64,000 nucleotides of DNA from a virus, in the IMG/VR virus record IMGVR_UViG_3300027714_000014, positions 1 through 64,000 of that record. One strand, given 5' to 3'. The translations under genes were made by a program, and so were the position numbers. Below are positions 1 to 64,000 of this stretch, piece by piece. A model generated the notes under the pieces. That model did no database searches. It was not told where the DNA came from and saw only the letters and a list, made by a program, of their open reading frames with translations. The number at the start of each line of letters is the position of its first letter. Position 1 is the stretch's first letter.

Positions 1-102
1 AAGGATGCCCCGCCCTGCGGCCGCAGCACAACCTGTAGTCCAGTTGAAGTAGTCTGCTTTGATATTCTCAATTAGGGCAGTCATTTCGTTATTCATAATC
101 AT
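1..102 (-). CDS. Small phage protein, 3' part cut by window edge
   Basis: Unrecognised. The reading frame starts with ATG at 102 (or at the in-frame ATG at 96) and runs off the left edge after about 34 residues. It begins MIMNNEMTALIENIKADYF and contains an FNWTTGCAAAG stretch. A full sigma70-like promoter lies just upstream at 136-164. The start region shares the string AATGATTATGAAT with the next small gene, so the two may carry a copied leader module. No function can be assigned. Confidence 0.5.
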   Translation of the reverse strand, partial: MIMNNEMTALIENIKADYFNWTTGCAAAAGRGIL

Positions 103-135
103 TTCTTTCTCTTTGTTAACTCTCATTGTATACAT

Positions 136-164
136 AGTATAACATACCAATTAGGGTTTGTCAA
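136..164 (-). promoter_or_regulatory. Early sigma70-like promoter
   Basis: Minus strand TTGACA (164-159), 17-bp spacer, TATACT (141-136). Drives the partial gene at the left edge. Confidence 0.8.
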
Positions 165-177
165 CAAGAATCTTAGC

Positions 178-255
178 TTATTTCAAACTAATTTCAATGA
201 TTGCACAGATAATACCAACGGTTGTTCCACCAAGTGCTACATAAAAATAATTCAT
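178..255 (-). CDS. 25-residue membrane micropeptide
   Basis: A short ORF encoding a single hydrophobic segment (MNYFYVALGG, then TTVGIICAII) ending EISLK. A GAGAGG ribosome-binding sequence sits 9 nt before ATG 255, which favours this start over the in-frame ATG at 261. It has its own promoter at 290-318. No homologue recognised; it looks like one of several single-pass micropeptides in this genome. Function unknown. Confidence 0.55.
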   Translation of the reverse strand: MNYFYVALGGTTVGIICAIIEISLK

Positions 256-289
256 AATCATTAACCTCTCTTGTTTCTCACTATACTTA

Positions 290-318
290 ATAGTACCATA
301 TGGAATGAGGTTTGTCAA
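290..318 (-). promoter_or_regulatory. Early sigma70-like promoter
   Basis: Minus strand TTGACA (318-313), 17-bp spacer, TACTAT (295-290), in front of the 25-residue micropeptide. Confidence 0.75.
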
Positions 319-330
319 GCAAATAATGCA

Positions 331-522
331 CTATTTCCAAGAAAAATTAACGTCATCTAACCAACGCCATTCATTACTTTTTATTGATTTTATAGGGGGA
401 AATTGAGGTGGTTGTGACATTTTTATCACACCTGGCGGCAAATCTAGAACTTCCCAGAGGTCACCATGTTCACGAATACGGTTCTTGCCGTGATTAGTAA
501 TGCCTGTGAGTGTGATAACCAT
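331..522 (-). CDS. Conserved-looking small phage protein (NHGKNRIREHG)
   Basis: 63 residues. The N-terminal segment ITLTGITNHGKNRIREHG and the C-terminal WLDDVNFSWK look like a small family I have seen in marine T4-like phages, but no function is known to me. An AAAAGGA ribosome-binding site precedes the ATG, and promoter 552-580 is directly upstream, so it is probably an early gene. Soluble, no membrane segment or signal peptide. Confidence 0.65.
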   Translation of the reverse strand: MVITLTGITNHGKNRIREHGDLWEVLDLPPGVIKMSQPPQFPPIKSIKSNEWRWLDDVNFSWK

Positions 523-551
523 AACGCCGTCCTTTTCTCAGTGTATACCTT

Positions 552-580
552 AGTATACACTATAGAATAACATTTGTCAA
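552..580 (-). promoter_or_regulatory. Early sigma70-like promoter
   Basis: Minus strand TTGACA (580-575), 17-bp spacer, TATACT (557-552). Drives the 331-522 gene. Confidence 0.8.
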
Positions 581-598
581 GCACTATTTTAATTTATT

Positions 599-985
599 TT
601 AACTTGCTGCGTCACCTGACTGTGAAGCCCTTGCAGCTTTGACTCTAGCCATTTCACCTTTTTTTAGTGTTCTTGCCGCTTTTGCGGCCATCTTATCTAT
701 TTTCATACCAAATTTAGAAATAATTTTTTGGTCAATAATAGCACGTTGTTGAGGACTTAAACTATTCCAATCAGGTGCCATATTTTTTCTGAAGGTCTGC
801 ATAACTTTCTTTTTTGCAGCAACTACGAGTTTTGCTGGATCACGCATCTTTAGAGCAGCTCTCTTCTTCTTCATTTGAAATCCAGAGGACTTTGCCATTT
901 TACTCATACGTCTAGACAGAGCTTTACGTTGAGAAGGAGACATTGCATTCTTTCTAACCTCATACAATTCTTTAAAATTTTTCAT
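599..985 (-). CDS. Very basic protein with capsid-targeting-like N-terminus
   Basis: 128 residues, rich in Lys, Arg, Met and Ala with long helical stretches (MSPSQRKALSRRMSKMAK; MAAKAARTLKKGEMARVK). The first residues MKNFKELYE resemble the T4 capsid-targeting sequence MKTYQEFIAE and end in an L-x-E site of the kind cut by the T4 prohead protease gp21. It lies immediately downstream of another protein with the same start (990-1673), 4 nt apart. Inference: a DNA-binding internal head protein packaged with the genome. The family seems to recur in marine T4-like phages, without known function. Confidence 0.65.
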   Translation of the reverse strand: MKNFKELYEVRKNAMSPSQRKALSRRMSKMAKSSGFQMKKKRAALKMRDPAKLVVAAKKKVMQTFRKNMAPDWNSLSPQQRAIIDQKIISKFGMKIDKMAAKAARTLKKGEMARVKAARASQSGDAAS

Positions 986-989
986 GGTT

Positions 990-1673
990 TTAAAATCCCT
1001 TAGGCCGTTTAGTAATTCCTCGTCGTTTCATTTCCATTGAAACCCAAGCACTAGCAAGTTTATTTGTTACTTTATTTTTCAATAGACCCTTAATCTGTTT
1101 AAATACAGGAGTCATCACATCTTCCTCTGAATCGTTATTATCTACAATAATAAAGTTTTGACGGAAATGTTGACTAAATTTGCCCATGTTAGATTGTACA
1201 TCTTTCCAAGAGGTTATTGCTATAGATTCTGGAACAGTACGATCACGTTTTGCATTTCTCTGTAGGGCCGTTTCAAGTGAGGTATTGACATAAATCATAT
1301 GTGTTTCATATCCCAACTGTTTAAGTTGGATTGACTGTTTTACAATCTTATCATAGTCTCTACCAGTACCATCAAGGAGTAAACCAAGGCGACCATCAAC
1401 AGCATTGCCCTTACGTGACGCCGTGATCTTTTTAGCACGACCTCGTATTGCATCTCTTGGTTCTTCTTCAGAGGCAGGCATCTTCGCATCCAGACCCGCT
1501 TTCTTAAGCATGCGCTCAAATGAATCATCTGAATTAATAGTTACTAAACCTGTCCCGCCTGTGGTTTTCCTGACAACGTAAGACTTACCGCTGCCAGGTC
1601 CACCAGCTAGGAAAAATGCTTTAAAAATGTTGGGGTCATTGATCCCCTCTTTTAATTCTTGAAATGTCTTCAT
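990..1673 (-). CDS. P-loop kinase, zeta-toxin-like, with capsid-targeting-like N-terminus
   Basis: 227 residues. A Walker A motif GGPGSGKS lies at residues 24-31, a DD pair follows at about 49, and LLDGTGRD is the likely second strand of a kinase fold. An R-rich lid (QRNAKRDRTVPES) follows, as in zeta-toxin/polynucleotide-kinase-like enzymes. Substrate unknown. The N-terminus MKTFQELKE matches the T4 capsid-targeting pattern and has an L-x-E cleavage-like site, so the enzyme may be packaged and injected. It overlaps the end of the upstream small gene by 38 nt. Kinase fold well supported; substrate and packaging are inference. Confidence 0.75.
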   Translation of the reverse strand: MKTFQELKEGINDPNIFKAFFLAGGPGSGKSYVVRKTTGGTGLVTINSDDSFERMLKKAGLDAKMPASEEEPRDAIRGRAKKITASRKGNAVDGRLGLLLDGTGRDYDKIVKQSIQLKQLGYETHMIYVNTSLETALQRNAKRDRTVPESIAITSWKDVQSNMGKFSQHFRQNFIIVDNNDSEEDVMTPVFKQIKGLLKNKVTNKLASAWVSMEMKRRGITKRPKGF

Positions 1674-1806
1674 TTTTATTTCCTATTAACTCTTGCTGTC
1701 GCATTAACGCTATCATGTATTTATGATCTTCCGAAATTGGTTCGATCTGTCTATCCTGCTTTTGAAAGGTTTGCATTTTCTTAATTCTGTTTTTAGCTTT
1801 AGCCAT
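1636..1806 (-). CDS. Small basic protein, unknown
   Basis: 56 residues from ATG 1806, which has AGGAA 7 nt upstream; an in-frame ATG at 1845 would add 13 charged residues but has no close ribosome-binding site. The sequence is basic at the N-terminus (MAKAKNRIKKMQTFQKQDRQ) and charged later. It sits between the gene 27-like gene and the kinase and overlaps the kinase start. Not recognised. Confidence 0.5.
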   Translation of the reverse strand: MAKAKNRIKKMQTFQKQDRQIEPISEDHKYMIALMRQQELIGNKNEDISRIKRGDQ

Positions 1807-1881
1807 TTTTTCTTCCTTTTCTTCGTGATAGGGTTTTTTAGTCATGATGTTTGAGTTAACTTCTCCTTTCTATTGTCTAGT

Positions 1882-3474
1882 TTAAAAACCTGCTGATATT
1901 CTTTTTTCTTTATCTTTAGCAGCAACATCTGCTAGTGCTTTGTCACGTAATGGACTGCTTGTAGGATTGTCATTTGGGAATACGTTATCTAAACCATTCT
2001 CATCGTATCCTTCAATATCCCCATAAAAATGTTTATCTGTAAAGGTCTTGTCGTCTTTAACGGGTTTTATTTCCACATGATCTCCTAACTCAAGCTCATG
2101 ATCAATGCTGTCTTTTGTTACTTTTATATACATAGTATGAATATTACTTTCTCTACTAAAAACATGCTTAATGTCTTGAACAAGGAAGCTTCCTCTAGAA
2201 AATTTATCTGTAGATTCGTCATCATGTTCGTTCTCTTTTTTAAGATTTACAGTTATGATATCTCCAGCACCAAAGGTAGTTTGACCAAGACACGATAAAA
2301 TCATACTAATCCCTGCATCAAAATTTGTGAATATAGAATGTCTTTTCTGTAGTGAATTTTCCTTCTTAACAGGATCAAATATATATTCTGTCAGGCCGGA
2401 TGAGCTATTATACACCTCATATTGTGAGTTTTTATAAACACCGCTGTCGTTCTTAATTGTTGTAACGGGTGTAAGATATTGGATAGGTATGAAATCAGAA
2501 AGTCTATTTCCTTCATCATCTAGTGGCGTGCTATTATATAGATGTTTGTCTTTCCCTTTGCTTGCATATCCTTCAATACCTTGATCTAAGACGCTCTTAT
2601 CATCCAGATAGTTGTATGTATGGGTGGTAAACTTCTTTTGTAATATATCATGAGTAATTAGTCGAGAGGACATAGCTCCAGTAGCAACAGTAAGCATAGT
2701 GTCATTATTGTTTGACATATTTACGCTTCTTAATCTTGCTAAATCTTGTGTAATTTGTGCATTTAACTTTGTATTGCTGAGGCCGGGCGATGATGCATCG
2801 CCGGTTCCTGCACTCTCAGCGGCTTCAAAATAAGTGAAACGGCTTCCTTCAGCATATAGACTCTGTATTGATCTAAAGTGATATCCTCTAAGATTCTCAA
2901 AAAATACAAATGATGGTAATCCATGACGTACAGCAGTTGCTTGTCCTGTAAATCCAGTAATGATATCCATTGGATGGGTATTATGTGCTATATATTCTTT
3001 TGTATCATTTGTCTGTTCTATATACAAACGTTTCTTGCATTTCAAGTCTTTCCTTAAAATGTTCTCAACTATATCATGGTATGTGCCTCTTAAAGTTCTT
3101 GATATAAGTTTTCGTTGATTGTGAACTATTTCAGAGGAATAGAAATCCAATGTTAGAATTTCTGCTCCATTGTTATACTCTTTTATTACCTTAGTAATAT
3201 GAAAGATATTCTCATCGAATTTTATTTTATTTGTATCATCCTCTAGAGTTGGTGTGGACAAGACCAATCCTAAATATTCTTGACCAATAATTGGACCTTC
3301 ATTTTGCAAAGCTATAGTATTCACTAATTGAATAGAGCCGGATAATCCTCTATTGTAAATACTTTCGTATATTTGAATTTCAATTACTGAATCTTGGAAT
3401 GGAATTACATTACCTGTAGAAGTATACAGTATAGCTTCTGTAAGTTCCCAATCACCTGCTTGTTTTAGTTCCAT
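1882..3474 (-). CDS. 27: Baseplate hub protein, T4 gp27-like
   Basis: 530 residues. The order of elements fits T4 gp27: an early IYESIYNRGLSGSIQL segment (gp27 has a matching strand pair near its start), IIGQEYLGLVL, an HITKVI-containing strand with SSEIVHNQRKLISRTLRG, and a C-terminal FLVQDIKHVFSRESNIHTMYIKV pattern like the end of gp27. Gp27 forms the trimeric cylinder at the centre of the hub. The protein is longer than T4 gp27 (391), mostly in the middle and the tail. Genes 53 and 48 follow upstream in the same orientation, the usual baseplate context. Assignment by pattern, not alignment. Confidence 0.7.
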   Translation of the reverse strand: MELKQAGDWELTEAILYTSTGNVIPFQDSVIEIQIYESIYNRGLSGSIQLVNTIALQNEGPIIGQEYLGLVLSTPTLEDDTNKIKFDENIFHITKVIKEYNNGAEILTLDFYSSEIVHNQRKLISRTLRGTYHDIVENILRKDLKCKKRLYIEQTNDTKEYIAHNTHPMDIITGFTGQATAVRHGLPSFVFFENLRGYHFRSIQSLYAEGSRFTYFEAAESAGTGDASSPGLSNTKLNAQITQDLARLRSVNMSNNNDTMLTVATGAMSSRLITHDILQKKFTTHTYNYLDDKSVLDQGIEGYASKGKDKHLYNSTPLDDEGNRLSDFIPIQYLTPVTTIKNDSGVYKNSQYEVYNSSSGLTEYIFDPVKKENSLQKRHSIFTNFDAGISMILSCLGQTTFGAGDIITVNLKKENEHDDESTDKFSRGSFLVQDIKHVFSRESNIHTMYIKVTKDSIDHELELGDHVEIKPVKDDKTFTDKHFYGDIEGYDENGLDNVFPNDNPTSSPLRDKALADVAAKDKEKRISAGF

Positions 3475-3483
3475 TGTATACCT

Positions 3484-4002
3484 TTAATTAGATTGTAGAT
3501 TTTCATATTCTTTTATAAACTGAGGAAGAAAAGAAGTACTGAGTATTTTTATTTGTCTCTTCCTATCTTGTTCTTTTTCTTCATATTCAAAATTTGTTAT
3601 TAATGTAGCAGTAGGATAATCTGTGTTATCATCTCCAATATTTATAGTAAGATTAGTATCACCAGAAGATTGAGAAATCTCATAATGATGTACACCATTA
3701 GGATCATCATATCTATCAGCAAGAAATGCTTGAAACTGATTAACATTCATGGGCCATTCATGGTAACGATCATATATGTCATTTACCAGAAGAAGAACCC
3801 AATGTAACTCTGCATCGCCATAAAAATCAAATGCAACAGATTCTGGAGTTTCAGAACCCCTTATACTATATTTACTAAACAAAACACCATTAGTTTTAAC
3901 AGCATCTCTTGCCCCAATGCGTCTAAGTATATTTACTACTGTTCTAGATGGTCCACCTTCAACATTAGTATATTGTATTCTAGGAAATTTTTCAAAATAC
4001 AT
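3484..4002 (-). CDS. 53: Baseplate wedge protein gp53
   Basis: 172 residues. The segment YSIRGSETPESVAFDFYGDAE followed by LHWVLLLVNDIYDRYHEWP matches the T4 gp53 signature (YYIKGSPRPEELANAIYGNPQLYWVLLMCNDNYDPY). The C-terminal RKRQIKIL resembles LRQIKII of gp53. Gp53 is a wedge component that helps join wedges to the hub. It lies 9 nt from the gene 27-like gene and 1 nt from gene 48, forming a baseplate cluster. Confidence 0.88.
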   Translation of the reverse strand: MYFEKFPRIQYTNVEGGPSRTVVNILRRIGARDAVKTNGVLFSKYSIRGSETPESVAFDFYGDAELHWVLLLVNDIYDRYHEWPMNVNQFQAFLADRYDDPNGVHHYEISQSSGDTNLTINIGDDNTDYPTATLITNFEYEEKEQDRKRQIKILSTSFLPQFIKEYENLQSN

Positions 4003-4003
4003 A

Positions 4004-5029
4004 TTAATACCCCGCTCTAACAGCTTCTTGTGTTATCATTTCAATTTCGTCAAATGACAAAGTTAACGTAGTATTTTGTGGTGGAGCTCCCAGCTCATTA
4101 GGAGTATAAGCAGTAAACCTCTCACCACCATACTTAACATCCATATCAGTCAAGTAACAGGTTGAAATCTTATTGAGGTAAGTATTTTCTTTAGCTTCAT
4201 CAGCGCTACTCCGATAAAAATATTTTATATCCATAGTAGTTGGAATTGTTAGGGTTCTACCCTCTCCACCAGTTCCAGCTGCGTTTAGCCCTAGAGCAAG
4301 TGCCCCAGCGCCCTCTGCGACATTTCCAGTACCAAAAGATGAAGCATATGATGGGAGCATAGCAATCTTAAAAGCCTTAACTATTTCGTGAACCTGATTA
4401 GCTTCTTGTTCTGACTTTGGAAGGAATGCAAAAGAAAAAGTAAATTGTCTTCTCTCAATTCCTTTAAACATTAATTCCATTTTCTCAGTAACAATTTTTC
4501 CCGAATTGAGTTGAAACAATTCTTTAGCGCCGGGCCCAATTGTATCAATTATTCCGCCAGCTACAGTGCCTACAGCTCGACCAGCAACAGCACCAGCTAC
4601 CTTACCCATTGAGTCTATCAGACTTCCTCCAGATGCAACCGAACCAATTGCATTTGCACCAGCTTCTGCCACGGCTCCAATTTCTTTATTTTCATAATTT
4701 GATTTATAAGTTGTTCCTACTTGTGGAGGCATATACAATGCAATTTGTGTCTCAACTGTTTTGGTTGATCCTCTAAGAGCAAAACTGCGTCTTTTAAATC
4801 CTGATCCCTCTTCAACTTTGCCCAATTTACCAGAAGTTAATTTGTGTATTTGAAACAATACAAAATGACCTTGTTCAAGACTGCCGGCCTCATGAGGATA
4901 AGACAATAACTTTGTAGACCCTAACTTTCGTTCAGAATCACCTTTTCGAACAGCTCCTCCATTAGGATTTGATTTAGCATCATCGAATTTCTTCGCCGCT
5001 GGAGTGCCCACAAAGTTAGTTCTAGCCAT
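4004..5029 (-). CDS. 48: Baseplate tail-tube cap protein, T4 gp48-like
   Basis: 341 residues from ATG 5029 (MARTNFVGTPAAKKF); upstream in-frame codons would run into the divergent promoter region. The middle has Ala/Gly-rich segments (GSVASGGSLID, VAGAVAGRAVGTVAGG). The C-terminal half carries the tube-fold pattern seen in gp48: RRQFTFSFAFLPKS, MDIKYFYRSS, ISTCYLTDMDVKYGG and a final TLTLSFDEIEMITQ, which parallels the end of T4 gp48. Gp48 caps the hub and starts the tail tube with gp54, which is encoded divergently nearby (6438-7175). A TATAAATA late promoter is at 5070-5077. Confidence 0.75.
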   Translation of the reverse strand: MARTNFVGTPAAKKFDDAKSNPNGGAVRKGDSERKLGSTKLLSYPHEAGSLEQGHFVLFQIHKLTSGKLGKVEEGSGFKRRSFALRGSTKTVETQIALYMPPQVGTTYKSNYENKEIGAVAEAGANAIGSVASGGSLIDSMGKVAGAVAGRAVGTVAGGIIDTIGPGAKELFQLNSGKIVTEKMELMFKGIERRQFTFSFAFLPKSEQEANQVHEIVKAFKIAMLPSYASSFGTGNVAEGAGALALGLNAAGTGGEGRTLTIPTTMDIKYFYRSSADEAKENTYLNKISTCYLTDMDVKYGGERFTAYTPNELGAPPQNTTLTLSFDEIEMITQEAVRAGY

Positions 5030-5039
5030 ATTTAGCTCC

Positions 5040-5047
5040 CATAAATA
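5040..5047 (+). promoter_or_regulatory. Late promoter for gene 4
   Basis: Plus strand CATAAATA 34 nt before the gene 4 ATG, close to the T4 late consensus TATAAATA. It is interleaved with a divergent late promoter for gene 48. Confidence 0.55.
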
Positions 5048-5069
5048 GTCTTGCAAAGTCTTACAAAGG

Positions 5070-5077
5070 TATTTATA
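5070..5077 (-). promoter_or_regulatory. Late promoter for gene 48
   Basis: Perfect TATAAATA on the minus strand, 40 nt before ATG 5029. Forms a divergent late promoter pair with 5040-5047. Confidence 0.7.
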
Positions 5078-5081
5078 AGTT

Positions 5082-5528
5082 ATGGCGTACAAAGGTAAAT
5101 ATACACCAAAGAATCCTGCAAAATATAGAGGTAATCCAAGTAGTATTATATATCGTTCTTTGTGGGAAAGAAAGTTTATGGTATATTGTGATGATAGCAA
5201 ATCCATAATCGAATGGGGTAGTGAAGAAATTATTATCCCCTATGTTTCGCCATGGGACGGGAAGGTGCATCGTTATTTCCCAGATTTCTATATCAAGGTT
5301 AAACAGAACCATGGCAATATTAAGAAATATATTATAGAAGTTAAGCCCAAGAAACAGTGTAGGCCGCCTGACAGTAAGCCCGCAAGAAAAACTAGGAGAT
5401 GGTTCTCTGAGGTTAAAACATGGGGAGTCAACGAAGCTAAATGGAAATCTGCAAACTCTTGGTGTTTCGATAATGGAATGGAATTTAAGATATTGACAGA
5501 AGATGATTTAGGCATTCGTTACAAATAA
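5082..5528 (+). CDS. 4: Head completion protein gp4
   Basis: 148 residues. The start (AYKGKYTPKNPAKYRG) and the segments YRSLWERKFMVYCD, EWGSEEIIIPYVSP and KVHRYFPDFYIK match T4 gp4, with its nuclease-like core and the E-V-K strand (YIIEVKPKKQ). Gp4 is needed to finish the head before tail joining. First gene of the plus-strand late block. Its last 24 bases, encoding DLGIRYK and stop, recur at 5883-5906 beyond the ferredoxin gene. Confidence 0.9.
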   Translation: MAYKGKYTPKNPAKYRGNPSSIIYRSLWERKFMVYCDDSKSIIEWGSEEIIIPYVSPWDGKVHRYFPDFYIKVKQNHGNIKKYIIEVKPKKQCRPPDSKPARKTRRWFSEVKTWGVNEAKWKSANSWCFDNGMEFKILTEDDLGIRYK

Positions 5529-5529
5529 T

Positions 5530-5802
5530 TTACAAATCCAATACTAATAATGGAGATGTTGATCTTGATTGACAAATTGTTAATTGTGTATCGTGATCTA
5601 TATCCATGTCACTTAATAAGTCACGATGATCTACTGTTCCTTCTAAGTAAGTAACGAGACATTTACTACACATCCCCACTTTGCACGAAGAAGGATGACC
5701 TATCTTATTTTCATATAGTACATCTAATATGCTTTTATCTTTGGGTACGAGAAACGTATCTCCTGTACTTGCTATTTTTATATTAAATTCTATGTCTTGC
5801 AT
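5530..5802 (-). CDS. 2Fe-2S ferredoxin
   Basis: 90 residues with Cys40, Cys45, Cys48 and Cys77, the C-x4-C-x2-C...C spacing of plant-type [2Fe-2S] ferredoxins. The text around it (GHPSSCKVGMCSKCLV, TICQSR) is typical. An electron donor, possibly for a reductase or oxygenase; class II RNR, a radical SAM protein and many 2OG oxygenases are encoded in the same genome. It is the only minus-strand gene inside the plus-strand virion block and has its own late-type promoter, so it looks like an inserted cargo gene. Confidence 0.85.
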   Translation of the reverse strand: MQDIEFNIKIASTGDTFLVPKDKSILDVLYENKIGHPSSCKVGMCSKCLVTYLEGTVDHRDLLSDMDIDHDTQLTICQSRSTSPLLVLDL

Positions 5803-5807
5803 ACCTC

Positions 5808-5816
5808 TATTTATTA
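5808..5816 (-). promoter_or_regulatory. Late-type promoter for the ferredoxin
   Basis: Minus strand TAATAAATA followed by GAGGT and ATG 5802. The same layout (TAAATA, RAGGT, ATG) occurs before the plus-strand gene at 5911. The implied leader is only a few bases. Confidence 0.45.
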
Positions 5817-5882
5817 GACAAATCTAATTTTTAGCCATTCAATGTTTTTATCAATCACATTCTAATAATGAATACCCAAATT

Positions 5883-5906
5883 GATTTGGGAATTCGTTAT
5901 AAATAA
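5883..5906 (+). repeat. Duplicated 3' end of gene 4
   Basis: A 24-bp copy of the gene 4 terminus (5505-5528), 21/24 identical. It still reads D-L-G-I-R-Y-K-stop; all three differences are synonymous third-position changes. It includes the TATAAATA at 5898-5905 that probably serves the next gene. Likely a scar of the insertion of the ferredoxin gene. Confidence 0.75.
5898..5905 (+). promoter_or_regulatory. Late promoter before 5911 gene
   Basis: Perfect TATAAATA embedded in the duplicated gene 4 end, 5 nt before ATG 5911. In the first gene 4 copy the same position reads TACAAATA. Confidence 0.55.
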
Positions 5907-5910
5907 AGGT

Positions 5911-6438
5911 ATGGCAAATAGCGATTATATACAAGGCGTAATAGACGCCGCAAAAGGTAAACCTTATTCAACTGATTGGTATCGGGATAAGATTGAAGAA
6001 TTTGGTAAGCCAGGAAAATTAGACCTAATTAGAGATGGTAAGCAGAATGGTAACCCATTTGCTGGAACATTGAATATGTTTGTTTATGGCCCAAAACACA
6101 AAAAGAAATTACCATATTACGATACTTTTCCTTTGGTTTTACCAATAGAAAAATATAATGATGGATTTCTAGGGATAAACTTTCACTACTTACCTATCCC
6201 ACTAAGAATGAAGTTGTTAGATAAAATGCTTGACGCTGATCTAACAACTAGCTATAGTGCAATCAAGGGTATTCGTTTAGTAAAACCAACCCTTCATAGA
6301 TATTTAGCAGGATATACTAAATCTCAGTTTCGTAAGATTGAGGAAGATGAACTTGTTATTGCAACGCTTCTTCCTGTTCATAGTTTTAAGAAATCTACAG
6401 CTAAAGCTGTTTGGTCAGATTCAAGGAAAATGATATAA
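5911..6438 (+). CDS. Conserved T4-like virion-block protein, unknown role
   Basis: 175 residues, starting MANSDYIQGVIDAAKGKPYS with AAAGG just before the ATG; a TTG-started extension from 5881 would read through the gene 4 scar and is rejected. Contains MFVYGPKHKKKLPYYDTFP, PIEKYNDGFLGINFHYLP and IPLRMKLLDKML, which look strongly conserved in marine T4-like phages. It sits between gene 4 and the gene 54-like gene and overlaps the latter by 1 nt (TAATG). Probably a structural or assembly protein; I cannot name a T4 counterpart. Confidence 0.8.
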   Translation: MANSDYIQGVIDAAKGKPYSTDWYRDKIEEFGKPGKLDLIRDGKQNGNPFAGTLNMFVYGPKHKKKLPYYDTFPLVLPIEKYNDGFLGINFHYLPIPLRMKLLDKMLDADLTTSYSAIKGIRLVKPTLHRYLAGYTKSQFRKIEEDELVIATLLPVHSFKKSTAKAVWSDSRKMI

Positions 6439-7175
6439 TGGCTGGTAACGAAAGCACAAGACAGACTAATATCGATACTATTTTTGGGCAAGTTGACCCT
6501 GTAGCTGTTAGAGTCCCTGCTGTTGAACAGGGGTTTGACGAAGAGGGCAAAAAGACACCGGCGAGAGGTGCTTTTAATGCTATTGATGCATTACGAAGCG
6601 AACTTGGTCAATTTGGAATAGCACATAAAAATAGATTTCAATTAAATATAAATCCACCTAGAAACATAACGCCGGGCGGATCAAGTACATTAAGAAGATT
6701 AATGATTCGTTGTAATGCTGTTACCTTGCCAGGAAGTCTTCTAGAGACACAATCAGATGCTAACATATACGGGCCTAATAGAGATGTTGTGAGTGGAATT
6801 TCATATGCAGATGATGTTACAGTAAGATTTAGTCTAGATGATAAATTTGATGTAAGGAAATACTTTACTGATTGGCAAAAGTTAACTTATGATGAAGATG
6901 ATTGGAATATAAAATACTATAACGACTACAACGGTCAGCTTGATATATTTGTACTAAATAGAAATCATAAACCAACAGCAGCGTATAGGATATGGGAAGC
7001 ATATCCAAAAACTGTTGGACCAGTTGAATTTGATATGACATCATCTGATGCTATTCAAGATTTTTCTGTTAACTTTGCATTTAGATTTTGGACTGATATT
7101 GGCGAACATGGGAGCAAAGCACCAAGACAAGAAACTAGTAGAGAAGCCTCTGAAGTCGAGCGGCTTGCCGAGTAA
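6438..7175 (+). CDS. 54: Baseplate tail-tube initiator, T4 gp54-like
   Basis: 245 residues from ATG 6438 with AAGGA upstream. A disordered N-terminus is followed by a tube-protein fold: RFQLNINPPRN, CNAVTLPGSLLET, DVTVRFSLDDKFDVRKYFTDW, GQLDIFVLNRNHKPTAAYRI and a final DAIQDFSVNFAFRFW. This parallels T4 gp54 (LVISFRMD...YRAMQDW; TTFNVTFAYR). Gp54 and gp48 together nucleate the tail tube. A gp19-type tube protein is the main alternative, but position next to hub genes favours gp54. Confidence 0.7.
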   Translation: MAGNESTRQTNIDTIFGQVDPVAVRVPAVEQGFDEEGKKTPARGAFNAIDALRSELGQFGIAHKNRFQLNINPPRNITPGGSSTLRRLMIRCNAVTLPGSLLETQSDANIYGPNRDVVSGISYADDVTVRFSLDDKFDVRKYFTDWQKLTYDEDDWNIKYYNDYNGQLDIFVLNRNHKPTAAYRIWEAYPKTVGPVEFDMTSSDAIQDFSVNFAFRFWTDIGEHGSKAPRQETSREASEVERLAE

Positions 7176-7217
7176 CATAATCACGAAGATTAACTGAATT
7201 GAAATAGGAGATATAAA

Positions 7218-7937
7218 ATGGCTTTGCCAAAACTTGAAACACCAACTTATAAAATGAAAGTTCCCTCTACTCAAGAGGAAATAAAATTCCGACCTTTTTT
7301 GGTCAAAGAAGAGAAAATTCTACTTCTAGCTCAGCAAGAAGAAGATGAAAGTGCAACACATCAAGGGGTTCTTGATCTAGTAAATGCTTGTACCTTTGGA
7401 AGTCTTGGTAATAAGAATGATCCAATGTTTGATATTGAATTTGCCTTTCTAAAAATCAGGCAAAAATCAATTTCAGAAACAGTTGAAGTAAAAATGTTAT
7501 GTCCAGATGATGGAGTAACGTATGTTGATGTGAGTGTCGATCTTGAAGATGTTGCAGTAACTATGGATGATAAACATAGCAAAACTTGCAAGCTAGGTAA
7601 AGATGCTAACGGTAATGAAGTTTCTATGGAATTAGATTATCCAAATGTTAGTGCAACGTTAGAAGCTGCTGGTAAAAACTCTGTAGATAGTATTTTTATT
7701 ATCATTAAGAATTGCATATCTTCAATTCAATTTGGGGATGATATCTACAATAAAGTTGACATTACTACAGCAGAAATTGAAGAATTTATAGATAGTTTAA
7801 CACAAGATCAATTTGCAAATCTACAGGATTTCTTTGAAACAATGCCAAAACTTACTCATGATGTAGAAGTTACAAATCCTAAAACAGGAGTAACATCAAC
7901 AATTCATATGGAGGGGCTGAACGATTTTTTAAGCTAA
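7218..7937 (+). CDS. 26: Baseplate hub protein, T4 gp26-like (zero-frame product)
   Basis: 239 residues with AGGAG 9 nt before the ATG. The N-terminus has the gp26 pattern KFRPFLVKEEKILLLAQ, followed by an MLCPDDG segment where T4 gp26 has a CPKC ribbon; only one Cys remains here. The stop codon comes right after a T-TTT-TTA heptamer (7925-7931). The -1 frame continues into a 62-residue segment that matches the C-terminus of T4 gp26, which is one continuous frame in T4. The gene directly precedes the tape measure region, as tail assembly chaperones do in other phages. Confidence 0.75.
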   Translation: MALPKLETPTYKMKVPSTQEEIKFRPFLVKEEKILLLAQQEEDESATHQGVLDLVNACTFGSLGNKNDPMFDIEFAFLKIRQKSISETVEVKMLCPDDGVTYVDVSVDLEDVAVTMDDKHSKTCKLGKDANGNEVSMELDYPNVSATLEAAGKNSVDSIFIIIKNCISSIQFGDDIYNKVDITTAEIEEFIDSLTQDQFANLQDFFETMPKLTHDVEVTNPKTGVTSTIHMEGLNDFLS

Positions 7938-8119
7938 CTCTTTCTCACAATACTTTATCGTCATACTTTAAGATTAATTTTGGATTGATACAACACCACA
8001 AATATAGTCTTACAGAAATAGAAAGTATGATACCTTGGGAAAGAGATATATATGTTGGATTATTAATGCAGTGGTTAGAGGATGAAAAGGAGCGACAGAA
8101 ATCGCAAGATAGACAATAG
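7925..8119 (+). CDS. Candidate -1 frameshift extension of the gp26-like protein
   Basis: The -1 frame entered at U-UUU-UUA reads KLTLSHNTLSSYFKINFG, then IQHHKYSLTEIESMIPWERD, and stops at TAG 8117-8119. This resembles the end of T4 gp26 ([32 protein letters not shown]). The segment has no ATG before SMIPWERD and no ribosome-binding site of its own, so a frameshift product of about 300 residues is more likely than a separate gene. A sequencing indel would be the other explanation. Confidence 0.65.
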   Translation, partial: FFKLTLSHNTLSSYFKINFGLIQHHKYSLTEIESMIPWERDIYVGLLMQWLEDEKERQKSQDRQ

Positions 8120-8128
8120 GAGACTATA

Positions 8129-8452
8129 ATGGCTCAAAAAAAATTACAAGAAGAGAGTCAATATAATGAGTACGATTTAGATGGAGATGGTATAGTGAGT
8201 GATGACGAATTAGAGATAGTTCAGAAAATACACGAAGCAGAAAATGCTGATCAGAAAGCTGACGCTCAACGGCGTATGGCTTGGATATCTATGGTAGCGA
8301 TGATTCTATTTACTGTTGTCGTTATGATTCCCGGCTTTATTCCCGAAACTAGATTGAAACTCCTAGGCGACCTATCTGCTCTGTTCTACATTGGCATGGC
8401 CGGTGTTGTGGGCGCATACATGGGTATGACCGCTTATATGAGTAGGAAATAA
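8129..8452 (+). CDS. EF-hand plus two-transmembrane protein
   Basis: 107 residues. A canonical EF-hand loop begins at Asp16 (DLDGDGIVSDDE), with acidic residues at the usual calcium positions. Two hydrophobic helices follow (AWISMVAMILFTVVVMIPGF; ALFYIGMAGVVGAYMGM). AGGAG precedes the ATG. It is placed between the gp26-like gene and the tape measure. A calcium-responsive membrane or holin-like role can be imagined but nothing in the sequence proves it. I recall similar short proteins in other marine myophages. Confidence 0.7.
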   Translation: MAQKKLQEESQYNEYDLDGDGIVSDDELEIVQKIHEAENADQKADAQRRMAWISMVAMILFTVVVMIPGFIPETRLKLLGDLSALFYIGMAGVVGAYMGMTAYMSRK

Positions 8453-8455
8453 ACT

Positions 8456-10984
8456 ATGGCATTATCACCAGAAGAACTAAAATCAATTAAAGAACAAAGA
8501 GAAGCAACAAGAGAGTTCGCAGCTGCTGCAAAATCATTGCAAAAAGTTGCTCAAATGTCTCAGGAAAATTCTTTGCGTGAGACACTTGGATTAACCAAAG
8601 AATCAGCTATTGCTTCTATTCAAGATAAACTTTTAGGTAATGGTATAAAGAGAGATATATTCAATTTTATACAAGATAAGAGGAAAGCAAAAGCTCTTAA
8701 AAAATCAGCTACGGCCGATGGCAGAATTTCAGAACAAGAATATAATAATGCAATAAAAAGAAAACAGCAACTTGAAAAAGAGCAAGCAACGGCAGCTGCT
8801 GAGAAAAAAACATCTGATGCAAGACATGCAGCCCTACGAGCAACACTTGGAGATGAAGAAGCAAATATACTTATTGAACAAGAACTACTACGTGATAAGG
8901 ATAAAATAATATCAAGAGATATGGTTCTTGCTGAACAAGAAAATGAAGCACAGAGTTTAGAGGCGGACACAAGGTTAAAGGACGCTGCCGCCGCTAAAGA
9001 AAAAGCAGATTTTGAAGCAAAACAAATCGCAACTCTATCTGAAGCAGCAAATAGTATAACTGAATCTTTCTCTCTTTTGATTGAGGGGATAGAAGAGATC
9101 GTCACCCGCCCTATGGCGGCTGCTTCTTCTGATGGTGACTTGGTTGCTGGTCTTGAACTCGTTGCTGAACAATTAGAGAACTCTGGAAGTCTTGGAGGAG
9201 GAGGTGCAGTCAGCGCAGCCGGCGGTGGTGAAACCGCTGCAGAACGAGATGCAGCTGCTGCAGAACAAGAAAACTGGAAAAGCAAACAACTTGATTTGTT
9301 AAGTCAGATTGCAATGAGTGTAACTAAAACCGGCGGTGGTGGTAGTGGCGATGGTGGTAGCGGTGATGGTGGTGGCGGGATGCTTGCAAAACTTGGTGCT
9401 GGATTAGGCGCACTTGGTAAAGGCATTGGTGTACTTCTAAAATTCGCTGGAAAAGGATTAATGATATTTCTAAAAATGTTTGCAAAAGGAATAATGTCAT
9501 TTGCAAACCCATTAGTCATTGGTGGTTTAGCTGTATTCACTCTTGGAATGATTGGTTTGGGTGCAGCACTAAGACTTGCAGCGCCTGCATTTGAAGCAAT
9601 TGCTCCTGTCTTGATTAAGGTTGCTGATGTTATTGGCAACGTCTTCATGACTGCTATTAAAGAAATACCAGCTATATTAAATGAAATAGGTGGTATTATT
9701 AAAATAATTGGTGCTGTAGTTATAGGGATAATTGACAGTATTGCTGGTGGTATTGAAAAAATTGGACAGGGCGTAGGATTTATACTGGATAAGGTAGCAA
9801 AGGTTATAGATACAATCGGTAATAAGATTATTGGTATAATTAATTCGATTGGTGCTAGTATACAGGGAATTATTACATCTGTAGCAGAGGGTATTGCAAC
9901 AGTTGTTGAATCCTTCAAGGGCCCAAGTCTTGAGGAGAAAACTGCTTCGATTGAAAGATTGAGTAAGATTGATCCTGCTTTGATGATGGCGACAGCCGGT
10001 GGCATTGAAGCAATTGGTGAAGCACTGGATAGCATCGGCGGTGGTGTTAAGATACCATTCCTTAGTGCAGAAAGTCCAATTGCTGGTCTTATTGAACTTG
10101 CCAAAAACTCTAAAGGTATTACAGATGCATCCAATGCTGTAAACGCATTTGTTGAGAATGCAGGACTATTTAAAGACGGGTTTGAGATGGATGACTCTAT
10201 TATTTCAAATATTGAGAAGATAGTTAAAACACTGAGTACTGGTAATCCACAAGCACTTGGAGCATTATCTGATGTTATAAAAAGTATAAACACTATTGAT
10301 GCAACAAAAGTTGGTCTTCTGAGTCAGATAACACTACCACAGATTACACCACCAACTGCTGATGAATATGAGAGAATATTCAAAACAATGCAAGAAACTC
10401 AACCTAATTTAATTCAGTCGATTAGTAGTATGTTCAGTAATGCATTTAAAAGAGGAAAGGTGGGTGCGGCAGAATCTAAACTTGATGCAATATCCGGCGC
10501 TGCAGATGATGTTACTGGTGGGAAAGATGCTGTTACTGCTGCGGCACCTTCTTCAAAAAGTAGTGGTAAGAGAAGCCTTGCTTCAAGCGAACGAAGGTCT
10601 TTGTTATTTAAAGCAAAAAGAGCAGCTAGAGATAAATACGGGCCAGGAAGTTTTGTTAGTAAGGGCACCGGCAGTAACTTAGTCTTTATACCAGCATCTA
10701 GTCATCCATACGTACTAGAAGGAAAAGGTGATCCAGCAAACGACTCTATTAGAGCAAGTAGAGACAGCGCACGCCAATCTATGCGGGCGTCAAATATTGC
10801 TGCAAGTGGAGGGAATCAATCTAGTGGTCAGACAAACGTAAATGCACCTATGACAAATAATAGTAGGACTATTACTACTACCACTAACAATCATAGCACG
10901 CCACACTCACCGTCTGTTCAAAGTCGTACCGCCCAAGAGTTCGTTGGCTTTTCAAGAGGTGGGGGAAACCCCGCTGATTTTTAG
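8456..10984 (+). CDS. 29: Tail tape measure protein (T4 gp29 position)
   Basis: 842 residues. Helical, charged N-terminal third (coiled-coil-like, many KE/QE repeats). A Gly-rich hinge follows at about residues 240-300 (GGGGSGDGGSGDGGGG), then a hydrophobic Gly/Ile/Ala-rich centre with tandem helices (IGVLLKFAGKGLMIFLKMF, IIKIIGAVVIGIIDSIAGGI). The C-terminus is Ser/Thr/Asn-rich and low in complexity. This is the usual tape-measure layout; in T4 the role belongs to gp29 (590 residues). It is the last gene of the plus-strand block, 3 nt after the EF-hand gene. Long ORFs on the opposite strand are codon-bias shadows. Confidence 0.8.
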   Translation: MALSPEELKSIKEQREATREFAAAAKSLQKVAQMSQENSLRETLGLTKESAIASIQDKLLGNGIKRDIFNFIQDKRKAKALKKSATADGRISEQEYNNAIKRKQQLEKEQATAAAEKKTSDARHAALRATLGDEEANILIEQELLRDKDKIISRDMVLAEQENEAQSLEADTRLKDAAAAKEKADFEAKQIATLSEAANSITESFSLLIEGIEEIVTRPMAAASSDGDLVAGLELVAEQLENSGSLGGGGAVSAAGGGETAAERDAAAAEQENWKSKQLDLLSQIAMSVTKTGGGGSGDGGSGDGGGGMLAKLGAGLGALGKGIGVLLKFAGKGLMIFLKMFAKGIMSFANPLVIGGLAVFTLGMIGLGAALRLAAPAFEAIAPVLIKVADVIGNVFMTAIKEIPAILNEIGGIIKIIGAVVIGIIDSIAGGIEKIGQGVGFILDKVAKVIDTIGNKIIGIINSIGASIQGIITSVAEGIATVVESFKGPSLEEKTASIERLSKIDPALMMATAGGIEAIGEALDSIGGGVKIPFLSAESPIAGLIELAKNSKGITDASNAVNAFVENAGLFKDGFEMDDSIISNIEKIVKTLSTGNPQALGALSDVIKSINTIDATKVGLLSQITLPQITPPTADEYERIFKTMQETQPNLIQSISSMFSNAFKRGKVGAAESKLDAISGAADDVTGGKDAVTAAAPSSKSSGKRSLASSERRSLLFKAKRAARDKYGPGSFVSKGTGSNLVFIPASSHPYVLEGKGDPANDSIRASRDSARQSMRASNIAASGGNQSSGQTNVNAPMTNNSRTITTTTNNHSTPHSPSVQSRTAQEFVGFSRGGGNPADF

Positions 10985-10996
10985 TCAATAGCAAAA

Positions 10997-11022
10997 CCCC
11001 TCACCGATTTCTCAGTGAGGGG
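10997..11022. terminator. Bidirectional terminator between convergent genes
   Basis: Perfect 8-bp stem CCCCTCAC/GTGAGGGG with a 10-nt loop. On the minus strand the stem is followed by TTTT, on the plus strand by a mixed CTTCTAT. It separates the tape measure gene from gp32. Confidence 0.85.
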
Positions 11023-11080
11023 CTTCTATATAGTGACTCTTTTAGTTCGTGTCTACCACTGCAACTAGGAAATGTTCACC

Positions 11081-11983
11081 TTACCCATCTTCAGCCAACT
11101 TCTCAAAATATGACATAGCGTCATCTTCATCACCATTATCTGCTGTTGCCGTCACCGTTGGTGCGGGAGCCTCTTTCGTATTAACCGTAAGAGTAGCAGT
11201 GGGTTCATCTTCCATCAGCGTCTGCACTGTAGTGTTTGCAGCAACCGTACCAGAGAGAACCATATCCATACGAGTCTTTAACTCCTCGTAGGATTTGAAG
11301 TTGGATGAAGCAGTAAACTCTGTTAGAGGATACTGTTTCTTATAGATGCCCTCTAGAACATCATCATCTTCAGACAGTGGCGACACTGCTTCAAATTCTG
11401 ACTTATCATAGTTCCAGTAACCATCTACCTTACGAAGCTTCAACTTGAAGTTCGCACCGCCCCAAAAATCGAACGGATTGATTGGTGTTTCGTCCTCAAA
11501 TGCAGGCTGCATTGATTCCATCACCTTGTCAAAAATCTTCTTACCAAAACGATAGAGGAAGATTTTACCTTCATTCGAAGGATTAGCAGAATCACTCACA
11601 ACATAAATGTTTGCAAAATATTGCAGTTTACGTTTCTGTTTACGAGCAATCTCTTTGTCAGATTCAACACCTGAGTTCCAGAGAGAAGAATTATACTCTG
11701 ACACAGGATCATTGTTGCCGAGAGTGGTAAGAGAGTTTTCAATATACCACTGGCCAGTTGGTCCTTGGAACGCATGGTTCCAGACCTTAGCCCAAGGAAG
11801 GTCTTCACCTTCACATGCAGGCAGAAAACGAATTACAGCATATCCGTTACCAGACTTATCCATAACAGGTTTCCAGAGTCGATCATCGACGTAGGATTTC
11901 TTCTCCTGTGGTGCAGATTCTGCTTGGGCAGCGCCCAATAGTGAATCAAGACTATTTTGTTTTTTTAGTGCAGCAAATGACAT
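11081..11983 (-). CDS. 32: Single-stranded DNA-binding protein gp32
   Basis: 300 residues. The gp32 core is recognisable: KSYVDDRLWKPVMDKSGNGY, YAVIRFLPA, KVWNHAFQGPTGQWYIEN, SEYNSSLWNSG and RKQKRKLQYFANIYVV. The C-terminal tail is acidic (NGDEDDAMSYFEKLAEDG), the usual docking tail for replication partners. The zinc-binding Cys residues of T4 gp32 are absent from the corresponding loop. It has its own early promoter (12032-12060), an AAGGAGA ribosome-binding site, and ends at a bidirectional terminator, so it is probably monocistronic and strongly expressed. Confidence 0.92.
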   Translation of the reverse strand: MSFAALKKQNSLDSLLGAAQAESAPQEKKSYVDDRLWKPVMDKSGNGYAVIRFLPACEGEDLPWAKVWNHAFQGPTGQWYIENSLTTLGNNDPVSEYNSSLWNSGVESDKEIARKQKRKLQYFANIYVVSDSANPSNEGKIFLYRFGKKIFDKVMESMQPAFEDETPINPFDFWGGANFKLKLRKVDGYWNYDKSEFEAVSPLSEDDDVLEGIYKKQYPLTEFTASSNFKSYEELKTRMDMVLSGTVAANTTVQTLMEDEPTATLTVNTKEAPAPTVTATADNGDEDDAMSYFEKLAEDG

Positions 11984-12031
11984 TCTTATGTCTCCTTATG
12001 TTTGCGTATGTTATCGTATGTTGATTTTATA

Positions 12032-12060
12032 ATAGTAACATAACAAGAGGGCTTTGTCAA
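12032..12060 (-). promoter_or_regulatory. Early promoter of gene 32
   Basis: Minus strand TTGACA (12060-12055), 17-bp spacer, TACTAT (12037-12032), giving a leader of about 40 nt with AAGGAG before ATG 11983. Confidence 0.8.
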
Positions 12061-12073
12061 CCCCCTTTGTTAT

Positions 12074-12334
12074 TTATTTTTCCAATGGAAGTCCACTGAT
12101 GTGAGTACCCCCTTTGAATCCATCCTTATCGTATCCATGTGGAAATTTATCCTCTCTGGGCATATTAGATTGTTTCTGTGCCACAAGTAAATCTTCATAA
12201 GATTTAGATTTATAATAGTCACCCTTACCCGCAATTTTCCACGTATCAGCAGTTCGCCCGTGGGCCTCTACTTGTGACTTTTTAAGTCCTTTATTCTTAC
12301 CACTTTTCAGTGAGAGTTCTGGTCTTACTGGCAT
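12074..12334 (-). CDS. Small charged phage protein, unknown
   Basis: 86 residues, Lys/Gly-rich, beginning MPVRPELSLKSGKNKGLKKS and ending GGTHISGLPLEK. No membrane segment or Cys. AAGGAG precedes the start. It lies 10 nt downstream of the 12345-13202 gene in the same transcription unit, just upstream of the gp32 promoter. Not recognised. Confidence 0.65.
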   Translation of the reverse strand: MPVRPELSLKSGKNKGLKKSQVEAHGRTADTWKIAGKGDYYKSKSYEDLLVAQKQSNMPREDKFPHGYDKDGFKGGTHISGLPLEK

Positions 12335-12344
12335 AATTTTCTCC

Positions 12345-13202
12345 TTACTTAATTTTTAGTTTTTCACAAAGTTCTTCTTTTGTAATCATATTTATATTAC
12401 TATCCCAACGACACAGACGGTCTATATTGATTTGACTATCTGTCCAATAAAAAATTTTGTCAGGATACATTTCGAAAACTTCTTTAATTTGATTTAACCA
12501 GTTTATAGGGTTAAACCCCTTAGCTTCTTTTGGTAAATAATTCTTTGTACCTTTATACATATTATTTAGCGGCTTGTCATATGAAGATAAATCAAAGCCT
12601 AAAATATATATCTCTTCTGCATCAGATTGACACGCTAAAGATAGAGCAGTGTTTCCAGTTGCCCACCCCTCATGACCTTCAACTGAGCTAACCTGATCTC
12701 TAAATTCATTTACATATGTAATCCAAATTCCAACATCCTTTTCCATTTTGATTTTTACATCTTTAGCGTCTAAATTGGGAAATTGTTTTATAGTAGATTC
12801 TATCTTTTCTGATAATGAGGCTGGGTCTTTTCCCCCTATGACACATTGATTTGTTCTGATCAGGTTGCGATGAATGTAAGATTCTGGTATGTCAAAGCCC
12901 ATTAACATACCGTCAGCGACCTCAGCAGGAACTACATTCCAGTTTGCAAAAAACGCATTATGTGTGTTACCATATTCGGTATCTTCATCACACCAACCAG
13001 ATTCATATATTTCTTGCTGCATTGCATAGTCCATTGCAACTAGATTATGTACACAATGAGGGCCATAACGATATATTGCATTACATCCCCATGTAGTAAC
13101 TTCATCATCCCTTACCGTAGGAGTCTGTGTAGGATGGTCTGAACACTTTGGTATAAACCACGACCTAGATTCACCGTTTCCTATAACAAGAGCCTTTTTC
13201 AC
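12345..13202 (-). CDS. Rossmann-like protein, DUF115/glycosyltransferase-like
   Basis: 285 residues. The N-terminal KKALVIGNGESRSW is a glycine-rich first strand-loop, followed by TWGCNAIYRYGPHC and VAMDYAMQQEIYESG; later GWATGNTALSLAC and EEIYILGFDLSSYD. This arrangement recalls DUF115/MptE-like and sialyltransferase-like proteins that read a nucleotide-linked substrate. No exact family can be named. It overlaps the upstream 2OG oxygenase gene by 4 nt (ATGA type), so the two are probably co-translated, perhaps acting on one surface or nucleic-acid target. Confidence 0.55.
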   Translation of the reverse strand: MKKALVIGNGESRSWFIPKCSDHPTQTPTVRDDEVTTWGCNAIYRYGPHCVHNLVAMDYAMQQEIYESGWCDEDTEYGNTHNAFFANWNVVPAEVADGMLMGFDIPESYIHRNLIRTNQCVIGGKDPASLSEKIESTIKQFPNLDAKDVKIKMEKDVGIWITYVNEFRDQVSSVEGHEGWATGNTALSLACQSDAEEIYILGFDLSSYDKPLNNMYKGTKNYLPKEAKGFNPINWLNQIKEVFEMYPDKIFYWTDSQINIDRLCRWDSNINMITKEELCEKLKIK

Positions 13203-13903
13203 TTGCTCATCCTACGGTCAATCTTACCAGATGCACCATCGGTGTTTACCGTGTAACTTACAGACGCATTATCCAACCACCGTTCATTCTTCACAAAGTC
13301 AAGCTTATATGCGTCACGCTCTGACAGGTTTGCAAGTACGTTAAACGCAAGACTGATCCTTGATTCATTAGTGGTGTTTTGACCAAACCCATGAAACAGA
13401 TATGAGTTAAACATAATCAATGATCCCTCAGTACATGGCATACCAATCTTGTTAGTAAAGTTTGCATTTGCTTTACTGTAGTGTTTTCTCAATGAGAAAA
13501 ATGGATCATTATTTGTTGGCATCTTTTCAAATACCAAAGGTGGATGTTCTGGTAGTGACTTGACATAATACACACCACTGATAATAGAGTTACCATGATT
13601 GTGCATACTCTGAGAACTGCCTGGGTCTGCACTATTTAACCAGCTCTCATGAATCCAAAAATCACGATGATCTAGAGTCATTACATTGTCCAGATAGTCC
13701 TTAGTACACTCATAGAACCAATCTTTAAGATCAGAAAGACCTTCATGGTCAATAATGTTTGGAGCATCCTTGAACTGTGTTGTATCGGGATTTGCAACTG
13801 CTTGTTGATTAAATTCAAACTCATCCATAGAAGGGACTTCTGGTGGATTAGGATTTTGGTATATCTTCAATACACCAGCTGGGAAAATAGGAATTTCAGT
13901 CAT
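13199..13903 (-). CDS. 2OG-Fe(II) oxygenase, TIGR02466-like
   Basis: 234 residues. Signature ESWLNSADPGSSQSMHNHGN (first metal His at 101 or 103) leads into SIISGVYYVKS. A second His lies in FNSYLFHGFGQN (171), and Arg182 in SRISLAFNVL is the likely 2-oxoglutarate anchor. The start PIFPAGVLKIYQNP is nearly the same as in the gene at 44281-44934, so these two are paralogues. Iron ligands follow the family pattern; substrate unknown. Overlaps thyX by 8 nt and the 12345 gene by 4 nt. Confidence 0.8.
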   Translation of the reverse strand: MTEIPIFPAGVLKIYQNPNPPEVPSMDEFEFNQQAVANPDTTQFKDAPNIIDHEGLSDLKDWFYECTKDYLDNVMTLDHRDFWIHESWLNSADPGSSQSMHNHGNSIISGVYYVKSLPEHPPLVFEKMPTNNDPFFSLRKHYSKANANFTNKIGMPCTEGSLIMFNSYLFHGFGQNTTNESRISLAFNVLANLSERDAYKLDFVKNERWLDNASVSYTVNTDGASGKIDRRMSK

Positions 13904-14570
13904 TTAATATATCTCCAATTAATGGCAAAATCTTTGCAATCTGCACTGCACATTCCTTTGCCACTTCCATATGTTCTTGTTGTGTGCCATTCGCTGATCT
14001 TAATTCTATATAGTGAACCCAACTGCGAAGGGTTCCATTCATATATAAACGTGATACAGTATTACCTTCTGGTAGTACTACACGGGCCTGTTCTTTTGCA
14101 ATACCATTTTTAATGGCCCATTCATATGTTTCTTTTGCAGTATTAATAAGAACTTCCTGTTTCATCTTCCAATGAAAATGTAACTCACTCTCACTATCTA
14201 ACTCAACACTGTTTTGACGATTTTTATCATCTTGTAGTCGAGCATCTCTAGTAACAAAATCTAAGTCTTTTGTAGGATCAGCATATCGTTGACTAAACTC
14301 TTGAAACGAGAAAGATCGATGACGTAGTATCTGCCTGGCAATATCTCTTGTTGTTTCAATTTCTAAACATGCACTAACCATCTCTAGTGGCGACCAGTGT
14401 TTATGCTTAATGAGATACTTGATTAGTTTTTCAGAGGTATCTTTATTATTTTGATTATCAGGATTGGATACACGGGCGCAATAAGCTATCAAGTCTTGGC
14501 AGTTGTTCAGTCCCTTGCCAAACTGCAACCCTGTATCTGGTACTGAATTTGAAATTAAATTTACTTGCAT
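13896..14570 (-). CDS. thyX: FAD-dependent thymidylate synthase ThyX
   Basis: 224 residues. Contains the ThyX motif R-H-R-x7-S-x-R as RHRSFSFQEFSQRY (83-96), AYCARVSNP near the start, HWSPLEM, and a C-terminal RSANGTQQEHMEVA. ThyX makes dTMP from dUMP using FAD and methylene-tetrahydrofolate without releasing dihydrofolate, supplying thymidine for phage DNA. Length is normal. Located after tRNA-Thr in the same minus-strand unit. Confidence 0.95.
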   Translation of the reverse strand: MQVNLISNSVPDTGLQFGKGLNNCQDLIAYCARVSNPDNQNNKDTSEKLIKYLIKHKHWSPLEMVSACLEIETTRDIARQILRHRSFSFQEFSQRYADPTKDLDFVTRDARLQDDKNRQNSVELDSESELHFHWKMKQEVLINTAKETYEWAIKNGIAKEQARVVLPEGNTVSRLYMNGTLRSWVHYIELRSANGTQQEHMEVAKECAVQIAKILPLIGDILND

Positions 14571-14588
14571 TATCTACTCTTCTAAAAA

Positions 14589-14663
14589 TGGTGCCGGTGG
14601 TAAGAATCGAACTCACAACCTATTGCTTACAAAGCAATTGCTCTACCGTTGAGCTACACCGGC
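14589..14663 (-). tRNA. tRNA-Thr (anticodon TGT)
   Basis: Full cloverleaf: acceptor GCCGGTG/CACCGGC, D-stem GCTC/GAGC, anticodon arm ATTGC-TTTGTAA-GCAAT, T-arm with TTCGATT loop, and an encoded CCA end. Decodes ACA, a codon favoured in AT-rich genomes. Lies between the coiled-coil gene and thyX. Confidence 0.95.
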
Positions 14664-14672
14664 ACACATTAA

Positions 14673-14891
14673 CTATCGCCGATTACTATTCGGACGATAT
14701 CCTTTAGGCCAACTAGGTTGGCGAGAGGCGAGTTTAGTAACTCGTTCCCTCAACTCCTCATTGGCTTTCGCCAACTCAGCGTTTTGAAAACCAAATACCT
14801 TAATTTGATTTTCAAGTTCCGTCACCTTAGAGGCGAAGAAACCTTCTTCACGGATGGCGGGGTCACCATCCAGATGCACTGTAAATTCCAT
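14673..14891 (-). CDS. Short coiled-coil protein
   Basis: 72 residues. MEFTVHLDGDPAIREEGFF, then a heptad-like helix (VTELENQIKVFGFQNAELAKANEELRE) and a basic end (KGYRPNSNRR). GGAG precedes the ATG. Directly downstream of promoter 14948-14976 and upstream of tRNA-Thr. Probably a small oligomeric early protein; family unknown. Confidence 0.65.
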   Translation of the reverse strand: MEFTVHLDGDPAIREEGFFASKVTELENQIKVFGFQNAELAKANEELRERVTKLASRQPSWPKGYRPNSNRR

Positions 14892-14947
14892 TAGAAATCT
14901 CCATTGCTAGGGTTGCTGCCGTCAATCCCGACAGTTGAACATAAACT

Positions 14948-14976
14948 ATATTACTATAGTTCAACGAATTTGTCAA
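14948..14976 (-). promoter_or_regulatory. Early sigma70-like promoter
   Basis: Minus strand TTGACA (14976-14971), 17-bp spacer, TAATAT (14953-14948). Expected to transcribe the coiled-coil gene, tRNA-Thr, thyX and on. Confidence 0.78.
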
Positions 14977-14981
14977 GTACC

Positions 14982-15200
14982 TTATAGAGGTAATTGAGCA
15001 CATTTTGGCAAATAATTCAAATCTCTCGCATTAGCTTCAATCTTCTCTTTGAGAGATTTTGAAATTAGAGGCCTTAAAGAATCAGGTTCAAGACCTTCTG
15101 CCTCACAGTACCATAACACGGCATCCATATGAGTTATCGCTTTCTCAAGAGCAATTTCTTCAATTTTGAGTGAAAAGGTTTTTGAGGTATTCAGTGGCAT
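14982..15200 (-). CDS. 33: Late transcription accessory protein gp33
   Basis: 72 residues from ATG 15200. The core IEEIALEKAITHMDAVLWYCE, followed by ISKSLKEKIEANARDLNYLPK, matches the conserved part of gp33 (T4: MVEEFGMSYLEATTAFLEENS ... IIEKIQSEAIDENLLRPS). Gp33 bridges RNA polymerase and the sliding clamp to activate late transcription with the sigma factor gp55, which is not in this window. Shorter than T4 gp33 (112), which is usual for marine relatives as I recall. An in-frame TTG at 15218 is not preferred. Confidence 0.75.
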   Translation of the reverse strand: MPLNTSKTFSLKIEEIALEKAITHMDAVLWYCEAEGLEPDSLRPLISKSLKEKIEANARDLNYLPKCAQLPL

Positions 15201-15225
15201 TATAATATTCCATAACAATTAAAAT

Positions 15226-15300
15226 TGGAGCGGGTGGAAGGTACTGCCCCTTCTTCTACAATTTGGTAAACTGTTGTAATACTTTTTATACTACACCCGC
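15226..15300 (-). tRNA. Degenerate tRNA-Gly-like element (anticodon ACC)
   Basis: 75 nt that fold as a cloverleaf: acceptor GCGGGTG/CACCCGC, discriminator T and encoded CCA, as in bacterial tRNA-Gly. A 3-bp D-stem (GTA/TAC) has an A-rich loop without GG; the anticodon arm is ACAGT-TTACCAA-ATTGT. The T-stem GAAGG/CCTTC has loop GGCAGTA instead of TTCRANT. That same odd T-loop occurs in the tmRNA acceptor piece at 16830-16893. Standard finders may miss it. Could be a working unusual tRNA-Gly reading GGU, a non-protein tRNA, or a decaying one. Confidence 0.65.
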
Positions 15301-15305
15301 AAGTT

Positions 15306-15327
15306 GGGGAGTTAACCGTGACTCCCC
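15306..15327 (-). terminator. Strong hairpin after the winged-helix gene
   Basis: Perfect 7-bp stem GGGGAGT/ACTCCCC with an 8-nt loop, between the winged-helix gene and the tRNA-Gly-like element. No T-run follows, so it may be an RNA-processing or stability hairpin rather than a terminator. Confidence 0.45.
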
Positions 15328-15358
15328 ACGGATGTATTACGGCATCACCCGTTAGACA

Positions 15359-15619
15359 TTACGCTGTACGTAGTGCCTGATAGCCAGCAGCAACAACTGA
15401 TCGTTTAGGTGTACCGATACGATACTTCATATACGTCTGACCGTCAAAAGACGATACACGCTTGTTCAAATAGATCGCAAGACCTGACAGGCGTAGCTTA
15501 CTGATAACAGCACGAACATTCTTAACACCATAACGTGATGTAATCTGTTTAGCGGTTAGTTCTGCACCATTAACAAGTGCTTTTTCGACCTTATCGGTCT
15601 GGGTAGTGGTAGTAGTCAT
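15359..15619 (-). CDS. Winged-helix/HTH DNA-binding protein
   Basis: 86 residues. Thr-rich start, then KVEKALVNGAELTAKQITSR, YGVKNVRAVISKLRLSGLAI and YLNKRVSSFDGQTYMKYRIG: helix-turn-helix plus a beta wing, as in small winged-helix regulators of marine T4-like phages. Probably a transcription regulator; target unknown. Preceded by a leader of about 140 nt with several hairpins and its own promoter. Confidence 0.7.
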   Translation of the reverse strand: MTTTTTQTDKVEKALVNGAELTAKQITSRYGVKNVRAVISKLRLSGLAIYLNKRVSSFDGQTYMKYRIGTPKRSVVAAGYQALRTA

Positions 15620-15760
15620 TTAAATGTTTTCCTTAACATTGCAAATAGGCTGAAAGTATTCCAACCTTTAAAATGGTAGTTTTTAGTCCTATAAAGAGAA
15701 CTACCAAACTCATTAAGTGTCGATATAGCAATAGGTTGCCGTCACTTAAATTCGTATTAT
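15620..15760 (-). promoter_or_regulatory. Structured 5' leader of the winged-helix gene
   Basis: Between the promoter and ATG there is no ORF but at least two stem-loops: TAAGTG...CACTTA (enclosing GCAA-CCTA-TTGC) and a 7-bp GGTAGTT...AACTACC stem. Other leaders in this window are much shorter. Could be an RNA switch, an autoregulatory operator or a small RNA. Confidence 0.5.
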
Positions 15761-15765
15761 AACAA

Positions 15766-15794
15766 AGTATAACATAGTAATATCTATTTGTCAA
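15766..15794 (-). promoter_or_regulatory. Early sigma70-like promoter
   Basis: Minus strand TTGACA (15794-15789), 17-bp spacer, TATACT (15771-15766), upstream of the structured leader. Confidence 0.8.
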
Positions 15795-15812
15795 CACCTT
15801 TTTTCAATATTA

Positions 15813-16484
15813 TTACTCAACACGGAGAGTTCCACCCATTGGTATAATATTTCTAGGTTTCTTAGAAAAGTTTTTATGAATGTAGCAAGAAGTGGTTTCA
15901 GTATCTACATGTATTGGCTTGAAGCCATGAAAGTGAATTGGCAGTAAATCTGATTTATCCAAGAGCTCTTTTGCCCGTGGATTGTTATCACAATTATCTA
16001 GTATAATCATGCCGCCATCTGCAAGACTTTTTAAAGAGGGTAATACGCACTTGGTACGGAAATGACCATCAATAATAATCACATCAAAATTCATTTTGTA
16101 CTTATAGATAGATTTTGTGTACAAGCTCTGATCTTCCTCAACACAAATTTTGTGTTTATTGTCAGGATTTACTTTGTCTGCCCACTCTTTATTCTTTTCA
16201 ACACCATACATATTACACTTCATGTTATCCCACCAAACGGTGCTATAGCCACAACCAAACTCAAAAACATTAGAATTTTCCCAGTTCATACTGCGAAGAT
16301 ATTCATAGCATGGATATGTATACAGTGGCATAATTTCTTGATAACCACTTACGGGAACATTGTTTCTTGAGGATTCTAAAAATCCATAATCATTTCTAAG
16401 CTTATGCATCAAATATGTTAAATGTAATTCTTCTATTGGCAGTTCAACATCTGCGATAATAACTTGTCTCTCGTACATAACCAA
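15813..16484 (-). CDS. Class I SAM-dependent methyltransferase-like protein
   Basis: 223 residues. SAM-binding motif I is VFEFGCGYST (73-82). An acidic strand end YGVEKNKEW is motif II, FDVIIIDGHFRTKCV is motif IV, and GGMIILDNCD follows. Overall like FkbM/class I methyltransferases of phages and surface-glycan clusters. Substrate unknown. It is transcribed just downstream of the tmRNA coding piece. ATG 16484 or the next in-frame ATG could be used. Confidence 0.7.
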   Translation of the reverse strand: MVMYERQVIIADVELPIEELHLTYLMHKLRNDYGFLESSRNNVPVSGYQEIMPLYTYPCYEYLRSMNWENSNVFEFGCGYSTVWWDNMKCNMYGVEKNKEWADKVNPDNKHKICVEEDQSLYTKSIYKYKMNFDVIIIDGHFRTKCVLPSLKSLADGGMIILDNCDNNPRAKELLDKSDLLPIHFHGFKPIHVDTETTSCYIHKNFSKKPRNIIPMGGTLRVE

Positions 16485-16500
16485 TCCTCATTATAATAAA

Positions 16501-16670
16501 GTGGTGGGTATTCTGTTGCAAGGAACCCACCGAACCCCGAAAGATTACGCAGCTAGTGCGTAATCCCCATATGCAATATTATCGTTTGCATTTACTAATT
16601 TGACCAATAACGCAGTCATCCGACAATTCTCCACTCATCCGTCCCTGCCTGTCGATCCTGTTTCGCCCCC
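16501..16670 (-). ncRNA. ssrA: tmRNA coding piece (permuted two-piece ssrA)
   Basis: Starts GGGGGCGAAACAGGATCGAC, the 5' half of a tRNA-like domain. A pseudoknot-prone segment and TTAGTAAAT lead to the resume codon GCA at 16589-16587. The tag reads ANDNIAYGDYALAA and ends in TAA (16547-16545); ALAA is the usual protease signal. After the stop comes a hairpin GGTGGGT...ACCCACC. No 3' acceptor half follows; instead it lies upstream (16830-16893), the order of permuted alphaproteobacterial tmRNA. GGGGGCG pairs with CGCCTCC of the acceptor piece. The RNA would rescue stalled ribosomes and tag their products. Confidence 0.9.
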
Positions 16671-16671
16671 A

Positions 16672-16752
16672 TCAAAAAAAGACTAGGTATATTAAACCCG
16701 CTAGTAGGGTAATGTCAGCACATATACTCCAAACGATATATGCTTTAAACAT
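16672..16752 (-). CDS. 26-residue membrane micropeptide inside the tmRNA locus
   Basis: MFKAYIVWSICADITLLAG then LIYLVFF: one transmembrane helix. GAGAGG lies upstream of ATG 16752. The TGA stop ends 1 nt before the first G of the tmRNA coding piece. It lies wholly in the intervening segment that must be removed in a permuted tmRNA. Similar to other single-pass micropeptides in this genome; function unknown. Confidence 0.5.
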   Translation of the reverse strand: MFKAYIVWSICADITLLAGLIYLVFF

Positions 16753-16759
16753 CCACTTA

Positions 16760-16816
16760 CTAACCTCTCGTACTAAGGGGGTCTTCATCAGAATCCCCTA
16801 TCATTACTTTTGGCAT
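16760..16816 (-). CDS. 18-residue acidic ORF inside the tmRNA locus
   Basis: MPKVMIGDSDEDPLSTRG, with AAAAGGAG 8 nt before ATG 16816. That ribosome-binding site starts directly after the acceptor piece CCA. It precedes the membrane micropeptide by 7 nt. Either a tiny peptide or a leader for it; an ancestral single frame broken by a shift is also possible. Confidence 0.4.
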   Translation of the reverse strand: MPKVMIGDSDEDPLSTRG

Positions 16817-16829
16817 ACTAGTCTCCTTT

Positions 16830-16893
16830 TGGTGGAGGCGTTGGGTACTGCCCCCAAGTCCAGTTCAGTTCTCAATTCGTATCATCAAATTGT
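16830..16893 (-). ncRNA. ssrA: tmRNA acceptor piece (permuted two-piece ssrA)
   Basis: Minus strand segment ending TTGGG-GGCAGTA-CCCAA-CGCCTCC-ACCA: a T-stem/loop, the 3' acceptor strand complementary (with one G-U) to GGGGGCG of the coding piece, a discriminator A and CCA. The 5' end is set by the promoter, whose start site is predicted near 16893. The T-loop GGCAGTA replaces the canonical TTCRANT and is identical to that in the tRNA-Gly-like element at 15226-15300. Confidence 0.85.
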
Positions 16894-16899
16894 ACTCTA

Positions 16900-16928
16900 T
16901 TTATACCATGTGAGGAATCATTTGTCAA
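16900..16928 (-). promoter_or_regulatory. tmRNA promoter with overlapping late motif
   Basis: TTGACA (16928-16923), 17-bp spacer, TATAAA (16905-16900). The -10 extends to TATAAATA (16905-16898), a perfect T4 late promoter, so the tmRNA could be made both early and late. Confidence 0.75.
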
Positions 16929-17608
16929 GACCCAAATGGAATAAAACTTTGAATAGAATATCTATATCTTTCATCAAATTCAGCATATGTTCCATGAAAA
17001 TTTTTTCCCTCATAAATTATCAAGGTGTTAAATGTGCTTGGTGCAATATGATATAATTCCCAATCTTCATCTCCCTCAAAATTTTGCCAAGGAACAATAA
17101 TACTTTTTTTAAGCTTGCTCATAACTATTCCACCAACTTTACTTTTTGGTAAGATTAAATTATCATTATTATAATGCCCTTTGTATCTGTAAAATGCTGT
17201 GCCTCCAACATAGTCACACAGCCATATATTACAAACTATTTTAAGATTGTCAACATGGGGCATCCATGAATTTTTCCAGACTTGCATATTCTTTGATAAT
17301 ATCAAAGAAGTGCTTAATGATTTAGTCACATCAACGTTTACTCCTAATTGAGGAAAAAGGGATTGATATTTTTTTAATATAGGAACTAAATCCATAGGAG
17401 TAAAATTCTGTCGTGCGCCAGGAGTATATACATGACCATCCAATGCTGGCCATTCTCTTAAAATTGATATTGTGTCTAAGGGATTTTTCAGAAAATCATC
17501 AATAGAATAATACTTTAAGTCACCAATTTCATTTTTTGTAATTTTTAAATTATCATTTGGCTCTAAAGTTTTGTATAGTTTATCACGATTTATAAAATTA
17601 AAATTCAA
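16925..17608 (-). CDS. 2OG-Fe(II) oxygenase-like protein (DUF6445-like)
   Basis: 227 residues. WMPHVDNLKIVCNIWLCDYV has the H-x-D metal pair and is followed by GGTAFYRYKGHYNND. A distal His lies in LIIYEGKNFHGTYAEF and an Arg in RYRYSIQSFIPF. This order fits the DUF6445 branch of phytanoyl-CoA/2OG dioxygenase-like proteins. Substrate unknown. It overlaps the end of the upstream exported-protein gene by 4 nt. The tmRNA promoter -35 box lies over its stop codon, so there is no spare space. Confidence 0.7.
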   Translation of the reverse strand: MNFNFINRDKLYKTLEPNDNLKITKNEIGDLKYYSIDDFLKNPLDTISILREWPALDGHVYTPGARQNFTPMDLVPILKKYQSLFPQLGVNVDVTKSLSTSLILSKNMQVWKNSWMPHVDNLKIVCNIWLCDYVGGTAFYRYKGHYNNDNLILPKSKVGGIVMSKLKKSIIVPWQNFEGDEDWELYHIAPSTFNTLIIYEGKNFHGTYAEFDERYRYSIQSFIPFGS

Positions 17609-18039
17609 ATAGTAATTCCCTTAGTAGGTTTATTTAATTCTTTGCTAAATACACCACCGGCAAGAACCCATCCTAGAAAATTATTTTCTTTACCACTAAC
17701 TCCAAGTACTACAGATTCAACTCCATTAAAATCTGCATATTGAATTAATGAGTGAGTAACCATAAACAATAGCGGCGTTGGAAACCTTACGCACATTCCC
17801 GATAGATGAAAATCACGTAGCTGACCCAATACTTCTTCTTCTGATACTGTATCTGCTGCGACAATTCGTAGAATTGTCTCCTCATCTTTGCAAATATTAG
17901 CAATTAATATAGGTGTGCCAAGATTCCACACTGTAGGTTTTGAGTATGACTTATTAGTGCTATCTGCTAAAGCTGCTGTGGACACCAGCACTATAAGAAA
18001 CACCCAACTCAGCACGATAGCTGTACGTAGATATTTCAT
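17605..18039 (-). CDS. Exported protein, unknown
   Basis: 144 residues. Sec-type signal peptide: MKYLRTAIVLSWVFLIVLVS, then TAALADS, with cleavage likely after ALA. The mature part holds VWNLGTPILIANICKDEETI and two Cys. An AGGAGA site precedes the start. Unknown family. Placed between a nuclease and an oxygenase gene; one of many exported proteins in this phage. Confidence 0.7.
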   Translation of the reverse strand: MKYLRTAIVLSWVFLIVLVSTAALADSTNKSYSKPTVWNLGTPILIANICKDEETILRIVAADTVSEEEVLGQLRDFHLSGMCVRFPTPLLFMVTHSLIQYADFNGVESVVLGVSGKENNFLGWVLAGGVFSKELNKPTKGITI

Positions 18040-18054
18040 TTTTTATTCTCCTAA

Positions 18055-18777
18055 TTATCGCCGCCAATCGGGTTGACGATTTTTATCAGCGGCATTCCAT
18101 TCCTTTATGGCCTCTGTGAGAAGAGGTAGATATTCATATTTCTCTTTTATAAATTCTTGAACCGTTCCGTCTTCTGTAACAACAAGAATAACTACTTGAT
18201 CAATGATAATTCCTGTCCTCTCTCCGAACATTTCTGCATATGCTGAACCTTGAATATAATAGTTCTCATTATATTTTTCATTTCTCTCTCTTGTTGAGGT
18301 CTTAAAGTCGATAATTGACAACTTACCTTTGTAATTTGCAATACAATCAACTCTACCAGCAACTTTATATTTATCACTATACAGACCACATTCTTGGGCA
18401 TATATGTTATTTATATTACAAAGTACCTTTTCTTTGAGTTGATTAAACAAACAAAATGGAAGAAAATTATTCTCATGTTCTTTCCACTTTTTTGGCCAGT
18501 TAATATGTACGTTATTAAGATAGTCCTCACACATATGATGAACCTTAGTACCACGGGCAGATGCAGTTCTTGCTATATGATTTGCAACATCATTACCAAC
18601 ACGCTTACGCCACTCAAACAGTCCTTTCTTGTTACGGACTGATAGAACAGTTGTTATAGATGGATACTTATTACCTTCTGGTGTTTCATATAAACGAATA
18701 CCATCATTATTCGTTGCTTTAATATCCGGCAATGTAAAAGAATCATTATGATCAAATTTTGTCATCGTAATTTCCAT
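18055..18777 (-). CDS. PD-(D/E)XK exonuclease, RecB/MGME1-like
   Basis: 240 residues. Motifs in order: SITTVLSVRNKKGLFEWRKRV, a helix with RGTKVHHMCEDYL, AGRVDCIANYKGKLSIIDFKTS (catalytic D and D-x-K), and YYIQGSAYAEMFGE with the Q-x3-Y motif. This is the Cas4/RecB nuclease layout of mitochondrial MGME1 and its phage relatives. Likely digests DNA ends during replication or recycling of host DNA. Followed downstream by the exported protein. Confidence 0.85.
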   Translation of the reverse strand: MEITMTKFDHNDSFTLPDIKATNNDGIRLYETPEGNKYPSITTVLSVRNKKGLFEWRKRVGNDVANHIARTASARGTKVHHMCEDYLNNVHINWPKKWKEHENNFLPFCLFNQLKEKVLCNINNIYAQECGLYSDKYKVAGRVDCIANYKGKLSIIDFKTSTRERNEKYNENYYIQGSAYAEMFGERTGIIIDQVVILVVTEDGTVQEFIKEKYEYLPLLTEAIKEWNAADKNRQPDWRR

Positions 18778-18786
18778 TGTAGACCT

Positions 18787-19062
18787 TTACTTACGTTCAT
18801 CTAATATAGATTTGCATGGAATACGTTTAATTTTAGATAAAGTACCATCACTACTAAGCTGTTTGAACCAAACAGTATTTAAAGTTACAACAGGGTCTAA
18901 ACCAAAAGGCCCCATAGCAACTGATCCATCTTCCAATGGATTTTTACCAACTTGATGGCATCCAATGTATTCATATCCCTGACCAGTGGACGGAACTTTC
19001 ATTGTTGGCGCACATGCACCAAGAACTAACAATCCAGACAATATTATTATTTTACTTTTCAT
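18787..19062 (-). CDS. Small lipoprotein
   Basis: 91 residues. Lipobox LVLGAC after a hydrophobic signal (KIIILSGLLVLGACAP), so an outer-membrane or periplasmic lipoprotein after processing at Cys17. The mature part contains GYEYIGCHQVGKNPLEDGS. It begins 1 nt after the lysozyme gene, so it may help lysis, for example as an outer spanin, or alter the cell surface. No family recognised. Confidence 0.7.
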   Translation of the reverse strand: MKSKIIILSGLLVLGACAPTMKVPSTGQGYEYIGCHQVGKNPLEDGSVAMGPFGLDPVVTLNTVWFKQLSSDGTLSKIKRIPCKSILDERK

Positions 19063-19503
19063 TTATATATTCCTCATTCTATCAACGAGCCTATCAGCTC
19101 TTTTTGTAACCTGTTTATACCAACTGGAATCAACCATCTCATCAGCAGCTGCATTCCAATCTTTCGCATCTACACCACGTTTCATTCCTTTGAACTTACT
19201 CAAACGAGGGCGCCCCATATTGAACATCATGTTCGCAATTATTTGTTGAGCTTCTTCCGGCAAAGTCTCAAAGTCTGAGTATAGGAGCTCGCAGTCCGAC
19301 AGGACTCCTTGGAGATCAGATTCGAAGGCCTCAATGACTCTGGACTCACTGACGGGAGTGCCGTCGCTGCAATCATATTCGACATCTGATTCCAAAACCA
19401 GATGGCCGATCCCAAAAGTAGGATAGCCAAGATGATCTTTGTATACTTCATATTTTACTCCCTCATCAATCTCTAATTGTTCTCTAAGTTTATCTACGTT
19501 CAT
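19063..19503 (-). CDS. Lysozyme, T4 gpe / GH24 family
   Basis: 146 residues. The catalytic layout of T4 lysozyme is present: IDEGVKYEVYKDHLGYPTFGIGH gives Glu14, Asp23 and Thr29, the Glu-8x-Asp-5x-Thr triad. The C-terminal SWYKQVTKRADRLVDRMRN matches the final helices (SRWYNQTPNRAKRVITTFR). No signal peptide, so a holin is needed for export. A second cell-wall hydrolase is at 22479-23000. Confidence 0.92.
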   Translation of the reverse strand: MNVDKLREQLEIDEGVKYEVYKDHLGYPTFGIGHLVLESDVEYDCSDGTPVSESRVIEAFESDLQGVLSDCELLYSDFETLPEEAQQIIANMMFNMGRPRLSKFKGMKRGVDAKDWNAAADEMVDSSWYKQVTKRADRLVDRMRNI

Positions 19504-19504
19504 T

Positions 19505-20173
19505 TCATTCTCCTTTTGGTGCTGGGGTAAGACTATGTTCAGTAACAGGTATAATACTTTTTTCCCAATCTACTACTAAATTTCCAACAGCCATAATTCT
19601 TTCATGTTCACATTTCTGTTCTGGAACAGAATGATATAACCATGCTGGCCACAAAACAAGTTGACTACCCTTTGGTTTGACTTGCGTAAATCCGCCGCCT
19701 CCAGATGGATCATTACGATAGTATGCATCTGGAAAAACTAGTGGAGCACATTCCTCACAACCTCTAACACAATAGGTAAAACTCCAAGTGTGGGGCCAGT
19801 GTTGGTGTGATTTAGTTGTTTGTCCCTTAGTATATATTAATCCCCATGAATCTGCAACCTTATAGTCATATTGTCTAGGATCACCAGATTCATTTGTTGC
19901 ATTTGCAAGAGGCACAGTCTTAGCAAGACTAATTACCAACTCACCTAATTTCTTAAACGATTCATATTCTTTGTCCATATCCCATCGTGTCATATGACAC
20001 TTAGCAGCAGTCTTATGATTCAACCTATCACCAGATTCTCGAATATCATTTTCAAGTAGGTCATTAAAAGCATCAATTCTAGTTCCCTGTAAATCTTTAA
20101 CCTTGACAGGAGACTTCTGTTTAAATTCTGGCCAACCCTCTTGGGTAGGCTTTATGTAAATATCACTCAACAC
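19505..20173 (-). CDS. 2OG-Fe(II) oxygenase-like protein
   Basis: About 222 residues from GTG 20173 (VLSDIYIKPTQEGWPEF); the start overlaps the phoH end and is uncertain, since there is no nearby ATG. Contains KSHQHWPHTWSFTYCVRG with candidate metal His residues, a Gly run GGGGF, SQLVLWPAWLYHSVPEQ with the distal His, and ERIMAVGNLVVDW with the Arg. This is the double-stranded beta-helix pattern of the phage 2OG family. Substrate unknown. Confidence 0.7.
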   Translation of the reverse strand: MLSDIYIKPTQEGWPEFKQKSPVKVKDLQGTRIDAFNDLLENDIRESGDRLNHKTAAKCHMTRWDMDKEYESFKKLGELVISLAKTVPLANATNESGDPRQYDYKVADSWGLIYTKGQTTKSHQHWPHTWSFTYCVRGCEECAPLVFPDAYYRNDPSGGGGFTQVKPKGSQLVLWPAWLYHSVPEQKCEHERIMAVGNLVVDWEKSIIPVTEHSLTPAPKGE

Positions 20174-20876
20174 CAATTCCCATCTTAATCTTGTTAATAA
20201 GATAGCTACGAACAAAACCAGACCTAACGATGTCACCAATGTTAAATTCTGTACAGTTGAACTCTTCCATTTCCTCTAGAATGCGTAGGAAATCATGAAG
20301 TCCATTTTTCTCATTTTGTCTTTGTAAATCTGATTGGCCAAAATCACCACAGAAGACAATTTTAGAATCTTGTCCTACCCTAGTGATAATCGTATCCAAT
20401 TCATGGAAGTTTAAGTTCTGGCACTCATCAACAATAATGATACTGTTGTCAAATGTCAATCCCCGTAGAAATGAGGTTGAAAGAAAATATAGAGAACCTT
20501 GTCCCTTGAGTCGGTCATATAGATTATTGAATGCTTGATCACTGGGCATCTGAAACATGAAACGAACCATGTTCTGATATGGCACCTGATACAATGCAGC
20601 CTTATCTTCCTCATCACCTGGCAGAAATCCAATCTCTCTTGTAGGGATTAATGATCTAACTAGAATAACCTTTTCTGCTTTATTCTTTAAATCTAACACC
20701 TCTTGTAATGCAAGATATAAAGAAATAAATGTCTTACCAGTTCCAGCAGCACCAAATAGAAATTGGTTCTTACCTTTTTTCCAAGTATCAAAAATAATCT
20801 TTTGGTTGTCGGTAATAGGCTTTACATCAACAAGAGTCGAACTGCTGATTTCTTTTGTTTGTTTTTTAGAGGCCAT
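20163..20876 (-). CDS. phoH: PhoH-like ATPase
   Basis: 237 residues. Walker A GAAGTGKT (42-49), Walker B IIIVDECQN, a RSLIPTREIGFLPG segment and the FCGDFGQSD motif typical of PhoH. Common in marine phages; a predicted RNA/DNA helicase-like ATPase whose true role in infection is unsettled. AAAGGA-type spacing to the upstream gene is nil: it starts right at the end of the 20877 gene. Confidence 0.92.
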   Translation of the reverse strand: MASKKQTKEISSSTLVDVKPITDNQKIIFDTWKKGKNQFLFGAAGTGKTFISLYLALQEVLDLKNKAEKVILVRSLIPTREIGFLPGDEEDKAALYQVPYQNMVRFMFQMPSDQAFNNLYDRLKGQGSLYFLSTSFLRGLTFDNSIIIVDECQNLNFHELDTIITRVGQDSKIVFCGDFGQSDLQRQNEKNGLHDFLRILEEMEEFNCTEFNIGDIVRSGFVRSYLINKIKMGIGVE

Positions 20877-21188
20877 TTATTTTCTCGCCTTATGTTTCTT
20901 GTAAATATTTTCTGCTTGTAGTCGTTTAGTACTTTTACGACTACCATATTTATCTGCCATAGGTGAATCTGGATGTTTAGATGCAATATTACCCATCATA
21001 TCATTAAAGTTAGTATCCGTCTTAGGACCAACTCCCATTAGATGATCACCCGCAAGAGCTGGTGCCTTTCCATGATACACCCGTTCTAGGTTAGGGTTCT
21101 TCTTCATATATTCATCGTAATCCGCCAAGGGTATGTTATCATCATACTCAATGCCGCTTTCTATATTCATAAATGTGTATGTGGGCAT
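20877..21188 (-). CDS. FmdB-like small protein without zinc cysteines
   Basis: 103 residues. MPTYTFMNIESGIEYDDNIP looks like the start of FmdB-type zinc-ribbon proteins, but the four Cys are missing. The rest (PALAGDHLMGVGPKTDTNFN; a basic C-terminus) looks like a family often found next to phage phoH. Function unknown. Confidence 0.65.
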   Translation of the reverse strand: MPTYTFMNIESGIEYDDNIPLADYDEYMKKNPNLERVYHGKAPALAGDHLMGVGPKTDTNFNDMMGNIASKHPDSPMADKYGSRKSTKRLQAENIYKKHKARK

Positions 21189-21452
21189 TTAAAACTTAAA
21201 CTCCAATTGCGTGCCTTCTTGTTTCTCATAGTAAGTTAGCTCGTCTTTCAAATTCTTTATTGTAATATATGCTGTATTCAGTCCCTTTTGCAACTCATAT
21301 ATTTCTTTTTTGAGAATATCTACAGCGGTCAAACTTTCTGGTGTATTTATCTCCCAACCAGACTCGCCCATATCCCACCTTGCAGCAGTCTTACCTTCTC
21401 TTTCTTCTCTAAGCTTGCGTAACATGTAATTGTAATGCCCTTCTCTCGTCAT
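21189..21452 (-). CDS. Small coiled-coil protein, unknown
   Basis: 87 residues if started at ATG 21452 (MTREGHYNYMLRKLREEREG); an earlier start at 21503 would lengthen the overlap with the next gene. A helical C-terminal half (DILKKEIYELQKGLNTAYIT, then IKNLKDELTYYEKQ) suggests oligomerisation. Overlaps the 21409-21939 gene by 44 nt. Not recognised. Confidence 0.55.
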   Translation of the reverse strand: MTREGHYNYMLRKLREEREGKTAARWDMGESGWEINTPESLTAVDILKKEIYELQKGLNTAYITIKNLKDELTYYEKQEGTQLEFKF

Positions 21453-21939
21453 CTTGTGCCTCCAGAAAAAACTTTGGGGTTTCTCTACGTTTCCATTTTG
21501 CAAAACTAGACTTCTCTATTATATAGTATGTCTGATATGCCTTAACAGTATCACCAGTTTTACAATAGTCTGGCATACATTGTGGTGGATCAGTATAACC
21601 AACCATAGGAATAGTAACGGGGCATCTTGATAAGGGAACTAACAGTCGTTCCGTAGCATGGTGTTTGTCATAACGAAATGTGTATTCCTTCATGAGAGCA
21701 ACCATATGGTCATACAACCACATATAGTTCTCAAAACTAGAACGAACCCAGATCGTGCTTGGATGGTTTTTATGTGCCATCTTGTACAATCCATTTTCAT
21801 CGGCACACTTGTCACCATCAAGAACACGATGCGTTGTAGACAGCATCTGTGCGCTTTCCAGTATCATCTTGACCACATGCTTGTCACAACTCATTTGTGC
21901 AGCCTTCACTGGATCACGGTCTAGGTAAAATATATTCAT
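21409..21939 (-). CDS. Conserved phage protein (MNIFYLDRDP family)
   Basis: 176 residues. MNIFYLDRDPVKAAQMSCDK, KHVVKMILESAQMLSTTHR, HKNHPSTIWVRSSFENYMWL and DTVKAYQTYYIIEKSSFAKW form a pattern I associate with a widespread, uncharacterised phage family. Conserved His, Asp and Arg residues suggest an enzyme, but no reaction is known. It has its own promoter at 21970-21998, inside the end of the upstream gene. Confidence 0.75.
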   Translation of the reverse strand: MNIFYLDRDPVKAAQMSCDKHVVKMILESAQMLSTTHRVLDGDKCADENGLYKMAHKNHPSTIWVRSSFENYMWLYDHMVALMKEYTFRYDKHHATERLLVPLSRCPVTIPMVGYTDPPQCMPDYCKTGDTVKAYQTYYIIEKSSFAKWKRRETPKFFLEAQDDERRALQLHVTQA

Positions 21940-22172
21940 TCTTCTTTCCTTGTATCATTCAATAGTAGTATTTTACCTCTTTTTTCATCAATTGTCAAGA
22001 CCCTTTCTGTCTCAATCATATCAATAATTAAGGTAGTAATATCAACTTCTTTACCCAACACACTAATCTTCTTTTCCAATTTAATAAGAGTTTCTTTGTA
22101 GAAGTCTATCTCTTGTTGTTTGACAAGCCGTTGTTCTATAAGATCAGATAGTGATATTACATTTTCTTTCAT
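21936..22172 (-). CDS. Small coiled-coil protein
   Basis: 78 residues from ATG 22172, just after the mazG stop (an in-frame start at 22193 would overlap mazG). One helix with heptads (IEQRLVKQQEIDFYKETLIK, LEKKISVLGKE). The coding end carries the promoter for the next gene. Unknown function. Confidence 0.6.
   Translation of the reverse strand: MKENVISLSDLIEQRLVKQQEIDFYKETLIKLEKKISVLGKEVDITTLIIDMIETERVLTIDEKRGKILLLNDTRKEE
21970..21998 (-). promoter_or_regulatory. Early sigma70-like promoter within a coding end
   Basis: Minus strand TTGACA (21998-21993), 17-bp spacer, TAAAAT (21975-21970), about 30 nt before ATG 21939. Confidence 0.72.
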
Positions 22173-22173
22173 A

Positions 22174-22482
22174 TTATCGGTTGTCACCATCACCTTTGAT
22201 TTTGTTACGTTCCATTCTAGACTTTAGTTTGTCCACATTGGCTTGTGCAACCTCTTCTAGTGTCACACCAAGGTCATCAGCAAGTGCTGAGATGTACCAT
22301 AGCACATCACCTAGTTCCAATCCTACACCAACGAGAGTCTTACCATCTCTCATATGTTTCTTAACTTTTTCGGCGACCTCACCAGCCTCTCCACACAAAC
22401 CTAATGTTGGATATGTAATTTTACACTCATCTGGATAGATTGCTGTTGATCGTGCAAATTCTTGATATTCGTCAAATGTCAT
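22174..22482 (-). CDS. mazG: MazG-like nucleotide pyrophosphohydrolase
   Basis: 102 residues from ATG 22482 (MTFDEYQEFARS) with AGGTGG upstream. MazG motif: GLCGEAGEVAEKVKKHMRDG gives the first acidic pairs, then ELGDVLWYISALADDLGV the E-x3-D helix. Hydrolyses dNTPs/NTPs to monophosphates; phage versions are thought to alter nucleotide pools or alarmones. Overlaps the upstream hydrolase gene by 4 nt. Confidence 0.9.
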   Translation of the reverse strand: MTFDEYQEFARSTAIYPDECKITYPTLGLCGEAGEVAEKVKKHMRDGKTLVGVGLELGDVLWYISALADDLGVTLEEVAQANVDKLKSRMERNKIKGDGDNR

Positions 22483-23000
22483 TTTTTGTCCCACCTATAA
22501 AAGATATGATCACCAATTTCTGTTGTCTTTTGTTTAGTCTTTGCCCATGAGGGCGTAACATAATCAGCATGGTAGAACAACGCACCATCTGTTATATCTA
22601 TAAACTTAATCTCATTACGCATGATTACAGTAGATAAGTCAATGGTCTTTTTGTAAGCTTCTTTATCTTTTGGAATATCATCTTTACCATCACAATACCA
22701 ACTAAATTGGCATCTATTTTTTATTGGATAAAATGTACCATTATTTTTCCATGACTTTCTTGTGGGCCCTTGTTTAACAACCTCACATACTGTATTGGGG
22801 AATCGTTTATCGTTCACACGATTTATTACAACAGCAGTTACAGCAATTTTACCCGCTGTACCTTGATCTCTTGCTTCATGATACATGTTTAATGCAAGAC
22901 ACTCAATTGTTTTTGTGGATGTGAGAACAATTTTCTCAGGGATAGGAGCATCTGATACGTTAACTCCAATCATTAACATTGCAGCTATAAAATCATTCAT
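22479..23000 (-). CDS. Cell-wall hydrolase, SleB/CwlJ family
   Basis: 173 residues. Short hydrophobic N-terminus, then CLALNMYHEARDQGTAGKIA with catalytic Glu42 of the HEAR motif, VTAVVINRVNDKRFPNTVCEVV and CQFSWYCDGK: the Hydrolase_2 signature. Likely a lytic transglycosylase or amidase acting on peptidoglycan. Complements the T4-type lysozyme at 19063; its weak signal-like start could allow export. Overlaps the SprT-like gene by 8 nt. Confidence 0.85.
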   Translation of the reverse strand: MNDFIAAMLMIGVNVSDAPIPEKIVLTSTKTIECLALNMYHEARDQGTAGKIAVTAVVINRVNDKRFPNTVCEVVKQGPTRKSWKNNGTFYPIKNRCQFSWYCDGKDDIPKDKEAYKKTIDLSTVIMRNEIKFIDITDGALFYHADYVTPSWAKTKQKTTEIGDHIFYRWDKK

Positions 23001-23451
23001 AACCGTATTGCTCCATAAACATTTCTGTTAAAGGTGCTTGTAACTTGTAAGCTTCGACTTCCCAAGGTTGTCTCTCATATTTTGTGTCACTATAGTTACG
23101 GTATTTACCGTCCTTGCATTTCCACAATTGCTTATAACCACCCTTGAACTTGTCTTTCATGCGACCAGTAGCACCCTGCCACACATGAACCATTTCATGC
23201 ACAATGGTTTCGATAAACTCCTTTTTACAGACAGTTCGTCCCAAACGTTTGTCAATTTGAATATTATATTCACGATCATCATCACCACGATAACAGAATC
23301 CTAAAGCCCCGTCTTCGAAGGTTTTACAAAACTCAAAATTAATATCCATGACACGGTGTCTAGGCATTAGCATATCCATGCACCACCAGACAATCTCTTC
23401 TGCCAGTTCACGTTCTTTTTTTATACCACCAGTAACTTCGATATTAAGCAA
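22993..23451 (-). CDS. SprT-like zinc metallopeptidase
   Basis: 152 residues, probable TTG start at 23451 with AAAAGGA upstream. H-E-x2-H motif VHEMVHVWQG (His85, Glu86, His89), and WEVEAY downstream may give the third ligand, as in SprT/SPRTN proteases that clear DNA-protein crosslinks. Four Cys (24, 42, 53, 75) precede the motif. First gene after promoter 23486-23514. Confidence 0.8.
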   Translation of the reverse strand: MLNIEVTGGIKKERELAEEIVWWCMDMLMPRHRVMDINFEFCKTFEDGALGFCYRGDDDREYNIQIDKRLGRTVCKKEFIETIVHEMVHVWQGATGRMKDKFKGGYKQLWKCKDGKYRNYSDTKYERQPWEVEAYKLQAPLTEMFMEQYGYE

Positions 23452-23485
23452 TCACTTTTTCCTTTTCATTTCTCATCATAAGTAT

Positions 23486-23514
23486 ATTATCGCACATTCT
23501 GGTAGATTTGTCAA
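23486..23514 (-). promoter_or_regulatory. Early sigma70-like promoter
   Basis: Minus strand TTGACA (23514-23509), 17-bp spacer, GATAAT (23491-23486). Starts the SprT/SleB/MazG unit. Confidence 0.78.
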
Positions 23515-23564
23515 GGAAAAAGTGATCTTAAATATCGTTTGGCATCAATAAGTTAGTATTTTTT

Positions 23565-24041
23565 TTAGAAGTTTGCTTCGTGGCCAGGCAGAATTTCAGT
23601 CGGTTCTGGTTGCATATACGAATCAGTCCAGTTGAAAGCCTCCTTAACTACAGCATCAGATAGTCCCTTATACTTCCTATGAAGGGCTCCATCCTTTGCA
23701 GAACAGACAAGATCAGCCTCTTCAGCAGATAGTCCCTCTAGCAGTTGAACAAACATATTTTCACGCCGTAGGGGCGTTAGTTTAGGATTTCCCCCCTTGA
23801 TGAAGTGAAACAGAAGCCGTGACTCATGAGCCAGATTTGTATGATCAGTTCCAGCTGGAGCATCATTTTTTTCATATGGAACGTCACCCTCTGGTAAATC
23901 CCATTCGATTGAAGGGTCAAATGATGCTTTCAAAATCATACGAAGAGGTTCCGTATTGTTCTCTCTTAAAATTCTGACTTTTTGTTCTTTGGTCTTTGCT
24001 TTGGCAACTTTCGCCAATACTTCTGAAATAAGCGGTGTCAT
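23565..24041 (-). CDS. DUF6433-like conserved phage protein
   Basis: 158 residues. AKTKEQKVRILRENNTEPLR, MILKASFDPSIEWDLPEGDV, FIKGGNPKLTPLRRENMFVQ and LLEGLSAEEADLVCSAKDG look like the DUF6433 family of marine T4-like phages, whose function is unknown. It follows the RNase H gene by 1 nt, so it may take part in replication. Confidence 0.78.
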   Translation of the reverse strand: MTPLISEVLAKVAKAKTKEQKVRILRENNTEPLRMILKASFDPSIEWDLPEGDVPYEKNDAPAGTDHTNLAHESRLLFHFIKGGNPKLTPLRRENMFVQLLEGLSAEEADLVCSAKDGALHRKYKGLSDAVVKEAFNWTDSYMQPEPTEILPGHEANF

Positions 24042-24042
24042 A

Positions 24043-24897
24043 TTAAAAATCTCCTATTGTTTCCATGAGATTCTTCAATCTCTTTTCTATAAAGTAATTT
24101 AGTAGTTTACTACGATCCCCTTCTGGGGCATCATGATAAGCTTGAACACACTCTATATGTAATTCTATAGGTGATTCTTTCAAGTCAATCAATTTCTTAT
24201 TTCTTTGATAATTTCTTCGTACCTCATCATTAGGAAGTAATTGTTCACACAATGGGCCTGCCCACTGTTCAATCTTTTTCTTACCTAAAGGTTTTTGTCT
24301 AATACCGTCAACAAAAGTGTTGTCAACAGAAAGGACATTCGGCACTCCATCACTGGTATCACCTTTCAAAATATGTTCATACAGATATACATCTGGATCA
24401 ATTCCACTCACAAATTTCTTAGTGATTGGACTATACTGTGTTACGTTCTTGTATTTATGTAGTTGAATAAAGTCCTTATCACCAGATAAGATTAAGGTCT
24501 TACCGTTGTCAAACTCTAATTCACCAGCAAGAGCAGCAATGATATCATCTGCCTCTGCACCATATACTTCAAGAACCTTATAAGGCATAAACTCAATGAG
24601 CTCATCTCTTATATTATTAAGACATTTAAAGATTGCATCCCAATCATGACCAGAGCCTTCTCTAGATTTCTTACGATTTGCTTTGTATTGTGGAAAAAAG
24701 TCTCGACGCCAATAGTGTTTGGAATCGTAACATATCACCAATTCACCATATTCATTAAGGAACCTCTCACGATACATACGAAGAGAGTTAAGTATCATAT
24801 GGCGAACCATACTCTCATCTACCTTTGGTGCTTTTGTTAGATGCAAATGCATCATAACACTAGCAACCGAAATTTGGTTCATATCAACTAGAATCAT
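24043..24897 (-). CDS. rnh: RNase H / 5'-3' exonuclease (T4 rnh type, FEN1-like)
   Basis: 284 residues. FEN1-like metal sites: MILVDMNQ (Asp5), ICYDSKHYWRRDFFPQYKAN, GAEADDIIAALA (Glu115, Asp117, Asp118), LILSGDKDFIQL (Asp140, Asp142) and KGDTSDGVPN (helix-3-turn). Removes RNA primers during lagging-strand synthesis, acting with gp32. Overlaps the downstream end of the 24884 oxygenase gene by 14 nt. Confidence 0.93.
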   Translation of the reverse strand: MILVDMNQISVASVMMHLHLTKAPKVDESMVRHMILNSLRMYRERFLNEYGELVICYDSKHYWRRDFFPQYKANRKKSREGSGHDWDAIFKCLNNIRDELIEFMPYKVLEVYGAEADDIIAALAGELEFDNGKTLILSGDKDFIQLHKYKNVTQYSPITKKFVSGIDPDVYLYEHILKGDTSDGVPNVLSVDNTFVDGIRQKPLGKKKIEQWAGPLCEQLLPNDEVRRNYQRNKKLIDLKESPIELHIECVQAYHDAPEGDRSKLLNYFIEKRLKNLMETIGDF

Positions 24898-25432
24898 TAT
24901 TATCTTCTTTCATTTCAAGTGCAACACTCTTTCTAACAGTATTAAAGCTAACTGTAATTCGTTTATCAGTTTGGTTTTCAGTAGTATGATGATCAAGCCA
25001 ACTAGGAAAAATTACTAATGATCCACTAGCAGGGTGCATATTTACAACTCTTCCTTCTGGAAATGTAAAGATAAGAGGAGCGCTTCCTTCATCTACATAA
25101 GGATAATACGCACCACTAACCACACTTCCTTCTCTATCGTCCCAAGATTCAACATGCCGATGCCTACTAACCTTATGTCCTTCACCTAAAATATTAAACC
25201 AACTAGATGATATAACTGAAGTTTGTAATTTATCATTCCCTCGAACATATCCATTGATACATTCTTGAATTTTTATCATCAAAGGTTTAAGCTCTTCTTT
25301 AAATAAAAATTCTCTATCAATCTCATAACTACTTAAACCAGAAACCAAATGATAATTTCCAGTTGTAGACTTATCAATAACCTCAATACAGTTATCATTA
25401 AATTTGTTTAGATTAAAATTTTCAATCATCAT
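24884..25432 (-). CDS. 2OG-Fe(II) oxygenase, TIGR02466-like
   Basis: 182 residues. SSWFNILGEGHKVSRHRHVE has the first metal His group, SVVSGAYYPYVDEGSAPLIF the core strands, SGSLVIFPSWLDHHTTENQ the distal His and DKRITVSFNTV the Arg. Shorter than the paralogues at 13199 and 44281. Forms a tandem with the next oxygenase gene (overlap 4 nt). Substrate unknown. Confidence 0.8.
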   Translation of the reverse strand: MMIENFNLNKFNDNCIEVIDKSTTGNYHLVSGLSSYEIDREFLFKEELKPLMIKIQECINGYVRGNDKLQTSVISSSWFNILGEGHKVSRHRHVESWDDREGSVVSGAYYPYVDEGSAPLIFTFPEGRVVNMHPASGSLVIFPSWLDHHTTENQTDKRITVSFNTVRKSVALEMKEDNNDSS

Positions 25433-26112
25433 GTTTTCATGTGGGCGTTAAAGCTCATACTTCTTCTCTCACCTTCGCTATAAAAGGGGTATACAAAATG
25501 TTTTAAGTAAGATGGAAACACCAGTATCGTACCAACCTCTGGTTTAAATTTTATTGTATCACTTCTCATATCAGAGTTTTCACCATACATGAACTCAATG
25601 AGCCCATTAGTAGGATAGTGGTCTGTGAACTCTTTGTCAAGTTCCTTTTGCATGTTGGAGGGAATTTTTAGATACACTACAGCAGAAAAATCTCCAGTAT
25701 GGTGATGATAGGGATTATACTCTCCAGCATATTGACTAACAATCCAACTATGCGTTAGATGTATATTATCTAATGTTGGTTTGCTTTCACGCCCTGCAAT
25801 TTTGTACCAACCATATGCTCTATTCTTAGAAATAATAAAATTAAGATAGTCTACACAAGCTTGTCTCATAGTTGTAAATAGTAAATCTCTATCGTCAGCA
25901 TCGTCAATTGGAATTTGGATTTCCTTACTGACTTTACCAACGAGTTTATGTGACCAATCCCACTTAGCACTTTTCTTATCACTCGACAGAACGTCATCAC
26001 CAGATGCGTTAACAATATCTATGAACCTTTGAGAAACCTTAGACTCCATAATTGTAGGACTAAAGACTTCTAGAAATTTAGGCCGGTGTTTTTGGGTCTT
26101 TTTCTTCATCAT
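25429..26112 (-). CDS. 2OG-Fe(II) oxygenase-like protein
   Basis: 227 residues. SWIVSQYAGEYNPYHHHTGD holds the first His set, followed by FSAVVYLKIPSNMQKELD, TILVFPSYLKHFVYPFYSEG with the distal His, and ERRSMSFNAHMKT with the Arg. The long N-terminal helical region differs from its neighbour. Second of a tandem pair of oxygenases in an operon with bS21 and RNase H genes. Confidence 0.78.
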   Translation of the reverse strand: MMKKKTQKHRPKFLEVFSPTIMESKVSQRFIDIVNASGDDVLSSDKKSAKWDWSHKLVGKVSKEIQIPIDDADDRDLLFTTMRQACVDYLNFIISKNRAYGWYKIAGRESKPTLDNIHLTHSWIVSQYAGEYNPYHHHTGDFSAVVYLKIPSNMQKELDKEFTDHYPTNGLIEFMYGENSDMRSDTIKFKPEVGTILVFPSYLKHFVYPFYSEGERRSMSFNAHMKT

Positions 26113-26503
26113 CTAATCCCTCAATTATTTTATTCATCACAGCATCATTCAGACCTCTATAATGATCATCTTCATCTTCTTTCTCATTAGGGAGTTTTGT
26201 TTTTGTAAATGCTGACATCACCTTTGCCATCGGATGCCCATATCCAACTTCTCTATATAAACAAGCTCTAACTGATTCAATAATGAACCCCATGTCACGC
26301 AAAAAATCATCTGCATCAACTTCAAACGCATTTTCCCGTATAGTATGTATCATCTGAACCATTAAAGCTTCAGTAAGATTATCACAAAACACAAGATTTT
26401 CTTGCATTTCAAGGACATCAAGCTCTGGAATAACAACCTCTTTTTTAGATTTTATTTTCCAAGGGCCCTTAACTACGTTTCCGACTTTTTCTTCTTGGTT
26501 TTT
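26078..26503 (-). CDS. Conserved phage protein, unknown
   Basis: 141 residues from ATG 26503, which has GAGG 6 nt upstream. Begins MKNQEEKVGNVVKGPWKIKS; then an acidic helical domain (EALMVQMIHTIRENAFEVDA, DDFLRDMGFIIESVRACLYR) and an acidic tail DDEEKDP. Looks like a family kept in marine T4-like phages. Overlaps both neighbours (35 nt each), typical of this dense operon. Confidence 0.65.
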   Translation of the reverse strand, partial: KNQEEKVGNVVKGPWKIKSKKEVVIPELDVLEMQENLVFCDNLTEALMVQMIHTIRENAFEVDADDFLRDMGFIIESVRACLYREVGYGHPMAKVMSAFTKTKLPNEKEDEDDHYRGLNDAVMNKIIEGLDDEEKDPKTPA

Positions 26504-27068
26504 CATCTTTTTCCTCGATTCCGTTATCAGAATTGTACATTTCTTTAGTGTAAACAGCACCTAATATTGGATACCATACACCAACATCAAATTTTGGTTC
26601 ACCTTTATTAGGTCCATACCAATGATAAGATTGAGCAACACATCTACGAGTAACCTTCTTTTCTTGATATTCTCCGTAGAAACAATCGCAGTAGTCACCA
26701 TCTCGTAGGTAACGTTTTAGATTTCTAACATAACCTTCATGAGAGCATTGCTTTGCATATGAACCCTTGACCCCAGCCTTGTTTGCCCTACGTTCTGAAC
26801 TGGCTAGTTCCATCTGTGTCTTAATCCAGACCTTAACCCTCTTAGGATGTATTGGATAATCATCTGGCAAATTACGTAAACTTTCATGAATACCAGATTG
26901 ACCATAATCTGGATTATTTTCAGCCCTTGCTTGTCTTGCCTTTTCAAGACGTTCTGATGCTGCAGCTTTCTGCTCATCTGTCATAGGTTTGCGTTTCTTA
27001 CGAACCTTCTTCTTTTTAGAAGGATCAGTCCAACCCTTATTATCCGTCTTGGATTTAATATTTGCCAT
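26469..27068 (-). CDS. Basic conserved phage protein, unknown
   Basis: 199 residues from ATG 27068. Basic start (SKKKKVRKKRKPMTDEQKAA), then ASERLEKARQARAENNP, HPKRVKVWIKTQMELASSER and SHEGYVRNLKRYLRDGDYCD, a strongly patterned family I recall from cyanophages, function unknown. Several Cys (DYCDCFYG, RRCVAQ) could bind metal. The GATAAATA before the start (27081-27074) is a possible late promoter. Confidence 0.65.
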   Translation of the reverse strand: MANIKSKTDNKGWTDPSKKKKVRKKRKPMTDEQKAAASERLEKARQARAENNPDYGQSGIHESLRNLPDDYPIHPKRVKVWIKTQMELASSERRANKAGVKGSYAKQCSHEGYVRNLKRYLRDGDYCDCFYGEYQEKKVTRRCVAQSYHWYGPNKGEPKFDVGVWYPILGAVYTKEMYNSDNGIEEKDEKPRRKSRKRS

Positions 27069-27076
27069 CGTTCTAT

Positions 27077-27406
27077 TTATCCCTGTTTTAACCAATAACC
27101 AACTAAACCATTCAAAAGAATGGCACCACCAACAGCGTTGACAATAATCAACGATCTATCATTCCACATAATAGCAACAACTAACCAACCAAGTATGCCC
27201 ACACATTGAACAATAATGTTGTAGGGATAGAGATTGTTTGCAGCTAAAACCATACCAATAATTAAGACAATTGAACTAACCCATTTAATATACCAATCAG
27301 TGGTATGCAGCGGTGTTGCTGTTTTAGTGGGAATTTCGTGTGTCTTCAATTCAATCTCGGCAGTCCTAGTTTTAGACTTATCAACTATCTCAGTAACCTT
27401 GTTCAT
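27077..27406 (-). CDS. Membrane protein with three hydrophobic helices
   Basis: 109 residues from ATG 27406 (AAAGG 4 nt before). Soluble N-terminus, then WYIKWVSSIVLIIGMVLAAN, NIIVQCVGILGWLVVAIMW and SLIIVNAVGGAILLNGLVGY. The layout resembles small PnuC-like or phage holin-like membrane proteins, but no specific family is clear. Overlaps bS21 by 17 nt. Confidence 0.7.
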   Translation of the reverse strand: MNKVTEIVDKSKTRTAEIELKTHEIPTKTATPLHTTDWYIKWVSSIVLIIGMVLAANNLYPYNIIVQCVGILGWLVVAIMWNDRSLIIVNAVGGAILLNGLVGYWLKQG

Positions 27407-27593
27407 CAAACCTTTTCTCCAAAGTTTTCTTTTGCCTACTTTTACCAGCAGCCTTTGCTAACCGTTTCTTTTCACCCTTTGTTTTGTGATACTCACGTTC
27501 ACGCAACTCCGTATAGAAACCTTCTCTTTGTAACTTTTTCTTTAGGATACGCAGCGCTCCATCAATGTTATTGTTACGAACTTCGACTTTCAT
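27390..27593 (-). CDS. rpsU: Ribosomal protein bS21
   Basis: 67 residues. MKVEVRNNNIDGALRILKKK, then LQREGFYTELREREYHKTKG and a Lys/Arg-rich tail give the full S21 pattern (V-R-x-N-x2-D-x-A-L-R-x-F/L-K-K, then R-E-x-Y). S21 sits at the 30S platform near the anti-Shine-Dalgarno end of 16S rRNA and affects initiation. A phage copy could replace the host protein and favour phage mRNAs. Overlaps the membrane-protein gene start. Confidence 0.9.
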   Translation of the reverse strand: MKVEVRNNNIDGALRILKKKLQREGFYTELREREYHKTKGEKKRLAKAAGKSRQKKTLEKRFDEQGY

Positions 27594-27962
27594 TTAACTT
27601 CTCCTCATTGTTGCAACTTCTATTGCTTGTTCTTGGTTGCGAATAGGTACTGCATTAGATTTATGCATCTGGGCAATCCCTATAATTTCAGTTCCCGTAT
27701 AAACCATCTCTTCTTTCTTTGCCATAGAAGAGTCATATACGATCTTTGGTTTGGTGCTCTCGACAGGACTCGAACCTGTGACCCACGGTTTAGAAGACCG
27801 TTGCTCTAATCCAGCTGAGCTACGAGAGCCAATTCCCATCTTCTTCAAAAACTTTTTATGATCACGCTCGGCAGCAAGTAGACTTTGAGTCTTCTTGCGT
27901 ACCTTACGTTTCTTAGTGTTCGTTGTAGAGTAGAACACCGGCAATAAATGCATACCACTCAT
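27594..27962 (-). CDS. ORF spanning tRNA-Arg; possibly two small genes
   Basis: 122 codons. The N-terminal part MSGMHLLPVFYSTTNTKKRK and QSLLAAERDHKKFLKKMG, and the C-terminal part VYTGTEIIGIAQMHKSNAVP, both look like conserved marine-phage segments. The middle (SRSSAGLEQRSSKPWVTGSS) is the translation of a tRNA-Arg gene on the same strand. Either the ORF is one protein with a tRNA inserted in frame, or two proteins (27830-27962 region and 27594-27725, the latter from ATG 27725) flank the tRNA. The start overlaps the upstream stop as TAATG. Confidence 0.55.
   Translation of the reverse strand: MSGMHLLPVFYSTTNTKKRKVRKKTQSLLAAERDHKKFLKKMGIGSRSSAGLEQRSSKPWVTGSSPVESTKPKIVYDSSMAKKEEMVYTGTEIIGIAQMHKSNAVPIRNQEQAIEVATMRRS
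27752..27829 (-). tRNA. tRNA-Arg (anticodon TCT)
   Basis: Full cloverleaf: acceptor GCTCTCG/CGAGAGC, D-stem GCTC/GAGC, anticodon arm ACGGT-CTTCTAA-ACCGT, T-arm ACAGG-TTCGAGT-CCTGT, encoded CCA. Reads AGA, a codon common in AT-rich phages and rarer in many hosts. It is embedded in an open reading frame on the same strand. Confidence 0.95.
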
Positions 27963-28033
27963 TAGTACATCATCACATATAAAACTTTATTAACAATACC
28001 AATTGTGGCAATCACCACTAACACTGTAATCAT
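27962..28033 (-). CDS. 23-residue membrane micropeptide
   Basis: MITVLVVIATIGIVNKVLYV then MMY, one hydrophobic helix. The start overlaps the previous stop (ATGA at 28033-28030) and its stop overlaps the next start (TAATG), so it seems translationally coupled on both sides. Function unknown. Confidence 0.5.
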   Translation of the reverse strand: MITVLVVIATIGIVNKVLYVMMY

Positions 28034-28347
28034 TTCACTATTCTCCATTCTTTATTAGTGTAACACACTGTAACTTCTTTGTCAAGGGTTGTTTTAGTTT
28101 CTTTACAATCACCCTCTTCATAATAATTATCCCACTGAAAATTATCACGCATTTCTTCAAGACGTTTCATGTTTTCAACTGGGCGCTCTACGAACAGGTA
28201 CTTATTGATTTCCTGTTTGCATTCAATTACCTTACATGCAATAGGGCCAATAATACCTGTTAATAGAGACAAGGGTTCAAACGCCTGGGCTGGTTTTGCG
28301 ACTAGACTGAGACAAACTACGCAACTCACGCTTAAGGCGATCATCAT
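28030..28347 (-). CDS. Exported Cys-containing protein
   Basis: 105 residues from ATG 28347; earlier in-frame starts only deepen the overlap with the upstream lipoprotein gene. Signal peptide MMIALSVSCVVCLSLVAKPAQA with cleavage after AQA. Mature protein has IACKVIECK, DCKETK and VCYTNKEW, so disulfides are likely in the periplasm. Unknown family; overlaps the lipoprotein gene by 71 nt. Confidence 0.6.
   Translation of the reverse strand: MMIALSVSCVVCLSLVAKPAQAFEPLSLLTGIIGPIACKVIECKQEINKYLFVERPVENMKRLEEMRDNFQWDNYYEEGDCKETKTTLDKEVTVCYTNKEWRIVK
28057..28085 (-). promoter_or_regulatory. Early sigma70-like promoter within a coding end
   Basis: Minus strand TTGACA (28085-28080), 17-bp spacer, TACACT (28062-28057). 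Would transcribe the micropeptide, tRNA-Arg and bS21 unit. Confidence 0.72.
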
Positions 28348-28963
28348 CTGCCTTATTCTGCTTACTTGCATTCTCATCTAACTCCTTCCAAGCTTTGGTT
28401 GCCCGCAACTTATTAAACAGCATTTCATCCTTACGCAAACGATTCGTTAGAATCTTTCTTGCTTCTGCATCTGAATATTCCAACAAGACAAATGCACGAT
28501 ACTGAACACCATTAGGAACAATTTCTAGCTTTGATACTTTGTAACCAGAAACATCTGTATCAGCAGTAATATTCTTTACTGCACGTTCAAACTCTGAAAT
28601 TACAGACGAATCAAGATCACCAGAACCAACTTTCGCCTTGAACTGTTTTGCCTGACTACGCAATCGTGAATTGATACGATCAGCAAGAATTACCTTTGCA
28701 TTTAGTACAGCAGCATCAATTGAAAACTGCATGTCTGGTGTTACAGACGTTCCACTAGAATAAATGTTACGATCATCCTCTGGTTGTAGCTTGAACCAAT
28801 CTGGAATATTGCCGATCTGTTCCTTAACACGATCACGCTTATATTCATAAGTAACGTTAGTAGTAACATCAGTTCCTGGCAACGCTGCGTCCTGTGTTGT
28901 TTTGCACGCTGATAGTGCAAGCAAGCTTGCAACACTAACTAAAGCCAATTTACTTTTCTGCAT
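28277..28963 (-). CDS. LPP20-like lipoprotein
   Basis: 228 residues from ATG 28963, with GAGGAG upstream. Signal and lipobox MQKSKLALVSVASLLALSAC. The body has NIPDWFKLQPEDDRNIYSSG and SIDAAVLNAKVILADRINSR, the I-P-x-W-F ... S-G ... A-x3-A pattern of LPP20/LPxTG-like surface lipoproteins. Likely outer-membrane anchored. Overlaps the entericidin-like gene by 14 nt, forming a lipoprotein pair. Confidence 0.72.
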   Translation of the reverse strand: MQKSKLALVSVASLLALSACKTTQDAALPGTDVTTNVTYEYKRDRVKEQIGNIPDWFKLQPEDDRNIYSSGTSVTPDMQFSIDAAVLNAKVILADRINSRLRSQAKQFKAKVGSGDLDSSVISEFERAVKNITADTDVSGYKVSKLEIVPNGVQYRAFVLLEYSDAEARKILTNRLRKDEMLFNKLRATKAWKELDENASKQNKADDDRLKRELRSLSQSSRKTSPGV

Positions 28964-29117
28964 TTGTAGTCTCCTCAATATTAACATCTGTCATCAATCC
29001 TTCACCCATAGTTACGATGTCTGCACCAATACCCATAACAGTATTACCACAACCACCAAGAGCTAAAGTCATACTCATTAGGCCGAATACAAAAGCCGTT
29101 GTTGTAAATAATTTCAT
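28950..29117 (-). CDS. Entericidin-like small lipoprotein
   Basis: 55 residues, easily missed because it is short. Lipobox LALGGC after MKLFTTTAFVFGLMSMT; mature part starts CGNTVMGIGADIVTMGEGL, like the C-N-T-x2-G-x-G-x-D core of entericidins. In bacteria these are toxin/antidote membrane lipoproteins. Here it could disturb or shield the envelope. Neighbouring genes also encode exported proteins. Confidence 0.65.
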   Translation of the reverse strand: MKLFTTTAFVFGLMSMTLALGGCGNTVMGIGADIVTMGEGLMTDVNIEETTNAEK

Positions 29118-29126
29118 AATTATTCC

Positions 29127-29264
29127 TTACTTTACTTCCATTAGAGTCTTAACTGTTGCATCACGAACGCCCGACTCGATAAAAGCGTCCTTAATGTATG
29201 GTATTATATCAGGGTAAAACATAGTTAAAGTTATCCCGATTGCCATTCCAATAATAATTTTCAT
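29127..29264 (-). CDS. Small membrane protein, 45 residues
   Basis: MKIIIGMAIGITLTMFYPDI followed by a charged C-terminus IESGVRDATVKTLMEVK. One N-terminal hydrophobic helix, either a signal anchor or uncleaved signal. Start overlaps the upstream stop by 4 nt. Family unknown. Confidence 0.55.
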   Translation of the reverse strand: MKIIIGMAIGITLTMFYPDIIPYIKDAFIESGVRDATVKTLMEVK

Positions 29265-29857
29265 TTGCAGATTTCCTTCCATGCTGCTCGCATTACACCA
29301 TCAATCCATACGTTCATGTAAATCCTACGACAAGATTGTTGTCTAGGGCGATCAACTTGAAAAACACGATTTAAAAATCCACCAGAATTTTGTTGCGTAG
29401 AACCATTCTGATTAATCAGTGGATCACCAAGTTTTACTATTTGTACTGGTTTAACTGGCACAGCTGGCGGCGCTGGCGGTTCATCTGCTTTTGGTTTTTC
29501 ACCAATAGTTACATTACAGTTTTGTTCTGTATTTTTCTTTAGAATTTCTGGAACTGTGGTGCGTAGAATATTCTCTTTCGCACTCGTTTCTGCATTTTTA
29601 CATGCTGCATTTTCTGCCATGTTAGGCCCGAAAATATAACTACCAGACGTTGGATACCATTTGTCCTTAATTTGGACATCAAGTTTTACAACACATTTAC
29701 GAGTGTCATCAACGTGAGTATAAGTTGTCTTATCGTAATTTCTAGATTTAGATATAACACCATCAAACGAGGCACTTATCCCTGTAGAGTATTCACATTC
29801 ACTTGCCACGGCAACTCCAGATAGGAGACATAATGCCGGAACCATAATATATTTCAT
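29261..29857 (-). CDS. Exported proline-rich protein
   Basis: 198 residues. Signal peptide MKYIMVPALCLLSGVAVAS. Mature part has paired Cys, a Pro/Val hinge DEPPAPPAVPVKPVQ and a Cys-containing C-terminal segment (CRRIYMNVWIDGVMRAAWKE). Probably periplasmic, perhaps spanning the wall by the Pro-rich linker. No family recognised. Confidence 0.65.
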   Translation of the reverse strand: MKYIMVPALCLLSGVAVASECEYSTGISASFDGVISKSRNYDKTTYTHVDDTRKCVVKLDVQIKDKWYPTSGSYIFGPNMAENAACKNAETSAKENILRTTVPEILKKNTEQNCNVTIGEKPKADEPPAPPAVPVKPVQIVKLGDPLINQNGSTQQNSGGFLNRVFQVDRPRQQSCRRIYMNVWIDGVMRAAWKEICK

Positions 29858-29880
29858 AACAAACTAACCTTTAGAGTATT

Positions 29881-30327
29881 CTACCAACGGACGCTTGAAC
29901 GTCCCCAATCACTTCCACGACCATCACCACGACCACGTTGACCACGAGCAATGTAATATGCCTGACGTTCAATCTGAACTTGGAGTTGAGCTTGACGATC
30001 TGCAAGACCACGGGCACAAGCAGCACGAGCGCCAGGGTTATAATAACCATCACAAGGTCCGCCAACGAAAACTGTTCCATTAGGCATAGTAGGTGTCCGA
30101 GCGGGTGCAGAGTTTTTACGAACCATTTCTTGACCCAGAAGAACGCCGCCTACTGCACCCACAGCAGTTGCAACCGTGTTACCACGACCACTACCAAACT
30201 GATTTCCAACAAACCCACCAGCAACACCACCAAGAACAGGGCCAATCCACTGATTGTCGGCATTTGCTGGAGCGGTGAAAGTAAACATTGCTGCAGCAAC
30301 GGCTGCAACTATAAGTGTTTTTTTCAT
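29881..30327 (-). CDS. Exported glycine-zipper protein
   Basis: 148 residues. Signal peptide MKKTLIVAAVAAAMFTFTAP then ANAD. A glycine zipper follows: VLGGVAGGFVGNQFGSGRGN and VGAVGGVLLGQEM, the 2TM glycine-zipper domain of outer-membrane proteins such as SlyB. The tail is Arg/Gly-rich. Likely inserts in or oligomerises at the outer membrane. Confidence 0.75.
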   Translation of the reverse strand: MKKTLIVAAVAAAMFTFTAPANADNQWIGPVLGGVAGGFVGNQFGSGRGNTVATAVGAVGGVLLGQEMVRKNSAPARTPTMPNGTVFVGGPCDGYYNPGARAACARGLADRQAQLQVQIERQAYYIARGQRGRGDGRGSDWGRSSVRW

Positions 30328-30497
30328 TAAATTTCTCCCATTATTTCAGTTGTAAGTTTCGAAACATATGTATCATCAACTAAAGACATATTAGTTTTAA
30401 CATATGTAAGAACATCCGATTCGTTCTTCGCACCCATTTCGATGGCAGAAACGACTTGTTCCTCAATATCCATCATCCAATTTTTCATCTTACTCAT
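30327..30497 (-). CDS. Small acidic helical protein
   Basis: 56 residues from ATG 30497 with AAGAGA upstream. MSKMKNWMMDIEEQVVSAIE, then a short alpha-helical body. The stop overlaps the glycine-zipper start by 1 nt. Function unknown; early promoter 30529-30557 is just upstream. Confidence 0.6.
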   Translation of the reverse strand: MSKMKNWMMDIEEQVVSAIEMGAKNESDVLTYVKTNMSLVDDTYVSKLTTEIMGEI

Positions 30498-30528
30498 AAA
30501 AATCTCTTTCAACTCATCTTACTTACAT

Positions 30529-30557
30529 AGTATACCAGCAAAAATACTCTTTGTCAA
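30529..30557 (-). promoter_or_regulatory. Early sigma70-like promoter
   Basis: Minus strand TTGACA (30557-30552), 17-bp spacer, TATACT (30534-30529). Begins the exported-protein operon. Confidence 0.8.
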
Positions 30558-30784
30558 GCACTAATTTCACTTTTTTCACTTTTAATTTCAGAAATAGGGA
30601 TTAATGACTTTTCACCATCCTTATCTAGCCGTGTTTCAACGAATCCGTCTGCCTCAAGTCTATCTAGCATAGCGCCAATGATATCGGACAAAATCTCCAT
30701 TCTAGTTAGATATCGTCCCCAAGCATAGCAAGCACCCATAGTTGCTAGAGCCAGTGCAGTATGTGTATAAACGTCAATTTCCAT
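30554..30784 (-). CDS. Small membrane-associated protein
   Basis: 76 residues from ATG 30784, which has GAGG upstream. MEIDVYTHTALALATMGACY is mildly hydrophobic, then a soluble part (ILSDIIGAMLDRLEADGFVE, TRLDKDGEKSLIP). Own promoter at 30815-30843. Not recognised. Confidence 0.65.
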   Translation of the reverse strand: MEIDVYTHTALALATMGACYAWGRYLTRMEILSDIIGAMLDRLEADGFVETRLDKDGEKSLIPISEIKSEKSEISA

Positions 30785-30814
30785 AATATTCCTCTGTTCT
30801 CTCATTGTATATAC

Positions 30815-30843
30815 AGTATAACAGACAAAAATAGGTTTGTCAA
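30815..30843 (-). promoter_or_regulatory. Early sigma70-like promoter
   Basis: Minus strand TTGACA (30843-30838), 17-bp spacer, TATACT (30820-30815). The following TATACAATGAGAG also occurs after the promoter at 136-164. Confidence 0.8.
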
Positions 30844-30846
30844 GCA

Positions 30847-31422
30847 CTATTTTCGCATATTTGCTAAAGGATTCTTTAAAGCCTTAATAATCTGTTCATT
30901 TGTTTCTTTTTTCAAGGTCTTCATCTGATTAGTTAGAGAATCATCCAAACTGTCCATACGAGTGCTTAGTCTATCTCTAAGGGTATCATTTCTGGTATTT
31001 TCCTTATCAATCATAATACGAGTATCATCCTGTATACCCTTGACTCGTCTTTCAATTGATTCTATCATTCTCTCACCACGAACAATCTCTCCCTTGAGAT
31101 CACGTTTAATCTCTCTAGCCTCATCTCTAGTTGCATCTGCTGATGTTTGAATATTAGATTCTAACTTCTCAAATACAGCTACCTCTGATGTAAGCGCTCT
31201 CATGTCTGCATTCAGAACATCAAGCCTCTTATCAAATCCAGATAAATCTGGAGCCGTGTATTTCTCTATTTTTGTTCTCATATTAATATAGTCTTTATAG
31301 AACTCAAATCCTGCATATAATCCGCCGCCGAGGGTTGATAATGCTGTAATAATTATGAATATCTTTCCACCTCGAAACTTGACCCCGGCAAACTCAACTT
31401 CTGTTGTGCCGCCGTCTGACAT
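30847..31422 (-). CDS. Membrane-anchored coiled-coil protein
   Basis: 191 residues. After a charged start, one helix (KIFIIITALSTLGGGLYAGF), then a long coiled coil (FDKRLDVLNADMRALTSEV; EAREIKRDLKGEIVRGERMI; many RLSTRMDSLDDS repeats). Topology like an inner-membrane spanin or a receptor-like signalling rod without the sensor. Part of the envelope-protein cluster. Confidence 0.68.
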   Translation of the reverse strand: MSDGGTTEVEFAGVKFRGGKIFIIITALSTLGGGLYAGFEFYKDYINMRTKIEKYTAPDLSGFDKRLDVLNADMRALTSEVAVFEKLESNIQTSADATRDEAREIKRDLKGEIVRGERMIESIERRVKGIQDDTRIMIDKENTRNDTLRDRLSTRMDSLDDSLTNQMKTLKKETNEQIIKALKNPLANMRK

Positions 31423-31432
31423 TTATTCTCTC

Positions 31433-32920
31433 CTATCTATATTGCATACCTGTTAACTCATCCATTCTTGCGTTACTTCCACCGATCATAAAATATGCTG
31501 CAGCATTATTATCTGATATTTCTGAATCTGGAACACGATCTGTACTAAAAAAGTTTGGTACATCTGGTATCTGTGCTTGGTTAGCAAAGAATGTTTTTGT
31601 ATTTCCTAGAACTTGCATCACTATCAATGTCTTTAATTGATTTGTGCTGTCGTATTTTCCCTTATCGCCCATCCTCTTAACTATTTTATTTGCAGCCTTT
31701 TGTTTTGCTTCTTGTTTTTTTTCTACCTTTGTTTTTACTTTAGGTTTATTCTTTTGTTCTACACTAGCAGATTCAGTCTCGTTCCCCTCTTCTGGTTCGA
31801 CACTTTCTTCGGCAACTGCTGGTTCTTGTCCCTCCGATCCTTCTCCGTCCGATACAACTTCTCCACTTTCCTGTGGTGTGTCCATTTCGGTAGGTGATTG
31901 ATCCTCACCCAATCCGCTGTCATTGAGATCATTGTTCATCTCCATTTCTATCTCTGTGTTAACTTCTGCAACTTCTACTTCAACAACGGCTGGAGCTTCA
32001 ACTGTAGGCATTTCTAATTGTGTCTCTATTTCCATTTCAGTAGAAACCTGTAATTCTAAAGAGGCAACTTGATTACCAGCAGGAGTGCTAACTTCAACTG
32101 ATATTTCTGCAACTTCAACATTTTCTGGAATATTATTATCCAATATATTTGTTGTGTTTAATATGTCTATAATTTCTGTTTCTATTAATGTTATAAGATC
32201 AAAGGTTGTTGTCAGTGCTGGATTTGCAAAAGCAGGTCCAAAAAACTTATTTGGAAAACCAGCATCTATACCAAACATTGCAAATTCTCCTGTCAAAGAG
32301 TTAAAGGAGTTTTCTGGAATAGCCTGTTGAAAGGCAAAATTCCTTATACCACTAAAATCTAACTCAACCTCATGTTCAAACTGATGAGCCAAAACACTAC
32401 CGCTGTCAAATAAAGATACTGTTAATTTAAATATATCTCTGCAATCAGCTGCTTGTGACGTATTCCCACCAACACAGCTTAAAATTGTAGCACGGGCATT
32501 AGATACATGAGAATCTACATCCATTCCATAGTCCATCGTGAAACCACGATTGATTTGGTCTATGGTCATATTTTCTTCTAAATCAAATGTGGATGTATAA
32601 GTACCGCCGGGGCCCTGTTTACCAGCAGTACAGAAATTACCAGAAGAACAACCCTTTGATGTAGCTGCTCCATTATTAATCAAAGTCCCGCCACTTCTTG
32701 TAAAATTTTCCATTGTCGGTAACTGATTTGGGGTTGTTTCTGATCCTGTAACAACTTCAGTTTGTTGTGCATTAGAAGAAGAATGGAATACCAAGACAAG
32801 AGGGAATGCCAATGAAGCAACCAGCACCCAATATGCCCAAGCCGATGGTTGTAAGAATTCCAGTATTGTCTTCGATTTCGTGTTCATCCGAATCAGCATA
32901 GTCATCCATTGTTTCATCAT
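31433..32920 (-). CDS. Large exported protein with acidic low-complexity region
   Basis: About 495 residues; start uncertain (ATGs at 32920, 32917 and 32887). Hydrophobic segment AYWVLVASLAFPLVLVFH acts as signal or anchor. The N-terminal domain is Ser/Thr/Gly-rich with Cys (GCSSGNFCTAGKQGPGGTYT, ILSCVGG). The middle is a Glu/Val/Pro-rich stretch (EMEIETQLEMPTVEAPAVVE). A basic helix (KVKTKVEKKQEAKQKAANK) follows. Could be a surface or virion fibre-associated protein. No family recognised. Confidence 0.6.
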   Translation of the reverse strand: MMKQWMTMLIRMNTKSKTILEFLQPSAWAYWVLVASLAFPLVLVFHSSSNAQQTEVVTGSETTPNQLPTMENFTRSGGTLINNGAATSKGCSSGNFCTAGKQGPGGTYTSTFDLEENMTIDQINRGFTMDYGMDVDSHVSNARATILSCVGGNTSQAADCRDIFKLTVSLFDSGSVLAHQFEHEVELDFSGIRNFAFQQAIPENSFNSLTGEFAMFGIDAGFPNKFFGPAFANPALTTTFDLITLIETEIIDILNTTNILDNNIPENVEVAEISVEVSTPAGNQVASLELQVSTEMEIETQLEMPTVEAPAVVEVEVAEVNTEIEMEMNNDLNDSGLGEDQSPTEMDTPQESGEVVSDGEGSEGQEPAVAEESVEPEEGNETESASVEQKNKPKVKTKVEKKQEAKQKAANKIVKRMGDKGKYDSTNQLKTLIVMQVLGNTKTFFANQAQIPDVPNFFSTDRVPDSEISDNNAAAYFMIGGSNARMDELTGMQYR

Positions 32921-32926
32921 AATCAC

Positions 32927-33499
32927 TTAGTCCGTATTCTCTAGCCAAAAGTCTTCCTCCATCTCCTCCATCGGATAATCGCTGTTCGTCCTCTCCCCCT
33001 TCGATTTTAAATTGTTCTTTTTTTTTACTTCAGCCATAAGACGGGAACCAGAAGGAATATCATGTGGATTTTCTTCCCACGCATCACCAGCCTCTTTTCC
33101 TATCTTACCTTTGTAGGGACAAGGCGTTCCTGCCATAATCATTGCATCAAAAATTCTTGCGTCCTGACATAGTGCAGCAACCGCAGCAACTTTCATACCC
33201 ATTCCAAAAAGAGAACGAGACAATTTAAGACGTTCACAATTTTCATCTGTAACTGTAATACCTGATGCGATACCTAAAATTTGTGTTTGTACACCAGCGC
33301 TAAATGCTGACTTGCAGACATCACTGTTGTTTATAACTATAGATGGCGCAGAAGCCGTTGGCGGTGCTTTATCAGTGACTACAGTTGAACTTACTGTATT
33401 TGTATCAGCTGCGTATGCACTACCTGTTACTAAAATACATAATAGACTACCGACCAAAATTTTATGTAAGTTACGCACTAGGCTCTCCCTGTTACACAT
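32927..33499 (-). CDS. Exported protein, unknown
   Basis: 190 residues. Signal peptide LVRNLHKILVGSLLCILVTG then SAYAAD. Cys in VCKSAFSAGV, ENCERLKLSR, ALCQDAR and TPCPYKG could form disulfides. The C-terminus is very acidic (EEMEEDFWLENTD). Upstream is a perfect late promoter, so it is probably made late, together with the next protein (1-6 nt spacing). Confidence 0.65.
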   Translation of the reverse strand: MCNRESLVRNLHKILVGSLLCILVTGSAYAADTNTVSSTVVTDKAPPTASAPSIVINNSDVCKSAFSAGVQTQILGIASGITVTDENCERLKLSRSLFGMGMKVAAVAALCQDARIFDAMIMAGTPCPYKGKIGKEAGDAWEENPHDIPSGSRLMAEVKKKNNLKSKGERTNSDYPMEEMEEDFWLENTD

Positions 33500-33515
33500 A
33501 AATCTGGTATCTATC

Positions 33516-33523
33516 TATTTATA
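33516..33523 (-). promoter_or_regulatory. Late promoter
   Basis: Perfect TATAAATA on the minus strand 16 nt before ATG 33499. Suggests that the 31433-33499 pair is late. Confidence 0.65.
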
Positions 33524-33542
33524 AGAGGCATTTGCTTAATTT

Positions 33543-33908
33543 TCACAAAAGGTCATCAAGACCTAATTCTTTTGCAACTCTGTTATGCAATGTAATAAAA
33601 TACTCTGCATCAACCACCACTAAGGGTTTTTGATTATTTCTTTTGATAAAAACTACTGGTTCATAATCACCAGAATTAGATTCTGCCTGTTCGTATGATT
33701 TCCACACGTTCATGCTTTCTTGATTCTTACACTCAATCGAATATGGAAACTTCTCTCTTGCAGCACGTGCCATAATGAGGTCTTCACCCCCTGCACCCAT
33801 ACTACGAGACTCTACATCCTCTGGATGCACGTTTAATTGTTCTATAAGTTGATCACGAACCCATTGTTGGAATCTGCGGCCCTTTGCTTTAGCGCTACTT
33901 GTTTTCAT
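33543..33908 (-). CDS. PD-(D/E)XK-like nuclease
   Basis: 121 residues. KGRRFQQWVRDQLIEQLN is the usual first helix, SMGAGGEDLIMA supplies the Asp, and FPYSIECKNQESMNVWKSYE the E-x-K, followed by VVFIKRNNQKPLVVVDAEYF. This is the small Hjc/VRR-like endonuclease layout of marine phages, perhaps a junction resolvase. Followed downstream by the late exported genes. Confidence 0.8.
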   Translation of the reverse strand: MKTSSAKAKGRRFQQWVRDQLIEQLNVHPEDVESRSMGAGGEDLIMARAAREKFPYSIECKNQESMNVWKSYEQAESNSGDYEPVVFIKRNNQKPLVVVDAEYFITLHNRVAKELGLDDLL

Positions 33909-33925
33909 TATTTACCCTTTTACCA

Positions 33926-35431
33926 TCACATCATTGTGAAACGATTTGGCCGAGCGGCCATCACTTTATCAAAATATTGCGAATAAATTTCTTGGTTTTC
34001 TCTTGGGACAAAATTGTTTTTAAAATTTAGATAGTCCCAAGGCTTATCAAAATAATATACTATCCCATCATTACTAAATTTTTTACCCCACTCAAAAACT
34101 ATATCATTACACTCTGCATAAGTCCAATGTTCATTTTTCCACTCATAAGTTGATTTTCCATTTTCCACCGGCTTTTCAGTAAATGTATATCCATACTTTT
34201 CTGCATTTCTCCCAAATTCACTAACAAAAGTATCCTTAGTTTTATAGCCAATTCTTAGTGCTTCAAGTTTCCACCCTGTTAGTGCTAATTTCTTATCGTA
34301 TAAATCCCCTAACCATTGGTTTACAGTCTCTTTATTATCATGTGGCAATCCAATAATAAATCCTGACCACAAACATACATCTGGACCCCAAGAATCTCTG
34401 ATTGCCTGTATGGTTGAATATACGTCTTCTGTTCTAATTCCTTTCCCTACAGATTTGGCAGATTCATAATTGAGAGTTTCAATTCCAAATTGACACGCCA
34501 TAATTCCCATGTCTTTCATTATTTGAATTTGTTCTGGATATCTGTGTATTAACTCTAATCTAAGATAACAGGCAAAACGTATCTGTTTTCCAGTAATACT
34601 CTTGAACCTATCAAAAAGGTCTTTGATTACTAATAGTTTCTCTGTTGTTTCATTAAATGTGTCACACAAAATATTATAGTTTGTTGTGCCAAAGTTTTCA
34701 TAGTTAAATATCAGTTCTTCCCAAATTTTTTCTTTATTTCTAATATACTTATCTGACACTTTTCTTCCTAATAAAGAAAATCCACAGAACTTACATTTGA
34801 ACCGGCACCCTCTACTTATTTCTAGAGGTAGGGCTTCATTTGGAAATATAAAATCAGAAGAATGAAAAGTGGTTCCACAATTATGAAAATCCCATTCCAC
34901 AGCATCTCCACTGTCTATTTCTTTTTCAGTTGGCTTATTATTATAAATGTTGATTAATTGATTCGTTGCTGATTCTTCTGAATACCCAAGAAACATATGA
35001 TCTGCATCCACCATTTCATACATATGTCGAACCATTTCACCTTTACCACCAATAATAATTTTATTGTCTGGGAAAAAGTTTTTCAAAGCATCAACAAAAG
35101 TAAAAAGTTTGTCATTCAGTGACAGAGAATCTTTCTCACTCTTATCTCTTCGATAATTCTTCAAGAATTTTAGCCGCCTTGATGGACGGAGACTTGCATG
35201 ACCTAAAAAACTGAACATGAAAGTAGCAGAAAATCCAAATATAGTATTTTCATGTACCCACTCTTCGTTAAGTTTTAAGATAAATTTGGCGTACCAAGCT
35301 TCCTGTATGAGAGTTTCTAAAAAATCAACAACTTTTACCTTATATCCCTGTTCTCTTAGGATCATCGCAATTCGGTAAGCACCTATTTTTCTAGTACCAT
35401 CATGAGGTGTAAATAATATGAAGTCATACAT
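33926..35431 (-). CDS. B12-binding-domain radical SAM protein
   Basis: 501 residues. N-terminal Rossmann-like cobalamin-type domain (LFTPHDGTRKIGAYRIAMIL; KIIIGGKGEM; ADHMFLGYSEES). The radical SAM cluster motif C-x3-C-x2-C is at Cys209, Cys213, Cys216 (SRGCRFKCKFCGF). The C-terminal half has MGIMACQFGIETLNYESA and the SGFIIGLPHDN loop. Product unknown. Placed just after the zinc ribbon and class II RNR genes; the cobalamin theme fits. Confidence 0.88.
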   Translation of the reverse strand: MYDFILFTPHDGTRKIGAYRIAMILREQGYKVKVVDFLETLIQEAWYAKFILKLNEEWVHENTIFGFSATFMFSFLGHASLRPSRRLKFLKNYRRDKSEKDSLSLNDKLFTFVDALKNFFPDNKIIIGGKGEMVRHMYEMVDADHMFLGYSEESATNQLINIYNNKPTEKEIDSGDAVEWDFHNCGTTFHSSDFIFPNEALPLEISRGCRFKCKFCGFSLLGRKVSDKYIRNKEKIWEELIFNYENFGTTNYNILCDTFNETTEKLLVIKDLFDRFKSITGKQIRFACYLRLELIHRYPEQIQIMKDMGIMACQFGIETLNYESAKSVGKGIRTEDVYSTIQAIRDSWGPDVCLWSGFIIGLPHDNKETVNQWLGDLYDKKLALTGWKLEALRIGYKTKDTFVSEFGRNAEKYGYTFTEKPVENGKSTYEWKNEHWTYAECNDIVFEWGKKFSNDGIVYYFDKPWDYLNFKNNFVPRENQEIYSQYFDKVMAARPNRFTMM

Positions 35432-35440
35432 TATATTTGC

Positions 35441-35599
35441 TTAAGAGTCATCTTCATGCCATTCTATATCATCTTCCATCTCTGGGTCTTCAATATCGCC
35501 CTGACAAAATGGGCAGTGCATAATTCTATAATGAGTATTACTCATAGTATGTTTTATTTTAAACTCAGCTTCACACGAATCACATACAATCATTCTCAT
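35441..35599 (-). CDS. Small zinc-ribbon protein
   Basis: 52 residues. Two CxxC knuckles: IVCDSCEAEF (Cys6, Cys9) and HCPFCQGDIE (Cys33, Cys36), then an acidic tail. The ATG overlaps the RNR stop as ATGA (35599-35596), so translation is coupled. Could bind nucleic acid or serve the RNR as a reductant partner. Short enough to be missed by gene finders. Confidence 0.75.
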   Translation of the reverse strand: MRMIVCDSCEAEFKIKHTMSNTHYRIMHCPFCQGDIEDPEMEDDIEWHEDDS

Positions 35600-37521
35600 T
35601 GTATTTCACAAAAACCGGCTGAGCAGGCTAGTTCTTGTGAGCCGATAGTTGTATCAGTCTTTTCATATTCTGACAATTTATTCCACTCCACATTTCTAGG
35701 CATCTGTTCCAAGAGCACTTCATATTCTTCTTTTGAGCAATCCTGATAGGGTGCTTGTTTATATGTATGTTCTGAAAATGGAAGGAAACTAACTCCGCTC
35801 ATGTAATCGAAATTTTGATATACCCAAGCACCAACTTCAAGCCACTCATGATCTTTGACAGAAATGGTTACAGAAGGTTTATGCTCACACCAACATTCTT
35901 GATAGGTCTTCCAAAGCTCCAACTGATCAATTGCAGTCAAGTCTGTACGAAACACAGCACTTTGATCTACTTTGTGAGGAAAAGAAAATACAGAAGTATG
36001 ACTAGGATTCATAACATCATCTTCTACAGGAAACCCTTCATCAATCATCATCATTGTAAGAGGGTCTTTTTTATCACCACGGACTGTTCGAACATAGTAA
36101 GGATTATGCCTTGCATGGATACCAGATGCAGAGTCTGTCAACTGACTGACTGTGCCTGACGGTTTAACACACGTTACAGCAACACTTTGATTGATGCCTA
36201 ACTTTATAGAATATAGTTTGTTTGTATCAACTGCCATCGCTTTCAAATCTTTTAACACTGCCGGAAGAGAACCTTGTGGGCCCTTACCATTTGTAACCTT
36301 ACAGTCCATAATACCAGTAAGAGAGACTCCTAAAAGTCTCTCTTCTTCACAATTCTTTTGCCATGACTTAGATACATATTTGAAGTTCACAAGTGTAGAT
36401 TGGAATGTGCCCAGAATCGTTGCAAGCCTCACCTTCTCCAAAAGAGACTCCCGTGTATCAGATGCACGAACTACAACCTCTGATAGATTACAGAACTCTC
36501 TACTACGTAGAATAATTTCTGAACATGGGTTTGTACCAAACTCATAGTCCTCTGTGTTTCTACGACCATTCTTTGATGCCATCCAGACAGCAGACTCACG
36601 ATTGAAGATACCACGCTCACCAGACTTGGAATCATAAAGAGCTTTCCACTCATTCATGAAAATGCCCATATCAGGTTTTTCAGAGTATGCAGCAGAGTTG
36701 TTTGCTAAAGCACGTTGAGGGTTCTCATTCCACCACTGCCCAGCTTTTGCGTCACGCATACGATCATCAGATAGGTTAGACAAACTAATGAGGGCAGAAC
36801 GACGAACACCACCAACCACAACAACTTCTGCAATTTTACACACAATATCATGTGCTTCAAGTGAAGATAATTTACGTCCAGCTGCGTTTTGAAAAACATT
36901 TACGGCAAAGTTAAACAAAGACTCAAGTGGTTCCGGCCCGCTGGCACGACCGCCAAAGGTCTTTAGAGGGGCGCCAGCGGGTCTTATCTTATCTAAGTTC
37001 CATCTGGGTATCTGTCCAATATACAACATTCCAACCAATTCTTTAAGTGCTTTTGCCCAGCCAAGCTTGGAATCTGCAACCGTGATAGTAGTGTCTGAGG
37101 GATGAAATTCATCTGCAATACGAGGAAGTTCGGCTACATATTGACGTTCCACACTGAAACCAACACCAGTACCATTCATAAGAACATATAGAATTTCGTC
37201 AAATGCTTGTGGACGATCTACTGCAACATAAGCACAATTATATCCTGCAATATTTTCACGTTTCAATGCTTCACCAGCAGTCATCAAACAACGCATAGAT
37301 GGCATAACACGTAATCCTAGAACCGCTTGTTCTAATTCAGATCGTAAAGATTTTGATAAAGTGTAGTCAACAGTTTCTTTTAGATGTTCAGTGAAAAAAT
37401 CAAAATACCTTCCTACTGTTTCATCCCACGTTTCTCTACGAGATTTTTCTGGCAACCATCTTGAATATCGTGATAAGTGAATAAATTCTTGGTAGGATGT
37501 AGGTAGGTAATTATTAGGCAT
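35596..37521 (-). CDS. nrdJ: Class II (B12-dependent) ribonucleoside-triphosphate reductase
   Basis: 641 residues from ATG 37521 with GGAG 8 nt upstream. Features of monomeric adenosylcobalamin RTPR: AGYNCAYVAVDRPQAFDEIL, MNGTGVGFSVERQYV, GRASGPEPL, NPCSEIILRSREFCNLSEVV (active-site Cys and Glu region), VKPSGTVSQLTDSASGIHAR and C-terminal redox Cys pair LACSAGFCEIQ. Makes dNTPs without oxygen or a small subunit. Overlaps the primase gene by 8 nt. Confidence 0.93.
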   Translation of the reverse strand: MPNNYLPTSYQEFIHLSRYSRWLPEKSRRETWDETVGRYFDFFTEHLKETVDYTLSKSLRSELEQAVLGLRVMPSMRCLMTAGEALKRENIAGYNCAYVAVDRPQAFDEILYVLMNGTGVGFSVERQYVAELPRIADEFHPSDTTITVADSKLGWAKALKELVGMLYIGQIPRWNLDKIRPAGAPLKTFGGRASGPEPLESLFNFAVNVFQNAAGRKLSSLEAHDIVCKIAEVVVVGGVRRSALISLSNLSDDRMRDAKAGQWWNENPQRALANNSAAYSEKPDMGIFMNEWKALYDSKSGERGIFNRESAVWMASKNGRRNTEDYEFGTNPCSEIILRSREFCNLSEVVVRASDTRESLLEKVRLATILGTFQSTLVNFKYVSKSWQKNCEEERLLGVSLTGIMDCKVTNGKGPQGSLPAVLKDLKAMAVDTNKLYSIKLGINQSVAVTCVKPSGTVSQLTDSASGIHARHNPYYVRTVRGDKKDPLTMMMIDEGFPVEDDVMNPSHTSVFSFPHKVDQSAVFRTDLTAIDQLELWKTYQECWCEHKPSVTISVKDHEWLEVGAWVYQNFDYMSGVSFLPFSEHTYKQAPYQDCSKEEYEVLLEQMPRNVEWNKLSEYEKTDTTIGSQELACSAGFCEIQ

Positions 37522-38542
37522 GTATCTTTCTCCATTCTGCAAATCTCAATTGCGCCGCTGCACCACTGAAAGTATTATCTGTTATAATTTCTTGAATCCG
37601 TTCTTTAATATAACCGTCAACAATCATATCATTTATATCTTTACTTTTCATCCAATCAGGCCAAATCACAATCTTCTTTCCCTGATTTAATATGTTATCC
37701 ATTTGTTTACAAATTTGTTGGTTCCTTGGTTCATTATCAAATATTATTGTTAATTCACTATTTTCAATTTTACTTCCACCAACCATGATGGGTTTAGAAA
37801 AATCTGATCCTCCAACTGCAATACAATTATCAATGAACATACTATCTATTGGTCCTTCTACAACGTAGATTTCTTTGTCTTTATCTACTCTGTCAAGGCC
37901 ATAAACTTTATCAGCATCTTCATTTATTTTTATGGTAATATACTTAGGTTTCTCATCACCAAAGGCTCTACCCTGATATGCAAATATTTCTCCCTTTTCA
38001 TCTCTGAACGCAATTAACAACCTTGGATGATCACCACCCAAGGAAGGAAATTTATTTGGTATTATCGTGTTGGTAAACTTATAAAATTCGTTACATAGGA
38101 ATAGATCGTTGGTGAGGAACTTAGACGGTATCTCTCTCTTTCCAACCAATCTTCTCGCCGGGTGGGTTGAGGCCAGTGATGATATGGATTGAAGAGACTT
38201 GAATACATCTTTTTTAAACACTGGAGCATTGAATTTAAATTCCTTCTGGGGGCTACTTCTGGTTTCAATACCTTTGCGATATCGTTCTAGTATATAGTCT
38301 TCGTAAGTTTTTAAGTCTACATGTTTAATTAGGTTGCCCAAGGAGGCTCCAACCGCACAATTATGACATTTGAAGAATAGATCATTTTTCTTACGAAATA
38401 CAAATCCCCGTGTCTTAGTGCGAGATTTTTGTGAATCTCCACAATATGGGCAACGAAAGTTCCAAAGGTTATCCCCCTTCTTTTTGAAAAGGGGGAGCAT
38501 GGGACTTATTAGGTTTAGGTATTTTGTATCTACATATGACAT
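37514..38542 (-). CDS. 61: DNA primase gp61
   Basis: 342 residues. N-terminal zinc ribbon with Cys31/Cys34 and Cys59/Cys62 (RCPYCGDSQ, KCHNCAVG), then a TOPRIM domain: EIYVVEGPIDSMFI (Glu) and LTIIFDNEPRNQQIC (Asp). Makes RNA primers with the gp41 helicase (not in window). The promoter -10 box ends 6 nt before the ATG, predicting a leaderless message. Confidence 0.92.
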   Translation of the reverse strand: MSYVDTKYLNLISPMLPLFKKKGDNLWNFRCPYCGDSQKSRTKTRGFVFRKKNDLFFKCHNCAVGASLGNLIKHVDLKTYEDYILERYRKGIETRSSPQKEFKFNAPVFKKDVFKSLQSISSLASTHPARRLVGKREIPSKFLTNDLFLCNEFYKFTNTIIPNKFPSLGGDHPRLLIAFRDEKGEIFAYQGRAFGDEKPKYITIKINEDADKVYGLDRVDKDKEIYVVEGPIDSMFIDNCIAVGGSDFSKPIMVGGSKIENSELTIIFDNEPRNQQICKQMDNILNQGKKIVIWPDWMKSKDINDMIVDGYIKERIQEIITDNTFSGAAAQLRFAEWRKIHA

Positions 38543-38548
38543 TAATAG

Positions 38549-38577
38549 ATACTAACAGGTTAATCAGGGTTTGTCAA
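38549..38577 (-). promoter_or_regulatory. Early promoter of primase
   Basis: Minus strand TTGACA (38577-38572), 17-bp spacer, TAGTAT (38554-38549). The predicted start falls on or within 2 nt of ATG 38542. Confidence 0.75.
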
Positions 38578-39002
38578 GACACTTGTATGAATTTGTTTAA
38601 AATAAATCCTGCAACGATAGCTGCACCAATCAAAACGTGGCGCCACTTTTCTAGAACTCCTACTCTATGTTTGATTTCGTCACGAATTTTACCAATTTCT
38701 TTATTTTGTTCTGCATGCTGAGAAGCTGCAGCAACCATTATTTCTTTGGTGTTTGTAGTAATACGAGAATGTAGCTCATCTATTTTAGTTACCATTTCTG
38801 TACGACGAATTTCTAATCTTATATCTGCTGCAGCAGTAGCTTCTTCTTGTCTAGAAATTTTTTCCTCATGTACGGCAAGCATACGATGAATGGAGTTGGA
38901 AACATCAGTTAATTTTTCAATCGCAATATCAATACGATCATGTATCTTTGATTGATCACGTACTTCTTTTTTAAGAAGTTTTAGTTCTGTTTCCAACTCC
39001 AT
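38574..39002 (-). CDS. Coiled-coil protein with C-terminal membrane anchor
   Basis: 142 residues. Long helix (MELETELKLLKKEVRDQSKI, ITTNTKEIMVAAASQHAEQN), then a tail anchor HVLIGAAIVAGFILNKFIQV. Likely inner-membrane, with the rod facing the cytoplasm or periplasm. Its stop overlaps the primase promoter -35. Family unknown. Confidence 0.68.
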   Translation of the reverse strand: MELETELKLLKKEVRDQSKIHDRIDIAIEKLTDVSNSIHRMLAVHEEKISRQEEATAAADIRLEIRRTEMVTKIDELHSRITTNTKEIMVAAASQHAEQNKEIGKIRDEIKHRVGVLEKWRHVLIGAAIVAGFILNKFIQVS

Positions 39003-39006
39003 AATT

Positions 39007-39162
39007 TTAATCTTCGGATTTCAGAAGAGTGATAACACCCCAAGCAATAGCAGCATAAGCAATAATTGTAGTTGGTGCAATTAAAATAATAACACCCGTT
39101 GCAATCAAAGCAGCTCCATCCCATGAAGTTCTTTCTGTAAATCTATTTTTTAACCAACTCAT
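39007..39162 (-). CDS. 51-residue membrane protein
   Basis: From ATG 39162 with GGAGG-type site (GGAGGTAACGAT). MSWLKNRFTERTSWDGAALI then hydrophobic TGVIILIAPTTIIAYAAIAW, ending LLKSED. Two short or one long hydrophobic helix. Located in a cluster of membrane micropeptides; could be holin-like. Confidence 0.62.
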   Translation of the reverse strand: MSWLKNRFTERTSWDGAALIATGVIILIAPTTIIAYAAIAWGVITLLKSED

Positions 39163-39166
39163 ATCG

Positions 39167-39826
39167 TTACCTCCAAATTTTGGTTTCAATCTTCATCTTC
39201 TTTTTAGATGAAAATAGGAAATCATCTCTAATGTGATGCTTTCTACGGTTTACGCCTTCTTGGTTATAGCCAATTCCCATCAACAACAAGGGAGCATCTT
39301 CTAGCAATGCGACTTCTTGAATCTTGTCAGAATCAAAACATTGACAACAACCTGTTCTATACCCAAGTAGTGAAGCAGTTAAATTAAGATAACCAGCTGC
39401 AATTCCTACACTAGTATGAACGTCCCTTGTAATTGATTCTTCCCATTCGCCGTGTTCTTCAAAATATCGGGTCTGACCATTTCTCTTCACCATATCATCT
39501 TTCAAACGATCATTTGGTGTATGTCGTTCAAAGATAACTAATAGGTTTGCAAGAACCTGAGTGTTTGTTTCAAAACCAGATTCATGCTTTTTAGTAACAA
39601 AGCCCCTTGTGTGACTATGTATATCTTCGATCAAATCACGATCCATAATAAAGTGAGTTTTGTAATATGCAATATTTTGTTTGCTAGGACACTCTGAAAC
39701 TGCATTGATCATGATGTTCATATCTTCTTCTGGAACATTTTTACTTAGATCAAAATTTCTTTGACAATGTTGACTACGAACAATAGCTTTAGAAATATCA
39801 GTATGACTATGTGATTCCTGTAACAT
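39167..39826 (-). CDS. Nitroreductase-family protein
   Basis: 219 residues. IVRSQHCQRNFDLSKNVPEE and NIMINAVSECPSKQN are the FMN-binding Arg/Ser start of nitroreductases; DVHTSVGIAAGYLNLTASLL is the helix before GYRTGCCQCFDSD, and LLMGIGYNQEGVNRRKHH is the end. Likely FMN-dependent NAD(P)H oxidoreductase; substrate unknown. The Cys pair in GCCQC is unusual. An auxiliary metabolic gene. Confidence 0.82.
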   Translation of the reverse strand: MLQESHSHTDISKAIVRSQHCQRNFDLSKNVPEEDMNIMINAVSECPSKQNIAYYKTHFIMDRDLIEDIHSHTRGFVTKKHESGFETNTQVLANLLVIFERHTPNDRLKDDMVKRNGQTRYFEEHGEWEESITRDVHTSVGIAAGYLNLTASLLGYRTGCCQCFDSDKIQEVALLEDAPLLLMGIGYNQEGVNRRKHHIRDDFLFSSKKKMKIETKIWR

Positions 39827-39827
39827 T

Positions 39828-40130
39828 TTAAATCTCCTTGTCTACAGTGGCTTCACGACTGCATTCATTATCTTCACAATGCTGTATAAACAATGCTCTA
39901 TCAGCTACAATCACTTCATCATTAACAAATGTATTCTTATTTGCTTCAGACGCAAAAACTCTAGTTCTGGTCTTTTTCAATTCATTAGACGATAGTGATA
40001 CAGCAAAGGAAATAGATTTTCCTGTGTCCGTATAAGTTGAAGCTATATGTGTTTGACAATCAGATGATGACACATAAAATTCTGTATCAGTATCAGGCCG
40101 TGTTTCAACCACTGTTTTTTGCCATGCCAT
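39828..40130 (-). CDS. Small protein, unknown
   Basis: 100 residues, beta-rich and acidic: EFYVSSSDCQTHIASTYTDT, SISFAVSLSSNELKKTRTRV, FIQHCEDNECSREATVDKE. Precedes the nitroreductase by 1 nt. No signal or membrane segment. Not recognised. Confidence 0.6.
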   Translation of the reverse strand: MAWQKTVVETRPDTDTEFYVSSSDCQTHIASTYTDTGKSISFAVSLSSNELKKTRTRVFASEANKNTFVNDEVIVADRALFIQHCEDNECSREATVDKEI

Positions 40131-40148
40131 TTTATCTCTCCTTTTATT

Positions 40149-40301
40149 TTACCAGAACTTTAGTTTCTTAACTGCCTTTGTACTTGCTTTTGCTGTGCGA
40201 CTTATCACGCCAGCAGTTTGATTTGCTGCATTCGTTGTTGCACCAACAACTGCGGCTGGTGTTTCTTTAATTGTTTTTAACTGTTGATTTAACCATCCCA
40301 T
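40149..40301 (-). CDS. 50-residue amphipathic protein
   Basis: MGWLNQQLKTIKETPAAVVG, then Ala/Thr/Lys-rich ASTKAVKKLKFW. Starts with AGAGAAG upstream. Short and amphipathic; may bind membrane or DNA. Not recognised. Confidence 0.5.
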   Translation of the reverse strand: MGWLNQQLKTIKETPAAVVGATTNAANQTAGVISRTAKASTKAVKKLKFW

Positions 40302-40314
40302 TTTTTATCTTCTC

Positions 40315-40578
40315 TCATTTTCCGTCATTTAGATGTATTTTTTCTAAGTCTTTTAATCTTTTTTCTAAATCTGTAAGTTTCCTAGCAACATTCGGATGTC
40401 TTTTTACCCACGCCTCTTCATTAGCAAGTATCTTTATATTTAGTTTTTTCGCAGACCAAGTAAAAATGTCATCTACAATCTTATAAAACCAAATTCCACA
40501 CTTAGTTTCTGAAAACCAACTGTCGGTTGCACTACCAAGTATACTGCCTGCAATACTAGATACAATAAAAATCCACAT
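40315..40578 (-). CDS. Membrane protein with helical tail
   Basis: 87 residues from ATG 40578, 2 nt after the stop of the Cys-rich gene. MWIFIVSSIAGSILGSATDS is a membrane helix; the tail (RKLTDLEKRLKDLEKIHLND) forms a coiled coil. Part of the 38.5-41.9 kb membrane-protein run. Confidence 0.6.
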   Translation of the reverse strand: MWIFIVSSIAGSILGSATDSWFSETKCGIWFYKIVDDIFTWSAKKLNIKILANEEAWVKRHPNVARKLTDLEKRLKDLEKIHLNDGK

Positions 40579-40580
40579 AT

Positions 40581-40703
40581 CTAATCTGGAGTCCCGACAC
40601 AACAAGGACAAAGATCATCTTCTGAACAATCACACATAAGTCCAGCCTCTAAATTTTCACAAGAACAAAGTGGATTTTCACATTCTTCATTTGAGCAACT
40701 CAT
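40581..40703 (-). CDS. Cys-rich 40-residue peptide
   Basis: Nine Cys in 40 residues (SCSNEEC, LCSCEN, MCDCSEDDLCPCC), otherwise acidic. Metallothionein-like spacing could bind zinc or iron-sulfur clusters. The ATG follows AGGAGATTTAA. Too short for most gene callers; no family recognised. Confidence 0.6.
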   Translation of the reverse strand: MSCSNEECENPLCSCENLEAGLMCDCSEDDLCPCCVGTPD

Positions 40704-40713
40704 TTAAATCTCC

Positions 40714-41175
40714 TTATTCTGGTTTAGCAGATGCTGGCCAACTACCAAACATTCTGACTGACCAATATGCAGAATACATTTTAAATTTTGAAACTCTGGG
40801 ATCAGCCGATTTCATTCCCAACAGGAAAACTTTATCAGACAATTTTCTTGCAGCACGCCATGTCTTCTTATTCATACCATCGGTGTGATAATATTTTCTC
40901 AGGGTAGCATATAAGTGGTCATGAATAACCGCTGCCCTTGCGACATCCCAAGGCGATAGAACTGCCCAACAGATTCGAGGAACAGATGCAAGATCAGTCT
41001 TCATTCCTGTTTTACAAGTAATTCTTCCTGTACCAGAAATGTTTGCGCCTATTTTATGCAAAGTTCCAATCTCGGCTGATGTTAAATCATCCATTACAAG
41101 AGACAGTGTTTTCTCCAACACCCAAGTTTTGGGTGGTGTGAACTCTGCGTGAATTTTTCCGTTGAACTTGTTCAT
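40714..41175 (-). CDS. DUF1353 family protein
   Basis: 153 residues. TDLASVPRICWAVLSPWDVA and AAVIHDHLYATLRKYYHTDG are the DUF1353 core, found in many tailed phages, often near lysis or tail genes. Function unknown. Overlaps the o-spanin-like gene by 4 nt. Confidence 0.85.
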   Translation of the reverse strand: MNKFNGKIHAEFTPPKTWVLEKTLSLVMDDLTSAEIGTLHKIGANISGTGRITCKTGMKTDLASVPRICWAVLSPWDVARAAVIHDHLYATLRKYYHTDGMNKKTWRAARKLSDKVFLLGMKSADPRVSKFKMYSAYWSVRMFGSWPASAKPE

Positions 41176-41585
41176 TTCTTCTCCTGTTCTTCTTTATTCT
41201 CAGTTTTTGTAACTGCCTTCTCGTAGTATACAATAACTTGCTTTTGCTGATCAATAAATCTTTTAAGCTCTGCCATATTATATGCGATAGTTTCATAGTC
41301 TCTAACACTTAAAGCATAGAATAAAAAATCACCATTTTCCTTAATAAATCTTTCTTTGAATTGATCAAACGTATCCTCTGTAACAACATAAAAATGAACA
41401 TTATTCATTTTTACAGGGCGAGGTCTATTCTGTACAGGTATGTTTCTCTCTATCTCAATAGTCTTAACCTGTACTGGTAAAACATCCTTCCAACTACTAC
41501 AACCACTACTTAACAAAAGGAGTGGGAAGAGCAGGCTCAGCCCCAGATATTTTTTCCAACGATCTAAATAATTTTTCTGTTCCAC
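41172..41585 (-). CDS. Outer-spanin-like lipoprotein
   Basis: 137 residues, probable GTG start at 41585. Lipobox LLLLSSGC after a hydrophobic signal (YLGLSLLFPLLLLSSGC), then periplasmic helical part (FYVVTEDTFDQFKERFIKEN; NMAELKRFIDQQKQVIVYYE). It begins inside the end of the preceding gene, as Rz1 does in Rz. Together they could fuse inner and outer membranes at lysis. Larger than lambda Rz1, similar to T4-type spanin subunits. Confidence 0.7.
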   Translation of the reverse strand: MEQKNYLDRWKKYLGLSLLFPLLLLSSGCSSWKDVLPVQVKTIEIERNIPVQNRPRPVKMNNVHFYVVTEDTFDQFKERFIKENGDFLFYALSVRDYETIAYNMAELKRFIDQQKQVIVYYEKAVTKTENKEEQEKK

Positions 41586-41913
41586 GATTTATCTTCTTTT
41601 CTACTAAGCCTGGTTTTTTTAAACTCAATGTTGCCAAGTCATGTTTGCGTAGTTTATCTATTAAAGTATTCTTATATTCGTTTGATTTTTCCAACCTTGT
41701 TTGTAGTTCTCTATTTAGGGTATCAAATTTTTCCCTGTCTGCAATCAATGTGTTAATAGTATTATCCTGAGCTGCTTTTGCAGCCATAACCTTTGCATTG
41801 TTTTCTGTGAGAATTTGTATCCTTGACTGTGTGTCCTTATAGTAATAGTAACCACCATAGACTACACCACCAACAAGTCCAACGACCATTATGAGCATAT
41901 ATAATTTAAGCAT
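41506..41913 (-). CDS. Inner-spanin-like protein
   Basis: 135 residues. N-terminal anchor MLKLYMLIMVVGLVGGVVYG, then a long coiled coil (NAKVMAAKAAQDNTINTLIA, REKFDTLNRELQTRLEKSNE) facing the periplasm. The out-of-frame lipoprotein gene starts 80 nt before its end: nested Rz/Rz1 geometry. Overlaps the upstream stop by 1 nt. Confidence 0.7.
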   Translation of the reverse strand: MLKLYMLIMVVGLVGGVVYGGYYYYKDTQSRIQILTENNAKVMAAKAAQDNTINTLIADREKFDTLNRELQTRLEKSNEYKNTLIDKLRKHDLATLSLKKPGLVEKKINRGTEKLFRSLEKISGAEPALPTPFVK

Positions 41914-42416
41914 TATTTATCTGACCTCTTTTTGGATTGGAAACTTTCAAATGACAATTTAGGGTCAGATGTCATAAAACCTTTTTTTCTCATAACAGTT
42001 TTAGCAACCAATTCTATTTCGTTATTTTTGTAGTTAAGAATAAAGGGCATGTTAATGTCAGTTTTCATATCATTGATGACTGCTTCAGCATCGTCTGGCA
42101 TCTTAGAAATCTTCTTACCATATTTCTTATAGGTCTGTTTGAACAAACGAACCAATTCAGATGCACTTATCTGAGACATATTACGAGCATCATTTACCCT
42201 ATCCATAAAATGTTTAGTAAACTCTACATCAATACCAAGTGAGGAAAATACCTTGTCAGCATACCTCTCAACTTGATCTAGATCAGACTTTGTAATTGGT
42301 TTACCCTTCTGAGCAAACAAAGCTTGGTTATATGGAGGAATATCTCCTAAGTCAGCTACTGGTTGAATGCCACCAGCAGAAGGACCAATACCTATATATT
42401 CCTTAAATAGTTTCAT
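41913..42416 (-). CDS. Conserved T4-like virion-region protein
   Basis: 167 residues. Starts MKLFKEYIGIG (like other capsid-targeting-type starts but without the Glu cut site). Core: GIDVEFTKHFMDRVNDARNM, SASELVRLFKQTYKKYGKKI, MPFILNYKNNEIELVAKTVM, RKKGFMT. I recall this as a family in marine T4-like phages, role unknown. Overlaps the next gene by 14 nt. Confidence 0.7.
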   Translation of the reverse strand: MKLFKEYIGIGPSAGGIQPVADLGDIPPYNQALFAQKGKPITKSDLDQVERYADKVFSSLGIDVEFTKHFMDRVNDARNMSQISASELVRLFKQTYKKYGKKISKMPDDAEAVINDMKTDINMPFILNYKNNEIELVAKTVMRKKGFMTSDPKLSFESFQSKKRSDK

Positions 42417-42696
42417 CTTTTGATCCTATGATGTCCTCTACAAACTTACTCTTTCTCATCTCCAATCGTTTTAGTCTTTGTGATTCTAATTTTGCACGAT
42501 GTTCACGATAAGATTTTGTTCGTCCATCAATTAAAGTATCTTTCTTTTTCTTTTTCTTGCCTGGTTCTCCACTGCCAGGATAATCTGGATGATCAACACC
42601 AAGTCCAGCAATAGCACCACCGCCAGCTGAATTTGTAGGGGCATCCTCTTCAATGGGTAATCCATTACGAGGGCTTACTTCGTTCCATGTTTTCAT
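42403..42696 (-). CDS. Small basic protein with MKTW start
   Basis: 97 residues. MKTWNEVSPRNGLPIEEDAP, Gly-rich middle, then KKKKKK and a helical basic tail (REHRAKLESQRLKRLEMRKS). The start resembles, weakly, the capsid-targeting type. Probably a packaged basic protein; overlaps both neighbours. Confidence 0.6.
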   Translation of the reverse strand: MKTWNEVSPRNGLPIEEDAPTNSAGGGAIAGLGVDHPDYPGSGEPGKKKKKKDTLIDGRTKSYREHRAKLESQRLKRLEMRKSKFVEDIIGSKDETI

Positions 42697-43316
42697 TGGT
42701 CTAAATCCTCTAAACTAACATATATCTTTTCTTGTGTTTTAATATGAATAACGGGAAATATTTCTACACCCAATATAGTATCAACAGGAGGCTCATCTTC
42801 AAAAGTAACAACTTTATCACCCTTCTTTGCAGTTAAAGATTCTTCCTCTGTATTCAAAATATCAGCATTTAAAATGTATTCTCCTTTAGGTAAAATATCA
42901 CCAAATCCAATAACATCTTCACTAATACTATCGTCGATTTCAAACTCAGATGTGAGATACTTCATAAACTCTTTCTCAAATACGTCTGGGTCATCCACGG
43001 ATTCCTTAAACGTATCTTTGAGAAGAAACAGTGCAGCAGCATAAGTTCCTAATTTTGTTCGTAAGCCAGGAACTTTACCCATCAATTTTTTAATATTAAA
43101 TACTAATTTATGAAGAACTGTATATGCAGCCTTTTCTTCTGATGTATTTAAATTCTTTGGCCTCTTATCCCAAGAACCCGTTTTGGGTTTAGGAGGAATT
43201 ATACGATTTCCATCTTCGTCAATAATACCCAATTTAAACGCTGGTGTATCCTTAAACGGAGTTACCAATAACTTGATAAAACGGTATGTAACAAATAAAT
43301 CTATCGCTCTTCCCAT
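42693..43316 (-). CDS. Conserved T4-like virion-region protein
   Basis: 207 residues. FVTYRFIKLLVTPFKDTPAF, LGIIDEDGNRIIPPKPKTGS, NTSEEKAAYTVLHKLVFNIK, KKGDKVVTFEDEPPVDTILG. Gene order (this, 43316, 43678, each overlapping by 1-4 nt) suggests co-assembly. Family recalled from cyanophages, role unknown. Confidence 0.68.
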   Translation of the reverse strand: MGRAIDLFVTYRFIKLLVTPFKDTPAFKLGIIDEDGNRIIPPKPKTGSWDKRPKNLNTSEEKAAYTVLHKLVFNIKKLMGKVPGLRTKLGTYAAALFLLKDTFKESVDDPDVFEKEFMKYLTSEFEIDDSISEDVIGFGDILPKGEYILNADILNTEEESLTAKKGDKVVTFEDEPPVDTILGVEIFPVIHIKTQEKIYVSLEDLDQ

Positions 43317-43678
43317 TATAGTTTCCTTAGCGTGTCCAAAACTTTTTCATCTTCTGCAATCTCAGACATTTCTCCCTCTCTCAATAAATTAAGAAAAAGT
43401 AAAAACGACTTTAGTGTTCTCCAATATTCTGGTTGAATTTTAAACAGAAGCAATGTAACACATGCATCTGGCCCAAACAAATTATTAAGCACAATAATAT
43501 GATTCAATAGAAGACGTTCTTTCAAAATTTTATATTCAAAATACTTCCTAAGCAATCGTTTGATATACTTAAATCGTTTCATATCATCATGAAATTCTGC
43601 TTCACTTTCACAATGTGGATTTTCATAATGACGTATAGCAAACATATTAACGTTTGCTTTAGTTATCTTCTCATACAT
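43316..43678 (-). CDS. Conserved T4-like protein (DUF7207-like)
   Basis: 120 residues, all helical: MYEKITKANVNMFAIRHYEN, MKRFKYIKRLLRKYFEYKIL, KERLLLNHIIVLNNLFGPDA, ACVTLLLFKIQPEYWRTLKS. Looks like the DUF7207 group of T4-like phages; role unknown, probably head or neck related by context. Confidence 0.7.
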   Translation of the reverse strand: MYEKITKANVNMFAIRHYENPHCESEAEFHDDMKRFKYIKRLLRKYFEYKILKERLLLNHIIVLNNLFGPDACVTLLLFKIQPEYWRTLKSFLLFLNLLREGEMSEIAEDEKVLDTLRKL

Positions 43679-44106
43679 TATGCAATTTTGGCTCTGAGCC
43701 TACATTGGTTAGTTTCCGTCATTTCATAACTAATGTTTAAGCTCAATCCACCTTCAATATTATTACTGATTCCATCATCTTCTAAAAATTCGTTATGAGG
43801 AGTATCTACATCCTTACCAAATCTTCCACCAAACAAAGTCAAAGGCAAACTAAATGAACCATTCGATTCTGTCATGTTAGGATATGGATCAAATGTCAAT
43901 CCAATTTTACTCAAAGAACTACGAGTCAGAGTAAGTTTTGCTTCTGGATCAAACTGATCTCCTTCAAAAATTCTTCCAACTATAGCATTAAGTTTTTTAA
44001 CAACTTCTGTAGTCAAATATCCCTGAGAGGGATTTCTTCCATAAGTTGGCTCATTTGGGATTTCTGGTTGTCCCGCCTCAGCCATAAATTTACTGAATTT
44101 TTTCAT
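43678..44106 (-). CDS. Conserved protein with capsid-targeting-like start
   Basis: 142 residues. MKKFSKFMAEAG fits the T4 capsid-targeting pattern with M-A-E in the place of the I-A-E cut site. The body is beta-rich: TLTRSSLSKIGLTFDPYPNM, SFSLPLTLFGGRFGKDVDTP, GLSLNISYEMTETNQCRLRA. Overlaps small gene 44090-44245. Tandem late promoters lie just upstream. Confidence 0.68.
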   Translation of the reverse strand: MKKFSKFMAEAGQPEIPNEPTYGRNPSQGYLTTEVVKKLNAIVGRIFEGDQFDPEAKLTLTRSSLSKIGLTFDPYPNMTESNGSFSLPLTLFGGRFGKDVDTPHNEFLEDDGISNNIEGGLSLNISYEMTETNQCRLRAKIA

Positions 44107-44245
44107 CGTTACTATCCTCTTCTATTGGGGGCTTTGTTCGAATCTGTTCTTCTAAGAACTCTGCTTCTTTTTCTTCGACAATCTGGGGCTTTGTATAACT
44201 AACTTTAATTTTGTTATACCCTTTAATCTCTTGTAAAATTTCCAT
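44090..44245 (-). CDS. 51-residue acidic protein
   Basis: MEILQEIKGYNKIKVSYTKP then a Glu-rich tail (VEEKEAEFLEEQIRTKPPIE). GGAGAG precedes ATG 44245. First gene after the tandem late promoters at 44263-44280. Likely a small virion or assembly protein; unrecognised. Confidence 0.6.
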   Translation of the reverse strand: MEILQEIKGYNKIKVSYTKPQIVEEKEAEFLEEQIRTKPPIEEDSNDEKIQ

Positions 44246-44262
44246 TTTATCTCTCCACATTC

Positions 44263-44280
44263 TATTTATATCTATTTATG
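44263..44280 (-). promoter_or_regulatory. Tandem late promoters
   Basis: Minus strand CATAAATA (44280-44273) and TATAAATA (44270-44263), 10 bp apart, in front of the 41.9-44.2 kb virion-region operon. Confidence 0.65.
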
Positions 44281-44934
44281 TCATTCAATTTTTTCAAATT
44301 TGATTCTATAGGTGTAACTATTATAAAAATCAGTTGAATCTTTGCCTGGTTCTTCGAAATTAACTAGTGCATTCCATGACAAACTAATCCTCTGTCCCTT
44401 AATTTGTAGAGGAGCATGTGCATGATATAGAGGGGATTGCCATACAATCATAGTATCCTGTACAGTAGGAAATCCAAGTTTATTAGTTGTATTTGGGTGG
44501 TTGACTGCATACTGCTCACTCAATGATATAAACGGATTTTGATCACTTGGACGAGCTCTATGAAACTCTAACGGGGGATGTTCTGGCAAAGTTTGAACAT
44601 AGTATGTGCCACTAATAATTGAATTGGGGTGTGAGTGTACAGGTTGACTGCCACCTCGTTGATTTACATTTAACCAACTCTCTGTTACAAAATGCTCTGA
44701 GTATTTCATGAAAATCTCATTCGTAAGATAGTCATCAATACAGGTTTTCACCCAATCATGCAATTCTGTTAGAGACTCATGTAACAACACATTGTTAAAT
44801 TTTTCACTACGCCATTTGTTTGAGCCGAAATGTTTTTTTGTTGGAAAGTTTTTGAGATCAAATGTCTCTGAAAATTTGGTGGGACTTTCGTAAATCTTTA
44901 CCACACCAGCTGGGAATATTGGAACTCCACTCAT
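44281..44934 (-). CDS. 2OG-Fe(II) oxygenase, TIGR02466-like
   Basis: 217 residues, paralogue of 13199-13903. Shared start PIFPAGVVKIYESP; ESWLNVNQRGGSQPVHSHPN with the first His group, SIISGTYYVQTLPEHPPLEF, IVWQSPLYHAHAPLQ with the distal His, and GQRISLSWNALVNF with the Arg. Flanked by a terminator and late promoters, it may be made with structural genes. Confidence 0.8.
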   Translation of the reverse strand: MSGVPIFPAGVVKIYESPTKFSETFDLKNFPTKKHFGSNKWRSEKFNNVLLHESLTELHDWVKTCIDDYLTNEIFMKYSEHFVTESWLNVNQRGGSQPVHSHPNSIISGTYYVQTLPEHPPLEFHRARPSDQNPFISLSEQYAVNHPNTTNKLGFPTVQDTMIVWQSPLYHAHAPLQIKGQRISLSWNALVNFEEPGKDSTDFYNSYTYRIKFEKIE

Positions 44935-44962
44935 AATAACTCCTTACATTATAAAGAAAAAA

Positions 44963-44982
44963 GGGAGGGATAAATCCCTCCC
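44963..44982 (-). terminator. Rho-independent terminator after 45009 gene
   Basis: Minus strand GGGAGGGA-TTTA-TCCCTCCC followed by TTTTTTCTTT: an 8-bp GC-rich stem and T-run, ending the 45009-45491 transcript before the oxygenase gene. Confidence 0.9.
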
Positions 44983-45008
44983 CTTCTCGTAACCAAATAT
45001 CGACGGAA

Positions 45009-45491
45009 TTAACCGTTAGCGATATCAATAAGATCAGCAGGAATATCGGCGCCAACATCAGCGAATCCAATAATTGCCCACTTAGCACCCGACCACATCA
45101 ACATGGCAGTGTCGCCATCGTCAACAAAGTTCAAGTCAGCAAAACCCATTGGGTCAGCTGGGGTCATGACAGAAGCACCACCATCCGTATCATGGATGAT
45201 AACTTTAATCTGTCCAACAACTGTTCCGTCAGCAAGCGTTGTTGCGTTTGAACCAGCAGTCTGAAGCAAAGTAACAGCAGTTGCAACCGAAATCGCAGTC
45301 TGTGTACCATCAGAAATATCTTCAATGGAGTTCGAGAACCCAATGAAAGAAGGAAGGTTGTTAATGAAGTTAGTCACTGAAACCTTCTTGTTAATAGGTG
45401 TGCCCGTAGGGTCATCGACCACATGGAGCAAATCAGCACCAGCAATACCTGTGGACAGGTCTGTTAGGGCTGTAATTTTCTTATCGGCCAT
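45009..45491 (-). CDS. Virion structural protein, cyanophage-type
   Basis: 160 residues. MADKKITALTDLSTGIAGAD, LLHVVDDPTGTPINKKVSVT, NFINNLPSF recur in many marine-phage structural proteins (a head-fibre or decoration-type start). C-terminal half: beta-rich with GQIKVIIHDTDGGASVM and TAMLMWSGAKWAIIGF. Strong AAGGAG site and terminator suggest high expression. Confidence 0.72.
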   Translation of the reverse strand: MADKKITALTDLSTGIAGADLLHVVDDPTGTPINKKVSVTNFINNLPSFIGFSNSIEDISDGTQTAISVATAVTLLQTAGSNATTLADGTVVGQIKVIIHDTDGGASVMTPADPMGFADLNFVDDGDTAMLMWSGAKWAIIGFADVGADIPADLIDIANG

Positions 45492-45552
45492 TTTGGCGTC
45501 TCCTTATATTAACCCACTGAATTGTGGGAATGTTACTGAGAGTATGAACGCA

Positions 45553-45753
45553 TCATCCCTCATCACTTGATTCATTACCAAGATTTTTAAGAAAATCGTC
45601 ACATTGCTGGACGGCACCTAAAAGTGCGTTTTGCAATGCAACGTTTTCTAATTTCTTACTTTCCAGTTCGTTTCCTTGAAAACGAACCTTATTCAAATCT
45701 TCTAGAAGAGCTTTTTTTCGTTCTTCAATCGCTTCTTTACTAATCATAATCAC
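45553..45753 (-). CDS. Small coiled-coil protein
   Basis: 66 residues (or 64 from the second ATG). SKEAIEERKKALLEDLNKVR, ELESKKLENVALQNALLGAV then CDDFLKNLGNESSDEG. A typical short chaperone or clamp-like helix found near phage structural genes. Late promoter directly upstream. Confidence 0.65.
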   Translation of the reverse strand: MIMISKEAIEERKKALLEDLNKVRFQGNELESKKLENVALQNALLGAVQQCDDFLKNLGNESSDEG

Positions 45754-45777
45754 TCCATTATTAAGTTGTTGTATAGT

Positions 45778-45785
45778 TATTTATA
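45778..45785 (-). promoter_or_regulatory. Late promoter
   Basis: Perfect TATAAATA on the minus strand, 24 nt before ATG 45753. Confidence 0.65.
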
Positions 45786-45793
45786 ACGATTTA

Positions 45794-47023
45794 TTAAGCG
45801 GCTGCAACAGTTACACCATTTAATACAAATGCAGAACCAGTAGATGTTCCTGCCTGACTGTAGAAAGCAATGTCACTAGTACGAGCTTCTGCAAGAACAC
45901 CCTCATTCTCGTCAGCCGAAGAACCATCAGTTGCATCGAATACAATTCGATCTTCTCCAGTGTCCGTAGTACCTTGTTCCTGTTGACCGATATAAACCGT
46001 TGTATCTCCACCCGTGAAAGGTATGCCGGAAACATCAGTTGCACCATCAACACCTTCAAGTATGAAGTCAATACTCTCGCCTTGAACACTATCGTGTCCA
46101 TCAGCAGAGAAGTTTAGAATAACATCGTTTGCAACAATAATTGCATCACTAACTGTAACACTTGTTTGTGATGCAACAGCAGTAACGGTAAGTGATCCGT
46201 CTTGTGACAAAGCAGTACTTCCTTGAGCATCTGTCAATGGTGTTGCATTAGCTTGTCCATAAACTTTCATACCCACTGCAATTGTACCAGAGTTACCATC
46301 TAGAACCAAAGTAGTTGTTGCTGTTGTAATCGCACCATTTACCGTTGCGACAATAGCAGCAACAGAGTCGAGAACAATTCTACCAGCAGGAGCAGCATTA
46401 GTACCACCTTCTTGTCTCATTGCCAGTACTGATACACCATCTTCTTCAGACATATCAGCACTACCATCGAATACGATACCCGCTTCACCAGCAGTTACAC
46501 CGTCACCAACACCAGAACCATTCAGTCCAATAAATCCAGTTGCAGCATTTGTTTGTGCAGTACCTCTGAATGTAATCTCGTTGGTTCCAGAACCACTAAA
46601 GTACATTGCAGCAATTGTGCTGTCCTCTACCATGTCTGTTACACCCAAACGGGACAACAGAATGTATGCCTTGTTTGTAATAGTTTGGTTGGCAGAAAAT
46701 GCAGCAGAAGTCATATCAACTGCCTCATCGAATGTTATCCGAACATCGAATGTTCCTACATTACCAACCGCACCTGTATCAAAGTCGATACCAACAACTG
46801 TTGCAGTACCACGAATGGCAGCAAGGTTACGAATACAAACCAAAACTTCAGGCTGTGCAGCTTTATTATCGTTACCTGATGCACCTGTGCCTGGGGTCAA
46901 TCCCCAACCACCGGCGACTGCAATAGCGTCTTCTCTCGCTCCCATTGACCCAGATGCATTTGAATCAACTGGTAGGAACTTAGGCCGACTCTCAGCAGAT
47001 GTCGAACTTCCCCATAAACCCAT
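45794..47023 (-). CDS. Virion structural protein, Gly/Ala/Thr-rich
   Basis: 409 residues. MGLWGSSTSAESRPKFLPVD and AREDAIAVAGGWGLTPGTGA resemble abundant structural proteins of marine T4-like phages. Then repeated beta segments with short acidic loops (IVFDGSADMSEEDGVSVLA; IVLDSVAAIVATVNGAITTA; SVQGESIDFILEGVDGATDV). Probably head decoration or a fibre-like protein. AAAGGAGAAA precedes the ATG. A palindrome ATATTCTTGCAAGAATA lies in the leader. Confidence 0.72.
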   Translation of the reverse strand: MGLWGSSTSAESRPKFLPVDSNASGSMGAREDAIAVAGGWGLTPGTGASGNDNKAAQPEVLVCIRNLAAIRGTATVVGIDFDTGAVGNVGTFDVRITFDEAVDMTSAAFSANQTITNKAYILLSRLGVTDMVEDSTIAAMYFSGSGTNEITFRGTAQTNAATGFIGLNGSGVGDGVTAGEAGIVFDGSADMSEEDGVSVLAMRQEGGTNAAPAGRIVLDSVAAIVATVNGAITTATTTLVLDGNSGTIAVGMKVYGQANATPLTDAQGSTALSQDGSLTVTAVASQTSVTVSDAIIVANDVILNFSADGHDSVQGESIDFILEGVDGATDVSGIPFTGGDTTVYIGQQEQGTTDTGEDRIVFDATDGSSADENEGVLAEARTSDIAFYSQAGTSTGSAFVLNGVTVAAA

Positions 47024-47078
47024 TGTATTTCTCCTTTTATTCTTGCAAGAATATTAAGTTTCTTTCTTTCTATTTAGG

Positions 47079-47597
47079 TTATTTAAACCCTAGACGCTTC
47101 AACTCACTAATGGTTTTAGAGACATTTGTGTGGTGTATACTGATCCCACCAGCTGTTTCCCATTCTTTTGTATTTTTAATATAATCATCAATTAAGACGT
47201 TTGGTTTCCCACCCGTCATAGCATATTTTTTCTTATCAGCTCGTTTAACTAGATTAATATTTGACCTTTTCCAGTTAGTATTCTTAGACAACCATTTCAT
47301 CTTACCATTTTGTGAAGATGGATCACGGCCAGAATAAGCAGACAAGACTTTTGGGTCATATTTTTCAATATAACTGTATAGTTTCTTTGCACCCGGCATC
47401 CAATCAAGATTAGCCCAAAATCCTTTAGTCTGATTAATCTTGTTCCAACGGTCATCTTTATCTGTAGTTGCAAAATCACCACCAATGGCAGCCTCTGCAC
47501 CTCCCATAAAGTCAACCAAAACTTGATCTAAATCACAATAAATGTTTGGTAGATCATCTTTAGCTTCTACCGTTGTCATATTTCTCAACGTTTTCAT
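47079..47597 (-). CDS. HAD-type 5'(3')-deoxyribonucleotidase
   Basis: 172 residues. DLPNIYCDLDQVLVDFMGGA has the HAD motif D-x-D-x-V (Asp22, Asp24); VLSAYSGRDPSSQNGKMKWL and KPNVLIDDYIKNTKEWETAG are motifs II and IV. Hydrolyses deoxynucleotide monophosphates in related enzymes, adjusting pools. N-terminus MKTLRNMTTVEA is weakly capsid-targeting-like. Own promoter inside the upstream gene. Confidence 0.85.
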   Translation of the reverse strand: MKTLRNMTTVEAKDDLPNIYCDLDQVLVDFMGGAEAAIGGDFATTDKDDRWNKINQTKGFWANLDWMPGAKKLYSYIEKYDPKVLSAYSGRDPSSQNGKMKWLSKNTNWKRSNINLVKRADKKKYAMTGGKPNVLIDDYIKNTKEWETAGGISIHHTNVSKTISELKRLGFK

Positions 47598-48286
47598 TAT
47601 TTTTCTTTAATCTCAGGTTTCAAATCAATCTTGTCGGCCTTATTGCCCGTCATTGTTATACTACTACCTTTAGAGCCCTTTGTCAAGGACTTTTCATCTT
47701 TTTTTGCTTCATCCAATCCCCACACTTTTGCAAGTGCTTCTTTCATGGATTCTACCTTGAATCTTTGAAAATCGGTGATTTCTTGACCTGGCGTAACCTC
47801 TTGAGTATGCTCACGATACTCAGGTGTACCAAGCTCATAAGATTCATAGGAAGCCATCATTTTAGAAGCTGCCATATCTGAGTAGTTTGCCATAAGAGTC
47901 TTAATTGTCTTAACATCTACTTTCATAGCTTTAGCAATTTCTTCAGCAGATTTCTTGTCCTTAATCATTTGGTGTAGTTGAGACATTTTACCTTCTTCAA
48001 GGTCAGATTCTTCTTTTACTTCATATGTCTTACCACCAACAACGAAAGTCTTTTCTCCCTTGTCTTTGGCAGCCATCAAAGCCTTTCCAAACTTATTACC
48101 TTCTTTCTTTGCACCCTTCTTGCGAAGTTTTGCAAGATCAGAACCTTCAATCTCTCCGTCACCGTCAACATCAATCTTCTTCTGTTTAGGTGAAAGTTCT
48201 TCTTCTTTCTTAGCAGCTTCCTGCCAGAGTCCTAGAATCGATGACTCTAAGGATTCCTTTTTTGTCTCCAAATACTTTTTACCCAT
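47597..48286 (-). CDS. EF-hand-containing virion-region protein
   Basis: 229 residues. An EF-hand-like loop DVDGDGEIEGSD starts at Asp39. Then a charged helical body: VVGGKTYEVKEESDLEEGKM (with an L-E-E site), AEEIAKAMKVDVKTIKTLMA and MAASKMMASYESYELGTPEY. Ends in a basic/acidic mixed tail. Overlaps the repeat-linker protein by 8 nt; likely part of the same packaged set. Confidence 0.62.
   Translation of the reverse strand: MGKKYLETKKESLESSILGLWQEAAKKEEELSPKQKKIDVDGDGEIEGSDLAKLRKKGAKKEGNKFGKALMAAKDKGEKTFVVGGKTYEVKEESDLEEGKMSQLHQMIKDKKSAEEIAKAMKVDVKTIKTLMANYSDMAASKMMASYESYELGTPEYREHTQEVTPGQEITDFQRFKVESMKEALAKVWGLDEAKKDEKSLTKGSKGSSITMTGNKADKIDLKPEIKEK
47658..47686 (-). promoter_or_regulatory. 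Early sigma70-like promoter in a coding end
   Basis: Minus strand TTGACA (47686-47681), 17-bp spacer, TAGTAT (47663-47658). Would express the nucleotidase apart from the polyprotein genes. Confidence 0.7.
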
Positions 48287-50003
48287 TTTTTCTCTCCTTG
48301 AGTTTATTACCGATCCTAGATAGGATAGTTTCTTTTTGTTCTCCGTAACCAGCTTTCAACGACCTCATCATGTCTTTGTAAGACTTTGCAATTTGCATTT
48401 GATATTTTTCTTTATCTGCTGGACGCCTCATTGTATTATATTTATTCTGAACTGCTTGAGCAATCTTAGAATTAACTTTGTGTTTACCATCGGCAAACTC
48501 TACTTCATAAGATCGTAATGAAACTGCTTTCCTTAGTTGCATGATGATATTCTTAGATGCAGCCTTTACATCATCATCAGTTGCAGTATTATCTACATCA
48601 GCAGGATCAACCGATTTACCTTTACGCATGGCCTTCATTGCATCAGCACGAGCAGATGCTTCAGCAAGTGAGTAACCCTGTTTGATATATTTGTCTTGGT
48701 CTTTCTTATCAATAACAATGACTTTATTTTTCTTGACAACCATCACCTCTTTATTAGGATCAATTAACTGTCTTGCAGATTTTTCTTTGGCTTCATCAAT
48801 ATCTTCTTTCTTATCTTTCTTTTTCTTTCCTGATGTAACACGCATCGGACCACCACCAAAATTTCCACCGTATTCATCAAGTTCATCTTCTTCTTTCTTA
48901 TCTTTCATACGTTTTTTTATGCGTTTAGTTGTAGCATCCTGTTTGGAAGTTGTCATTGGGGCGGCTTCATCAAGTTCAACATCTTCTGGAACATATTCAT
49001 TCTTCTGCATCATTTTCATTGCCAGAGTTGCAAGTTTGATAATGGGAAGTTTTTCCATCTTCTTCTTGTTTGCGTCATTTACCTTGTCATAGATTTGCGA
49101 AATAGCAGATGCAGTGAAGGAATCAACCATAGTACCATCAATCTTTGCAGCAGATTTCTTGGAGGCAATCTCTTTTACCTTGTCGATAACACTCTCATCA
49201 AGTTCAACTTCTTCTCTATAGCGAGAATATTCTCCAGTTGGCGTCAAGGCCTTTACTTCTTCTTTGATACCCAACCTCTTCATGTGACTTTTAACCATCG
49301 GCCGAATATCATCATTAGGGTTCTTATCTGCATAATCATCCAAATCATCAGACATTTCATCATCGCCGATAATATCATATAATTTATCTGAGGCATCTTT
49401 CGCCTTTAGAGGCTTAGAAAGCAATTTCTTGAGTGCAGCCATTTCCTTTGGTGTTTTTGGTAATGCCCATGTTCCTTCATCAAGATCAACTTCTTCTTTG
49501 ATCAATTCTTCATCATCGTAAGATTGAACCTTACCATCAGAAAATTTTACAGTATAAGCACCTTTATTTCTTCCTGTACCAACTTTGTGGATAACTCCAG
49601 ATTGTCCGTTATGAGTTTCGCCCTCAAATTCAGTATCAATCTTTACTTTGTCTCCCGTCTTAAAACCTTCATCAAGATCAACTTCTTCTTTATACATATT
49701 CAACTCAAATGGTTTTGAACCACCCTTGTTGTATACTTGAATTTGGACAGCACCCTTATCACCTTTTAGACGATAAGTGTTTGTCTTACCTTCTGATGGT
49801 TTACTGGGGCCAGTTGCAACTTTGGCATCAATCTCTTTAGGGTCAATAGTAATACCATGATGTTTCTTTGCTACGTGATATGCATGTTGCATAGCAGAAG
49901 AAAAGTCTTTGTGATAAAGTTCATACTTAGCTTCAGCAAAACGAAGCTTCGTGGACTCCATTTCTCGTAATGCATCGCTCATTGTTTTTATATATACAGT
50001 CAT
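48279..50003 (-). CDS. Multi-domain repeat-linker protein (polyprotein-like)
   Basis: 574 residues built of short domains separated by a repeated acidic linker ending L-D-E: EEVDLDE at 107-112 and 171-176, EEVELDE at about 265-270, EDVELDE at 341-346, EEDELDE at 371-377 and EDIDE at 400-404. One domain (GFKTGDKVKIDTEFEGETHN) is SH3/KOW-like. The linkers match the (I/L)-x-E sites cut by the T4 prohead protease gp21. Inference: a packaged precursor cut into separate peptides in the head. The following gene has the same design. Confidence 0.65.
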   Translation of the reverse strand: MTVYIKTMSDALREMESTKLRFAEAKYELYHKDFSSAMQHAYHVAKKHHGITIDPKEIDAKVATGPSKPSEGKTNTYRLKGDKGAVQIQVYNKGGSKPFELNMYKEEVDLDEGFKTGDKVKIDTEFEGETHNGQSGVIHKVGTGRNKGAYTVKFSDGKVQSYDDEELIKEEVDLDEGTWALPKTPKEMAALKKLLSKPLKAKDASDKLYDIIGDDEMSDDLDDYADKNPNDDIRPMVKSHMKRLGIKEEVKALTPTGEYSRYREEVELDESVIDKVKEIASKKSAAKIDGTMVDSFTASAISQIYDKVNDANKKKMEKLPIIKLATLAMKMMQKNEYVPEDVELDEAAPMTTSKQDATTKRIKKRMKDKKEEDELDEYGGNFGGGPMRVTSGKKKKDKKEDIDEAKEKSARQLIDPNKEVMVVKKNKVIVIDKKDQDKYIKQGYSLAEASARADAMKAMRKGKSVDPADVDNTATDDDVKAASKNIIMQLRKAVSLRSYEVEFADGKHKVNSKIAQAVQNKYNTMRRPADKEKYQMQIAKSYKDMMRSLKAGYGEQKETILSRIGNKLKERKNG

Positions 50004-50007
50004 TTTT

Positions 50008-52527
50008 TTAACCCTTCATCAAGTCTGTTACTGACTTACCAGACCAAAACTTACAAGACCAGTATCCTGCTGTTGTTTTATCTTTCTTTTGATCACAATT
50101 GTGTCTTGCTCTAAATGCTTTTCTGCGTGCTGGATCATCTCGTTTGATAGACATATTTGGATCACCAAACTCGACTTTTACCACATTTCCCTTGTCATTT
50201 TTGACATAAACTTTGTATTTCTTTACATCACCTTTTGTAGGATTATTTAGTTCTTTCCCACTCTTATCATCTTTTTCTGTAACTTCGCCCCACTCATTCA
50301 GTTCTGCTTCTTCTGGCACACAATTGGGAACTTCTTTGTTACCCTTTTTCTTCATACCAACCTGTTTGTATCCAACCCAACAGGCTTCTTCAATTTGTTC
50401 AACTTGTTTTGCAAGGTCTTTATCTGCCTTACCCCAAGTCCCCGACGATTTAGTTACGAATGAATTGACCCTTGCAAATGCCCACTGTTGTGGAGTTGCG
50501 CCAGGGCGATGACCCGTTTTAAATGCAGCCATACCACGGTCATATACCTTTTTAAGAATAGAGTATGGCATGCCAGATTTCTCTGCTTTATTTATAAGAC
50601 CCTTAATTTTTTCATCAAGCTGATAAGCTTCATTTTTTGAAAGATATGCCGCAATCGCCATATCTTTTCGTTTCTCCTTGGATTTACCTTTAAACTGGGG
50701 TGCATCAGAGTTAGTGAAATCATCTATATAATCTCCTTGATCTGCGCCACTAGGTAACTTCTCACCAAACATTTGTTTAAACTTTTTAGTATGAGTTGAT
50801 GGTTTGGTTTTGGCGCTATCGCCAGGAGCAGGCCCAGCTTTCTTTTTCTTGAAATGAGCATCTCTTTTATCTTTAGTAGACTTTGCCATATCACCAGCAT
50901 AATATTTTGCTGGTTGACTTCCCTTCTTATCATCAACTTCTTTGTCTTGTTTGACTTCGCTAATTTGTTTAACGAATGATTTAAATGATTCTGGTTGTAA
51001 TTCTGACTTCAGTTCCTTGGGAAGTTTACCATCATCAACTAGTTTGTTGATATACTGCATAAGAGTTCTACCCGTGTATCCGTCATAATTACGAGCAATT
51101 GTACCTGCAATATAAGAAGCAGTCTTGTTTTTTAGTTTTGGGTCTGCCATAGCATCAACATAGCTTTTTGTCATTTTTTCAAAATCTTTTGGGTGACTCA
51201 TCTGATCAAGTTTTGCTTTTGCTTTCCTAAACCATGACATCTCATCAAGGTCAACTTCTTCTGCAATCTTCACAGACATAAAGTCAGGCATTTTGTCTAG
51301 ATAAATTGCAAACCCACCCCGTTTTTTAGTATCGTGATATGTGAGATGCGCTTTGCGTCCATCTTTACTTTTTGTAATCTTATTAACAACCATTTTGTCG
51401 GATTCTGCTGGAAGTTTCTTCTTTGGGTCTGTAATACCAGCCACAGTATATGGACGTTTTGCTTTATTAAGAATAATCGTGTCACCCTTTTTAATATCAG
51501 GTGCAGAAGCTTCACGCAATCGTGGCTCTCTGCGATTCTTCGATGGGTCTTCATTGCGTAAGTTCTCAGGAGAGTTGTTCAGTGGGTCATTGTCCCTATG
51601 TCCGACATCCATACCCTTAACTACTTTATCACCCATTGCTCTACGAGCTTTATTACGAGAACTTCTACGTTCTATTTGATCAGGACGGCCAGCGTAATTG
51701 TCATACTCTTTTCTATAGTTTCTCTCATTTAAAGAGATATCATATAACCACGCTTTATGAACTTTACCTTGGCCGTCCATGTATCCTATGTAATTCGTTC
51801 CTCTGTTTACTACTCGACCTTCAATACCATTTGCCTCAACCAAATCATCTATATTCCACAACTTACCTGTGAGATAATCATCTCTCATTTCTTCGTAAGC
51901 ATCCATTGGGCCCATATCTCGTTCTTCACGGATATTCATGTATTTTCTTACGTCACGGAATAGTTTTTTACCATCAGTAAATTTAGAAGGGAGTCCTAAT
52001 TTAAAAGAATCAAAATCCCCATCAGCAGCTGCTTTTCTCATCTTGGAAGCAGATATACCTTCAACACCTTCTGCATCAGGGTCACGTTCTCCAGCAGACA
52101 CAACTTTTATAGAATCAAATTTAAATACTTGTTTTCCTGATTTATCAGGAGCATCATTATATCTATTAAGAAGTTTTGTAAACTCAGCTACACGGTCAGA
52201 ACCAGCAACCATTGTGAAATTCTTATAACCTTCTTCAGATAAAATAGTTGCAACATCAATAAAAGTTTTTGCACTCTTATCAACCGTTATAGCCTTCTTA
52301 TGAGCTGGAAACATTTTACGCATATATGCGGTTTTTAGTGCATGGGGCAGGGGGTCTTTGGCAGGGTTCTGTGTAAAACTTGGATAAATTCTGTATTCAG
52401 AACCATTAGCAACTTTCTTAGTCATATCACACAATTTCTCATGGCCAACTGTTGGCGGGTTCATCCGCCCGAAAGCTATTGTGATATCAGAATCTTTTGC
52501 TTCTGAAATTTCAGAAAACTTCTTCAT
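50008..52527 (-). CDS. Packaged polyprotein-like enzyme: nucleotidyltransferase + HNH + C-terminal domains
   Basis: 839 residues. Begins MKKFSEISEA, almost the T4 capsid-targeting sequence with an I-S-E cut site. Residues 14-190: cytidylyl/NMN-adenylyltransferase-like fold, AFGRMNPPTVGHEKL (T-x-G-H) and ISASKMRK. About 280-335: an HNH-like segment GMDVGHRDNDPLNNSPENLR. A beta domain follows (KKGDTIILNKAKRPYTVAGI), then EEVDLDE linker (424-429), helical domains, and a C-terminal GYWSCKFWSG motif. Further linkers AYQLDE and EEAELNE. Function of the parts unproven; injection with DNA is inferred. Confidence 0.72.
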   Translation of the reverse strand: MKKFSEISEAKDSDITIAFGRMNPPTVGHEKLCDMTKKVANGSEYRIYPSFTQNPAKDPLPHALKTAYMRKMFPAHKKAITVDKSAKTFIDVATILSEEGYKNFTMVAGSDRVAEFTKLLNRYNDAPDKSGKQVFKFDSIKVVSAGERDPDAEGVEGISASKMRKAAADGDFDSFKLGLPSKFTDGKKLFRDVRKYMNIREERDMGPMDAYEEMRDDYLTGKLWNIDDLVEANGIEGRVVNRGTNYIGYMDGQGKVHKAWLYDISLNERNYRKEYDNYAGRPDQIERRSSRNKARRAMGDKVVKGMDVGHRDNDPLNNSPENLRNEDPSKNRREPRLREASAPDIKKGDTIILNKAKRPYTVAGITDPKKKLPAESDKMVVNKITKSKDGRKAHLTYHDTKKRGGFAIYLDKMPDFMSVKIAEEVDLDEMSWFRKAKAKLDQMSHPKDFEKMTKSYVDAMADPKLKNKTASYIAGTIARNYDGYTGRTLMQYINKLVDDGKLPKELKSELQPESFKSFVKQISEVKQDKEVDDKKGSQPAKYYAGDMAKSTKDKRDAHFKKKKAGPAPGDSAKTKPSTHTKKFKQMFGEKLPSGADQGDYIDDFTNSDAPQFKGKSKEKRKDMAIAAYLSKNEAYQLDEKIKGLINKAEKSGMPYSILKKVYDRGMAAFKTGHRPGATPQQWAFARVNSFVTKSSGTWGKADKDLAKQVEQIEEACWVGYKQVGMKKKGNKEVPNCVPEEAELNEWGEVTEKDDKSGKELNNPTKGDVKKYKVYVKNDKGNVVKVEFGDPNMSIKRDDPARRKAFRARHNCDQKKDKTTAGYWSCKFWSGKSVTDLMKG

Positions 52528-52560
52528 TCAAATTGCTCCATATGTCTAAATTATTTTAAC

Positions 52561-52568
52561 TATTTATA
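52561..52568 (-). promoter_or_regulatory. Late promoter
   Basis: Perfect TATAAATA on the minus strand 33 nt before ATG 52527. Places the polyprotein genes in the late class. Confidence 0.65.
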
Positions 52569-52579
52569 CGATATAGATT

Positions 52580-53944
52580 CTATAGATTAAAGTTTTTCCA
52601 AATATACATTGGATACTCATCCATCACATCAAAAATGTTTGGATGAAGCATCAAAGCACGACGATATGGACTCCATTTGATACCTCTGCCCCAACCAAGA
52701 AAATCCATGATTTCTTTTTTAGTTGCAGGGCCTTTCTTGATAAACTCTATAATATCCAAAAGTCTATCAGTTTTACAGTCACGTAATATATTAGGAGCCC
52801 TCATTACTTTCTGTCGATCAAGCAAGTCATTCATGTAATCATTCATCTCAATTACACTATCTTTGTAGATAAGATTTTCACGAATACAATCTAGAGCCTG
52901 TTCTGCTTGCTCATTTCTAAACTGAGGATCATCAAGATATGTATTCATAAGCATCAATGCTTCATGGTCATCCTCAAAGAAATCACCTTTGGCATTCAGT
53001 TCGTGATAGTATGACGCATCAAACATAATATATGGAACACCATTCATCATACCATCAGTCATTGCAACAGACCAACCACCATACTTTTGTTTAGGCGAAA
53101 ATCCCATATAGCAGTTTTGCAATCCTTTATAGTACCACTGCTTGTCACCTTTGTTTGTGATAACATAGTCACGATTAGGTTTATCTAGTAATGGTATCCA
53201 AACTTTAAAGTCTTGTCTTAACTTCCACAACTCATCACAAACAGCAATAAACTGTTTGAAGTGTTTATAAGTATCTGGTCTGTGATTGAACACGATAATC
53301 TTTTCTGGTGTTTCATTTATTTTAGATACAATATCACTCTTATTAACGCCCAAATGTTGTACAGTTAGAATATTGTCCAGTTTCTCTATTGTAGCATCAT
53401 TAAAGGTTTCTTTTGCTTGTTCAATGACCAACTCTTTTTGATGTTGTGTGTTCAAATAACATCTATCGTATTCCAATAGCCCAGTAATATTTTGTAGAAA
53501 ACTATCTTTAGGCCAGGCAACAACAGATTTAAGATCAAACCAGTGAGCATATCCAAAAACTGGTGGAACATGATGGGTTGTATTATACATTGTGTTTACT
53601 AGTTGATGTGTATGCTCAGGTAAGTGTGACATGACTAAATCAAAGTCATATCCCTTATGTAACATTTTGCGTATAACATCAACTCTGAAATTGCTTCTCA
53701 TAGTTTGAGGGTAAGTTTCAAAGTCAATGTACAATTGTGTTACATTATCAAATACAAGAGATGGAACTGAGCATGGAAGAATCAAGTAGAACCAGAGGTC
53801 ACTACGAATTTCATTCAATAGCAAAATCTGGTTCTTAATGACTTGGATGTAACTGTCTTTCTCCAAGTCTTCTTGAAAAGTGATGTTAGGGTACACAAGC
53901 ACCCTAACAGTTTTCACCTTCTTCTTATCGTCAAAGAGTTTCAT
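52580..53944 (-). CDS. GT-B-type glycosyltransferase-like protein with C-terminal winged helix
   Basis: 454 residues. Two-domain layout: YPNITFQEDLEKDSYIQVIK to HVPPVFGYAHWFDLK, then IIVFNHRPDTYKHFKQFIAV and the donor-site region GFSPKQKYGGWSVAMTDGMM followed by NGVPYIMFDASYYHEL, as in GT-B enzymes. The last 60 residues (KKEIMDFLGWGRGIKWSPYR) form a winged-helix-like DNA-binding segment. That combination suits a DNA-modifying sugar transferase. The ATG overlaps the stop of the DUF262-HNH gene (ATGA). Confidence 0.68.
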   Translation of the reverse strand: MKLFDDKKKVKTVRVLVYPNITFQEDLEKDSYIQVIKNQILLLNEIRSDLWFYLILPCSVPSLVFDNVTQLYIDFETYPQTMRSNFRVDVIRKMLHKGYDFDLVMSHLPEHTHQLVNTMYNTTHHVPPVFGYAHWFDLKSVVAWPKDSFLQNITGLLEYDRCYLNTQHQKELVIEQAKETFNDATIEKLDNILTVQHLGVNKSDIVSKINETPEKIIVFNHRPDTYKHFKQFIAVCDELWKLRQDFKVWIPLLDKPNRDYVITNKGDKQWYYKGLQNCYMGFSPKQKYGGWSVAMTDGMMNGVPYIMFDASYYHELNAKGDFFEDDHEALMLMNTYLDDPQFRNEQAEQALDCIRENLIYKDSVIEMNDYMNDLLDRQKVMRAPNILRDCKTDRLLDIIEFIKKGPATKKEIMDFLGWGRGIKWSPYRRALMLHPNIFDVMDEYPMYIWKNFNL

Positions 53945-55425
53945 GCGGCCTCTTTAGTTTTAAGCATCTCCATGAAATCATCACCATGCATATTCGACTT
54001 CTTGATGTTAATCCTCTTAGAGCAAACTACAAGATTGGAATATTCAGTAACACCACCAAGAGCAACACCGAACGAGCGAGGGATAAAGTGATCCCCAGCA
54101 AGGTCATCTTCAACAATAGGTTCGTCAGTGTAGAAACACTTACCGCCCTGTTCTTGCCACTTCTTCAAGATTTCTGAACGAGTGAATGATACCCTTGGAT
54201 CAAGTTTTATCAAACCCATCTGAACTTCCTTCTCTGGAGAAGGAAACAAAGGACTTTCAAGATACTCTATATCAAGAACCTTAAAGATGGTTTTGATAGC
54301 ATTACCATTCTTACCATTAAAGAGTTCATTAAACTCCTTCATCTGATTACCATTATCCATCGTTTCATTCATATACAACTTTGTAGTTGTATCACTCCAA
54401 CGAGTATAGATATCAAAGAATGCTGGAGAATACTTTTCTGGTACAACATTAAATCCACGATTTTGAGATTCAACAGCATACAATACAAGCATCAGTGAAG
54501 TCATAGGATTCAACTTTACCTTATATTCTACTGGTACAGCCTTCAATATAGCAAGAGCAAGATTAAGGATATCTTCAATCTTCTTCTTATCCTTAAACTT
54601 AACGACATAATCACCGTTAGGAGACTGAACCTTCTCAGCCCAGAGATAATGACCATCCTGTGTGATTCCAGAGCGCCAACCATTTATTACTAAGTAGATA
54701 AGAGAAGATAACCACTCATCAACTTCCATGTGTCCACCCAAGGTAAACTTACTAGAGAAGTGTTTCAAGTACGACTTTTCTACACCCTTCTTTATAACAG
54801 TGTAGCGTTCAAATAAAAGATGGGGATCAAGTTTTACAGCAGGATCATCGTTTCCACGAGCAGTATCACGAACATACTCAGAATAAAAACCAAGGATTGC
54901 ATTACGAAGTTCTTGTGGCCTCATACCATTCACGTTGTTAAGCACATTGATAAAAAGGTGAGCAGTTTGAAGATCAGTTAAATCTTCATACCACTTACAA
55001 GTGATACGATAATCCTTGATGCGCTGATAGATTTTTGGGTATGAGGCAAGGAGTTCTCCAGCAACCATTCCACCGATATCACAAAAATCTACTACTAATC
55101 CTTCAGGCATTGGATAATCACCATCAAGGTAATCAGTGATTGAAGTGATCCTCTGCTGACCATCAATGATTTCATAGCAATAACCACCATCAGTTTTTAT
55201 AACACGAATATGGACTTCTGGGATACGAGCATAGGTATTCAATAGAACCGTAAGCATTATGTTCTGCTTCCATTCTTCAGTAGTGACCTTTTCACGTTGA
55301 TAAGCACGTTGCTGAGTATTGATATTGGGGTTTGTTGTCCAAAGGACAGATAAGTCTCCGTTGTTGCATGGTACTTCACTTTTACCGAAATACGTCTCGG
55401 CGTCTTCACAGGCGTAATATGTCAT
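53941..55425 (-). CDS. DUF262-HNH protein, GmrSD-like
   Basis: 494 residues. N-terminal DUF262: NTQQRAYQREKVTTEEWKQN and the D-G-Q-Q-R motif at 88-92 (IIDGQQRITSITDYLDGDYP), the ParB-like nucleotide site of GmrS. C-terminal HNH: GGKCFYTDEPIVEDDLAGDH, FIPRSFGVALGGVTEYSNLV and VCSKRINIKKSNMHG. GmrSD enzymes cut modified, often glucosylated DNA. Coupled to a glycosyltransferase gene by a 4-nt overlap. Promoter and a folded 90-nt leader lie upstream. Confidence 0.8.
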   Translation of the reverse strand: MTYYACEDAETYFGKSEVPCNNGDLSVLWTTNPNINTQQRAYQREKVTTEEWKQNIMLTVLLNTYARIPEVHIRVIKTDGGYCYEIIDGQQRITSITDYLDGDYPMPEGLVVDFCDIGGMVAGELLASYPKIYQRIKDYRITCKWYEDLTDLQTAHLFINVLNNVNGMRPQELRNAILGFYSEYVRDTARGNDDPAVKLDPHLLFERYTVIKKGVEKSYLKHFSSKFTLGGHMEVDEWLSSLIYLVINGWRSGITQDGHYLWAEKVQSPNGDYVVKFKDKKKIEDILNLALAILKAVPVEYKVKLNPMTSLMLVLYAVESQNRGFNVVPEKYSPAFFDIYTRWSDTTTKLYMNETMDNGNQMKEFNELFNGKNGNAIKTIFKVLDIEYLESPLFPSPEKEVQMGLIKLDPRVSFTRSEILKKWQEQGGKCFYTDEPIVEDDLAGDHFIPRSFGVALGGVTEYSNLVVCSKRINIKKSNMHGDDFMEMLKTKEAA

Positions 55426-55429
55426 CTTT

Positions 55430-55519
55430 TCTCCTTTCGAGAGATTTAATGTGTTGGGTTTACCCTAGGCAAACATTTAACACAAGTTTTCGATGGGGAC
55501 AATTCCTCATCTTATATAG
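55430..55519 (-). promoter_or_regulatory. Structured leader of the DUF262-HNH gene
   Basis: The transcript from 55520-55548 would carry about 90 nt with hairpins GATGAGG...CCCCATC and GTGTT...AACAC (with an inner TTTGCC/GGGTAAA pairing) before AAAGGAG. No ORF. Longer than most leaders here. Confidence 0.4.
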
Positions 55520-55548
55520 AGTATAGACTAATTTTATATCTTTGTCAA
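55520..55548 (-). promoter_or_regulatory. Early sigma70-like promoter
   Basis: Minus strand TTGACA (55548-55543), 17-bp spacer, TATACT (55525-55520), a near-consensus promoter for the DUF262-HNH/glycosyltransferase pair. Confidence 0.82.
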
Positions 55549-55563
55549 GGACTTTTTTACATT

Positions 55564-56706
55564 TTATCGAATTATATCTATCTTATTCATGGTATCTTCA
55601 TTCCATACCTCAAGCTCCTTTCTAATTCTTCCGTCAGCAACTATATTGTTATATCGTTTAATAGCTTTTTTCTTCCACCAATTAACGATATTCTCCATCT
55701 CAAATTTATCATACTGATCACCCTTTATCAAGGTATCGGTTTTACCAAGCAGAACATCCTTTGCATTGGAATATCCATATGTACTCATGAAGAAACGTTT
55801 TTTGGTTGTGACATCACTCGCCTTAGCAATAGCATCACAAAAGATTTTATACCCTTTAGCATCATACTCTTTCAAACTATTTTTAATAATAGATACAAAC
55901 TTAGTCTGCATCTTTAATTTTCTGCTTGCTGTAGGTATTCCCTTATCTGTCTTAACTGGAACTAACTCTTCACCACCATTTCTTTCAGTAAACCAATCTT
56001 TCAGCTCTGGATAGATTTCTTCCCCCAATGTCAATAGAAATTTAGATTCCGTCATACCTTGGAATCTCAAATATGGCCGCATACCGTCATACATCGAAGC
56101 TCCACCATTTGCAGTTTTCAGATTTCCATATAAAGATGTGGTTTCGAATAAACAAAACTCATTATTATACTTCTCATTTAACATTCTACGAGTGTCGTGT
56201 GAACAGCAGATGGCAGCAAGTAATTTACCACCAAGACAATTAAATCCAAATGGTTGTGCGGGTACAATATTAAAACCCATGATTGCACGATGATTGAATA
56301 TATCTAAATCTGGCACACCACCAAGGAAATCATTACGAGGTTTACTATTAATCAGTGGACTACCATATCGAATGAAACCTACAATAGTGTTCGTACTCTT
56401 TTCTTTAACTACAAGCTTCAATGCCTTGCCTGGATTTTCATCAGGAGAAAATGAAGCAGTCTTCTCAATTAAAGTGTCAAACACTTCGCCTGGAACTTTT
56501 ACAACTTCGAAATCCATATCTTCTGGATGCATATTATAATCTTGAAACAATTCATCTTCAATACTCATACCTGGCAGACCAGCTGGCATATCCTTTACTC
56601 GTTCAATCTTTCTTGCACGAAAATAATCATCGATACGATTGAAATCTTTAAAGTAGTTCATTACTTTATGAGCAACATAAAATGTATCTTGTTTTTCTAA
56701 AATCAT
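55564..56706 (-). CDS. Conserved polymerase-linked protein, unknown
   Basis: 380 residues. Segments LKLVVKEKSTNTIVGFIRYG, DIFNHRAIMGFNIVPAQPFG, FNCLGGKLLAAICCSHDTRR and FCLFETTSLYGNLKTANGG. The N-terminal and central part recalls DUF4338-type proteins (Druantia DruA fold: G-x-I/L-G-W, ..., E-T); this is a weak resemblance. Directly follows gene 43 (stop-start overlap by 1 nt), and I recall the same neighbourhood in cyanophages, so a replication role is likely. Confidence 0.6.
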   Translation of the reverse strand: MILEKQDTFYVAHKVMNYFKDFNRIDDYFRARKIERVKDMPAGLPGMSIEDELFQDYNMHPEDMDFEVVKVPGEVFDTLIEKTASFSPDENPGKALKLVVKEKSTNTIVGFIRYGSPLINSKPRNDFLGGVPDLDIFNHRAIMGFNIVPAQPFGFNCLGGKLLAAICCSHDTRRMLNEKYNNEFCLFETTSLYGNLKTANGGASMYDGMRPYLRFQGMTESKFLLTLGEEIYPELKDWFTERNGGEELVPVKTDKGIPTASRKLKMQTKFVSIIKNSLKEYDAKGYKIFCDAIAKASDVTTKKRFFMSTYGYSNAKDVLLGKTDTLIKGDQYDKFEMENIVNWWKKKAIKRYNNIVADGRIRKELEVWNEDTMNKIDIIR

Positions 56707-59189
56707 TAAAAGAAATCCTCTAGTGTAGATTGGGCGCCGTAACTTATTAACCAGTTAATCTTTTCAGTGATCACCTTGAGTGGCTCAATGAATGATTTCT
56801 CATACTGCATATCATAGTCTATCTTATTAGAAATATCAAGTTCCTTTGGTACTTCTGTCATAAAAGAAAATGCAGAGGAGGAATAGATATTTGGCTGCCT
56901 CATATGAAGGAAACGTATCTTGTCTCCGTTTTGTATTAATTGGTATTTGTTTTCTAGTTTCTTCTTTTTGATCAGATGATTGTATAGGATTGCTCCTTTA
57001 CAGTGGATGGGAGCTCCCTTTGCAAATAGAGTACTCTCACCAGCAAACTTTTCTAGTCCATTGACTGACCTTGGATATGCAATATCTTCTGGTGGTAGAT
57101 TCATAAATTCGTCCCTAAACTCTTTTATGAAAGTATTTAGCATTTTCTCGTCACCCGACATTATAATCTTTAGTGCTTCCTTGATCTTCTCTCTACAAGG
57201 AGCAGGAGTAGATGACTTGACTGCTTCAATACCCATAATCTTTAAGTGAGGTTCCTTATATCGAACACCTTCCATATCATGAACATTGAGGATATATCGT
57301 TTCTTTGCAGTCCAAATCCCCTTGTCAGCAATTGCTTCTCTGGCCATAAACATCTTTTGATCGTATGCATTTACAGTTTTAGCAAGAGCTTGATAAGATT
57401 TGTCAATAAAAGGTTCCAACTTCTCTTTTGCAACCTTATCCAAGAAGGTGACGATTTTGCTAGTCTCAGCTCCTTCTTTGAAGACACTATTAACCAGTGA
57501 GTCAAAAGTGATGTAAACTGAATCAGTATCACTTGCAATAACGTAATCCACGTGCTTGGTTTCCAAGATTTTGTTAAGATAAATGTTGAGACTTTTTTCA
57601 ATCCAACGTATAGATAATTGCCCAGAAGTCGTAATTGCAGTAGCAACCAACAAATCAAAATACCTAAACCAATTATTGCCAATTGCACCATAAGCGGAAT
57701 TAAGAGAAATCTTCTTTGCCATTTGGATGTTATCGTATCTTGATATTTTCTTGAGTATTGAGGAGTCATTAGTGTCCTCATACTGTTGTTTAGCTTCGAG
57801 CATAAGTTTTTTATATTTAACACGGTCATTATACATATTCTCCATTAATTCTGGCAAAAACCCTCTAACGTCTTTACGAAAAAACGCACCATTAGGAGTC
57901 ATACAATACTCTGTATCATTTTTAATCTTACCATCTAATATCTTATCAACCATACCCTCAACCATATCAGTACCACCATTCACCAATGTCTCAGGCGAAA
58001 TGTTATACTGCATTATAAGGTGAGGATATAGCGAGTTCAAGTCAAAAGACATAACCCATTTGTGCATACCAACTTGTGGGTCTTTTACATACGCACCTTC
58101 AAACTTTTCTACCTTTTTGTGTTCAGTCTTTTGTGGGATAACAATATTCTTTTTTCGTAGATAGTTGTATATTACAATATCCCAATAACGAACAGAGCCA
58201 AGGACATCAGTAAAGTTGACCTTACCATCATACGCCATAGTTAAACACAGTTCAATAAGACGCATCTTATCTTCTAGTTTATCTACAATCTCAACGTCTT
58301 GAATGTTGTATTCGATAAACGATTGATAGTCTTTCTGATACCATTCTTTGAAAGTTTCATATGGGTTGCCGTCTTTGCGTTCACCTAGCTCTACAAATGC
58401 AATATGGTCTAGTGTGTATCGTTCTTGGTTTGTATATGTAAACTTGCGATATAGATCAAAGAAATCTAGTGCAGCAACACCGTAAATATTATAGACTTGT
58501 TGTTTACGGCCCATCTGATATACTTCACGTTCATGCACCTTACCCCAAGGAGATAATTTATCAACCATCTCTCCACCTAGAATTTTTGCAATTCGATTAC
58601 ACAGATAAGGAATATCAAAAAACTCAGTATTCCAGCCAGTAATAACGTCTGGCTCAATCATAGACCAAGTGTCAAGGAATTTAAATAGCAAGTCTGCTTC
58701 ATCCTTACACAAGCGATAGTCCACATCATCACGATGGTTTTGGAACTCATGAAGACCCCAAACAATAATCTTTTTGTTTTGGTGGTTCTTCATTGTGATT
58801 GACAGCATAGGTTCTGCTGCATCTTTTGGATTTGGAAATCCGTTCTCGCATTCAACCTCAATATCAATCGTCACAATGCATAGCTGATCTTTATCCCACG
58901 GAATATCGTTAGGAAACTCATCACCAATGTAGCAATAATTGTATTGAGTGTTACCAAACACAAGACCTTGCTTCTTATGAAGATCATACCAATCCTTCGC
59001 CTCTGTAATAGAGTCGAACTTGTTGGGTTTTACATGCTTACCATCTAAGGTCTTATACCCAGTGGGTTGTGAAACAAGATCAAAAAGTGTAGGTTCATAA
59101 CGAATCTTCTTCTTGAAACGAAGGCCATTATCAACTCCTCTAACGAAAAGTTGATTGCCCCATTGAAGTACATTAGTGTAAAAGTCCAT
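56706..59189 (-). CDS. 43: DNA polymerase gp43 (family B)
   Basis: 827 residues. Exonuclease motifs: VTIDIEVECENG (Asp109, Glu111), the second Asp in GWNTEFFDIPYL, and YNIQDVEI. Polymerase motifs: A, SFDLNSLYPHL (381-391); B, KKISLNSAYGAIGNNW; C, ASDTDSVYI (552-560). Slightly shorter than T4 gp43 (898). Followed upstream by the clamp-loader genes in the usual T4 replication cluster. Promoter 59196-59224 places the transcript start on the ATG (leaderless). Confidence 0.97.
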   Translation of the reverse strand: MDFYTNVLQWGNQLFVRGVDNGLRFKKKIRYEPTLFDLVSQPTGYKTLDGKHVKPNKFDSITEAKDWYDLHKKQGLVFGNTQYNYCYIGDEFPNDIPWDKDQLCIVTIDIEVECENGFPNPKDAAEPMLSITMKNHQNKKIIVWGLHEFQNHRDDVDYRLCKDEADLLFKFLDTWSMIEPDVITGWNTEFFDIPYLCNRIAKILGGEMVDKLSPWGKVHEREVYQMGRKQQVYNIYGVAALDFFDLYRKFTYTNQERYTLDHIAFVELGERKDGNPYETFKEWYQKDYQSFIEYNIQDVEIVDKLEDKMRLIELCLTMAYDGKVNFTDVLGSVRYWDIVIYNYLRKKNIVIPQKTEHKKVEKFEGAYVKDPQVGMHKWVMSFDLNSLYPHLIMQYNISPETLVNGGTDMVEGMVDKILDGKIKNDTEYCMTPNGAFFRKDVRGFLPELMENMYNDRVKYKKLMLEAKQQYEDTNDSSILKKISRYDNIQMAKKISLNSAYGAIGNNWFRYFDLLVATAITTSGQLSIRWIEKSLNIYLNKILETKHVDYVIASDTDSVYITFDSLVNSVFKEGAETSKIVTFLDKVAKEKLEPFIDKSYQALAKTVNAYDQKMFMAREAIADKGIWTAKKRYILNVHDMEGVRYKEPHLKIMGIEAVKSSTPAPCREKIKEALKIIMSGDEKMLNTFIKEFRDEFMNLPPEDIAYPRSVNGLEKFAGESTLFAKGAPIHCKGAILYNHLIKKKKLENKYQLIQNGDKIRFLHMRQPNIYSSSAFSFMTEVPKELDISNKIDYDMQYEKSFIEPLKVITEKINWLISYGAQSTLEDFF

Positions 59190-59195
59190 TGTTAG

Positions 59196-59224
59196 ACTAT
59201 ACCACCTTTGTAGTTATTTGTCAA
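59196..59224 (-). promoter_or_regulatory. Early promoter of gene 43
   Basis: Minus strand TTGACA (59224-59219), 17-bp spacer, TATAGT (59201-59196). -10 ends 6 nt before the ATG, as in the primase gene. Confidence 0.78.
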
Positions 59225-59231
59225 GGGTATA

Positions 59232-60653
59232 TTAATCTATTTCGTCTGTTTCATCGCCTTTTTCTGACCAATCAGATAAGACAAATTTTCTACTTGGATT
59301 GACACTAACTTTAAATCTTTTCAACAAATCTCTATTAATAAGAAATGTACTTGCAGCATCTTCTAGCTGAAGTCCAATAGGAACATCTGTATAAATCATA
59401 TTATTAAATTTTACATTTATATATACTATTGGCCGTTCAGTAATCTTACCAATATGAGTAGGTTTTGAAATTCCCTGTAATTTGCTGGTGAATTTTTTAC
59501 CCTTTCTCTCCCACTTAACAGTTTTACCAGACACTTCTACTTTATCAACAACTAACATAGATGCCTTTGTACCATTGCCGGTATCAAATTTAGCTCTTAT
59601 TGGTCCATATCCATCAATCTCTACAGTCTCATGATAACCCGATTCTTGATTAAAATCAAACCTTCTGTGTACAGGATTTTGCAAATACTCAACCATTAAT
59701 TTAACGATATCTTTTTCTTTTGTTGGTTCTTGTGGAACCGTAGTCATATCGTAGTTTTGAAACTCTGATCCCATACCAGGCGAACCATTACACTCTAAGA
59801 CATAAATTTCATTATTTACAATTGCATGATCAACACCAACCATGTATGCACCCGTTGCTCTAGCAGCTGCAAGAACTTCTGCCTTCTCATCTTTACTCAA
59901 GGTATAAGGTTTTGTCTTTGCGCCCATATGACGATTGGAACGAAAATCTTTTTCTGGTTTAATTCTCTTAGTTGAGGCAACGATACGACCATTAAGAACG
60001 ATAGTCCTAACGTCAAATTCTATTTTTAAAAATTCTTGAATGATAAGGGGCGCATTGAATTTCCACAATGACTGAATAACACTCATCATGGATTCCATAC
60101 TGTCAACCTTAGAAACACCGATACCTTGTGTTCCTGTCAAAGTTTTGATAATGACAGGAAACTTACCACCGATACGTTCATGAGCATCAATAATACTTTT
60201 TTCATTGTTGACCAGTGATGTACGGGGAGTGTTGATATTGTTTCGTTCAAACGATGTATAGGATGACATTTTATTATCACATGTCAACATACCATCACGA
60301 TCATTGATCATCATGCAACCAGCATTTTGCAGTGTACCTAGTAATGCAAGACCAATCTCATCTTGCAGAACACCAGCCCGCACAAACACCACAGTCGATG
60401 CAGTTTCAACTTCAATATCCTTTTCTTCACCATCATAATTTTTAATGGAAACTATACCCTTTTCGATATCGTTATCAGACACCCATGCCTCAGTTGTTAC
60501 CACCCTATAGCATGGCAATCCTAAGTCTGAACAGGCCGCTAAGAGCATACCAGTAACAACTTCTGGTTTTTTTGATTTAGAGTTTGTTAAAATAAGAACT
60601 GTTATCTTATCTCCAACAGCTTCCTCAGTTATAAAAGACTTGAAATTTTCCAC
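59232..60653 (-). CDS. RimK-like ATP-grasp ligase fused to RimB-like protease, capsid-targeting-like start
   Basis: 473 residues. Residues 1-10 MENFKSFITE fit the T4 capsid-targeting pattern with I-T-E as cut site. 15-325: ATP-grasp domain (KFPVIIKTLTGTQGIGVSKV, LIIQEFLKIEFDVRTIVLNG, YVLECNGSPGMG). About 340-465: RimB/zinc-protease-like domain (GPIRAKFDTGNGTKASMLVV with Asp357-Thr-Gly). RimK adds glutamates to ribosomal protein S6 and RimB-type proteins regulate it; here both are one chain. Between gene 43 and regA. Confidence 0.88.
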   Translation of the reverse strand: MENFKSFITEEAVGDKITVLILTNSKSKKPEVVTGMLLAACSDLGLPCYRVVTTEAWVSDNDIEKGIVSIKNYDGEEKDIEVETASTVVFVRAGVLQDEIGLALLGTLQNAGCMMINDRDGMLTCDNKMSSYTSFERNNINTPRTSLVNNEKSIIDAHERIGGKFPVIIKTLTGTQGIGVSKVDSMESMMSVIQSLWKFNAPLIIQEFLKIEFDVRTIVLNGRIVASTKRIKPEKDFRSNRHMGAKTKPYTLSKDEKAEVLAAARATGAYMVGVDHAIVNNEIYVLECNGSPGMGSEFQNYDMTTVPQEPTKEKDIVKLMVEYLQNPVHRRFDFNQESGYHETVEIDGYGPIRAKFDTGNGTKASMLVVDKVEVSGKTVKWERKGKKFTSKLQGISKPTHIGKITERPIVYINVKFNNMIYTDVPIGLQLEDAASTFLINRDLLKRFKVSVNPSRKFVLSDWSEKGDETDEID

Positions 60654-60655
60654 TA

Positions 60656-61060
60656 TTAAGTTTCCCGTTTTTTGCCAATGTTATACTTAGTCTCTAACGA
60701 CCACTCAGATTTATCTTTGAATGATATAACTTTGATTTGACTAAGAGGTGCAGATGGTTCTGCGACACCAACAATTTCAACCAAGCCCCAATCATTGAGA
60801 AGATTTACAATTGTATTTCTCCTTGCAATATCATTCTCAGAAAGATTAGTACTTTTACCGTCTAGTGCGAATAGTTCCTTAAAATGAACAATATAATATT
60901 TACCCTGCTTATGTAAAATATGGCAGGATTGATATAATTTCTTTTCTTTACGTGAAGCAACTCCAATTCGTGATAGTGTCTCTCTTACTTTCAGAAAATC
61001 ATCGGGCTGTTTCAAAACAACCTCTAACATGTCCTTCTGTGTCCAACTAACTTCTTCCAT
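60656..61060 (-). CDS. regA: Translational repressor RegA
   Basis: 134 residues from ATG 61060 (AAGG 9 nt upstream). Core VVLKQPDDFLKVRETLSRIG, LYQSCHILHKQGKYYIVHFK, ENDIARRNTIVNLLNDWGLV and VISFKDKSEWSLETKYNIGK follow T4 RegA almost segment by segment. Binds ribosome-binding regions of early mRNAs such as those of genes 44 and 62 to turn them off. Overlaps gene 62 by 14 nt. Confidence 0.95.
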   Translation of the reverse strand: MEEVSWTQKDMLEVVLKQPDDFLKVRETLSRIGVASRKEKKLYQSCHILHKQGKYYIVHFKELFALDGKSTNLSENDIARRNTIVNLLNDWGLVEIVGVAEPSAPLSQIKVISFKDKSEWSLETKYNIGKKRET

Positions 61061-61445
61061 TTTTTCCACCCTTATATGTTCTTTGTTTTATGGCAGAAAT
61101 CTGTTCATCATCTAGTACATCAAGAGCGGCCTTAGCCTTCTCATTATTATATCCATAATACTCTTTAACATACTCTAGATTAGCTAATTTCGTCGCCTTC
61201 GCCCAAGGACTAAATCGTTTCCTTGGTCTTAGACTATTTAGGAAAAAGTCAAACTGTAACTTTTTATCTATGTTTGGTAGTTGATTTATCTCATTAACAA
61301 ATAATATAGTATCTTGAAACGGCATAAGACACTTATTCACAACAAAAGGCGGGTATTTCTTTTCCCACGTTTTATCCCCACTATCCATCAAAGGTTCTTT
61401 TGTTTGGTTAATCGCTTTTAAGTAGTCTTTTAATTCATAAGTCAT
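61047..61445 (-). CDS. 62: Clamp-loader small subunit gp62
   Basis: 132 residues. FVVNKCLMPFQDTILFVNEI, QFDFFLNSLRPRKRFSPWAK, VKEYYGYNNEKAKAALDVLD, DDEQISAIKQRTYKGGKNG resemble gp62 of marine T4-like phages (shorter than T4 gp62, 187). Forms the clamp loader with gp44. Located between regA and the DUF6817-like gene; in T4 the order is 44-62-regA. Confidence 0.82.
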   Translation of the reverse strand: MTYELKDYLKAINQTKEPLMDSGDKTWEKKYPPFVVNKCLMPFQDTILFVNEINQLPNIDKKLQFDFFLNSLRPRKRFSPWAKATKLANLEYVKEYYGYNNEKAKAALDVLDDEQISAIKQRTYKGGKNGRS

Positions 61446-61891
61446 GAACGCCTTCCACCATTATAATTCCACAATCCTTCATACGCTTCATCCAACTCCA
61501 TTTCGGGAACTGGACGCCTATTCATTTCCATTTCATTTGCACCATTAAGAAGAGTTAAATCTTGTCTTAATTGACCATCTGATAACTCACCAATAAAATA
61601 TGTTCTAGGTCTTTCTAAGATAGAAAACTCATAAACCAAATGTTCAGCTGCCTCTCCTATTAATTCTCGAATCATATCACGATCTTCAGTGCTCTTATGT
61701 TGAAAAGACGTTGTTCCATATATTGAATGAAACAGACCAGCTTCACAAATATAGTTAGGAGAATTATTTGTAACAAGAATATCATGTACAGCGATAAGAT
61801 GTTCTATCAAGGTTCCACCACTATGAGGAACCTTATCAGCACCCATTGCAATAAGAAATTTAATCTTTGTAGTGATCGAGTCTTGCATCAT
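61442..61891 (-). CDS. HD-like protein (DUF6817-like)
   Basis: 149 residues. ADKVPHSGGTLIEHLIAVHD, NYICEAGLFHSIYGTTSFQH and DRDMIRELIGEAAEHLVYEF give a pattern of His/Asp residues like HD-domain phosphohydrolases; it resembles DUF6817. May hydrolyse nucleotides. It is inserted, with two oxygenase genes, between 62 and 44, which are adjacent in T4. Confidence 0.7.
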   Translation of the reverse strand: MMQDSITTKIKFLIAMGADKVPHSGGTLIEHLIAVHDILVTNNSPNYICEAGLFHSIYGTTSFQHKSTEDRDMIRELIGEAAEHLVYEFSILERPRTYFIGELSDGQLRQDLTLLNGANEMEMNRRPVPEMELDEAYEGLWNYNGGRRS

Positions 61892-62465
61892 TCACCTCTG
61901 TAGTAAAACACTTAAATACAATACAGCTTCTTAATTTGAAACAGTTCTTGGACACAGGCATTGCTTGATGCAATCTCTTTGCTGGAAAAACCATCAATCT
62001 ATTTCCAGTGTATGCAACGTGTTTTTCAATTTCCTTTGGTTGTTCTTGTTTCTCTTGATCGTGTTCTGTCCATATTACAGTTCCGCCGCCCCAATCTTTT
62101 CTCCAATCCATAAGAGGAAAATAGATCATGGTAAACTCACCATCATCAATATGAGGCCGAGGTTCTACGCCATATGTATGTGCATTAAAATATATTCTAC
62201 GAAAAGTATCAATACCATATTTTAATTTGAAATCAATTTTATACATAAAGTGATTCCACACAGGAATCAACCACTCAAATCCATTATCAGTAATCTGTTT
62301 TTCAGTTTTTCCAGCAAGCCGATGCCAGTGATATATATCCTGTTTATTATCAGATTTATGGTAGTACTGCCACATAAATTCTTTGTCAGACATTAAATCA
62401 CTAACCATCTGAGCATCATGATTATTCATAACATTATCATAAACGTGTATTTTAGATTCACTCAT
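61860..62465 (-). CDS. 2OG-Fe(II) oxygenase-like protein
   Basis: 201 residues. FNAHTYGVEPRPHIDDGEFT has the metal pair H-x-D; TMIYFPLMDWRKDWGGGTVI follows; GNRLMVFPAKRLHQAMPVSK holds the distal His and FKLRSCIVFKC the Arg. Closely similar to the next gene in layout (W-G-G-G-T, G-N-R, H-x-A), so the two are a tandem duplication that has diverged. Overlaps the DUF6817-like gene by 32 nt. Confidence 0.85.
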   Translation of the reverse strand: MSESKIHVYDNVMNNHDAQMVSDLMSDKEFMWQYYHKSDNKQDIYHWHRLAGKTEKQITDNGFEWLIPVWNHFMYKIDFKLKYGIDTFRRIYFNAHTYGVEPRPHIDDGEFTMIYFPLMDWRKDWGGGTVIWTEHDQEKQEQPKEIEKHVAYTGNRLMVFPAKRLHQAMPVSKNCFKLRSCIVFKCFTTEVNDARLDHYKD

Positions 62466-63129
62466 TATAAAAATCTAACCTCTCATTATTACCACCATTT
62501 GCAACAGTTTTATATGTTATAGTGTATCTCATATTATGACAAATTCTTGCAACTGGTTCAGCTTTATGCCAATGCCATGCGTCAAAAAGAACCACTCTAT
62601 TTCCTCTATTGGTAACATGTTTTAGCACTTCAAGTTCTTCAATCCTATCTACACTATTTTCAATATAAGGTTCCCAAATAGTTGTACCACCACCCCAATG
62701 ATACTGGTTCCAATTTAGAATAGGGTAATATAATAAAGTCATATTGCCCCTATTACCATCATAATGAATATGTGGCTCTTGTCCATGACTATGAACGTTT
62801 ATATAAGCATCACCATAACTATCAATACTAAACTTTGATTTGAGATTAATACTTTTTTGAAAATCATCAAACAAATCATGTATCCATTTTAGATCAAGAT
62901 GTTCTAAAGATTTTTCATCCTGACCATGTTTTGACATCCAATGACGATTAGGCCCCTCTTGAGGCTCCCATTCTCCCCACTTTAGTCCTTTTGGTAACTC
63001 AAATGGATAGTAGCTACGACCAGATAATGGCAAACTATATGCAGGACCATATTTATGATTCTTTACTAATTTCTCTATCTTTTTTGCTACTTCTATAGGA
63101 AGCACATTATCAAATACATGCACACTCAT
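62458..63129 (-). CDS. 2OG-Fe(II) oxygenase-like protein
   Basis: 223 residues. VHSHGQEPHIHYDGNRGNMT with H-x-D, LLYYPILNWNQYHWGGGTTI, RGNRVVLFDAWHWHKAEPVA with the distal His, and CHNMRYTITYKTV with the Arg. Paralogue of 61860-62465. Both lie inside the clamp-loader operon and would be early. Possible targets are nucleic acids or nucleotides; this is only context. Confidence 0.85.
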   Translation of the reverse strand: MSVHVFDNVLPIEVAKKIEKLVKNHKYGPAYSLPLSGRSYYPFELPKGLKWGEWEPQEGPNRHWMSKHGQDEKSLEHLDLKWIHDLFDDFQKSINLKSKFSIDSYGDAYINVHSHGQEPHIHYDGNRGNMTLLYYPILNWNQYHWGGGTTIWEPYIENSVDRIEELEVLKHVTNRGNRVVLFDAWHWHKAEPVARICHNMRYTITYKTVANGGNNERLDFYNE

Positions 63130-64000
63130 TTGAATTTTGCCCTTGACATTATCTCAGTTAAACAAGCGAGAGTGTTAATTTCTTGATCTGCGACAAACGC
63201 TGACTTATACTGGTACTCGCCCAATATAACAACGACATGAGGTATACTGCCACCATCCACGCAATCATACAGGTTATCATACAAGTTACGAAACAAACGT
63301 ACAGGATCGTTATCAAGATTATCGACAACCCATTCACGAACATCAGTAAACTCCTTTTTTTTCATGTGACTCATAAGTTCATTTATGTTGTCACTCTTTA
63401 TATTTACCAAGATACCAGCGTCAATAGTTCCAGAAACAGAATATCTTTGCAACTCATTTAGAACTCTTCGCCAGTCAGGAAAGTGTTTCTGTACTAGAGC
63501 AGCAACGGCCTTGGGTTCAAAATCAACATTCTCATTCTTGAGAATTTTCAAAGCACTCTTGAAGAACTCACCAGAAAGTTCTAGTTTCTCTTCTTTTGGA
63601 ATTGAGAAATCATAAGTTGGACATCTGGATATGAGTGCAGGGATAATACGATTTTGATAATTACAAGTTAGAACAAATCCACAATTTGAACTAAACTCTT
63701 CAATGAACCCACGTAACGCAGGCTGTGTTGATTGAGGATTAAGGTAATCAGCCTCATCCAAAATCAAGTATTTGCGACCACCATGTAGAGACACAGTGGA
63801 AGCAAAGTTTTTGATCTTGGTTCTGAGAATGTCAATACCTGACTCCTCAGAACCGTTGATCATCATGTAGGTTAGACCCATCTGTTCAAGCATTGCTTTT
63901 GCAGCTGTGGTCTTTCCTACGCCTGGCCCACCAGAGAGAGTGACATTTGGAAGTTCTCCAGCTGACACAAACTCAAGTAGAGTCTTCTTTAACTCTTTAG
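63126..64000 (-). CDS. 44: Clamp-loader large subunit gp44 (N-terminus beyond window)
   Basis: Open through the right edge (reads KELKKTLLEFVSAGELPNVT in frame before 63968), so about 30-45 N-terminal residues are missing. Walker A GGPGVGKTT, Walker B KYLILDEADYL, sensor I LTCNYQNRI, SRC arginine-finger motif (LISRCPTYDF) and a C-terminal collar domain. AAA+ ATPase that loads the gp45 clamp with gp62. Its stop overlaps the oxygenase start by 4 nt. Confidence 0.95.
   Translation of the reverse strand, partial: KELKKTLLEFVSAGELPNVTLSGGPGVGKTTAAKAMLEQMGLTYMMINGSEESGIDILRTKIKNFASTVSLHGGRKYLILDEADYLNPQSTQPALRGFIEEFSSNCGFVLTCNYQNRIIPALISRCPTYDFSIPKEEKLELSGEFFKSALKILKNENVDFEPKAVAALVQKHFPDWRRVLNELQRYSVSGTIDAGILVNIKSDNINELMSHMKKKEFTDVREWVVDNLDNDPVRLFRNLYDNLYDCVDGGSIPHVVVILGEYQYKSAFVADQEINTLACLTEIMSRAKFK

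Follow-up and report, generated by a model that had tools for sequence, protein, structure and literature searches.

In permuted tmRNAs, the spacer that separates the two pieces is commonly taken to be cut out and lost. A viral fragment of 65,459 bp (IMG/VR record IMGVR_UViG_3300027714_000014), of which positions 1 to 64,000 were analyzed here (the window, 64,000 nt), carries a phage tmRNA gene of this kind with a long intervening segment, and the question arises what such a segment is for. The results given below make it quite likely that small protein genes use the spacer of this permuted alpha-type tmRNA gene as their slot.

Anatomy and identity of the tmRNA gene

A circularly permuted tmRNA gene of the alphaproteobacterial type was found at 16893-16503 on the minus strand, together with a predicted promoter:

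16900..16928, minus strand: promoter-like TTGACA (16928-16923), 17-nt spacer and TATAAA (16905-16900); predicted from a strict-pattern match
16830..16893, minus strand: acceptor (tRNA-like 3') piece, ending CGCCTCC-ACCA with the last A at 16830; 5' end approximate (ARAGORN, Rfam)
16503..16670, minus strand: coding (mRNA-like) piece, its first bases GGGGGCGAAACAGGATCGAC starting at 16670; 3' end approximate (ARAGORN, Rfam)
16545..16589, minus strand: tag reading frame, ANDNIAYGDYALAA followed by TAA (ARAGORN)

The gene order is permuted, the acceptor piece with its encoded CCA lying 5' of the coding piece. Across the two pieces, CGCCUCC and GGGGGCG pair at all seven positions, one of them as U-G. 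Infernal searches gave 125.7 bits for alpha_tmRNA (RF01849, E 7e-34, 16932-16500) and 111 bits for tmRNA_permuted (RF04321), both well above the Rfam gathering cut-offs of 50 and 47, respectively. Among 19 phage tmRNAs, the cross-piece acceptor stem was 100% paired, and one pair had changed from G-C to A-U, with both sides altered, in seven of the 19. Gene order, Rfam scores and acceptor-stem covariation thus support the permuted two-piece tmRNA of the alpha type that a preliminary description had proposed for this phage; the piece ends, the tag with its TAA and the seven-base pairing given there were all present, and the pairing proved to be conserved in related phages. The strict promoter-like pattern also precedes the tmRNA in 47 of 53 relatives with the same nested ORFs (see below).

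The modelled non-acceptor stems of the window tmRNA match the covariance model poorly, and its 125.7 bits compare with 210 and 249 bits for two bacterial alpha tmRNAs. Both observations would suit a decaying tmRNA copy that is kept only as a carrier of small genes, a reading to which we give hardly any credence: the tag frame is intact and ends in ALAA and a stop codon, the CCA is intact, the acceptor stem has undergone a compensatory change, a promoter-like site is present, and dozens of tmRNAs from phage relatives have intact tag frames as well.

No phage SmpB was found in the 65,459-bp record. The strand that carries the tmRNA also has phage genes for tRNA-Thr (TGT, 14589-14663) and tRNA-Arg (TCT, 27752-27829). 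In the phage permuted tmRNAs L108, L122, L070 and L083, the tag is unusually long, with 29 residues (ANDNALSNVTFVDFSAPVTAVNEDFALAA).

The phage and its host

T4-like proteins encoded in the record comprise a family B DNA polymerase, SSB, thymidylate synthase and an exonuclease, and the one large-protein search that yielded matches gave Melnitz and HTVC008M as the nearest isolates. Melnitz, which infects OM43, and HTVC008M, which infects SAR11, each carry a permuted alpha-type tmRNA, and the phage is a T4-like relative of the two. The Melnitz tmRNA has been published along with a phage-wide survey reporting 53 two-piece tmRNAs in phages (PMC9004378); for this reason, and because HTVC008M has one too, the tmRNA alone is not new. 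Melnitz combines an alpha-type tmRNA with a gammaproteobacterial host (PMC9004378). The alpha type therefore does not fix the host, and the link to an alphaproteobacterial host drawn in the preliminary description is unsafe. A 23-nt 5' motif gave exact matches in two alphaproteobacterial genomes, which is insufficient to name a host. Two 2OG-Fe(II) oxygenase genes of the same PHROG family flank the tmRNA at 13199-13903 and 19505-20239.

Coding sequence between the two tmRNA pieces

The expectation that ORF-based annotation would leave this region blank was misleading, as the segment between the pieces is conserved coding sequence. It holds two overlapping reading frames, ORF A and ORF B:

16671..16829, minus strand: intervening segment of 159 nt between the tmRNA pieces, holding ORF A and ORF B (sequence, relatives)
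16823..16826, minus strand: Shine-Dalgarno sequence GGAG of ORF A, within the 5' strand of a closing helix (sequence; spacing kept in 53 of 53)
16760..16816, minus strand: ORF A, MPKVMIGDSDEDPLSTRG and stop codon, 18 aa, probable leader in a different frame from ORF B, whose start it overlaps (sequence; 53 nested relatives)
16795..16799, minus strand: ribosome-binding-like AGGGG of ORF B, 5' of its ATG, also found 5' of B in the relatives compared
16672..16788, minus strand: ORF B, MKTPLVREVSKWMFKAYIVWSICADITLLAGLIYLVFF and stop codon, 38 aa, predicted single-span membrane protein; its UGA lies one base 5' of the coding piece (pN/pS, alignment, hydropathy)

The segment is not an assembly error, because independent contigs (L103 and four others) carry an identical copy. 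Scanning IMG/VR with the coding-piece motif yielded at least 120 stretches, and spacer length ranged from 29 to 247 nt in the 77 that were parsed. A pattern scan of IMG/VR for ORF B gave at least 122 loci; about 88-91 of these have tmRNA pieces on one or both sides and the rest are without. Spacers of the window group start with AAAGGAGA, one with TAAGGAGA, and end with the UGA one base 5' of the coding piece. Their length is 159 nt in 36 of 53 distinct sequences and 157, 160, 165, 177, 183, 186 or 192 nt in the others, spacer length changes being nearly all multiples of three.

Across the 53 distinct nested segments, which are kin and, like the 42 sequences evaluated below, do not amount to as many independent trials, pN/pS of ORF B was 0.24, compared with 0.98 and 2.45 in the shifted frames. 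Variability was concentrated at third codon positions. The hydropathy of the window ORF B reaches 2.1 over 19 residues. In ORF A, it is the start and the frame that are fixed. The start codon follows GGAG by 6 nt in the window and by 6 or 7 nt in all 53 distinct segments, always in the same frame relative to B (A-to-B start distance 1 modulo 3); in the 157- or 160-nt spacers the spacing of the ORF A start shifts in compensation. The part of ORF A that is free of B contained stops in none of 42 sequences, whereas the other two frames had stops in 36 and 26 of the 42. Since its residues are not conserved (pN/pS 0.87), ORF A may be only a leader, and these sequence patterns make it probable that it is a translated leader feeding B, not a conserved peptide.

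By the same patterns, the intervening segment of the window is protein-coding. An ordinary phage permuted tmRNA, with a long spacer that is untranslated and conserved as RNA structure only, would explain that the segment is strongly structured with covarying ends and that annotators give no gene in the Melnitz spacer. It would not explain third-position variability and a low pN/pS confined to one frame, length changes in threes with starts and ribosome-binding sites kept, or the existence of homologues outside any tmRNA for B and for two further spacer proteins described below (a 69-73-aa protein and DUF6356), and we consider it very unlikely.

ORF B has no PHROG match and no characterised homologue, and tblastn detected none in sequenced phage isolates, a search in which short hydrophobic queries may be filtered. 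A match to DUF2542 (Pfam PF10808) was rejected at 15.3 bits, under the curated cut-off of 25. If a guess is ventured, and we hold it weakly, the protein might have a membrane-acting function in infection, such as lysis timing or superinfection exclusion. In open-licence papers, a literature search turned up nothing on protein genes lying within a permuted-tmRNA spacer; the original publications on two-piece tmRNA (Keiler 2000; Sharkady and Williams 2004) may already have mentioned helices or ORFs in such spacers.

A helix that closes the spacer

The ends of the intervening segment form a second helix beside the acceptor stem:

16818..16830, minus strand: 5' strand of the closing helix, AAAAGGAGACUAG, including the ribosome-binding site of ORF A (folding, pairing statistics, covariation)
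16674..16686, minus strand: 3' strand of the closing helix, CUAGUCUUUUUUU, which is also the last codons of ORF B (folding, pairing statistics, covariation)

In the window, AAAAGGAGACUAG/CUAGUCUUUUUUU folds continuously with the acceptor stem, and a helix at this fixed offset closes phage spacers. In 54 distinct phage spacers with other contents, 93.9% of the cells at ten fixed helix positions pair, versus 67.7% (SD 1.3) after shuffling of partners and 29-59% after sliding. This shuffle test is fairer than an analysis of 19 examples chosen for having the helix, in which nine of the ten helix pairs were altered on both sides. Within the A-B class alone the partner shuffle is weak (11.44 of 12 pairs versus 11.27); the ends of this class hardly vary, so the case for the helix rests on the other spacer classes. 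Throughout the A-B class, the ribosome-binding site of ORF A is built into the helix.

An intrinsic terminator at the T run between the pieces was also considered. None was found on the minus strand, where the T run corresponds to a helix strand and Phe-Phe codons.

Free-standing copies and exchange of the nested genes

Copies of the A-B pair occur outside tmRNAs too, and in these A often lies exactly 28 nt 5' of B. In L163, L130, L068, L127 and L158 the pair is followed by a promoter-like site and then by a complete tmRNA whose spacer is shorter; in L221, L225 and L190 it lies upstream of a tmRNA with no promoter-like site between the two. Free-standing copies indicate that B is maintained apart from the tmRNA and has moved into or out of the spacer. 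In the latter three loci B ends in FWG, as would be expected had the coding piece been lost from a nested copy, which is a further point for the decay reading discussed above. In the near genome-sized record G004 (148 kb), a free-standing A-B pair (L157) is followed by a membrane-protein gene, and a separate compact permuted tmRNA is located elsewhere, at 46518-46715.

Three further cargo types were recognized. A membrane protein of 69-73 aa is nested in at least six loci of a family of at least 68, the other members being mostly free-standing. A DUF6356 protein, above the Pfam cut-off, is nested in the inspected loci of a set of at least 13, and a free-standing relative occurs in phage C48C1. 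In two loci of this class (L303, L306), the final A of the acceptor CCA and the TG that follows it make up an in-frame ATG further upstream; the ORF terminates within the coding piece and hence overlaps both tmRNA pieces. At least 12 loci have the Melnitz-type ORF nested in them; in the Melnitz group it runs 42 nt into the coding piece to its stop codon, and elsewhere it stops short of that piece. Six sequences gave it pN/pS of 0.75 in frame, compared with 1.8 and 2.1 in the other frames, a weak sign of selection that makes it the least secure of the four cargo types. About 20 of the 77 tmRNAs parsed among the at least 120 motif-scan stretches hold one of the four.

A quick method was used to build a tree from the short sequences of 115 phage tmRNAs, with the spacer left out. 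As found, this tree has at least 20 changes of cargo type, and its starred branches by themselves require at least seven for A-B. The tmRNAs of L018 and L203 are 95% identical, and the former holds DUF6356 and the latter A-B; 97% identity is seen between the tmRNAs of L028, with a Melnitz-type ORF, and L092, with a spacer of 54 nt. Cargo is thus swapped between closely similar phage tmRNAs. The spacer of the permuted tmRNA would then be a gene slot used by several unrelated small phage genes, most of them for membrane proteins, which are easily missed because they are located inside an RNA gene.

Sharing and exchange of one slot by unrelated genes, and the life of the A-B pair apart from the tmRNA, are also what plain genome compaction would produce, in which the spacer is merely transcribed early and strongly and the tmRNA and its cargo are functionally unlinked. 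The constant placement of the ORF A ribosome-binding site in the closing helix of the A-B class speaks against such independence, as does the frequent position of non-nested A-B still beside a tmRNA, neither being decisive, and we put compaction, the more sober view of the locus, at about an even chance. It is compatible with the gene-slot explanation, as it alters the mechanism only and not the anatomy.

Proposed expression of the nested genes

For the gene slot, the following order of events is proposed. One promoter would give a precursor of acceptor piece, intervening segment and coding piece, the two pieces would fold together via the acceptor stem, and the second helix beside it would close the segment. 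RNase P and 3' processing would then free the two mature pieces, and these, with SmpB assumed to come from the host, would rescue and tag stalled ribosomes. Whether on the precursor or on the segment once released, ribosomes would initiate at the AAAGGAG that directly follows the CCA, translating leader ORF A and then, presumably by coupling, ORF B, whose 38-aa product would insert into the membrane.

Because the closing helix holds the ribosome-binding site of ORF A, helix closing and translation start should exclude each other. The nested cassette might accordingly act as a switch that makes A/B translation and tmRNA maturation mutually exclusive: the helix would hide the ribosome-binding site and could slow RNase P. 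Leader-RCCA pairing that lengthens the acceptor stem inhibits RNase P (PMC9433436), and this finding and the overlap of ribosome-binding site and helix fit a switch, which we nevertheless regard as rather unlikely. If it were true, ribosome availability during infection would set the amounts of rescue RNA versus membrane protein. Under this scheme the liberated segment might in turn be acted on by its own tmRNA, because the stop codon of ORF B is only one base short of the cleavage point. A coupling of rescue and protein production in infection becomes directly testable, as Melnitz on OM43 is already in culture.

Comparison with known systems

Like the phage of the window, Melnitz (MZ577097; PMC9004378) is a T4-like marine phage with a permuted tmRNA of the alpha type; in both, late-transcription and thymidylate synthase genes lie downstream of the tmRNA, and its spacer holds an ORF with a ribosome-binding site. 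The Melnitz ORF, of 54 aa, is unannotated (tmRNA at L002, 5988-6440), the Melnitz record having no CDS in the tmRNA spacer. In contrast to the window, the nested ORF of Melnitz is an unrelated one that extends 42 nt into the coding piece, and a glutamine riboswitch (52.8 bits) follows the tmRNA. No such riboswitch was found by the window tmRNA in 15600-17100 at E values up to 5, and assignment to the riboswitch-controlled Melnitz type was rejected. The tmRNA of HTVC008M (KC465899) is likewise permuted and of the alpha type, and its spacer forms a covarying helix; it differs in that this spacer has 49 nt without a listed ORF and the tag is ANFNEYALAA.

Bacterial alpha_tmRNA (RF01849) shares gene order, motifs, acceptor stem and tag type with the window. 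Unlike the window, most of the parsed bacterial spacers have 10-50 nt without an ORF, and only one has a long closing helix (L320 was left out of this parse). Among about 150 bacterial matches listed, nested ORFs were sought in two long-spacer outliers, and the permuted-tmRNA spacers of these alphaproteobacterial genomes (L326 in G142 and L327 in G151; 115 and 165 nt) had no convincing ORF.

A protein gene inside a tmRNA gene is also known from tmRNA genes with a group I intron and homing endonuclease genes (PMC11915505). There, the protein gene sits in a self-splicing intron in the T-loop region, whereas the tmRNA gene of the window has no intron and the processing spacer of the permuted gene takes that place. 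The cargo differs as well, the intron-containing tmRNA genes carrying homing endonucleases (PMC11915505) and the phage spacers carrying small, mostly membrane proteins.
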